Shown: positions 1-25,932 of the stretch, piece after piece
Numbering within the stretch: position 1 is the stretch's first letter
Layout of the letters: every line of letters starts with the position of its first letter
Origin: a virus
Strand: one strand, 5' to 3'
Virus record (IMG/VR): IMGVR_UViG_3300042463_000724
Coordinates: 1-25,932 of that record
Length of the DNA: 25,932 bases
The notes under the pieces: generated by a model
Databases searched by the model: none
Told to the model about the DNA's origin: nothing
What the model saw: only the letters and a program-made list of their open reading frames with translations
Program-made: the position numbers and the translations under genes

Positions 1-1063
1 GTACCGAATTTACCAGCACATTACCCCAATCTGCCCCTGAATAAACTCGTAAGCCTACACCTGTTTGATAGTAAACATCGCCAGCAGCAAGTGCACTGGT
101 AGGATCTGTGGCATTAGCACCTACATTGATACCTGCAATGTTACCTGTTACTGAAAATGTTTTCTTGCCAGTAGATGTAAATGCACCAGATTTGATTGTG
201 CCGATGTCGGGTATTGATCTATCGTTTGCTAGTATTCCTGTTGCATAATCAGAAGCGTATTCAATACCTTTTTTGATTGTTCTGTTATCTGTAAAAGTCA
301 TCGAGCCAATATTACTGTTATCAGCAAGTGCCTCTAAATAGAAATTCCAAATGTTACCTGACGCATATTCAGCAACTCCAAGACGTGAAGACATACCCGC
401 GAAACTTAGCGCGGGGACTGTATTGTTAAGCCCAACGCTTGAAAATGAAACTATTTCCATTGCTGATGATGTAGTGCTCCTGACAAAAGACTTACCCCCA
501 GAAACAAAAGTGGAAAAATCACCTGCTGCATTTATGTTTTCAAATTGAAATCCACTGCTGTTTGATTGGGTTGTTGCGATATAGAAATTGTTAACAGGAT
601 TTGGTGTTGAGATAGTATTAGTTAACAACACAGTTCCCGTTATATCTGGTAAGGTATAAGTCCTAGCGGCTGTATTCGTATTGGTAAACTGTGATGTAAA
701 CGTATTGGCTGCATTTCGCATGCCCAATGTGCCGTTCAAAAAAGTCTTTAAGCCTGTGTTTGTTTGTGTGCCAGCAAGCACCATGTCGCCCCCTCCACCA
801 TCCAATACCAAGTCTGAATCTGCAATCCCGTTTTTGAAAACATACCTATCGTTTCCAACCCAAACCGCCAACCCTTGATGCCTTAGCCCCGGTGTGAGTT
901 GCGACAATACCTGAGCTATGGTTGTGTAGGGTGTGCCAGCTTGGTTGAAAAACTTTATGTCCAATGGTGCTGGGTTCTTTACGTTCACACCAAAAGGCAG
1001 TTCGAAGCCCTGCGAACCCGCTACAAATGGAATGATAAACAATATCAAAAAAATCTTTTTCAT
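1..1063 (-). CDS. Secreted-type phage tail appendage/fibre protein, 3' end cut by window
   Basis: An open frame runs from ATG at 1063 off the left edge (about 354 codons, no stop), so the C-terminus is missing. The protein starts MKKIFLILFIIPFVAGSQ, a short positive end followed by a hydrophobic core and an AGS|Q cleavage site, which is a good Sec signal peptide with Gln at +1. The rest is rich in Gly, Thr, Asn and Ser with beta-repeat phrasing such as TYTLPDITGTVLLTN and GKKTFSVTGNI, a pattern common in tail fibre/appendage proteins. It starts one base after the stop of the similar signal-peptide protein upstream (1065-1988) and is probably last in the late operon. The receptor-binding or adhesin role is inferred from composition and position. 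A signal peptide on a virion protein is odd, because virions assemble in the cytoplasm; a host-like surface protein carried by the phage is the alternative. Confidence 0.7.
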   Translation of the reverse strand, partial: MKKIFLILFIIPFVAGSQGFELPFGVNVKNPAPLDIKFFNQAGTPYTTIAQVLSQLTPGLRHQGLAVWVGNDRYVFKNGIADSDLVLDGGGGDMVLAGTQTNTGLKTFLNGTLGMRNAANTFTSQFTNTNTAARTYTLPDITGTVLLTNTISTPNPVNNFYIATTQSNSSGFQFENINAAGDFSTFVSGGKSFVRSTTSSAMEIVSFSSVGLNNTVPALSFAGMSSRLGVAEYASGNIWNFYLEALADNSNIGSMTFTDNRTIKKGIEYASDYATGILANDRSIPDIGTIKSGAFTSTGKKTFSVTGNIAGINVGANATDPTSALAAGDVYYQTGVGLRVYSGADWGNVLVNSV

Positions 1064-1064
1064 T

Positions 1065-1988
1065 TTAATTGGCCGTTGTTATTGAATGCTGATGAGAAAA
1101 TGAATAAGGTGCGCCAAGGTTTAGCTCGTAAATGTTGTAAGCCCTGTTTGTACCGCCCGCGTCAACCACATTGATAGTGCCTGTAAGTATGTAGGTACTT
1201 GTAATGTTTGCATTTGATGCGTCAATGTCGATAACGGTTGAAATGGTTACACTCGGAGGCAATGCCACGATGAATTTTGTCAGCGTGTTTCCCGTGTTCA
1301 AAGTAAACGTACTTGCTCCCGTGTGGAAAGCATTTGTAGGCAACGCCCGTACTTGTGCGCTGTTTGTTACGGATGCAGCCGAAGCCCCAAAGAACCGGAT
1401 GAACCGGGCCGTAACAACGTAATCCGAAGAGTTGAAAGTAGACGTTGGCGAAGTGTTGTTTCCTATGCCCCGCCATGATTGCGTTGCCCCGTTTGTGTTA
1501 AGTTGGATTGTTGTGACCGTTACGGCTTGCGTTCCATCGTTTGGCGTGGCCGCCAATAGGATTGACGATGTTGTATTGTTGCGTATGTCGATGGTAGGTA
1601 CTACACCACTGTTTACCGTAATGCCCCAAGTAAATGTTTTTGATCCTGAAATGGTAGTCCCTACCTCTATGGTTTGGGCTTGGTTGTTTGCGAAAGAAGT
1701 AAATACAGGTGCAACGTAAGGGTTTAAAAGTAAAGCCAATATTTGCGAATCAGAAAGATTGGTAAGGCTTGTCCCAGCCGTAATGCCACCCACCGAAATA
1801 GATGCAGATGGTATGTTTGCGCTTATGTTTGTGAACAAAGTAGACGCTGCCTTCTTGTTGACCCCGCCCTGAACGATTGGCACTATTGCCCCGGTTAGGT
1901 CGGTAGCCGATGGCATGTCTGAAATCTTTACTTGACAGAATGCAGAGAAAGTAAACGATAAAAAGAAAAGGATAAATAGTTTTTTCAT
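1065..1988 (-). CDS. Secreted-type phage appendage/fibre-like protein
   Basis: A 307-residue protein. Residues 1-18 (MKKLFILFFLSFTFSAFC) form a Sec signal peptide with Gln at the predicted +1; FSAFC does not fit a lipobox well, so signal peptidase I is favoured. The mature part opens with KISDMPSATDLTGAIVPIVQ, the 'xLPxATxLxGxDxxPvvQxG' phrase often seen at the start of phage tail fibre and appendage proteins. The middle and C-terminal parts are Thr/Ser/Asn/Gly-rich and predicted to be beta-structured (TISGSKTFTWGITVNSG, about residues 112-128). The start overlaps the 63-residue gene upstream by ATGA. A distal tail or host-recognition role is inferred. The signal peptide duplicates the one on the next gene, so the pair may have arisen by duplication of the leader or share an export-related role. 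Confidence 0.7.
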   Translation of the reverse strand: MKKLFILFFLSFTFSAFCQVKISDMPSATDLTGAIVPIVQGGVNKKAASTLFTNISANIPSASISVGGITAGTSLTNLSDSQILALLLNPYVAPVFTSFANNQAQTIEVGTTISGSKTFTWGITVNSGVVPTIDIRNNTTSSILLAATPNDGTQAVTVTTIQLNTNGATQSWRGIGNNTSPTSTFNSSDYVVTARFIRFFGASAASVTNSAQVRALPTNAFHTGASTFTLNTGNTLTKFIVALPPSVTISTVIDIDASNANITSTYILTGTINVVDAGGTNRAYNIYELNLGAPYSFSHQHSITTAN

Positions 1989-2176
1989 TCCTCTATAATT
2001 ATAAATCCATCTTCGGTTGTAATTGCGAAACCTGTTTCGGTCGTTATGCCTGTCAATATTTCGCTGTCTGTTATATACTTAAAAACTTCATCGATAACAC
2101 CAAAACTAAACTTATCGGATATTTTACCGAAGGAAATAGAATCACTTATTGAACCTGTGATTAACTTATCCGTCAT
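1985..2176 (-). CDS. Small acidic phage protein, unknown
   Basis: A 63-residue acidic protein made largely of short repeating beta-like phrases (ISDSISFGKISDKFSFG, then ITTETGFAITTEDGF). It overlaps both neighbours by four bases (ATGA type), so it is almost certainly translated with them. It lies between a BppU-N-like protein and the appendage genes, which suggests a small baseplate or fibre-attachment part. No known family is recognised. Confidence 0.6.
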   Translation of the reverse strand: MTDKLITGSISDSISFGKISDKFSFGVIDEVFKYITDSEILTGITTETGFAITTEDGFIIIEE

Positions 2177-2529
2177 GGCAATGCCCTTCTTACATTGCCG
2201 TACACTTTCACTTCATTGATACCGTTGCGTATGACCGTTACACCGTCCGATAGTTCTACCACTGTCTCATAATAAAATTGTTTTATCGTAAGGTTAGTAT
2301 CGGTAGCTGTGAAAGTAACATCACAACGTCCAGCAAAACCGTTTACTATCACAATGCCACTGCCTATTGACTTGCTAAATATTGCCTCGCTGTCTAAATC
2401 TTCTGGCCTTTTTTTTACGATGCAAAATATAGTAGCCCCGGTGATATTGGCCACAACTGTCTTGCTTTTGTCGGTGTAGACAGTTGATTGTATCGTGCAT
2501 GTCGCGCCCCTAATGATTGCTTTTTCCAT
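2173..2529 (-). CDS. Baseplate upper protein (BppU N-terminal)-like small structural protein
   Basis: A 118-residue protein with the layout of the N-terminal domain of lactococcal-phage BppU-type proteins: an opening GxTxxIxxxVY strand, 'ITGATIFCIVKKRPED' (strand, then the charged-residue insert), 'FSKSIGSGIVIVNGFAGRCDVTF', and a final 'YYETVVELSDGVTVIRNGINEVKVYG'. In BppU this domain anchors receptor-binding proteins to the baseplate. Its place just before the appendage genes agrees with an adaptor role. Stop and start overlap the neighbours. The match was made by eye on the order of motifs; a generic beta-sandwich is the alternative. Confidence 0.6.
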   Translation of the reverse strand: MEKAIIRGATCTIQSTVYTDKSKTVVANITGATIFCIVKKRPEDLDSEAIFSKSIGSGIVIVNGFAGRCDVTFTATDTNLTIKQFYYETVVELSDGVTVIRNGINEVKVYGNVRRALP

Positions 2530-3038
2530 TACGCACTAAAAAAGTTTAGCCCAAATTCTGCTTCGTCTTTTTGATTGGAGACATTGAACAATGGATAGGT
2601 TGTTGGATTGTCCCTTAAAAATTCAATCACACGCGATTGATAACTGTTTGCAACATCCCTCAATTCTGTAACGAGCGCACCAAGTGTCCTTTGATCTAAA
2701 GGCTCTGAACCATCAACCCTTTTTTGAACGACACCATACGATGTGATATTGATTGAATTGTTTTGTGTTATCAACGCCAACGCATGGTAACAAAGCATAG
2801 GTTTAATGCCGGGAAAAAAAATATTGTAAGTACCCTTCATGTATGTCTTTCCGTTCAGTAGTTCACGGTACTTTGTCGTGTCTATGTTGGTTATAAAATC
2901 GTAATACAACACATCACCAAGCGCGGGGCGCAAATCATTTTCTTGTGCCTCGGAAATGTACGGGTCAACCCTTTGCGCATCCAACTGAGCAAGTGGCCTG
3001 TATTCCTTAATGTCCTGTATGGTTATAATATTAGGCAT
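2529..3038 (-). CDS. Head-tail connector-like protein (DUF6712-like)
   Basis: A 169-residue, mostly helical protein: 'ITIQDIKEYRPLAQLDAQRV' followed by 'YISEAQENDLRPALGDVLYYDF', then 'MLCYHALALITQNN' and a long C-terminal helix. This is the layout of the small proteins next to Bacteroidota phage portals that I associate from memory with DUF6712, analogous to HK97 gp6-type connectors that form the ring under the portal. It overlaps the end of the portal gene by 8 bases and abuts the next start by one base, as expected for a co-translated connector. The function rests on gene order and fold guess. Confidence 0.65.
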   Translation of the reverse strand: MPNIITIQDIKEYRPLAQLDAQRVDPYISEAQENDLRPALGDVLYYDFITNIDTTKYRELLNGKTYMKGTYNIFFPGIKPMLCYHALALITQNNSINITSYGVVQKRVDGSEPLDQRTLGALVTELRDVANSYQSRVIEFLRDNPTTYPLFNVSNQKDEAEFGLNFFSA

Positions 3039-4623
3039 CTGCTCCGTCCCCTTCCGGGTCTTGTAAAAATTTCATTACGTTTTCTTCTGTCTGCAAAAAT
3101 GGAATTAAGAAAGTCTTTGCCTGTTCTAAATTCATTCTACCTTTTTTGAAGTCGTTCACGTATGCAAACACTTTAGACGCATCCCTACGTGAAAGTCCCC
3201 TGATAATTGAATCTATCTTTTCCTGAACTGGATCGACTGCTGCTGCTTGAGTTACCATCTGCGTTGGTTGTCCTGCTGCTGGTAGGTTTACAGTTGTTGG
3301 GTCAAGTTTAGGCGTTCCCAAAACAGACCTAGCAACATCTTGTGTAAATCCAAATATCTCAATAAGTATTGCAACGCCTGATTCATAACTAGTCTTTCCG
3401 TTAGATACTGATTCTTGAATTGAAAGAATACCTTGAACACCGCCAACGCTTCCCTTTAATGCGGCTTGAGCCTTTAATGTTTCTGGTGAAGGTGCTAGCG
3501 TATTTGATTCGACTTCATACACTTGCGGCTTAATGGTAAAATCTGAATTTATGGGTTTGTTCCAAAACTGAAAAACCTTTTTAAAGATACGTGAAAGTTC
3601 CACGCGTTCGTCACGGGTGACCGCGTTGTAATAGGTATATGCATCTTCAATTTGTTGGCGGCTGAACATCGCACCCTCTGATTGACGGCCTAATATTTCA
3701 TAGGGCATCCCATAATTTTGAAGGATTGATTTCTCGATCCAGTTCAATGTGAACTCAAACATCCGATCGTTATTTTGTAGATCGGTCTTAGCAAGTAAAT
3801 CACTTACTTTAATGTCTTTAGTTCCCGCCTCAATGACCATGATTGAACCGCCACCCTTGCCTCCGCGATTTGCTGATAGTCTTTTTTTGTAATCGCTTCG
3901 CTCAGTATCGTTTTGAAAAGTACCCGGATAAATGAATATATGCCCAGCCGTAAAGCCGTTTACCGTTTGATTTAGTGAATACAGTGCTATTTCCGCTTGT
4001 GTCTGAGCTTGCTCAAATACCGAATCAAAAGAACATAAAGGGTATTTATTTTTCTCGGGTGTCCAGTACATGATTTGGCCTTCGTAGCCATCTACACCGT
4101 ACTTCTCAAATTGCTCTGCCAAATATTCGGGGTCTGGATTGAACTTATCGTAAAAGATAATCTCCCTGTTTTTTTGCTCTTTGGAATAGTCGCGTTCCCA
4201 GTTCGTTGAATATGCAATTTTATCGACACAACCTTCATCGTCTGGAATGCCAAGGCGGCAATACTCAAAGGGTATAGGCTTGACCGATGCCATTGTATAG
4301 TTAAGGTTGAAGTTGATGTGCCACGCGAGACCGCGAGACCATGATTTTGAATAGCCAGAATGGTCTAACAACTCACGCATGGTAATGGCATCAAGTCCCT
4401 CACCATGTACTACGATGTCATTTGTTTCTGGCTGTTCAAATCCTTCACCGTTGAGAAATCCCGCTTTTTTAGGAATGATGCCCGAAAGCGTATAGCTTCG
4501 GTACATTGTCTCCAAGGCTCTTTGATAATAAAGGTTATCCGTGTCGGCTGACTGAACGCCATCGACATTGCGCACTGATTGCGGCAATCGTTTAACCAAT
4601 ACTTCGCGCCCCGGGATTATCAT
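3031..4623 (-). CDS. Portal protein
   Basis: A 530-residue protein, the usual size for a siphovirus portal. Its sequence has the look of Bacteroidota phage portals: an N-terminal 'wing' with SYTLSGIIPKKAGFLNGEGF, 'WHINFNLNYTMASVKPIPFEYCRLG' split across residues about 100-125, a central region ending 'GGGSIMVIEAGTKDIKVSDL', then the long helical 'stem/clip' part 'FEFTLNWIEKSILQNYGMPYEILGRQ' and 'FSRQQIEDAYTYYNAV'. The portal forms the dodecameric DNA gate at one capsid vertex. It is followed by the connector gene (8-base overlap) and preceded by a 61-residue gene (ATGA overlap). It lies downstream of the capsid gene, whereas in most siphoviruses the portal comes right after TerL. Confidence 0.8.
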   Translation of the reverse strand: MIIPGREVLVKRLPQSVRNVDGVQSADTDNLYYQRALETMYRSYTLSGIIPKKAGFLNGEGFEQPETNDIVVHGEGLDAITMRELLDHSGYSKSWSRGLAWHINFNLNYTMASVKPIPFEYCRLGIPDDEGCVDKIAYSTNWERDYSKEQKNREIIFYDKFNPDPEYLAEQFEKYGVDGYEGQIMYWTPEKNKYPLCSFDSVFEQAQTQAEIALYSLNQTVNGFTAGHIFIYPGTFQNDTERSDYKKRLSANRGGKGGGSIMVIEAGTKDIKVSDLLAKTDLQNNDRMFEFTLNWIEKSILQNYGMPYEILGRQSEGAMFSRQQIEDAYTYYNAVTRDERVELSRIFKKVFQFWNKPINSDFTIKPQVYEVESNTLAPSPETLKAQAALKGSVGGVQGILSIQESVSNGKTSYESGVAILIEIFGFTQDVARSVLGTPKLDPTTVNLPAAGQPTQMVTQAAAVDPVQEKIDSIIRGLSRRDASKVFAYVNDFKKGRMNLEQAKTFLIPFLQTEENVMKFLQDPEGDGADA

Positions 4624-4805
4624 TCAGCTTTTTTTGGCTTGCTTTCTGTAACTGTTTCTTCGATCAATTCAAACCTGCTTAACAATGATGGGTGATTTTG
4701 TTTCACCCACTCATAACGCTCCATTGTTAACGTTTCTTTTGTGATGTCCGCAGACCGTCCATTGAAACTGATCCGCTCACTTTCGTCTTTCAATTTTACT
4801 TTCAT
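4620..4805 (-). CDS. Small charged phage protein, unknown
   Basis: A 61-residue, Lys/Glu-rich protein (starts MKVKLKDESERISFNGRS, ends SKPKKAE) whose stop overlaps the portal start by ATGA. The frame is open further back to an ATG at 4877, giving 85 residues. I prefer ATG 4805 because the extra 24 residues are low-complexity and the stretch 4806-4877 has an A-rich, G-tract leader like those before other genes here. 'TMERYEWVKQNHPSLLSRFELI' in the middle is probably helical. No family is recognised; a small head-joining or assembly part is possible from position. Confidence 0.6.
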   Translation of the reverse strand: MKVKLKDESERISFNGRSADITKETLTMERYEWVKQNHPSLLSRFELIEETVTESKPKKAE

Positions 4806-4887
4806 AATTTTTGTTTTTTGTTTTGTCACCCGCCTCTTTATCCCCCCCACTGTTTTGTTTGCAGTAGTTAGATTCATTTTATTTTGT

Positions 4888-5436
4888 TTAGCTCATGTCC
4901 TCAGTCCAAGTGATGTTGACGGTCAACGTGACAGCCGATGCGGGCGAAGCCCGGAACGCAATTCCAAAGCATTCGGTTGCACCTTGCACACGCGGGTCTT
5001 CGTTGATGTCGCCTTCGTAATCGTCATATATCTCATCCATTACAACGGTTGAACCTGTTACAACACCGCTCATTGCATAGCTTTGCATTACCAACGGTGT
5101 GGCAAGCCCTCCAGTAGGTGCAACTGTGTACGCCTGTAACAATGCCCATGATGTAATACCGTTGTTTATCATTGGGGCTTTACCAGGCGATGTGAACGTG
5201 CCGCCAGTCGGTAAACTGGTATAGCGCACCAATCCAATGCGCAAAATTTGCGCGGCTGTCAAAGATGCGTTGTTTATCCTAATACGGTCTAACCTAATCA
5301 CACGCCCAGCACCGTTAGGCGCAAGAACAACGAATGCTGTATTGTTTGTCGGGGCGACCAGTTCAAAAGCTGAAGAAAATGTTTTTCGCTCACCTTTGTA
5401 TTCGCCTAATTGATTTGTTTTGTATGTACCTGCCAT
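4888..5436 (-). CDS. Phage head/structural protein, possible decoration protein
   Basis: A 182-residue protein, predicted all-beta, with no cysteine-rich or catalytic motif. Telling phrases are 'FELVAPTNNTAFVVLAPNG', 'GRVIRLDRIRINNASLTAAQ' and a C-terminal 'SAVTLTVNITWTEDMS', a jelly-roll or Ig-like style common in virion proteins. A run of T residues and a GC stem just upstream (5452-5491) may reduce transcription into it. It lies between the Ig-domain tail-tube-like protein and the portal. A decoration or minor head protein is a guess from composition and context. Confidence 0.6.
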   Translation of the reverse strand: MAGTYKTNQLGEYKGERKTFSSAFELVAPTNNTAFVVLAPNGAGRVIRLDRIRINNASLTAAQILRIGLVRYTSLPTGGTFTSPGKAPMINNGITSWALLQAYTVAPTGGLATPLVMQSYAMSGVVTGSTVVMDEIYDDYEGDINEDPRVQGATECFGIAFRASPASAVTLTVNITWTEDMS

Positions 5437-5451
5437 GATTGTTTTGTTTTT

Positions 5452-5491
5452 AAAAAAAAGGGGCTAGGCTTCATTTAAAAAAACCCGCCCC
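5452..5491 (-). terminator. Possible intrinsic terminator/attenuator inside the late operon
   Basis: On the - strand, GGGGC (5491-5487) can pair with GCCCC (5464-5460) around a loop of about 22 nt with further GG/CC pairing inside, followed at once by eight T residues (5459-5452). It lies in the 97-bp gap between the tail-tube-like gene and the decoration-like gene. This gap is unusually long for this operon. The stem is short, so partial termination is more likely than a full stop. Confidence 0.4.
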
Positions 5492-5533
5492 CTCTTTCAA
5501 CGAAAATGAAAACCTAAACTCCCCTTTTTATCT

Positions 5534-6388
5534 TTATGATGTAACCAGTCCAATGGTGTATGTTACCCCGCGTGTTGTGGTCACCTCCAGTTTGTGGCTG
5601 TTTCCAGCCGCTACTGCTACTGAAGATGTGATCGTTATGTTCGTGTTTGTGATGCCAGACAAACCAGTTTGTGTTACCCGTGCGCCCGTGTTTTGGTTTA
5701 CCCAAACAACGCTTATAACTTGGTTCACGCCAGAACCTCCGAAGAAGTTCGTGCCTGTAACGGTAACAGCCGTGCCACCTGCTGCGGCAATCGCTGTAAC
5801 GTTGAGCGATGTGATAGTAGGGCCGAATGCAAGGCCACGTATCAAACTTTTTGTTGCGCTGTAATCGGTGGACAAAACAGTTTGTTGCATACTTACCTCT
5901 TCTTGCCCGTCAAGGCTTGCAAGGCTTACTTTGAATACCCCACCGTTTTCGTTGGAAGAATACAAAGTGCCTGGCACTACATAAAGTCCAGCATCTCCAC
6001 CGTACAGTTCAAAAGAGTTTGAATCCTTTTTTCTTTTTTCCACGAAAGCGGAAACAGAACCACGGCACATGCGCTCCAAGTTTTGGCGTTGGATTGGCGT
6101 GACATCGTATATCACTAAGTCAACCATGTGCTTAAACATCGGGCCAGTCTCTAGCTGAACCAATTCGATTTTTGTTTTTACCGAATCTTTCCAGCCTTCG
6201 AACAAATAGCCCGGCCTGTTAACGGCCAATGTAACGTTTGTAATCAAAGTCCCTGCACTGTTATAAGTGATAGAACCAGCGTTCAAGTCCTCTTTGTTCA
6301 CCAATACCAAAGACGGGTCATTGCCCGGCTGTGGTATGTTTTTGCAGTCGTAGACCGCCCCGATTGATATTGAATCGCAAAGACCCAT
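5534..6388 (-). CDS. Tail-tube-like virion protein with C-terminal IPT/TIG (Ig-like) domain
   Basis: A 284-residue protein in two parts. Residues 1 to about 185 contain 'FKHMVDLVIYDVTPIQRQNL' and 'SFELYGGDAGLYVVPG', the style of major tail/tube proteins seen in Bacteroidota siphophages. Residues about 188-284 form an IPT/TIG Ig-like domain: GPTITSLNVTAIAAAGGTAV, then VTGTNFFGGSG, ending GNSHKLEVTTTRGVTYTIG. Ig-like domains added to capsid or tube proteins usually sit on the virion surface and are thought to bind carbohydrate weakly. It follows the capsid gene and a 77-residue gene (spacing 3 bp). The tube assignment is moderate; a capsid-associated structural protein is the alternative. The Ig-like domain is clear. 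Confidence 0.65.
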   Translation of the reverse strand: MGLCDSISIGAVYDCKNIPQPGNDPSLVLVNKEDLNAGSITYNSAGTLITNVTLAVNRPGYLFEGWKDSVKTKIELVQLETGPMFKHMVDLVIYDVTPIQRQNLERMCRGSVSAFVEKRKKDSNSFELYGGDAGLYVVPGTLYSSNENGGVFKVSLASLDGQEEVSMQQTVLSTDYSATKSLIRGLAFGPTITSLNVTAIAAAGGTAVTVTGTNFFGGSGVNQVISVVWVNQNTGARVTQTGLSGITNTNITITSSVAVAAGNSHKLEVTTTRGVTYTIGLVTS

Positions 6389-6391
6389 TTG

Positions 6392-6625
6392 TTATTTTTT
6401 AAATCGTTTTGGTTCGGGCAATTTGTTTGCCGTGCAATAATTGGATGCCGCGTTTTCGCCTTTTACGTTCGCGTAAAATATCTCACCGTCTGAGGCGATA
6501 AGGATTTCAGGCACTCCGATCGTTTCCAATGTTTCTTCGTGCGTCACGAAGTACCATTCAGCGATTGCTTTCAAACCTTCTTTAATGTCCGGTTTGCTCA
6601 ATGCGTCTTTTTTTACTTTTTCCAT
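6392..6625 (-). CDS. Small phage protein between capsid and tail-tube-like genes
   Basis: A 77-residue protein: a helical N-terminus (SKPDIKEGLKAIAEWYFVTH) followed by 'IGVPEILIASDGEIFYANVKGE' and a Lys-rich tail (KLPEPKRFKK). The gap to the capsid stop is 22 bp and to the next start 3 bp, so it belongs to the same operon. A similar short basic-tailed protein often lies next to capsid genes in Bacteroidota phages, but its function is not known to me. Confidence 0.6.
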   Translation of the reverse strand: MEKVKKDALSKPDIKEGLKAIAEWYFVTHEETLETIGVPEILIASDGEIFYANVKGENAASNYCTANKLPEPKRFKK

Positions 6626-6647
6626 TTTAAGAGGGGTTTAATATTTA

Positions 6648-7562
6648 TTAAGCTCTGTTAGATACAAGTGCCTGTTGGAACAAGTTGGTAGTGCGCTGTG
6701 GCACACACTTAAACCGAATCTGGAAGCCTACCTCATCGCGCCTGTTAGCGGGGTTCATTCCTCTTTCCAAGTAGTACACTTCCATTGAACCCATTGCCTT
6801 AACGCACTCATTTGCGTTGAAAGCTACTGATGAAATACAATCGTTGGTGTTATCTGCGGCTGCACCGTATGCCTTTTTTGCAAGGGTTGTTTTTGTGAAC
6901 AACGGTGTGTTGGATGCTGTGTACACATCGAAGCCGTATACGTTGTTAGGTGTTCCTTGTGAAAGTGAACCGAATTTTTCTTTTAATGAAAGAGAAATAT
7001 CTTGGTTCAACAAGTCGGTAACGTGGTAAGGGTTTAGCACCAATACACGGCCTTCTTGCGGGTATTCAAGTGCGTCCCAACGTTCTTTCAAAACCAAAAT
7101 GTCGCGTGGTGTCAACGTGGAGGCAACTGATGTTTGCGCACCGATTGCTACCGACCTGTTTGCTCCAGTTGCGGCAAGCGCACCAGCCGCCAATGTAGCG
7201 GGCGCAATATTCCACAATGCTTCGGTGACGCATTCTTGCATTAATTTTTGCTTGTGCTGTTTGATAACACTTTGCAGCTTATCATACTCGGCCTCGATTT
7301 CTTCGCGAGTCCATACAACGTGGGTTGTGTTGGTATCGTACCAATCCAATTGAACCGACAAAGCGGTGTCAACACGTTGTGCCGATGTGATAGTAGCGTT
7401 GCTGTTTTTTGTTACAACGGGATCAACACCGACAGCCGCAAAGTTGATGGTATTGTTTTCAACATATTTCGACCAGTCGTTGATCTTTGCAAACCAACCA
7501 TATTGTGAGTAAAAGTTTTCTTTCAACTCCGCAATCCACGCTTCTTTTTGTAAACCTGCCAT
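6648..7562 (-). CDS. Major capsid protein (probable HK97 fold)
   Basis: A 304-residue protein placed directly downstream of the ClpP-type protease/scaffold gene, the classic protease-capsid pair. Features that fit a capsid subunit: a helical N-arm (AWIAELKENFYSQYGWFAKI), a long helix 'REEIEAEYDKLQSVIKQHKQ' (the E-loop/spine region), 'LTPRDILVLKERWDALEYPQ' followed by 'GRVLVLNPYHVTDLLNQD' (A-domain style), and a C-terminal 'GFQIRFKCVPQRTTNLFQQAL'. It should build the icosahedral shell. The start region is preceded by a T/A-rich leader (7563-7595) with no Shine-Dalgarno sequence. The assignment rests on position, length and style rather than a catalytic motif. Confidence 0.75.
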   Translation of the reverse strand: MAGLQKEAWIAELKENFYSQYGWFAKINDWSKYVENNTINFAAVGVDPVVTKNSNATITSAQRVDTALSVQLDWYDTNTTHVVWTREEIEAEYDKLQSVIKQHKQKLMQECVTEALWNIAPATLAAGALAATGANRSVAIGAQTSVASTLTPRDILVLKERWDALEYPQEGRVLVLNPYHVTDLLNQDISLSLKEKFGSLSQGTPNNVYGFDVYTASNTPLFTKTTLAKKAYGAAADNTNDCISSVAFNANECVKAMGSMEVYYLERGMNPANRRDEVGFQIRFKCVPQRTTNLFQQALVSNRA

Positions 7563-7595
7563 GATGTTTTATTTTTTTTTGTTTTTTTTTAATTG

Positions 7596-8723
7596 TTATA
7601 GGTCTGGATCAACTCCAAATTTTCTTTTGTACTCAATTTTGTACTGGTCTATTTTTCCTTCTGTCCTTAAATTGATAAGGTCTTTTACTGAAATATCAGA
7701 TTCAGGCTGCTTTGCAAACTGCTTTGTTGGCGGGGTGTGCTTTCCTTTGATCTGGTTTTTGATGTTGACCAGTTCGGTGTCAACGCTTGCTTTTAAATCA
7801 GCGACAGGCTTAACGACCGCGCTCAAAGAGTCTTTTACCATTGTAGCGAACTCTTGGAATTGCGCCACTGTAACATATTTATCTTCAACCGGGGCGGCTT
7901 GGGCTGGTTTTACTTCGGTAATCTTTCCGCCCGCTACCACGATAGAAGAACCGTCCGCTAGTGCATGTGTGCCGTCTGGTGCGTTGGTTGAGCTGCCACG
8001 AAGTGCAGAAGCGTCTGCTGCGTCACTTGTTACGGTGCTTCCGTCAGCTAACTTTAATTCCATCGATGCCTTTACAGGCGCAGCAACTGGAGCAGGTGCT
8101 GGTAACATATTTTTGATTTCTGATTTGAAATCCTCAAACATTTTTTTGAAGTCCATATTTTTTTTGATTGTTGCGTACTCTTTTTGCGTAGATACTTTCT
8201 TTGTGGCAAAGCCCAACGCCACGGCCTGATCTGCTGTAAGGCTTGTTTCTTCGTTCATCAATGGCTCAATAGCTGCCTGATTGTTGCCAGTTTTGCCGAT
8301 GTAGAATTGCATCAATCGCTGTTTGGATTCCTCCAACTGGCTAGCGATTGACTTCATTACATTTGCATCGCCTGAAACATTTTGAACGAGCGGGTTATGT
8401 ATAAAGAATTCTTGTGAGTCGTTTACGATTCGTTGATCTCCAGCCAAAAATATCTTTGTGGCAATGCTGCCAACTATTCCGCGCTGAACGGTAGTGATTT
8501 TGTAGCCTTCCGCTTTTTTTGATTCGAGATAGTTATAGATTGAATCGCCAGTGTCTACATATCCACCCGGTGAGTCTATCACTACAACGATGTCTTTTTT
8601 TGATATGGGGATTGCACGAAATTGGGCGATGATGTCAACGAGTTCAACGCCTTTTAAAAATGCGCCTGTCTGCTCGTCTTGTCCACTTCCAATCTGGCCA
8701 ATGATGAAAATATCCCCTTGCAT
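7596..8723 (-). CDS. Head maturation protease (ClpP/S14 type) with C-terminal scaffold region
   Basis: A 375-residue protein. Residues 1 to about 175 are a ClpP-like serine protease: 'VVVIDSPGGYVDTG' (about 46-59), catalytic Ser86 in RGIVGSIATKIFLAG, catalytic His109 in EFFIHNP. The usual acid position near NEETSLTADQA (about 157-167) reads Glu rather than Asp, a change that deserves a check. Residues about 200-375 are charged and helical with low-complexity Ala/Pro segments (LPAPAPVAAPVK) and 'VAQFQEFATMVKDSLSAVV', as expected for an internal scaffold that is removed on maturation. The capsid gene follows 33 bp downstream. The ATG at 8723 lies just downstream of the divergent control region shared with the + strand cassette. 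Confidence 0.85.
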   Translation of the reverse strand: MQGDIFIIGQIGSGQDEQTGAFLKGVELVDIIAQFRAIPISKKDIVVVIDSPGGYVDTGDSIYNYLESKKAEGYKITTVQRGIVGSIATKIFLAGDQRIVNDSQEFFIHNPLVQNVSGDANVMKSIASQLEESKQRLMQFYIGKTGNNQAAIEPLMNEETSLTADQAVALGFATKKVSTQKEYATIKKNMDFKKMFEDFKSEIKNMLPAPAPVAAPVKASMELKLADGSTVTSDAADASALRGSSTNAPDGTHALADGSSIVVAGGKITEVKPAQAAPVEDKYVTVAQFQEFATMVKDSLSAVVKPVADLKASVDTELVNIKNQIKGKHTPPTKQFAKQPESDISVKDLINLRTEGKIDQYKIEYKRKFGVDPDL

Positions 8724-8732
8724 GGGACAATG

Positions 8733-8762
8733 TTCGTTATATTAAGTTTTTTTTGTACTTTG
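8733..8762 (+). promoter_or_regulatory. Possible weak promoter for + strand cassette
   Basis: TTCG (8733-8736), a 19-nt spacer, then TACTTTG (8756-8762) resembles the Bacteroidota promoter TTTG-19-TAnnTTTG, with one mismatch in the upstream box and one base missing in the downstream box. The perfect 10-bp palindrome CTTTGCAAAG (8758-8767) overlaps it and could be an operator. It sits between the divergent protease gene and the cassette, where a promoter is needed. Confidence 0.4.
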
Positions 8763-8779
8763 CAAAGAATTACAGTAAC

Positions 8780-8815
8780 ATGAGAAAATTTATTGAAAAT
8801 GAAATAAGGTTTTAA
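8780..8815 (+). other. Possible 11-residue leader ORF (MRKFIENEIRF)
   Basis: This is a very short frame with an ATG 20 bp upstream of the stop-to-next-start gap before 8835. Its first 19 bases match 18 of 19 bases at the start of the 49-residue gene at 9142 (MKKFIE...). It may be a translated leader or the remnant of a duplicated gene start. There is no independent proof that it is translated. Confidence 0.25.
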
Positions 8816-8834
8816 AATTTAAAAACAAAAAGCG

Positions 8835-9116
8835 ATGGATAACAAACACTCAATTACCTCTTTTGAAGATGTCTGTAACACAGTTACAATGGAAAATAAG
8901 GACGCATTTTTAGCCGACCTTAATAAATGTATTGAAACTTATTTAGCCACAGTAACGCTAATTAGAGCTATGCACCCAGAAGCCTGTAACGATAAAAAAA
9001 ATTGGGAAATTTCTAAGTTGAAATACACATGGTTTGATGACGGTAAAAGTGGTTTAAAAGCTATGCGCTTTACAGACAAAGAAGGTAATACTAAAACCGT
9101 AAACTTTGAATCTTGA
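8835..9116 (+). CDS. Moron-like + strand protein, unknown
   Basis: A 93-residue acidic protein on the strand opposite to all surrounding late genes, with ATG at 8835 after an A-rich leader (AAAAACAAAAAGCG). The N-terminal half is helical (ENKDAFLADLNKCIETYLAT) with two Cys in the first 35 residues; the C-terminal half is beta-like with 'WEISKLKYTWFDDGKSGLKA' and 'MRFTDKEGNTKTVNFES'. No family is recognised. Its base composition is more A/T-rich than the adjacent virion genes. Orientation, own leader and position between the tail and head modules fit a moron: an extra gene carried for host-directed or superinfection functions. The function is unknown. Confidence 0.6.
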   Translation: MDNKHSITSFEDVCNTVTMENKDAFLADLNKCIETYLATVTLIRAMHPEACNDKKNWEISKLKYTWFDDGKSGLKAMRFTDKEGNTKTVNFES

Positions 9117-9141
9117 GCGATTAACTCAAAATTTTACTACC

Positions 9142-9291
9142 ATGAAAAAATTTATTGAAATAGGTAATGCCAGTAAGGATTGCCCTTATTGCTATTCAGA
9201 GGGTAAATTTGTTGTTTGCACGGAAAGTCCTAAGTGTAAAAAATGGGAACAACCTATGATGTCTCCGACATTGATGGCGGGGACATGCTAA
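9142..9291 (+). CDS. Small zinc-ribbon-like + strand protein
   Basis: A 49-residue protein starting at ATG 9142 (the frame is open upstream only to a TTG inside the previous gene's end, so ATG is preferred). It carries Cys14-x2-Cys17 (CPYC) and Cys26-x5-Cys32 (CTESPKC), a compact four-cysteine pattern that could bind one zinc ion, followed by a flexible tail ending GTC. It lies 25 bp after the 93-residue gene and converges with the - strand gene at 9288, overlapping its end by four bases. No specific family is recognised. DNA-, RNA- or protein-binding is possible. Confidence 0.5.
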   Translation: MKKFIEIGNASKDCPYCYSEGKFVVCTESPKCKKWEQPMMSPTLMAGTC

Positions 9292-9527
9292 TTACCGATC
9301 ATTACCCTGATCGATTTCCAGACCGTTGATTCGCACACATTGCACTTTATAGATGTCTCTATAACAGCCTCGGTTTTGTTCATCCCTTCATCCATGAACT
9401 TTTTAACAGACTCGACATAAACAGGGTAGCTTAACTTTGTGGGGGTTACGAACCCGATCATGACTAGGTTTTTGATTGTACCGTCACCGTAATAACGCTC
9501 TAACATTTTCTGTTTTTCTTCTGTCAT
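9288..9527 (-). CDS. Small HTH-like DNA-binding protein
   Basis: A 79-residue protein. The C-terminal part 'MNKTEAVIETSIKCNVCEST' continuing VWKSIRVM has the spacing of a helix-turn-helix (helix - turn NV - recognition helix ESTVWKSI), similar to homeodomain-like HTH segments that end 'vSestVwri'. The N-terminus is helical and charged. It follows the 55-residue gene by two bases and the tape measure operon further upstream, and it converges with the + strand cassette. A local regulator of the cassette or of late genes is an inference. Confidence 0.5.
   Translation of the reverse strand: MTEEKQKMLERYYGDGTIKNLVMIGFVTPTKLSYPVYVESVKKFMDEGMNKTEAVIETSIKCNVCESTVWKSIRVMIGN
9296..9313 (+). terminator. 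Possible weak terminator hairpin for + strand cassette
   Basis: CGATCA-TTACCC-TGATCG is a perfect 6-bp inverted repeat with a 6-nt loop, starting 4 bp after the stop of the + strand zinc-ribbon gene and lying inside the end of the convergent gene. It is followed by only a short T-rich stretch (ATTTCC), so termination would be weak. Confidence 0.25.
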
Positions 9528-9529
9528 AA

Positions 9530-9697
9530 TCAGTTAAACTGTCTACATGTCCCATCCTTATATAGATCAAGACTCTGAGACATATATTTCAAACCCATTA
9601 ATTTAAGGGCGGCACGATTTAAAGGCTCGTAAGATATACGAATAGGATTATTATTAAGCTTTTCATCAAATAAACGGATTCTAATTCTAGGTTTCAT
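9530..9697 (-). CDS. Small basic phage protein, unknown (55 aa)
   Basis: An ATG-to-TGA frame of 55 residues starting MKPRIRIRLFDEKLNNNPIR and ending KDGTCRQFN. It fills exactly the gap between the tape measure stop (4 bp upstream) and the HTH-like gene (2 bp downstream). This tight packing is the main support that it is a real gene. It is basic at the N-terminus, with no transmembrane segment or known motif. Confidence 0.5.
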   Translation of the reverse strand: MKPRIRIRLFDEKLNNNPIRISYEPLNRAALKLMGLKYMSQSLDLYKDGTCRQFN

Positions 9698-9701
9698 TTA
9701 T

Positions 9702-11684
9702 TTAAAATTGCGCCCTGTCTATTATTTCTGCGTAGTTTTTTTGGCCGTCATTAATGTCGGTTACCGCCACTTGCACCCGTAGGTTAGCAATGCTTTGTTC
9801 TAACCTTGTAAGGTCGAACATAGATGCTGAATCGCTTGTGATCGTTGAATTTGGGAAACCCATAACGCCCCCGTCCGCAAACTTTACCCCACCTCCAGCC
9901 GCGTTGATTGCGGAAAGCACCGGGCGAAACATTGAAGTGGAACGCTTGTTTATTATAGCCTCGCCTCCCTCGGCCTCGAATCCAAGTCTTCCACCTACGG
10001 AAAAAGGGATGCCGCCATTTGCGTGGCTAGGGCCATTGAGTACCCCACCGTTGTTGAACATTTTTAGTAGTCCGCCTTTTTCAAACTTGTTTATCTGTGA
10101 AATGTTTGCCAGACCCGTTGCAATTGTTGTAGCTACGGCAAATATATTGTAAGGGAAAGGCAACTTTAATTGAGCGTTTGCGCCCGCGTATGTATCAACA
10201 CCCGCCTGAATGCTGGCCAGTACCTTACCTTCGGCTGTTTGTTGGCCTACTATCCTAGAAAATTGACCTGCTGCACCCGATACTATCCCTAGTTTTTGTT
10301 GTTCACCAAAATTCTTTAGTGCTATTTCTTGGTCAGTCCTTTGCTTCAATCTTTGCAAAGCATTTTCATTTCTTTTTATGTCGGATTCGGTTTCTGTATT
10401 TTCTTCTTCCAAAAACCAATCTTTGCTCCTTTGTAGTTCTTCAACTGTTCTTTCAAACTCAGCATCGCGCCTCCTTATGTCTGCTACTTCTGCCTCAAAA
10501 GATTTAGCATTGATAAAGTCGTAAAGTTCTTGAAGTATCTTTTTCTTTTCTTCGTTTTCATCGCGCAAAAGTTGCAATCTAAATTCACTGTCTGCAATCT
10601 CGCGTTCACGTGCAACTTGTGAACGTACTTTTGCTTCCTCTTCTTGTTTTAAAAACGCAGCATCTTGCGCGTTCTGTATTTTTTCTTGAAGTGCGAGCGT
10701 GGCCGTGGAGGCGTTGACCCTCGCAGCGTATGCCTCTGCCACTTGTTTTTTTTCTTCGAATGACAGCTTTTCGGATGCTATCAGCCTTTGAACGTAAGCC
10801 TCTAATGCTTCTCCCTGTATTCTTCTCTCTTTGTTTTCAAATCCTATTTTTTCAATTATTGCCGCGCTCTTTCTGTTTTCATATGCTACCTTTTTTTCGG
10901 TTGATGTTTTTTCAAGTTCTTCGGCTTGCTTTAATAACTCGATCCTTTCTTTTTCGGTAAGGTTTCTGTTTTTTGATTGGATAATCAACGCCTTTATTTG
11001 CGCTTCCGTACCTGCGGTTGTTGCTATCAGCTTTGCCTCTTCGTCTTCAAGTTCGCGGAATTCTTCGCGCAATCTTTGAGCTTCTCTTTGAGCGTTTTTA
11101 AATTCTTGTGCTAGTTTACCTGTTTTCGCTGCGGCCTCCGATATGTTTCCAGTTAACACACTACCCAACACGCTGGCAATGGATGCGAGATTATCTACAA
11201 GGAATCTAGCTGCCTCTGTTATGCTTCCAATAACATCTTCAAAGAAATCCAATGCTGGTTCGCTTCTTTTTAATGCGGCTGTCAATAAACCAACTACTGC
11301 GGCAACGGTTGCAAGTATCGCCCCTATTGGCGTAGCAATAAAAGCAAGTGCCTGTTTGGTCATGGTGAGAATACCTTGCCCCGCGCTTACCGCCCCGCCT
11401 GTAAATTTGTCTAATGCCGGGATTGCTTCTTGAATGTCTTTTTTGTAATTACCGACATTCATGCGTTGTTTATTCAGCGCATCAATGTTTGATTTTATCT
11501 TTGCATTGTTTGCGTCAATCGCTTGGTTGAGCGATTGAACAGTAGCCCTACCCTCTGCGGTTTGCAAGTTTGCTTCATTCCGCGCCTTTGTCATTTCTTT
11601 GACCGCAGCCCGCAGCGAGTTGATAGACTGGACGCTCTCGCCTTCGTCTATCTTAACATCAATCAATACCTCCTCTTTTGCCAT
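9702..11684 (-). CDS. Tail tape measure protein
   Basis: A 660-residue protein with tape-measure architecture: an N-terminal charged coiled region (NSLRAAVKEMTKARNEANLQ), a hydrophobic segment around residues 108-140 (ALAFIATPIGAILATVAAVV), a long heptad-rich coiled coil about 190-470 full of Glu/Lys/Gln/Arg, a second hydrophobic stretch about 510-530 (YNIFAVATTIATGLANISQI) and a Gly-rich C-terminus (GGLLKMFNNGGVLNGPSHAN) of the kind cleaved or packed at the tail tip. It sets tail length and helps DNA passage through the host membrane. At about 1.5 angstrom per residue the tail would be near 100 nm. It starts 6 bp after the distal-tail gene. No muramidase domain is visible. Confidence 0.85.
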   Translation of the reverse strand: MAKEEVLIDVKIDEGESVQSINSLRAAVKEMTKARNEANLQTAEGRATVQSLNQAIDANNAKIKSNIDALNKQRMNVGNYKKDIQEAIPALDKFTGGAVSAGQGILTMTKQALAFIATPIGAILATVAAVVGLLTAALKRSEPALDFFEDVIGSITEAARFLVDNLASIASVLGSVLTGNISEAAAKTGKLAQEFKNAQREAQRLREEFRELEDEEAKLIATTAGTEAQIKALIIQSKNRNLTEKERIELLKQAEELEKTSTEKKVAYENRKSAAIIEKIGFENKERRIQGEALEAYVQRLIASEKLSFEEKKQVAEAYAARVNASTATLALQEKIQNAQDAAFLKQEEEAKVRSQVAREREIADSEFRLQLLRDENEEKKKILQELYDFINAKSFEAEVADIRRRDAEFERTVEELQRSKDWFLEEENTETESDIKRNENALQRLKQRTDQEIALKNFGEQQKLGIVSGAAGQFSRIVGQQTAEGKVLASIQAGVDTYAGANAQLKLPFPYNIFAVATTIATGLANISQINKFEKGGLLKMFNNGGVLNGPSHANGGIPFSVGGRLGFEAEGGEAIINKRSTSMFRPVLSAINAAGGGVKFADGGVMGFPNSTITSDSASMFDLTRLEQSIANLRVQVAVTDINDGQKNYAEIIDRAQF

Positions 11685-11690
11685 CGCCTC

Positions 11691-13517
11691 TTATTGAATT
11701 TTGAACAGTTCTACTTTTGTTATACTTCCAGCACCTTTTGTCCTTCCAGAATTATATTTATCTATTTTGTTTATCAGATAACAACTACCTGCATCAAAAA
11801 TTAGTTTGTGTGGATCGTAATTTGCAATGTCTGTTTCTGTCAGGTTATACTCATGTTTGCAAATCTTGTTTTTTTGCAGCGCAAATGATAATGATGGATA
11901 GAACTTTGAAATAAAGTATCTGAAAGAACTATCCTTTGGCTGACTTGCGTCTGCGTGGTAAGCCAATTTGTAATCAGTCCGTGGCGTTGAATCAAATGTT
12001 ATCGCTGCCTCGTTTGTTCTTGACTTTAATGTACCAATCATTAAAGGCGGTTCATCTTTTACGTCATCTATTCCGGTACTTGTTGAATCATACGCTGCAT
12101 AGCTCATTACTTCATAACCTGTACCAGTCCATCTTTTGACATTGGCAAAAACCGAAGTAAAGAAATCTTTTACGGCCTGTAATGCTGTGTTTGCAATTGA
12201 AAGGTTACCAGAGCCTAAAAATTTATCTTTGGCATCGTCATTGTGTAAAAAATAATTCGCTTGAGCGTAATTAGTTTTAAAATCAATAGCCGACTTTTTA
12301 CGGTTCACCCTTTTGTTTGTCCAGTCAACCGCGTTGCCAGTATCGTTGCAAATTTCTTCCAGTGTTTTTAAAATCAATGTATTGCCTTGCAGCTTGTAGA
12401 CTATGCCGAAGCGCACAAAGAAATCTTTTAGAATGTCTTTTAACGATGTCTTGCTTGCAAGTCGATTCCAATAAACATTTGTTCTTACCACATTTAACGT
12501 ATCAACTATCTCAACCTTGCAACTAGGCGCAAAGGTTATGATTGTAACATTGTCCGTTGGGAAACCAGCGTCTTTTATATACCTTATCCTGATTGTGATT
12601 GTCTGGCTTGTTATGAGCGTTTGGTCATTGAACTCATAAACAAATGTTCCTGATGTATTTGCCGTGATCGGTGTACCAGTCCCAAAAGTTCCAACGGTTA
12701 CACCAGCCGCCTCTACCACTACATTTGATGTTGACCCTCCGCCTTTTGTGAATGTAATTGACGTGAAATTTACAGTGATTTTTATATTTGCCCTGATGCC
12801 AAAAGGAACATTTTGCACGGGCATTACCATGTCCACCTGATTGCTGGTGTTAAAAAAATTGAATGTTGATGTGGTAGGTACGTTTGAATTGTTATACCCG
12901 TCTTTATATTTAAAAGCTGTGATAGGCGTACAAACCAAATCTGTAAGGTCTGAATTTGAAAGTATCGAAGCACTCAAAGAATATCCTGTAAGCTGTAATA
13001 TTTTTTGAATAAGTGTTCCATAAAAATAGCAAGGCAGAAAATAGTTTTGCTCGTAAATTGATGAGCGTCCCCAGTTCATGACGGCCGCAACAAAATTGCT
13101 TGTGTTTAATCTCGCAGCATCAATCGCACTTGCAGCCCATGAGCTATTGCCGAAATCAATGTTTGAAAGGTCTTTGCCTTCGATAAAAGAAATGATAGAA
13201 ACAAATGAATCGTAAATAACTATTGAATAATTCTCTCCATCGAATCCAATTATCTGACATTTACCGTTGATTGTTTCAATACCATTTTGAACGACCTTGC
13301 AATCTTGCAAAGCATATTGAAAAGTTCCGTTTGAATTTACCAGCTTTGCATTTTGAAAAACCCGATTGTTGCGTTCGGTGTCGCTTGCTTTTATTGTATT
13401 TGAAAACGAAGCGTAGTTTTTAGAAAGGTCGCCAATATCAACCCTTTGTATTGTCCAAGCTATTTTGGTGTTCGGGTCGAGGTCTATCAGTTGGCCGTCA
13501 ATGTAAACTACATCCAT
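11691..13517 (-). CDS. Tail tip/baseplate hub-like protein
   Basis: A 608-residue protein starting MDVVYIDGQLIDLDPNTKIA. Its first part ('IAWTIQRVDIGDLSKNYASF', 'SNTIKASDTERNNRVFQNAK') has the style of the Bacteroidota phage tail proteins that occupy the hub position. The middle contains a Ser/Thr/Val-rich beta insert (about residues 240-320), and the C-terminal part has 'LKDILKDFFVRFGIVYKLQG' plus 'LEEICNDTGNAVDWTNKRVN'. Hub proteins (T4 gp27/siphophage Tal type) close the tube and carry fibres. It lies directly upstream of the tape measure rather than downstream as in most siphoviruses. The role is inferred from size, style and neighbours. Confidence 0.6.
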   Translation of the reverse strand: MDVVYIDGQLIDLDPNTKIAWTIQRVDIGDLSKNYASFSNTIKASDTERNNRVFQNAKLVNSNGTFQYALQDCKVVQNGIETINGKCQIIGFDGENYSIVIYDSFVSIISFIEGKDLSNIDFGNSSWAASAIDAARLNTSNFVAAVMNWGRSSIYEQNYFLPCYFYGTLIQKILQLTGYSLSASILSNSDLTDLVCTPITAFKYKDGYNNSNVPTTSTFNFFNTSNQVDMVMPVQNVPFGIRANIKITVNFTSITFTKGGGSTSNVVVEAAGVTVGTFGTGTPITANTSGTFVYEFNDQTLITSQTITIRIRYIKDAGFPTDNVTIITFAPSCKVEIVDTLNVVRTNVYWNRLASKTSLKDILKDFFVRFGIVYKLQGNTLILKTLEEICNDTGNAVDWTNKRVNRKKSAIDFKTNYAQANYFLHNDDAKDKFLGSGNLSIANTALQAVKDFFTSVFANVKRWTGTGYEVMSYAAYDSTSTGIDDVKDEPPLMIGTLKSRTNEAAITFDSTPRTDYKLAYHADASQPKDSSFRYFISKFYPSLSFALQKNKICKHEYNLTETDIANYDPHKLIFDAGSCYLINKIDKYNSGRTKGAGSITKVELFKIQ

Positions 13518-13763
13518 CTATCCCTTACGTGAAAATTTTACAAGCCTATTTTTTTCGAAATACTTTATATTGCGATTATTGATAAGAACTAGGTTAGAAT
13601 CTGTTTTAAAGATTCTTTCTTTTTCTACTTTGTCAGTTCTTACGATTGCTTCTTTTACATACCTATCCCCGCGCCAATAGGTAATCGAATCATTTTTTAT
13701 CTCAACTACACCTGCGCACCAGTGCGAGTTGAACCAAAACGAAATGTAGATTATCTCTTTCAT
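13518..13763 (-). CDS. Small phage protein between two large tail genes
   Basis: An 81-residue basic protein packed without gaps (0 bp to the next start, 3 bp from the previous stop). It starts MKEIIYISFWFNSHWCAGVV, then 'IKNDSITYWRGDRYVKEAIV' and a Lys/Arg-rich end (YFEKNRLVKFSRKG). The first 20 residues are hydrophobic and aromatic, but a true membrane segment is doubtful. No family is recognised. Position suggests a tail assembly or accessory role. Confidence 0.55.
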   Translation of the reverse strand: MKEIIYISFWFNSHWCAGVVEIKNDSITYWRGDRYVKEAIVRTDKVEKERIFKTDSNLVLINNRNIKYFEKNRLVKFSRKG

Positions 13764-13766
13764 GTT

Positions 13767-15224
13767 TTAATAAATTTCAGGCAGTTCAATAGTGATCTGT
13801 ATTTTGTGCAAATTGAAACGTGTCTTTGTGCTTTGTTCGGTAGGGATAACGATAACCCCCGTCTTTTTACCTGTGGCATCCATCATGTAGACTTGTGAAC
13901 CGATGCGAGCCTGGGACTTGTTTATTAATGTGGTAAGCTCAGTGTATGCTGGTTCGTAGACTTCGCCTAATGTATTCAGTTCGTTGATTGCATCGAATTC
14001 GTTAAGTGATAAATTGGAGGCAAACAAAACATACCGCTTTGCTTTGCGGCCATTGTCATGTCGGTAAGAATAGCTTTGGTTGAATTGGAACATCCAGAAC
14101 GCATCCCCTCCCAATGAATTGCGCCAATACAATAGCACTGGGTTGCTGCAAGCTTCTTTAATGTTTATCAACAAAGACTGAGATAAATTTGAAACAGCTT
14201 GATAGGCCAATTGTAAATAATAAGCATTTGCTGGGATCGCTAATTGATTTGCTGGGCTTATTCTTATCAATCTTCCAGCGTTTGGAACTTTGGTGATTAT
14301 AAATGAACCAATAAGGCCAAAATTAATGTCGAAGTATTGGATTGTAAAATTTGAATTCGTTGTTTGATTGTCGCTCGTTATCGTATGGATTGAAAAAGGG
14401 AAACCGCGCCAAATGCTTGGGCGTGTGAACTTTGTTAGGAAAAAAGCCAATGGTGTGGCGTTCTCAAAATTAACGTACTCGGCCAAATTACCACCGTAAA
14501 GTTCGCCAATCTGACGCGCTCCGTAGAGGGCAAAAAACTGATTTGCCGAGTCGTTAGTTTCTGTTTCCGTTGAGTTAGTCCATACTTCTGTGTAGCGGAT
14601 ATAAAACTTTACGTATGCGTTGCCTATGTTTGTTAAACTGGTCGTTCGGTCATCATGCGTTACAAATCCAGTAACATAATCAGCTAAATTATCTGGTGAA
14701 AGGTTGTTAAGCAAAGGTGTGGCAACATCAATTAACACATTGCCTGACGGGTCGGGTGAATATGATAGTGTACTTAAAAGAACATTGGTTCTAACACTAT
14801 TTGCTGGAATGTCAAATATTTCATTCGCATAAATGCCAACTTCAACGCGGTAGTTAGTGCGCTGCAATAGATTGATAAAACCAGTTGAAGCAGCAGAGCC
14901 TACCCAACTACCTGCTTCAAAAACAACTACACTATTCGCAGCGTTTGTAACAGATACAACTGTTAGCGTTTTTTTGTAAAAAAACAAATCGTCCGTTTGG
15001 ACATAAATCTTTGACCCTGCAACGACAGGCCCACCTTGTGCTGATGTGAGGGTTGTTAGGTTTGTGTTTACAGTAATCTGTAATGCACCTGCATTATTGG
15101 CCACGGCTGTAATGTTGTAATCCTTTCGCGTCATCTTATACACGATTGGATTCTTCGCAGCATTCCATCTTGACGTGTTGCCGCCAATGGTTGTGCTAGG
15201 CCGTTGGGTTACTGTTAGGCTCAT
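13767..15224 (-). CDS. Distal tail-like structural protein
   Basis: A 485-residue beta-rich protein (MSLTVTQRPSTTIGGNTSRW at the start). Phrases such as 'NAAKNPIVYKMTRKDY', 'NYRVEVGIYANEIFDIPANS' and the C-terminal 'SLNEFDAINELNTLGEVYEP', 'YTELTTLINKSQARIGSQ' fit Bacteroidota phage tail proteins that take the Dit (distal tail) position. Dit-type hexamers join tube and baseplate. The stop is 3 bp before the 81-residue gene and the start overlaps the previous gene by ATGA. The assignment is by position and style. Confidence 0.6.
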   Translation of the reverse strand: MSLTVTQRPSTTIGGNTSRWNAAKNPIVYKMTRKDYNITAVANNAGALQITVNTNLTTLTSAQGGPVVAGSKIYVQTDDLFFYKKTLTVVSVTNAANSVVVFEAGSWVGSAASTGFINLLQRTNYRVEVGIYANEIFDIPANSVRTNVLLSTLSYSPDPSGNVLIDVATPLLNNLSPDNLADYVTGFVTHDDRTTSLTNIGNAYVKFYIRYTEVWTNSTETETNDSANQFFALYGARQIGELYGGNLAEYVNFENATPLAFFLTKFTRPSIWRGFPFSIHTITSDNQTTNSNFTIQYFDINFGLIGSFIITKVPNAGRLIRISPANQLAIPANAYYLQLAYQAVSNLSQSLLINIKEACSNPVLLYWRNSLGGDAFWMFQFNQSYSYRHDNGRKAKRYVLFASNLSLNEFDAINELNTLGEVYEPAYTELTTLINKSQARIGSQVYMMDATGKKTGVIVIPTEQSTKTRFNLHKIQITIELPEIY

Positions 15225-15460
15225 TTCATTTCTTTTGTTTTAAACATTTTGCCGACCGTGCGCAAATCGATAATGTCGATCTTAGCAAAAGGCAGTTCAA
15301 AGATTTTATCTTCCAAAAAAAATATTCTTTGATTAATCGAATTTTTGATAATATACTTTTCGTCATCGTTCAATAACATCTTAACCAATTTGTGGCGAAC
15401 AAGGGTAAAGAAAGTTTTTTTTACTTTTGTTTGTGCAATCATTCTATTAAGAGCAATCAT
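15221..15460 (-). CDS. Small basic phage protein, start next to a GC-rich element
   Basis: A 79-residue protein from ATG 15460 (MIALNRMIAQTKVKKTFFTL..., ending GKMFKTKEMK). The frame is open back to ATG 15580, but those 40 extra residues are encoded entirely by the GC-rich palindromic element (15461-15578) and read as low-quality sequence (Arg/Ala/Ser/Pro-rich). ATG 15460, or 15442 (MIAQTKVKK), is therefore more likely the original start. The protein is Lys/Phe/Ile-rich with 'ILDLRTVGKMF'-like C-terminal phrasing (IDIIDLRTVGKMF). Its IAQTKVK repeats the C-terminal phrase of the upstream gp10-like protein because a 17-bp sequence is duplicated. The function is unknown. Confidence 0.5.
   Translation of the reverse strand: MIALNRMIAQTKVKKTFFTLVRHKLVKMLLNDDEKYIIKNSINQRIFFLEDKIFELPFAKIDIIDLRTVGKMFKTKEMK
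15423..15439. repeat. Left copy of 17-bp direct repeat
   Basis: ACTTTTGTTTGTGCAAT occurs here and again at 15620-15636, 197 bp apart, with no match beyond the 17 bases. The pair brackets the GC-rich palindromic element. It looks like a target duplication, a recombination scar or a local duplication of the gp10-like gene's end. Confidence 0.7.
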
Positions 15461-15578
15461 AAAAGCGGACGGGGGACTTGCTGCGTCCCTGCTTCGCTGG
15501 CGTCCTCTTAACGAGGCGTAGCCCGCGTGGATTATCCTTTTCAGGCCGCGACCATATTTAACGATACCGTCCGCTTTC
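15461..15578. repeat. GC-rich palindromic element (MITE/REP-like candidate) with 11-bp terminal inverted repeat
   Basis: The termini AAAGCGGACGG (15462-15472) and CCGTCCGCTTT (15567-15577) are perfect inverted repeats. Between them lie further hairpins: GGGAC-TTGCTGC-GTCCC and CCTC-TTAAC-GAGG, plus a CGCG...CGCG pair, so the whole would fold as a multi-branched stem. It is clearly richer in G+C than the flanking phage DNA. It begins at the stop of the gp10-like gene and ends directly before the ATG at 15460, so it sits exactly in a gene junction. A non-autonomous repeat or a structured RNA element are both possible. Confidence 0.55.
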
Positions 15579-16032
15579 ATTTCACTAATTCAGCTTTTAA
15601 AAAAGTGGTTACCTCTTTGACTTTTGTTTGTGCAATATTACCCAAAAGAATCGACATATTTTTATCCACTATCTGATCGAAGGAAAGCCCCGACCGCTTG
15701 CCTATGAATATGTCCGTGCCTTTGGTTGCCATCTTTCGGTTGAACAGGAAAGCCAGTTGCTTTATTGTTGTTTTGGGATCGTTAGGCGTTATGCCTTTAT
15801 CTCTAATCCATTGCTCAATAGCTTCAGGTGGGGCAAACTTGCCGGGCTTCCGACCAACAATTTGCCAATAAAAGTAATTCGAACCAGTCAGTTGCCCGCC
15901 CGTTTCGTCCGTTCCATACGCCAACGAATCGGCACTGCGCCCGCTAGCTGTTATGCCCTTCGCGCTCTGGTCTTCGCGAAGCTGGCCTATTATGGATTCA
16001 AAAAAAGAGTCTAGGGCTTCCCGTGTGGTCAT
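15577..16032 (-). CDS. HK97 gp10-like neck/tail-completion protein
   Basis: A 151-residue protein whose layout fits the HK97-gp10/minor tail-Z-like group: a helical N-terminus (REALDSFFESIIGQLREDQS), 'TASGRSADSLAYGTDETGGQ' followed by a strand with 'YFYWQIVGRKPGKFAPPEAI', then 'IEQWIRDKGITP', 'LAFLFNRKMATKGTDIF' and a C-terminal helix ending KAELVK. 'GRKPGKFAPPEAIEQWI' is typical of the group, where the protein acts in head-tail joining or tail assembly. Its start overlaps the 45-residue gene by ATGA, and its stop touches the GC-rich element. The C-terminal IAQTKVK lies in the duplicated 17-bp repeat. Confidence 0.75.
   Translation of the reverse strand: MTTREALDSFFESIIGQLREDQSAKGITASGRSADSLAYGTDETGGQLTGSNYFYWQIVGRKPGKFAPPEAIEQWIRDKGITPNDPKTTIKQLAFLFNRKMATKGTDIFIGKRSGLSFDQIVDKNMSILLGNIAQTKVKEVTTFLKAELVK
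15620..15636. repeat. Right copy of 17-bp direct repeat
   Basis: Identical to 15423-15439. It lies within the last codons of the gp10-like gene (IAQTKVK). Recombination between the copies would remove 197 bp, including the palindromic element, and join the gp10-like frame to the downstream small gene in frame. Confidence 0.7.
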
Positions 16033-16166
16033 TTTAAATCTATTTCAACAAAGTAATACGAGTAAAGGCAACTTACTTTATAGCCGCTATCTTTTAGCAT
16101 GTTAAAGACTTTCAGTCCAAATTGCTGTCGTTTTTCTAACGCTATGTGAGAAAAGGAAAGGGTCAT
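16029..16166 (-). CDS. Tiny phage protein (45 aa), unknown
   Basis: ATG 16166 to TGA 16029 gives 45 residues: MTLSFSHIALEKRQQFGLKV... ending VEIDLK. Both ends overlap neighbours by ATGA, the same coupling used by the surrounding recognised genes, which is the main evidence that it is real. It is probably one helix followed by strands 'GYKVSCLYSYYFVEI'. No family is recognised. Confidence 0.5.
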   Translation of the reverse strand: MTLSFSHIALEKRQQFGLKVFNMLKDSGYKVSCLYSYYFVEIDLK

Positions 16167-16327
16167 AACCATTTATACACAGGCCGCTTAAATTTGCCGT
16201 ACTTTCTTTTCAATACTACTTTTCCGTTTTCTATCCTTGCATCGGATGCTTTGATAATCAAAATAGATTTAATCTTTGGTTCATTATTGCATCTGATCGG
16301 TGAAGGTGTAATGTTTAGGCAGGTCAT
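16163..16327 (-). CDS. Tiny basic phage protein (54 aa), unknown
   Basis: ATG 16327 to TGA 16163 gives 54 residues, starting MTCLNITPSPIRCNNEPKIK and ending KFKRPVYKWL, strongly basic at the end. It overlaps the 158-residue gene's stop and the 45-residue gene's start by ATGA. The segment 'IKASDARIENGKVVLKRKYG' reads like two strands. Support comes from packing and coupling rather than similarity. Confidence 0.5.
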   Translation of the reverse strand: MTCLNITPSPIRCNNEPKIKSILIIKASDARIENGKVVLKRKYGKFKRPVYKWL

Positions 16328-16800
16328 AACTCACATCCAGTTTTGCCCTCCGAAATAATCAACTCGCATTGAATGCCCACGCCAAACAAGTGCATGTCTA
16401 ATCCATACGATTGGTTCAATTGATGGCTGTCGATTATCGGATAGGTTACCCTTGCTGGAGGCTGTTTCACATCTTCAAGTTCACTCATTTTGTGAATGAA
16501 TGTACGCGCTAAATCCAAGGCAGAATCGTATATGACCATCATGTCTTTAGTACGATGGTCATTTGTGGGGTCGTTCGATTGCCGTGCAACAAAGGCCGAA
16601 AGCGGATAGGTTGTTTCGATTGTAGGGTTATCGGGCTGGATTGTATCGGTGACCCTATCGGGCGTAATAAGGCCAAACACCCACGCATCTTTGTCTATGT
16701 TGCCTTTTTCGATGTCAACGTTTAATTCTTGAAGTGTGCCTTCAAAGAACACGCAGCCTATTTCCTCGGCTATTTTTTCTGCTTCGATTGATATGCTCAT
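16324..16800 (-). CDS. Neck/tail-terminator-like protein
   Basis: A 158-residue protein: an N-terminal helix (AEKIAEEIGCVFFEGTLQEL), 'KDAWVFGLITPDRVTDTI', 'YPLSAFVARQSNDPTNDHRT', a helix 'MVIYDSALDLARTFIHKM' and a C-terminal strand 'GLDMHLFGVGIQCELIISEG'. This alternation and the closing 'GVGIQCEL'-type strand are what one expects of a small alpha/beta neck or tail-terminator protein, and it lies beside the gp10-like gene. The start overlaps the 120-residue gene by ATGA. The role is inferred. Confidence 0.55.
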   Translation of the reverse strand: MSISIEAEKIAEEIGCVFFEGTLQELNVDIEKGNIDKDAWVFGLITPDRVTDTIQPDNPTIETTYPLSAFVARQSNDPTNDHRTKDMMVIYDSALDLARTFIHKMSELEDVKQPPARVTYPIIDSHQLNQSYGLDMHLFGVGIQCELIISEGKTGCEL

Positions 16801-17159
16801 AATTGTTTATTCATTTCGTTGTTCTTGCGCCTAACATAAAGTAAAAGATTTTGCGCTTGACGTTTGTCAAAATCATCTTTGCTTAGTTCCCGTTCTGGGG
16901 ACTCAACTGGTTTAATTTTATCACTCTCGCACGTTTCCCCGTCAGCGCAGGAGTCGCAGCAAGCTACCGGAAACGCTACATCAAAAGGCACAAAGTTTTT
17001 ATCTAGCAATGTTAAAAGCCACGCCTTAATAGCCTCGTGCTGTTCTTTCTCTAGAGGTTTCATTTTTTTATCTTTTAGAAATTCATAATCTACCCAGACC
17101 TCATCAAATAACCTTTTAGCGTATTCCTGAACAATTTGTTTAGTCTCTTCGCTAATCAT
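16797..17159 (-). CDS. Small helical phage protein with Cys cluster
   Basis: A 120-residue, charged and helical protein (EETKQIVQEYAKRLFDEVWV; MKPLEKEQHEAIKAWLLTLL). Around residue 67 it has the cysteine cluster CCDSCADGETC, which might hold a metal or form disulfides in the virion. The C-terminal helix 'DDFDKRQAQNLLLYVRRKNN' is basic. It is packed between a tiny membrane protein (next base) and the neck protein (ATGA overlap). No family is recognised. Confidence 0.55.
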   Translation of the reverse strand: MISEETKQIVQEYAKRLFDEVWVDYEFLKDKKMKPLEKEQHEAIKAWLLTLLDKNFVPFDVAFPVACCDSCADGETCESDKIKPVESPERELSKDDFDKRQAQNLLLYVRRKNNEMNKQL

Positions 17160-17267
17160 TTATTTTTGTTTTAGCTTTTCTTTTAAAACTACAAATCCGA
17201 TTGATAGCAGCATAACAACGGTTAACGCGATGCCAATAATGTCGCTTGGTGTAAGGTATATTTTCAT
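17160..17267 (-). CDS. Tiny single-span membrane protein (35 aa)
   Basis: ATG 17267 to TAA 17160 gives 35 residues: MKIYLTPSDIIGIALTVVML then a hydrophobic LSIGFVVL and a basic tail KEKLKQK. This is one clear transmembrane helix (about residues 9-28) with a positive C-terminus that should face the cytoplasm. It overlaps the 92-residue gene by ATGA and abuts the next ATG. A holin-like or other small membrane function is possible. No endolysin is visible next to it, so lysis is only a suggestion. Confidence 0.55.
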   Translation of the reverse strand: MKIYLTPSDIIGIALTVVMLLSIGFVVLKEKLKQK

Positions 17268-17542
17268 TTGTTTGGGGTTAAATTATCTTTTATTGGTAAT
17301 TCTTTAACCATTTGCAATAAGGATTCAATCTCAATTGGTTCTATGTTTTTAGTTGAAAACATTTGAATCGTGGCCTTTGATTCGTTAGTAGAAAAACAAA
17401 TAAAGTGATAATCATCTTGCATTTTTAAGGTAACTTTTTTTAATGCTGAATTAAAATCACTCTGTTCTTCTTTGCTATCAAATCGGCATCTTATAACAAC
17501 TATTGGATTGCGCCTAAAAAGGTTCAGAATTTTCTTTATCAT
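17264..17542 (-). CDS. Small phage protein, unknown (92 aa)
   Basis: A 92-residue protein with a basic N-terminus (MIKKILNLFRRNPIVVIRCR) followed by a mixed alpha/beta layout: 'FDSKEEQSDFNSALKKVTLK', 'DDYHFICFSTNESKATIQMF', 'IEIESLLQMVKELPIKDN'. The N-terminal segment could be amphipathic. It is coupled to both neighbours by ATGA overlaps. No family is recognised. Confidence 0.55.
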   Translation of the reverse strand: MIKKILNLFRRNPIVVIRCRFDSKEEQSDFNSALKKVTLKMQDDYHFICFSTNESKATIQMFSTKNIEPIEIESLLQMVKELPIKDNLTPNK

Positions 17543-17841
17543 TTCATGTTTTCTTTAAGTCTTTTATATTCCTCGTTAAACCGTTCCTGATATTCCCTCT
17601 CAAGTTTGTCGGCAATCAACCAAGCAAAGCACCAGTCTGCTGATTTTAGATAGATAACATCCGGGTCTAGTTTGAACATATTCGCTAACTTTTTTATTAC
17701 CAACAAATCTTTGACAGGTTCTAACTTTTCAACCTCCGCGCCTTCGCTCGCTTGCCTCCTAATCTCGGATTCAAAGCCAACGCTATCCGATGCCAAAGCT
17801 GCGTTAATGCGTTGCCACGTTGCAAGTGTTTCTTTAACAAA
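17539..17841 (-). CDS. -1 frame extension of the tail-assembly-like protein (frameshift product C-terminus)
   Basis: This frame has no ATG: the first possible start is a TTG at 17796. Read back from there it stays open to the T9 run at 17847-17839. Entered by a -1 slip it continues VGFFFVKETLATWQRINA..., then 'SEIRRQASEGAEVEKLEPVK', 'KDLLVIKKLANMFKLDPDVI', 'WCFAWLIADKLEREYQERF' and ends RLKENMK. The fusion would have 285 residues. The sequence is helical and normal-looking, unlike the Arg/Lys-rich tail that the zero frame makes over the same bases. This resembles the G/GT tail assembly chaperone arrangement, but a homopolymer base error in a single gene gives the same picture. Confidence 0.6.
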   Translation of the reverse strand, partial: FVKETLATWQRINAALASDSVGFESEIRRQASEGAEVEKLEPVKDLLVIKKLANMFKLDPDVIYLKSADWCFAWLIADKLEREYQERFNEEYKRLKENMK

Positions 17842-18395
17842 AAAAAACCAACGGGGTAGACTTCGGTTATCGGCATTTTTAAAATGAACTGCTCTAGGTT
17901 CTTTGCCCTATCTAAATCGAAATCAGCATTGTCATAAAAAGGCTGGAGATAAACGGCCACTGCAAAGCTGATGGCTTCATCATAAATAAAATCGTTTGTG
18001 AAACAATATTTGAGCGGTGCTTTTTCGATTGTTTCGTTTATCCTTAACACAACTTGCTCTAACCTTTCGCGCACGGCAATAGCTTGGCCGATGCTAAGAC
18101 CGCCTATTTTTTTAGGGATTGCAATGATGTGGCCTTTGTCTATCTCCAACACTTTGGGCATGGGTGCGTTGGCAACTGGAGAAGGGAAGTAGACGAAGTT
18201 TATTGCATCGAAGAAAGCCGAGCCGAGCGATGTATCGGCCTTTACTTTTGCGTAGTTAGTGCCTGTAAGTATGTTGAACAGTTCTATTTTGTCGCCCGTC
18301 CATTGCGCTACCCTTTGCGCGGTGTCCACGTTTACCTCGTGCCATCCTGCGGGGTGTTTTATCTTCTCGCGGTTGTTTAGGACTAGTGTAATCAT
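17721..18395 (-). CDS. Tail-assembly-like protein, zero-frame product
   Basis: A 224-residue protein starting MITLVLNNREKIKHPAGWHE, with 'DTAQRVAQWTGDKIELFNIL', 'IPKKIGGLSIGQAIAVRERL' and 'EQFILKMPITEVYPVGFF'. This 'strand, then helical repeats, ending YPVGFF' layout matches proteins I associate with Bacteroidota phage tail assembly. Up to residue 185 it looks well formed; after the T9 run the zero frame gives about 39 residues ending GGKRAKARRLKS, which look untypical. The start overlaps a 15-codon ORF by ATGA. Chaperones of this kind bind the tape measure and tube proteins. The call rests on the frameshift architecture plus style. Confidence 0.6.
   Translation of the reverse strand: MITLVLNNREKIKHPAGWHEVNVDTAQRVAQWTGDKIELFNILTGTNYAKVKADTSLGSAFFDAINFVYFPSPVANAPMPKVLEIDKGHIIAIPKKIGGLSIGQAIAVRERLEQVVLRINETIEKAPLKYCFTNDFIYDEAISFAVAVYLQPFYDNADFDLDRAKNLEQFILKMPITEVYPVGFFLLKKHLQRGNALTQLWHRIALALNPRLGGKRAKARRLKS
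17839..17847 (-). promoter_or_regulatory. Slippery site U UUU UUU for -1 frameshifting
   Basis: The - strand reads GGT TTT TTT TTG in the zero frame of the 224-residue gene, so the heptamer T-TTT-TTT is in exactly the phase needed for a -1 slip (X XXY YYZ). The -1 frame is open for 100 codons downstream. No clear pseudoknot was worked out downstream. Confidence 0.5.
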
Positions 18396-18439
18396 AGCCG
18401 TCCGCTGTTTAGTTCGTCTTCCACTATTTCGGAGTCCAT
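18392..18439 (-). other. Possible 15-residue linking ORF
   Basis: ATG 18439 to TGA 18392 encodes MDSEIVEDELNSGRL. It overlaps the stop of the membrane protein upstream (TGATG) and the start of the tail-assembly-like gene (ATGA). It may serve only to keep ribosomes on the message (translational coupling), or it may be the remnant of a longer gene. Confidence 0.3.
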
Positions 18440-18579
18440 CAAATGCGCCCGCTTTTAATCATGTTAGTACAAATGGTGTAGCCCTCAATAAATGCGTAGG
18501 CTGGTATCGCAAATAGGAAACCAGCTAGGACAAAAGGCAAAAGTAAAAGGGTTGTGATAATGGTCAGGGTCTTTTTCAT
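18439..18579 (-). CDS. Small membrane protein after TerL (46 aa)
   Basis: ATG 18579 to TGA 18439 encodes 46 residues: MKKTLTIITTLLLLPFVLAG, then FLFAIPAYAF and a polar end YTICTNMIKSGRI. The first 31 residues are hydrophobic with two Lys at the N-terminus. It could be a single transmembrane helix or a signal peptide (a possible cut after AYA). It starts 10 bp after the TerL stop. The function is unknown; a holin-like role is conceivable. Confidence 0.5.
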   Translation of the reverse strand: MKKTLTIITTLLLLPFVLAGFLFAIPAYAFIEGYTICTNMIKSGRI

Positions 18580-18589
18580 TTTAGTTGGG

Positions 18590-19786
18590 TTATAAAACTC
18601 TTAATATTAATTTAGGTTTACTTCGCATAGCGTTGGCCAATGCCAGCGCACAAACTATATCGTCATGCATCCCTTCTGGTGCTGAATACTTCACCCCTCC
18701 ACGTGAATAGACGAACTCAAAGGATTCAAGTTCGTCCACCATTTCTTCTGTGATGTAAACTTCGCTTTTTTGTAGCGAAGATGCAAGCCCTTCCATTATT
18801 TCCTGTTTCGATTTGGAAGAAAAAGTAAAGCCCTCGGCCTCGCTGCATGACCGTGTAATGTTTTCAACGATAGGGTTTCCCACGCCCGTGCTGTCAATGT
18901 ATGCCGGGGTTCTGCCTAGTATGTCTATCACTCGCCTTGTGGTCTGATCCCAATCGGACTGCCAACGCGAGAAGTGGGCAACTTGACCATCTTCATCAAG
19001 GCCGATAACTACCGTCCAATCGGTTGATTTGGCAAGGTCAACCCCGAAGCATTCAACACTTTTTTTTGATAGTGGCCTAATGGCTTTCTTTATAAATTCA
19101 GTTCCGAACGGGTTCGCATTATCGTCCAACGCTTCGCCTAGATATAGCTGCCTAAATGCTTTATCGGGCAGGTCTATCTTTGCCTGTTCTACTTCTTCGC
19201 GTGAAAGTATTCCAGCGTCCACCGCGTCCCATGCTGTCAATTTAAAGTGTCGGTAGTCTTTAGTGCCAGATTTTGCACGGAGGCCCAAACGGTAGCCCCA
19301 ATTGTTTTTGCCGCGCACATTGCCGATAAACTTACACTTTCCTTTTGTGGCTGTCAATGTAGACCGCAAGGCAGTCCACGCCTCTTCACGTGCGCGGGTG
19401 AACTCATCAAATACGGCTGCGACTACGTCCTCACCGTAAAGGTTATCGGGTTTTTCGGCTGACTTAAACCAGATTGTATTTCCGTTAGGGCATTGAATAA
19501 ATAGCCCCGATTCATTGATACGGTAGTATTGCCGATAGTTGGCAATCGTCCGCCTCATTCTCGTGAAAGCAATCTTGGCCTGAGAATAGACAGGTGCAAC
19601 CCACCAGTAATTTTTGTTTGTTAATTCGGTCTTGTTTGCCTGTTCAAAAATCCACCAAAGATGGCTAAATGTTTTGCCTACCTTTGTGGAGGCTTCCGTG
19701 ACAGTAAACCTTTCAGGTGAATAAAGTATATCTTTCTGATAGGCTGTAAGATTTGGCGGATCTATTTCGATTATTGTTTCCTTCAT
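18590..19786 (-). CDS. terL: Terminase large subunit
   Basis: A 398-residue DNA-packaging motor. ATPase part: Walker A-like STKVGKT (33-39, Lys38), the adenine/Q-like N-terminal 'YQKDILYSPERF', Walker B 'VVAAVFDEF' (121-129, Asp127/Glu128), and a coupling region near 'FIGNVRGKNNWGYRL'. Nuclease part (RNase H-like): Asp250 in FGVDLAKSTDW, Asp298 in YIDSTGVG, and HDD at 374-376 in GMHDDIVCALALA. It pumps DNA into the prohead through the portal and cuts the concatemer. The ATG overlaps the TerS stop by ATGA, the usual TerS-TerL pairing. The length is a little shorter than many TerLs, but all motor and nuclease motifs are present. Confidence 0.93.
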   Translation of the reverse strand: MKETIIEIDPPNLTAYQKDILYSPERFTVTEASTKVGKTFSHLWWIFEQANKTELTNKNYWWVAPVYSQAKIAFTRMRRTIANYRQYYRINESGLFIQCPNGNTIWFKSAEKPDNLYGEDVVAAVFDEFTRAREEAWTALRSTLTATKGKCKFIGNVRGKNNWGYRLGLRAKSGTKDYRHFKLTAWDAVDAGILSREEVEQAKIDLPDKAFRQLYLGEALDDNANPFGTEFIKKAIRPLSKKSVECFGVDLAKSTDWTVVIGLDEDGQVAHFSRWQSDWDQTTRRVIDILGRTPAYIDSTGVGNPIVENITRSCSEAEGFTFSSKSKQEIMEGLASSLQKSEVYITEEMVDELESFEFVYSRGGVKYSAPEGMHDDIVCALALANAMRSKPKLILRVL

Positions 19787-20037
19787 TCGGCATCGCGGAA
19801 ACGTATGTGTATTACTTCACCGTCTATCTTAGCCTCTACTTTGTCAACTGGTTTTCCTAAAGCATGTTCAAAAACAAACTTTACAAGTGGGTCACGGTCT
19901 GATTCCAAAAGGGTTTTTAGTCCAGCTTCCAACGAGCCGTATTTTGCGATTATTGCATTTTGGCTAAGAAGCCTTGTGTTTAGTTCCTCAGCTACTGGTT
20001 TACGCCCTTGACCCCTATTTGCGCCTCCACTTGGCAT
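19783..20037 (-). CDS. terS: Terminase small subunit-like DNA-binding protein
   Basis: An 84-residue protein from ATG 20037 (MPSGGANRGQGRKPVAEELN). The longer frame to 20061 begins with TTG, so ATG is preferred. The 'GGxRxGxGRK' opening is the hallmark of many small terminase and other phage DNA-binding proteins. It is followed by helices 'NAIIAKYGSLEAGLKTLLES' and 'PLVKFVFEHALGKPVDKVEA'. Its stop overlaps the TerL start. In packaging, TerS binds the pac/cos region and activates TerL. It is shorter than typical TerS proteins. Confidence 0.75.
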   Translation of the reverse strand: MPSGGANRGQGRKPVAEELNTRLLSQNAIIAKYGSLEAGLKTLLESDRDPLVKFVFEHALGKPVDKVEAKIDGEVIHIRFRDAE

Positions 20038-20053
20038 TTTTGATTGATTTTGT

Positions 20054-20434
20054 TTAAACAAGTTTCATATAGTTATCTATCAGATTTCGACACGATTCGA
20101 AACCTGTAGCAAAATTAGCAAAATATCTTTTGTTCCTCAATTTTTCGAGCATGACGGCCTGATTGGCTATGTGTTTGGTTTTGCATTCACCGTTTTTTTT
20201 GAAAGGGCTTACAGCTTTTATTTCTATAAACAGGCCGAAGTAGCGTCCCCTAGGCTCAATAATCCACAGATCGGGTAGCTTTGTCCCGCTGCGAAGTTCT
20301 TTTAGCTTTTTGGCTTGGCCTATTGGAAGCCTTAGCCCGCTAGGTTCGGAAGTAAAGATTACGGTCGGGTATTTGATCCGTATGTATTGGCAAAGTTGGC
20401 GGTGAATTGTTGCTTCGTTCATTGCATTATCCAT
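20054..20434 (-). CDS. VRR-NUC-like nuclease
   Basis: A 126-residue protein with the compact PD-(D/E)XK layout of VRR-NUC nucleases: an N-terminal helix 'EATIHRQLCQYIRIKYPTVI', Glu/Ser in 'FTSEPSGLRLPIGQAKKLKE' (conserved GLR/G-KL phrase), Asp in 'KLPDLWIIEP', and 'FIEIKA' (E-x-K) about 15 residues later, then a C-terminal helix ending in 'RNLIDNYMKLV'. Such phage nucleases resolve branched DNA before or during packaging. It sits directly before TerS, which fits that job. An upstream ATG at 20434 is used; ATG 20422 (MNEAT) is also possible. Confidence 0.75.
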   Translation of the reverse strand: MDNAMNEATIHRQLCQYIRIKYPTVIFTSEPSGLRLPIGQAKKLKELRSGTKLPDLWIIEPRGRYFGLFIEIKAVSPFKKNGECKTKHIANQAVMLEKLRNKRYFANFATGFESCRNLIDNYMKLV

Positions 20435-20658
20435 TCGTTGAATGACAGTTTAGAGCCTGACCGGATCCATTTAACGTACATCTTGGACATTGTTTGCTTT
20501 TCTTCATCTTTACTGAAATGAATAACATGCACGTTCTCCATTGATTTGGCTTGTTCAAGTTTAGATTTATAAAAAGGGTCATTCCAATCTATTGTCGGCA
20601 ATTGATTAGATAGCCATTCTACTGGTGTCGGTTTCATAGATTTGATTGTCTGTTTCAT
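20419..20658 (-). CDS. Small early/packaging-region protein, unknown
   Basis: A 79-residue protein with 'MKPTPVEWLSNQLPTIDW', 'FYKSKLEQAKSMENVHVI' and an aromatic end 'KWIRSGSKLSFNEWIMQ'. Small proteins with the 'TPVEWLxxQL...QAKxME' phrase are frequent in Bacteroidota phages near replication genes; their role is unknown to me. It overlaps the nuclease gene by 16 bp and the preceding gene by 53 bp, or by 32 bp if it starts at ATG 20637. Confidence 0.6.
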   Translation of the reverse strand: MKQTIKSMKPTPVEWLSNQLPTIDWNDPFYKSKLEQAKSMENVHVIHFSKDEEKQTMSKMYVKWIRSGSKLSFNEWIMQ

Positions 20659-20806
20659 TTTGTTTTTTTTTTATCATAGCATCCTTTACAATCTTTTTGA
20701 TTTCTTCGACCCATTCGGTACGGACGCGGAAAGCTATCGGTTGGGTTGTGTACGGTGCTTTTTTTCGGCCTGACCCCTCACGTTTACCTCCGCGCTTACT
20801 CTTCAT
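20606..20806 (-). CDS. Small basic, GGKREGSGRKK-type protein
   Basis: A 66-residue protein starting MKSKRGGKREGSGRKKAPYT, then 'QPIAFRVRTEWVEEIKKIVK'. This basic 'GGxRxGAGRKK + I.FRV' form is common among small phage DNA-binding proteins (ribbon-helix-helix-like). After an A10 run (- strand, 20672-20663) the zero-frame C-terminus (QNETDNQIYETDTSRMAI) overlaps the next gene by 53 bp. One base less or a slip would end the protein at KKKTK with an ATGA junction, as elsewhere in the operon. It is the first gene after the promoter at 20911-20941. Confidence 0.6.
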   Translation of the reverse strand: MKSKRGGKREGSGRKKAPYTTQPIAFRVRTEWVEEIKKIVKDAMIKKKQNETDNQIYETDTSRMAI

Positions 20807-20822
20807 CTTTTATTTTTTTTGT

Positions 20823-20846
20823 AGTCATGACAGGATTCGAACCTGT
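20823..20846 (-). other. tRNA T-arm/3'-half-like sequence in the leader
   Basis: On the - strand ACAGG-TTCGAAT-CCTGT (20846-20830) is a perfect 5-bp stem with the TTCGAAT loop of a tRNA T arm, followed by CATGACT like an acceptor 3' strand. No matching 5' acceptor (AGTCATG), D arm or anticodon arm lies upstream, so it is not a complete tRNA. AAAGGG and CCCTTT just upstream can pair around a GCTA/TAGC hairpin. It may be an attachment-site core taken from a host tRNA, a degenerate tRNA, or a leader hairpin. Confidence 0.35.
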
Positions 20847-20910
20847 AAAGGGCATTTGCCGTTCGCTATTTTTTTAGCTTTTCCCCTTTAAATAACACCA
20901 TTGTTTGATA

Positions 20911-20941
20911 CAAATATACTGCTATTTTTGATACCCGCAAA
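20911..20941 (-). promoter_or_regulatory. Bacteroidota-type promoter for packaging/late genes
   Basis: On the - strand TTTG (20941-20938), 19-nt spacer, TATATTTG (20918-20911). This matches both consensus boxes and the ideal spacing of Bacteroidota primary-sigma promoters. The start point would be near 20904, giving a leader of about 100 nt that carries the T-arm-like hairpin and a possible 11-codon ORF (MVLFKGEKLKK) before the ATG at 20806. Confidence 0.7.
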
Positions 20942-20959
20942 CATTTTTCTAAAATATTC

Positions 20960-21757
20960 TTATTTTTTTATCCACTCTTCGAAACTGGGCGAATTTGGCA
21001 GTATTTTGCCCGTCAGCAAATCCGTGTTTTCCAATGCCCAAATCCTTTTGGACTCGGCCAATGCTGCAAATTGCGGCAAATGATGGTTCTTTATCCAATC
21101 GTCAAAGTTGGTTGAATTTGGTAACCTTTTGCCGGTAATCATATCCGTATTTTCTAAAGCCCAAGTTCTTTTTGCCTCACCTAAAAAAATGTATTGCTGC
21201 GAAGGCTGTACGTATCCAGCCGAATGGCTCACCTTTTTTGGCTCTCTACATCCATATTCCTTTTCGTAGCCCTCGGGCAATGGGGCTACTTTTTTGAAGT
21301 CGGAAAGCGAATTGATGTAATCCTTTACCATTTTTTCGGTTTCTTGTGATATTTCTGGATTTGCTTCAATCTCGGCTTTTTCTGTTTTTTTGTTGTTGTG
21401 CGCCCGCTCCAATCGATCGGCTTCGCGCTCTAAGGCTATGCCCATCCACTCGCTGATGGTGTCGGGTGTAAGCCTCCAGTTCTTTTGCCCGGTGCTTGGT
21501 GGGCTTTCTAGGCACTTTACAAGCACATCGACAGGGTCGTATTGATAGCGGTCAATTGTGTCTATGGCAAGCAACAGCGCGGTTTCTTCGTCAAAGTTAG
21601 GCACTTGGTACATCTTAGCTATCTTAATCAACAGCGAGGCTATATGAGCCTCTAGCTGTGGCTTATTGGCCTGTTCCCGTAATACCGTGCCGCTCGTTAA
21701 TGAGGCGGGCAAGTTTGTCTTTGTCGAAATACTTTGGAGTGCCGTTTGTTTTTCCAT
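20960..21757 (-). CDS. Replication-region protein with C-terminal tandem repeat
   Basis: A 265-residue protein. Residues 1-110: 'STKTNLPASLTSGTVLREQA', then 'HIASLLIKIAKMYQVPNF' and 'ETALLLAIDTIDRYQYDPVD', a helical domain similar in style to phage replication/helicase-accessory proteins. The middle is charged and probably coiled. Residues about 194-224 and 235-265 are two copies of a 31-residue unit (E[AS]KR.WALENTD..TGK.LPNS..F..WIK) joined by about 10 residues. The start overlaps the DUF1376-like gene by 95 bp, a long overlap. It probably acts with that protein at the phage origin; this is inferred. Confidence 0.6.
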   Translation of the reverse strand: MEKQTALQSISTKTNLPASLTSGTVLREQANKPQLEAHIASLLIKIAKMYQVPNFDEETALLLAIDTIDRYQYDPVDVLVKCLESPPSTGQKNWRLTPDTISEWMGIALEREADRLERAHNNKKTEKAEIEANPEISQETEKMVKDYINSLSDFKKVAPLPEGYEKEYGCREPKKVSHSAGYVQPSQQYIFLGEAKRTWALENTDMITGKRLPNSTNFDDWIKNHHLPQFAALAESKRIWALENTDLLTGKILPNSPSFEEWIKK

Positions 21758-22343
21758 TGTTGTTTGATTTTATTGATAGCCATGTATTCAGTTTCTGCCG
21801 CCATTCCCACGATTCGCGTGGAGGGCTTGGTGAGGTGCTGTGATGATTCCAGCATTCATTCCATGCCTGTTTGATGTCCTTGCCTTTGTGTGTCATTTGC
21901 ATCTGTTCCAAGAAAATAGCATCGTTGAACAAATCTGATTCAATTTCACTTTTTGAAAGTTTTTTATTTGTATTTATAATTTCATTTTCAATTTCATTTT
22001 CAATTTCATTTTCCATATGTGAAACATATGTTTCTTTCTTTTTTGGTTTACCTTTTCTGTTTTTTCTTCTTGAATCGCTGTAATTTCTGCGTTTTTCAAT
22101 GCTTTCAGCAACCCATGCAATTTGATAGCCTCCAGAAATTTTTGTCAAAACCATTAACACCTCCGACTTTTGATCTGGATTGAGTCGTTTTGTGAAGAAG
22201 TTTAGTTGTTCCTGTGAAATACATATGTTGCGCATATGTTCACACATAATCCTATCATAAGCTGTCTGTGCTTGCTCACTCAAACATTGAGTGTCGCGAA
22301 GATAATCGCCCGGATAAAAAAGGAATGCTGGGTCTTTAGCCAT
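21663..22343 (-). CDS. DUF1376-like phage replication protein
   Basis: A 226-residue protein opening MAKDPAFLFYPGDYLRDTQC, the typical start of DUF1376/YdaU-type phage proteins ('DPAFLFY..D'), a winged-helix-like N-terminal domain with 'SEQAQTAYDRIMCEHMRNIC' and 'AWVAESIEKRRNYSDSRRKN'. A basic linker (RKGKPKKKE) leads to a low-complexity ENEIENEIENEI repeat (from three 12-bp DNA repeats), then a C-terminal part with 'DIKQAWNECWNHH' and 'SWEWRQKLNTWLS' that looks like a separate helical domain. Such proteins occupy the replication initiator slot in phages. The start overlaps the 64-residue gene by 8 bp. Confidence 0.7.
   Translation of the reverse strand: MAKDPAFLFYPGDYLRDTQCLSEQAQTAYDRIMCEHMRNICISQEQLNFFTKRLNPDQKSEVLMVLTKISGGYQIAWVAESIEKRRNYSDSRRKNRKGKPKKKETYVSHMENEIENEIENEIINTNKKLSKSEIESDLFNDAIFLEQMQMTHKGKDIKQAWNECWNHHSTSPSPPRESWEWRQKLNTWLSIKSNNNGKTNGTPKYFDKDKLARLINERHGITGTGQ
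21979..22014. repeat. Three 12-bp tandem repeats inside a coding region
   Basis: ATTTCATTTTCA occurs three times in a row (the third copy ends CC), encoding the (ENEI)n stretch of the DUF1376-like protein on the - strand. Twelve-base units keep the frame, so copy number can change without breaking the gene. It likely lengthens or shortens a flexible linker. Confidence 0.8.
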
Positions 22344-22530
22344 TGGATTGCGTAGGTTCTATTTCTCTGATAAAGTCACTTAACTGGTCTCTAAGGTCAA
22401 CTGCATCTTCATGTGATAGCCCAAAACAAGCTTCATTATCTTTCTCTGTAATTGATAGTTCGATTTGATTATCGACTACTGACATTTCTAATACAAACCC
22501 AAATTCATCTTCGTATCTTCTTATTCTCAT
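22336..22530 (-). CDS. Small acidic protein, unknown, directly after a terminator-like hairpin
   Basis: A 64-residue protein starting MRIRRYEDEFGFVLEMSVVD, then 'QIELSITEKDNEACFGLSHE' and 'DAVDLRDQLSDFIREIEP'. It has two strands followed by an acidic helix. The ATG lies immediately after the T-rich tail of the hairpin at 22542-22581, so its transcription must read through that signal from the promoter at 22637-22667 or from further upstream. The function is unknown. Confidence 0.6.
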   Translation of the reverse strand: MRIRRYEDEFGFVLEMSVVDNQIELSITEKDNEACFGLSHEDAVDLRDQLSDFIREIEPTQSNG

Positions 22531-22632
22531 AAAAACAAAAATCCCAATGAGTTTGGCCGTGCGAAGCCGCCCCCATTGGGACTTGTTAAAGTTTTATTCA
22601 ACGGTCGCACCCGTTATGCCGATCCTTTCGGC
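22531..22632 (-). ncRNA. Structured RNA/attenuator leader with predicted kissing loops
   Basis: From the predicted start near 22630 the RNA has three hairpins: GCCGA-AAGGA-TCGGC (22632-22618), AACGG-GTGCGA-CCGTT (22615-22600), and an 8-bp stem TCCCAATG/CATTGGGA (22581-22542) topped by GGC-TTCGCACG-GCC and followed by TTTTTGTTTTT. The six loop bases GTGCGA of hairpin 2 are exactly complementary to TCGCAC in the loop of hairpin 3, so the two could form a 6-bp kissing complex. It could be a free RNA of about 100 nt ending at its own terminator, or a switch controlling readthrough into the gene at 22530. No known RNA family is recognised. Confidence 0.6.
22542..22581 (-). terminator. Intrinsic terminator-like hairpin abutting a start codon
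   Basis: TCCCAATG (22581-22574) pairs with CATTGGGA (22549-22542), with a 3-bp inner stem, followed by TTTTTGTTTTT (22541-22531) and then the ATG at 22530. It has the form of a Rho-independent terminator. Its closeness to the start codon suggests attenuation as well as end-of-RNA function. Confidence 0.6.
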
Positions 22633-22636
22633 TTTA

Positions 22637-22667
22637 CAAAAATACTAATAAATCAATCAATTGCAAA
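22637..22667 (-). promoter_or_regulatory. Bacteroidota-type promoter for the structured RNA
   Basis: On the - strand TTTG (22667-22664), 19-nt spacer, TATTTTTG (22644-22637): an exact TTTG-19-TAnnTTTG match. The expected start is about 7 nt further, near 22630, exactly at the first hairpin of the RNA. Confidence 0.7.
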
Positions 22668-22677
22668 AAAAAGTTAG

Positions 22678-22703
22678 TGGAGTAAACGGGGAATCGAACC
22701 CCG
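22678..22703 (-). other. Second tRNA T-arm/3'-half-like sequence
   Basis: On the - strand CGGGG-TTCGATT-CCCCG (22703-22687) followed by TTTACTCCA (22686-22678) looks like the T arm, acceptor 3' strand and discriminator of a tRNA. The bases upstream are the end of the 76-residue gene; a GGAGT near 22758 could pair with ACTCC, but no acceptable D or anticodon arm forms. It is best read as a partial tRNA-like sequence; it might also help end transcription, since T8 follows about 12 nt later. Confidence 0.35.
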
Positions 22704-22715
22704 CATTACAGCCCG

Positions 22716-22946
22716 TCAGGTTAGTCCCTGCTGCTTAGGCAAATCGGGAAAACACTCCGATGCCGTTACCCCATATATTTCCAACTGCTTTCCGATAAAA
22801 ATCAAATCTTCGAAAACGCAATCAGTACACCAATGGCCACATTCAAACATGCAAATATATCCGTTCACCTCTTTCAATGTAAAGTGTTTTTTACCGTCTG
22901 GATATTTATAGACCCCGCCAATCACTTTGTCCAAGTCATTGCGCAT
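22716..22946 (-). CDS. Small Cys/His-rich, probably zinc-binding protein
   Basis: A 76-residue protein with 'GGVYKYPDGKKHFTLKEVNG' then a CxxxCxHxCxxC cluster (Cys32, Cys36, His38, Cys40, Cys43: ICMFECGHWCTDCVFEDLIF). This could bind one zinc ion. The C-terminal segment 'YGVTASECFPDLPKQQGLT' is polar. Its start overlaps the neighbouring zinc-type gene by 25 bp. The function is unknown; small zinc proteins of this kind are common in phage early regions. Confidence 0.55.
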   Translation of the reverse strand: MRNDLDKVIGGVYKYPDGKKHFTLKEVNGYICMFECGHWCTDCVFEDLIFIGKQLEIYGVTASECFPDLPKQQGLT

Positions 22947-23131
22947 TTTCTTTCTTCATTGACAAAACAAACGCCTGAATAAAAATCAATGGTCTTAAAG
23001 TTATCCTTTGAGTACCCTACCCTAGACTTTTTTGGTATGCTGTTTACCGTTATTGATTTGCGCACCATGCCACAATTTTTGCAAGTGTTAACCTCCCAAC
23101 TGTGGCCGTCATTGAACAAAACATTTTTCAT
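22922..23131 (-). CDS. Small zinc-finger-like early protein
   Basis: A 69-residue protein with His10 in GHSWEV and a CxxC knuckle (CKNCG, Cys17/Cys20) near the N-terminus, and Cys55 and Cys63 near the C-terminus. This makes a possible split four-ligand zinc site around a basic middle (IPKKSRVGYSKDNFK). It overlaps the membrane protein upstream by four bases. The function is unknown. Confidence 0.55.
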   Translation of the reverse strand: MKNVLFNDGHSWEVNTCKNCGMVRKSITVNSIPKKSRVGYSKDNFKTIDFYSGVCFVNEERKCAMTWTK

Positions 23132-23388
23132 TTTTCGTCTTTGTATTTTAGATCTGTCTTTACCTCCTTAATCTTTTTTGATATGTACCAACAAAACCAA
23201 AACAATCCAATGGAGATAACCACACACAAAATCAAAATTGGGTTGATTGTGTAGTCTCCAAAGATAGCCAGTATAACTAACAAGGCAAGTATAAATGATG
23301 CCAGTAAAATGATGGCTATTTCTTTGCGTACTTTCTTGCCGAACTGTTTATCAAACTTTTCAAAATCTGGGTCAATGTCTGTTTTCAT
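23128..23388 (-). CDS. Two-span membrane protein, unknown
   Basis: An 86-residue protein. A charged N-terminus (DPDFEKFDKQFGKKVRKE) is followed by two hydrophobic helices, about residues 24-43 (AIIILLASFILALLVILAIF-like) and about 49-68 (INPILILCVVISIGLFWFCW), separated by a short GDYT turn, then a basic tail (SKKIKEVKTDLKYKDEK). Both ends should face the cytoplasm. This topology is shared by some holins and by small superinfection-exclusion proteins. It lies in the early block, away from any lysin. Confidence 0.6.
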   Translation of the reverse strand: MKTDIDPDFEKFDKQFGKKVRKEIAIILLASFILALLVILAIFGDYTINPILILCVVISIGLFWFCWYISKKIKEVKTDLKYKDEK

Positions 23389-23391
23389 TTG

Positions 23392-23697
23392 TTAAGGTTT
23401 AACGTAAACACTTGCGTTAGCTTTGTGGGCCTTTGGGCGTTTTACTTGACCAATACCGACACGCTTGATAAAGCCTTTTTTGATTGCAGCCCTTGCTATT
23501 GCGCCCCAAGCCCTCTCATGTGGCGGCTCTGTCAGCCCTTGACCATACGACCATTCAGATACATCTTCGATCATGAAGGGCGTGCCGTAATTGAACTTTA
23601 AAAAATTGTCGAGGTAGTTCAACGCTTTGTTTGCCCATGGCTTGCCAGCGTGGTCTATCGCTCTTTTGATTCCTTCATCTGTTAAGTCTTTTGTCAT
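23392..23697 (-). CDS. Winged-helix-like phage early protein
   Basis: A 101-residue protein: 'IKRAIDHAGKPWANKALNYL', 'YGTPFMIEDVSEWSYGQGL', 'PPHERAWGAIARAAIKKGFI', 'VGIGQVKRPKAHKANASVYV'. The phrase 'F..EDV..W....GL..PP..RAWG....A...G.I...G' belongs to a small protein family common near phage replication genes, likely a winged-helix fold. It probably binds DNA; its exact role is not known to me. It starts 5 bp after the frameshifted small gene. Confidence 0.65.
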   Translation of the reverse strand: MTKDLTDEGIKRAIDHAGKPWANKALNYLDNFLKFNYGTPFMIEDVSEWSYGQGLTEPPHERAWGAIARAAIKKGFIKRVGIGQVKRPKAHKANASVYVKP

Positions 23698-23702
23698 TTT
23701 GT

Positions 23703-23889
23703 TTATTGTTTACCGTGAAAAATTATCTTTTCGTTTTCGATCAAAATTACCTCTTTGTGCGCCCCTCCATTCAAAGTCCCTTTGCGTATTATTCTACCTT
23801 TTAGCCGTGTGCGTTGCGTTGGCGGTATTCCGTGGAGGTAAACATAAGGGTCTCCGCTATTGTCACCTGAAGAAGTCTTTCGTTCTCAT
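23703..23889 (-). pseudogene. Small gene needing a +1 frameshift (AGG TGA C)
   Basis: ATG 23889, overlapping the upstream stop by ATGA, reads MRTKDFFR and then meets TGA. A +1 shift at that TGA (AGG-TGA-C to AGG-GAC) continues DNSGDPYVYLHGIPPTQRTR..., then 'LKGRIIRKGTLNGGAHKEVI' and ends IIFHGKQ at a TAA (23705-23703), 61 residues in all. The +1 frame has no ATG, GTG or TTG near its beginning, yet reads as a good protein and fills the gap exactly. Either a one-base insertion has broken the gene (or is a sequence error), or it uses programmed +1 shifting at a UGA stop, as RF2 and antizyme do. Confidence 0.5.
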
Positions 23890-24377
23890 TTTAAAGTGAC
23901 CTTTACGCCCATTGTTTGCTTTTTCAATGGAGGGATTATAGTTGCTATCTCCCCGGTATCGCTTACCAAAGTCTCTTGGCCTGTTATCGATTTCAAGAAG
24001 TCTTCTCGATTTTTTACCATTTCATTTAGCTCTGCCAATGTTTTTTTTAGTTCGTTATAAACAGGGTCGCCACAAACTGAATAATCGTAAACTGTATGGA
24101 CTGGAGCATGGTCAAATTGCGCCCCGTGATACATGAATGTTTTTTCACCATATTTCGCAGCTTCGCGCTCTTGGTGTTCTTTTGTCCCTTTGTTTATTTT
24201 TTCAGACACCTCATCCAAGGTTTTGCAAAGCAAACGCACTCGGAGCGGGTCTAGCTTGCCATCTTCAACTTGGTTTATAACTTGGGCCGCAAAGCTAACA
24301 ACGCCTTTTTTTGTTGGCTCAAAAAGTTCCAGAACACTCATGGGAGTGTCTGGAAGTACTGGAATGAATTGTTGCAT
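23886..24377 (-). CDS. Early phage protein next to ssDNA-binding protein
   Basis: A 163-residue protein from ATG 24377 (MQQFIPVLPDTPMSVLELFE). A longer start at 24407 would overlap the previous gene and adds ten residues with no support. It is helical and charged, with 'PTKKGVVSFAAQVINQVEDG' and 'PLRVRLLCKTLDEVSEKINK', a middle 'YHGAQFDHAPVHTVYDYSVC', and a C-terminal coiled segment 'ELKKTLAELNEMVKNREDFL'. Its layout resembles the small helical proteins that accompany phage recombination or ssDNA-binding genes. The function is unproven. Confidence 0.6.
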   Translation of the reverse strand: MQQFIPVLPDTPMSVLELFEPTKKGVVSFAAQVINQVEDGKLDPLRVRLLCKTLDEVSEKINKGTKEHQEREAAKYGEKTFMYHGAQFDHAPVHTVYDYSVCGDPVYNELKKTLAELNEMVKNREDFLKSITGQETLVSDTGEIATIIPPLKKQTMGVKVTLK

Positions 24378-24387
24378 AATTATTTTT

Positions 24388-24918
24388 TTAAAAAGGTAAA
24401 GATTCAAATATCAATTGCGTCTGTTCACCGTTCTGGATGTTGAAAGGGTCACCGCCTTTATACAATGCCTCAAGGTTTACAGGCTTTGCCTTTGCAGCCT
24501 CTTTAATTTCATCGCTCAAAGATTTTTTTGGCGATGGGTTGACTTTATACTCGGTTGCTTTCTCAACTCCGCTCTTTGTTACTTTGATGTCATAATCGGC
24601 AGGGTTGCCCCAGTCTTCATCTTTTGCAAGGTGTTCAATAGCTTTTTGTATTGTATTTTGTGTAATCTCCAAAATCTTTATCGATTTGTCAGCATAGTCA
24701 AAAACTAACATTGCCCAAAAGTGTCGGATAGGTTTGGAAGGGTCAAAAGGTTTTTCTGGTTTGTTTTTCATTGTAAACCTGTGGGGCGTTTTGTCCTTCC
24801 AATCCAGCCATCCGATAATAGGCTTCGATAAAATCCTGAACTTGTTTTCTCCTTGTTGCAGTTTCATGTATGAACCACCACCTTGTGGCGTTTCATAATC
24901 TTGTGGTAAAAAATCCAT
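24388..24918 (-). CDS. Single-stranded DNA-binding-like protein
   Basis: A 176-residue protein starting MDFLPQDYETPQGGGSYMKL. The conserved-looking core 'LQQGENKFRILSKPIIGWLD', 'IRHFWAMLVFDYADKSIKIL', 'EITQNTIQKAIEHLAKDEDW' and 'DYDIKVTKSGVEKATEYKVN' fits the OB-fold part of T4 gp32-like phage ssDNA-binding proteins ('..FRILS..'). The C-terminus is Lys/Glu/Pro-rich and ends in a short acidic/hydrophobic stretch (QLIFESLPF), as in proteins that recruit replication partners. It should coat ssDNA during replication. No zinc ribbon is visible. Confidence 0.65.
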   Translation of the reverse strand: MDFLPQDYETPQGGGSYMKLQQGENKFRILSKPIIGWLDWKDKTPHRFTMKNKPEKPFDPSKPIRHFWAMLVFDYADKSIKILEITQNTIQKAIEHLAKDEDWGNPADYDIKVTKSGVEKATEYKVNPSPKKSLSDEIKEAAKAKPVNLEALYKGGDPFNIQNGEQTQLIFESLPF

Positions 24919-24967
24919 TTTGTTAAATTGTTTAAATTGTTTGTTTTTATTGATTTATGATATTTTC

Positions 24968-25180
24968 TTAAATGTTTTGGAATTTAAGTTCATAGGTGTA
25001 TAGATAGCCTCTGTCATCGTCCCACTCCCAGCTTTCTTGTAGTGGCAGTACTTCTCTCAATACATCAGGTACTTGCCTCCATCCACCGAAAGAGTATATG
25101 CCCAAACCTTTTTCTTGTACAAAGTCATCTGGGCAGTTGAACCACCACATACGGACTATATTAATTAGGTGCTGTTTCAT
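24968..25180 (-). CDS. First gene of leftward early operon, unknown
   Basis: A 70-residue aromatic-rich protein: MKQHLINIVRMWWFNCPDDF, 'GLGIYSFGGWRQVPDVLREV', 'ESWEWDDDRGYLYTYELKF'. It has eight Trp/Tyr-type residues in the second half and no membrane segment or zinc pattern. It lies about 33 bp downstream of the promoter at 25213-25243, so it is the first leftward gene; the position suggests an early, host-directed role. The 49 bp between it and the ssDNA-binding gene are A/T-rich and hold no gene. Confidence 0.6.
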   Translation of the reverse strand: MKQHLINIVRMWWFNCPDDFVQEKGLGIYSFGGWRQVPDVLREVLPLQESWEWDDDRGYLYTYELKFQNI

Positions 25181-25212
25181 AATGTTATCATTTTTTTGTT
25201 TCGTTGACAGTA

Positions 25213-25243
25213 CAAGATTAGGAAGAAAATTATTAGTAACAAA
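25213..25243 (-). promoter_or_regulatory. Leftward early promoter
   Basis: On the - strand TTTG (25243-25240), 19-nt spacer, TAATCTTG (25220-25213), one base off the TAnnTTTG consensus, placed 33 bp before the ATG at 25180. It faces away from the rightward promoter at 25289. Confidence 0.55.
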
Positions 25244-25288
25244 ATAAAATAATAAAATTTTTATTTTTTTATATGTCGATTGTTTTTA

Positions 25289-25296
25289 TACCTTTG
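25289..25296 (+). promoter_or_regulatory. Rightward promoter -7 box
   Basis: TACCTTTG is an exact TAnnTTTG box. The upstream box at the right spacing is TTTT rather than TTTG. The start point would be near 25303, giving a very short leader before the ATG at 25314. The 133-bp gap 25181-25313 is extremely A/T-rich and holds both divergent promoters. Confidence 0.5.
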
Positions 25297-25313
25297 TTAA
25301 AAGTTTACAACAA

Positions 25314-25493
25314 ATGACAAAAAAATACTTTCTCGAAGTGTTGGAAGACGAGGCCAACAAAATAGGAATTTACGACATCTTGCCTATTCTAAGGTTGCAA
25401 TTGGAACATGAAACTTTTAAACATTTAATGTCCATAATCCAAAAAGCTGCGGATGCGTATGCTGAACAAAATTTTAAAACAAATGAAAAATAA
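25314..25493 (+). CDS. Small helical + strand protein (59 aa), unknown
   Basis: ATG 25314 to TAA 25493, 59 residues: MTKKYFLEVLEDEANKIGIY, 'DILPILRLQLEHETFKHLMS', ending QNFKTNEK. It is predicted to be entirely helical. It directly follows the rightward promoter, and its end overlaps the lipoprotein start by 11 bp, so the two are co-translated. No family is recognised. Confidence 0.55.
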   Translation: MTKKYFLEVLEDEANKIGIYDILPILRLQLEHETFKHLMSIIQKAADAYAEQNFKTNEK

Positions 25494-25722
25494 ATCTTTG
25501 ATAATTTTTGCAATATGCTTTTCATGCAACATTACCCCAAATGTTCAACGTGGTCAAGTTTGGACTAAGTCATTTTTTGTAGACAATCCATTTGAAAAAA
25601 CACAAACAGATACTTTGGTAATTATTGATGTGAAGGCGAATTTTGTACAGTATAGGACTAAAAACAGAATTTATTCAGATCGAATAAGTTTTTTTTTACA
25701 CAATGCAAAACGCATAAAATAA
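25483..25722 (+). CDS. Phage-encoded probable lipoprotein
   Basis: A 79-residue protein from ATG 25483 (MKNKSLIIFAICFSCNITPN); an upstream ATG at 25453 adds ten residues but lies deeper inside the previous gene. The N-terminus is a short basic end, a hydrophobic core and a Cys (Cys15 in CFSCN, or Cys12) suited to lipidation, though the lipobox is not perfect. The mature part 'GQVWTKSFFVDNPFEKTQ' then 'DTLVIIDVKANFVQYRTKNR' is a small beta barrel-like domain of the kind 'V.DVK..FVQY'. Phage lipoproteins (T5 Llp type) often block receptors against further infection; this is a plausible role here. Confidence 0.55.
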   Translation: MKNKSLIIFAICFSCNITPNVQRGQVWTKSFFVDNPFEKTQTDTLVIIDVKANFVQYRTKNRIYSDRISFFLHNAKRIK

Positions 25723-25732
25723 AACAAACAAC

Positions 25733-25918
25733 ATGAAATCAGGAAGAAAAGCAATTCACAAGTTCAATACCATTGAGGTAGGCCAAAGATGTGAGCTTGT
25801 AGGGTCTGCCGCAAAATGGCCTTATCAGTATATCGGTAGGCTAACAGACAAAAAGTTTAAAATCGAACGGGAAGGAAAAAAAATATTTGCTGTAAGGATT
25901 TTAAAAATTGTATCCTAA
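25733..25918 (+). CDS. Small basic + strand protein (61 aa), unknown
   Basis: A 61-residue basic protein: MKSGRKAIHKFNTIEVGQRC, 'GSAAKWPYQYIGRLTDKKFK', 'EREGKKIFAVRILKIVS'. It reads as a compact beta/alpha domain that may bind nucleic acid (10 bp after the lipoprotein stop, ATG preceded by AAACAAACAAC). The operon may continue beyond the window. The function is unknown. Confidence 0.6.
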   Translation: MKSGRKAIHKFNTIEVGQRCELVGSAAKWPYQYIGRLTDKKFKIEREGKKIFAVRILKIVS

Positions 25919-25932
25919 AAACCCCTTTAAAA

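Follow-up and report, generated by a model that had tools for sequence, protein, structure and literature searches.

Plasmid rep attenuators of the pT181/pIP501 type combine loop-loop pairing with a terminator before a replication gene, and the c4 antisense RNA of phages P1, P7 and N15, whose loops are complementary to other parts of its own transcript, acts by blocking icd/ant translation. In P4, the CI RNA pairs with seqA and seqC, stopping transcription of the replication operon prematurely (PMC4825925), and we re-found the complementary segments at ~8652, 8464 and 8385. A terminated short prophage leader is also represented by IsrK of Gifsy-1, which occurs as a readthrough mRNA as well, contains a small leader ORF and pairs both in cis and in trans (PMC4825925). 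Here we describe an element that resembles an RNA brake on phage genes and appears to be new, the literature searched, which was largely open-access, giving no earlier description. The analogy to P4 CI RNA or to the plasmid attenuators would be one of mechanism, as proposed below.

The likeness to P4 lies in complementary segments within a replication-operon leader, which we found in the window (the whole 25,932-base IMG/VR virus record analysed here) and in its relatives. P4, however, has three segments (A, B and C) over ~270 nt and a processed CI RNA, whereas here there is one pair of segments, spaced ~45 nt apart with the second inside a terminator loop, and no sequence similarity to the P4 region. 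No seqB-like segment with two targets was found, each element having two segments, and looking for a third complementary site in the window gave no 12-nt direct or inverted match, a 6-nt site lying below detection. The element shares both features of the pT181/pIP501 attenuators, but they rely on a separate counter-transcript, whereas this element has its antisense segment in the terminator loop of the same strand. It resembles IsrK as a putative terminated short phage leader with a small ORF, although the two have no sequence relation, and it resembles c4 in its self-complementary loops, although c4 acts on translation of icd/ant. Rfam at its gathering threshold returned no match in the window and 20 related loci, c4 included, and IsrK included as far as Rfam covers it; at E<=10 the window region returned only weak, unrelated and unconvincing sub-threshold matches. 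The initial annotation, made from the window's letters, had likewise recognised no known RNA family.

Within the window, the parts of the element and the genes that follow are these:

22637..22667, minus strand: promoter TTTG-N19-TATTTTTG of the Bacteroidota type, exact pattern match (TTTG box 22667-22664; TATTTTTG box 22644-22637)
22618..22632, minus strand: first hairpin, GCCGA-AAGGA-TCGGC, at the expected 5' end (from the fold)
22600..22615, minus strand: hairpin H1, AACGG-GTGCGA-CCGTT, presenting a kissing loop (from the fold)
22605..22610, minus strand: kissing loop 1, GTGCGA, complement of 22559-22564
22542..22581, minus strand: terminator hairpin with outer stem TCCCAATG/CATTGGGA (arms 22581-22574 and 22549-22542) and an inner GGC/GCC hairpin (from the fold)
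22559..22564, minus strand: kissing loop 2, TCGCAC (from the sequence)
22531..22541, minus strand: T tail TTTTTGTTTTT (from the sequence), its last base adjoining the ATG at 22530
22527..22601, minus strand: candidate leader ORF MNKTLTSPNGGGFARPNSLGFLFL, running through the terminator (reading frame)
22336..22530, minus strand: downstream gene of 64 aa (ORF list)
21663..22343, minus strand: replication-type gene of 226 aa (M-KDPAFLFYPGDYLRDTQ...), with 43 viral relatives

The promoter, hairpins, GTGCGA/TCGCAC loop pair and T-tailed stem before the ATG, as proposed in the initial annotation, were thus all located where it had placed them. TCGCAC sits within the possible inner hairpin GGC-TTCGCACG-GCC of the terminator, and its pairing with kissing loop 1, taken as an isolated duplex, is worth -7.9 kcal/mol. 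The leader ORF has a TTG start at 22601, an in-frame GTG at 22610 and no ATG start, and its stop overlaps the downstream ATG. The 64-aa product had no family match and no relatives in the search, and the 226-aa product matched no Pfam family at cut-off, its replication role being suggested by the neighbours in its block. The window RNA folds to -44 kcal/mol, against -30.9 +/- 3.6 kcal/mol in dinucleotide shuffles (z -3.64; 0/200 as good). Two copies of the promoter pattern lie in the window where 1.85 are expected, a chance frequency for which the consensus was dropped as stand-alone evidence. When partners were swapped with other loci, the 6-nt complement by itself came to p ~0.08, and GTGCGA/TCGCAC tied with AAGCCG/CGGCTT. 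As promoter pattern and complement are each near chance, the parts are suggestive, and the kissing claim is weak from the window sequence by itself.

The kissing claim becomes strong in sequence terms once relatives are included. The replication-type protein has its 43 relatives among viral contigs, and the same architecture, in other letters, lies upstream of many of them. Defining the element as a 5' segment or loop, a T-tailed hairpin with a complementary loop and a gene start just downstream, we found it in the window and in more than 30 further cases, including 12 matches from an automatic loop-loop scan that had both promoter box and gene start. Complements between segment and terminator loop were GGGTCGCAG/CTGCGACCC in L009, CTGACAG/CTGTCAG in L012, GTGTGAC/GTCACAC in L014, GACCATCAC/GTGATGGTC in L028, CCCGCCAAAGG/CCTTTGGCGGG in L036, GGTCTCAC/GTGAGACC in L037, GACAACCACGA/TCGTGGTTGTC in L040, GTGTCCG/CGGACAC in L044 and GTCGGAT/ATCCGAC in L063, with a 14-nt match in L032. 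The element takes two forms, one with both segments in hairpin loops of ~6-8 nt (the window, L003, L009, L044, L063, L102, L115 and others) and one in which the upstream segment is left unpaired, close to where the RNA is expected to begin (L017, L023, L028, L036, L040). The first hairpin of the window (22618..22632) is not constant among relatives, while counterparts of H1 bear other loops and counterparts of the terminator hairpin have the inner hairpin and complementary loop. Promoters of the TAnnTTTG type recur before the element, with sigma70-like TTGACA/TATAAT-like promoters instead in L032, L033 and L036 (judged by eye), and some elements have weak T tails. Several relatives of the rep gene and most genome-contig loci have no such leader directly upstream.

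Cultured carriers were reached via the helicase gene of another relative and include hattifnatt9-1 with three elements and FCV-1 with two; 79 records of Flavobacterium (F. columnare phages for the most part) and 46 of the LMO-host group contain a related region. Among named phages, blastn with the window region gave no match, and neither did tblastn with the rep-like protein among named phages and plasmids. Homology searches and Rfam miss the element because its pairing is conserved and its sequence is not. As far as these predictions reach, the kissing-loop leader is carried by many phages, mostly of Bacteroidota.

Complementarity was evaluated in several sets of loci. Among 77 T-tailed hairpins chosen by stem strength only, own matches between loop and upstream sequence beat swapped partners in L009, L015, L017, L023, L028, L029, L032, L037, L040 and L044, and the best matches lay nearly all 28-41 nt upstream of the stem. 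In sets of promoter, hairpin and gene selected blind to complementarity, a permutation test gave 223 against 165 +/- 9.4, a value reached in 0/20,000 permutations. A hand-collected catalogue placed 19 of 26 own pairs within the top 5% of swapped pairs, but these 26 elements were gathered partly via complementarity, so the weight rests on the 77-hairpin test and the blind promoter/hairpin/gene test. The automatic scan went through 771 kb of sequence, seeking pairs of hairpin loops complementary to each other with the second loop enclosed by a T-tailed stem, and returned 205 matches, 15 with TAnnTTTG upstream; a gene start followed within 45 nt (<=45 nt) in 12 of these 15 versus 18 of the 190 without the box (Fisher p 3.6e-9, somewhat flattering because the 12 include the near-duplicate pairs L117/L118 and L003/L007).

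Compensatory changes, which the initial annotation had suggested seeking in related phages, were found as well. Six homologous leaders from cultured Flavobacterium phages share an 8-bp kiss in which 5/8 pairs have changed on both sides, with 47/48 cells paired and the one lost pair in FCOV-S1, while slid versions of the kiss, used as a control, fail in the same leaders. The alleles read GTGAGACG/CGTCTCAC in hattifnatt, GTGGAACG/CGTTCCAC in snusmum, GTGAGAAG/CTTCTCAC in morran and GTAGAGAG/CTCTCTAC in FCV-1, and cross-pairing the hattifnatt and snusmum loops reduces the pairing energy from ~-11.5 to ~-4.6 kcal/mol. Between L017 and L023 the flanks and gene start match, the element between them is replaced, and a 9-bp complement is retained. 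L098, from the window's closest relative by terminase (90%), shares with L051 a common leader with two compensated kissing pairs (GCTAGA/TCTAGC vs GCTAAC/GTTAGC), and the two leaders precede different replication-type genes. The predicted pairing is therefore kept while its letters vary between phages, and loops that change without keeping complementarity, which had been named as grounds for giving up the idea, are contrary to what more than 30 elements in other phages show. Comparative evidence thus backs the proposal that promoter, loop-loop pair and terminator form one structured unit.

Evaluating the leaders for reading frames revealed that many elements have a start codon in or next to the pairing segment, with an ORF that crosses the terminator to the downstream start. 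In the 26-element catalogue, an ATG-start ORF spanning the terminator was present in 14 cases versus 5.5 expected (0/2,000 shuffles), and an ATG at the pairing segment in 14 versus 7.1 expected (p 0.0005); the leader ORFs of L098 and L051 keep their frame across indels. A conserved peptide was rejected as the meaning of this ORF, the substitutions between L017 and L029 being all amino-acid-changing while the stem is compensated (judged by eye).

What the DNA itself shows are the parts, a complementarity kept through compensatory changes, the position in front of genes and the leader-ORF enrichment; from these we infer transcription, termination, readthrough, action in cis or trans and a role of translation. 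With moderate confidence, we read the element as a phage leader RNA that would work as a self-antisense attenuator of transcription. The leader runs from the promoter straight into the terminator and the gene, so the gene would be reached from this promoter only by readthrough, and for that reason an attenuator is the simplest reading. RNA polymerase would start just upstream and make ~100 nt of RNA, which would fold into a 5' hairpin (a free 5' segment in some relatives) and a terminator hairpin whose inner loop would present the exact complement of the 5' loop. Pairing of these loops in cis would mask the 5' segment and so maintain or promote the off state; in many elements this segment contains or touches the start codon of the leader ORF, a potential ribosome entry point. 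Ribosomes entering before pairing would run into the terminator and allow the polymerase to read through. Terminated leaders, as they accumulate, could possibly pair in trans with other nascent leaders and bring about the off state. Against an attenuator, the kiss in the window is just 6 bp and the window ORF would have to begin at TTG or GTG. Translation through the terminator cannot be how all the elements work, since in hattifnatt, morran and FCV-1 a stop comes almost directly after the ATG (ATGAAGTGA, ATGAAGTAG) and no ORF spans the terminator, the FCV-1/hattifnatt subgroup standing outside the 26-element ORF count. In E. coli, ribosomes repress terminators near stop codons, and a terminator lying within the first 100 bp of a coding sequence can remain active (PMC4824070), the latter weakening the translation step for short leader ORFs.

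A broader form of this reading, which we put forward tentatively and regard as doubtful, is that each terminated leader serves as an antisense regulator of its own kind via a hypervariable kissing loop. Such regulators would be widespread in phages and would control gene dosage and perhaps the specificity of superinfection, the loop alleles behaving like immunity types in virulent and temperate phages alike. Since some of the cultured Flavobacterium phages with the element are virulent (PMC7077304), its general role cannot be lysogenic immunity.

Cis pairing alone would account for the covariation, without any trans action, and this suits a constitutive 5' UTR whose pseudoknot shields the 5' end of the RNA or reinforces a fixed partial terminator, keeping dosage-sensitive genes low with no switch involved. 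The pairing segment is indeed often at or near the expected RNA 5' end, but the enriched leader ORFs and the start codons at the segment are not what simple stabilisation predicts, and we consider such a UTR unlikely. Elements within one genome (L009, hattifnatt, FCV-1) have differing kissing sequences, which cis pairing neither needs nor forbids.

The initial annotation had left the choice between an attenuator and a free sRNA open, and here the attenuator fits the anatomy better, its function being itself read from that anatomy. Between the end of the terminator and the ATG there are usually a few to 25 nt, and because nearly every element has a co-directional gene starting a few to ~50 nt beyond its terminator, we prefer the attenuator. 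A free phage sRNA would act in trans on host or phage mRNA, with the kiss as an internal lock or stabiliser and the position beside a gene a consequence of a compact genome; it would explain the element's own promoter, compact fold and terminator, as well as the gene starts ~50 nt past the terminator in hattifnatt and morran. It is nevertheless quite unlikely, considering that the element is nearly always directly upstream of a co-directional gene, that there is no conserved seed and the exposed loops differ between near-identical phages, and that no 12-nt match to the element lies elsewhere in the window.

Placement at replication genes, also part of the original proposal, held in that many rep-like genes lie downstream of the element, but helicase and HNH genes do so too. 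Judging gene types from sequence and record annotation, we found a SNF2-type helicase downstream in L003, L099, L117 and hattifnatt, another replication-type protein in L115, and HNH/NUMOD endonucleases in L009 (minus strand), hattifnatt (gp041) and FCV-1. Among the Muminvirus/Lillamyvirus phages read, the GTGGAACG allele (snusmum, mumin, mymlan) is followed by a helicase/VapE-type module, and the GTGAGACG or GTGAGAAG allele (hattifnatt, tooticki, morran) by a primase module. Plasmid copy-control RNAs have kissing loops of a similar kind to the 7-8 nt loops seen here, and this resemblance, together with the frequent site at the start of the replication block, would fit, in place of a gene switch, a replication element with ColE1-type control (a primer RNA or origin-proximal single-strand hairpins). 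Elements before HNH endonucleases in L009, FCV-1 and hattifnatt, and up to three elements in one phage, make this improbable. Two mutually complementary loops of freely changing sequence could also belong to an RNA assembling into rings by intermolecular loop-loop pairing, like phi29 packaging RNA, yet the terminator and coupling to gene starts would be unexpected, the terminase is of an ordinary type (phrog_2) and several elements with different loops occur per genome, so that we regard it as very improbable. An HDV-like nested double-pseudoknot ribozyme was dropped for want of a constant core around the pairing segments (judged by eye), and an HNH-associated guide RNA (HEARO/omega type) was dropped as well, there being no Rfam match and the same leader type standing before unrelated genes.

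Gene control in Bacteroidota phages is poorly known, and the putative attenuator offers a recognisable RNA switch candidate before replication, helicase and endonuclease genes that is present in growable Flavobacterium phages (hattifnatt9-1, snusmum, FCV-1, FCL-2). Trans action and specificity can be tested directly with pairs of natural alleles whose main difference is the kiss (hattifnatt vs snusmum; L017 vs L023), and such pairs could supply orthogonal RNA switches for Bacteroidota; orthogonal attenuator families engineered from plasmid antisense systems are outlined in PMC3753616.

Several minor observations accompany the element. Just before its promoter in the window, a stretch at 22732-22670 (minus) resembles a tRNA 3' half, with a T-arm GGGGTTCGATTCCCCG and then TTTACTCCACTA; it is possibly an att core or a tRNA remnant, ARAGORN called no tRNA there, and in the relatives read we noticed no such stretch at the corresponding position. 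The window's remaining exact match to the promoter pattern, TTTG-19-TATATTTG at 20941-20911 (minus), is followed by a second tRNA-like T-arm (ACAGGTTCGAATCCTGT CATGACTACA; 20941-20806, minus) just before a small ORF start, with no terminator and no kissing pair seen in that region. A second element of L009, on its minus strand at ~8600-8712 in reverse-complement coordinates, has a 7-nt kiss GGACGAG/CTCGTCC upstream of a NUMOD4-type HNH gene, and elements before HNH/NUMOD genes lie at ~13300-13398 in hattifnatt9-1 (L122) and ~27300-27391 in FCV-1 (L125). Small 'hypothetical protein' genes are annotated over or beside the leader in morran and snusmum (L127 3023-3166, L123 14631-14726, L128 292-387) and are probably call artefacts. 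In snusmum6-1 (L123), positions 18780-19060 between the VapE-like and VRR-NUC genes hold many short GGTTACCT/AGGTAACC repeats, which look like an iteron or origin region.
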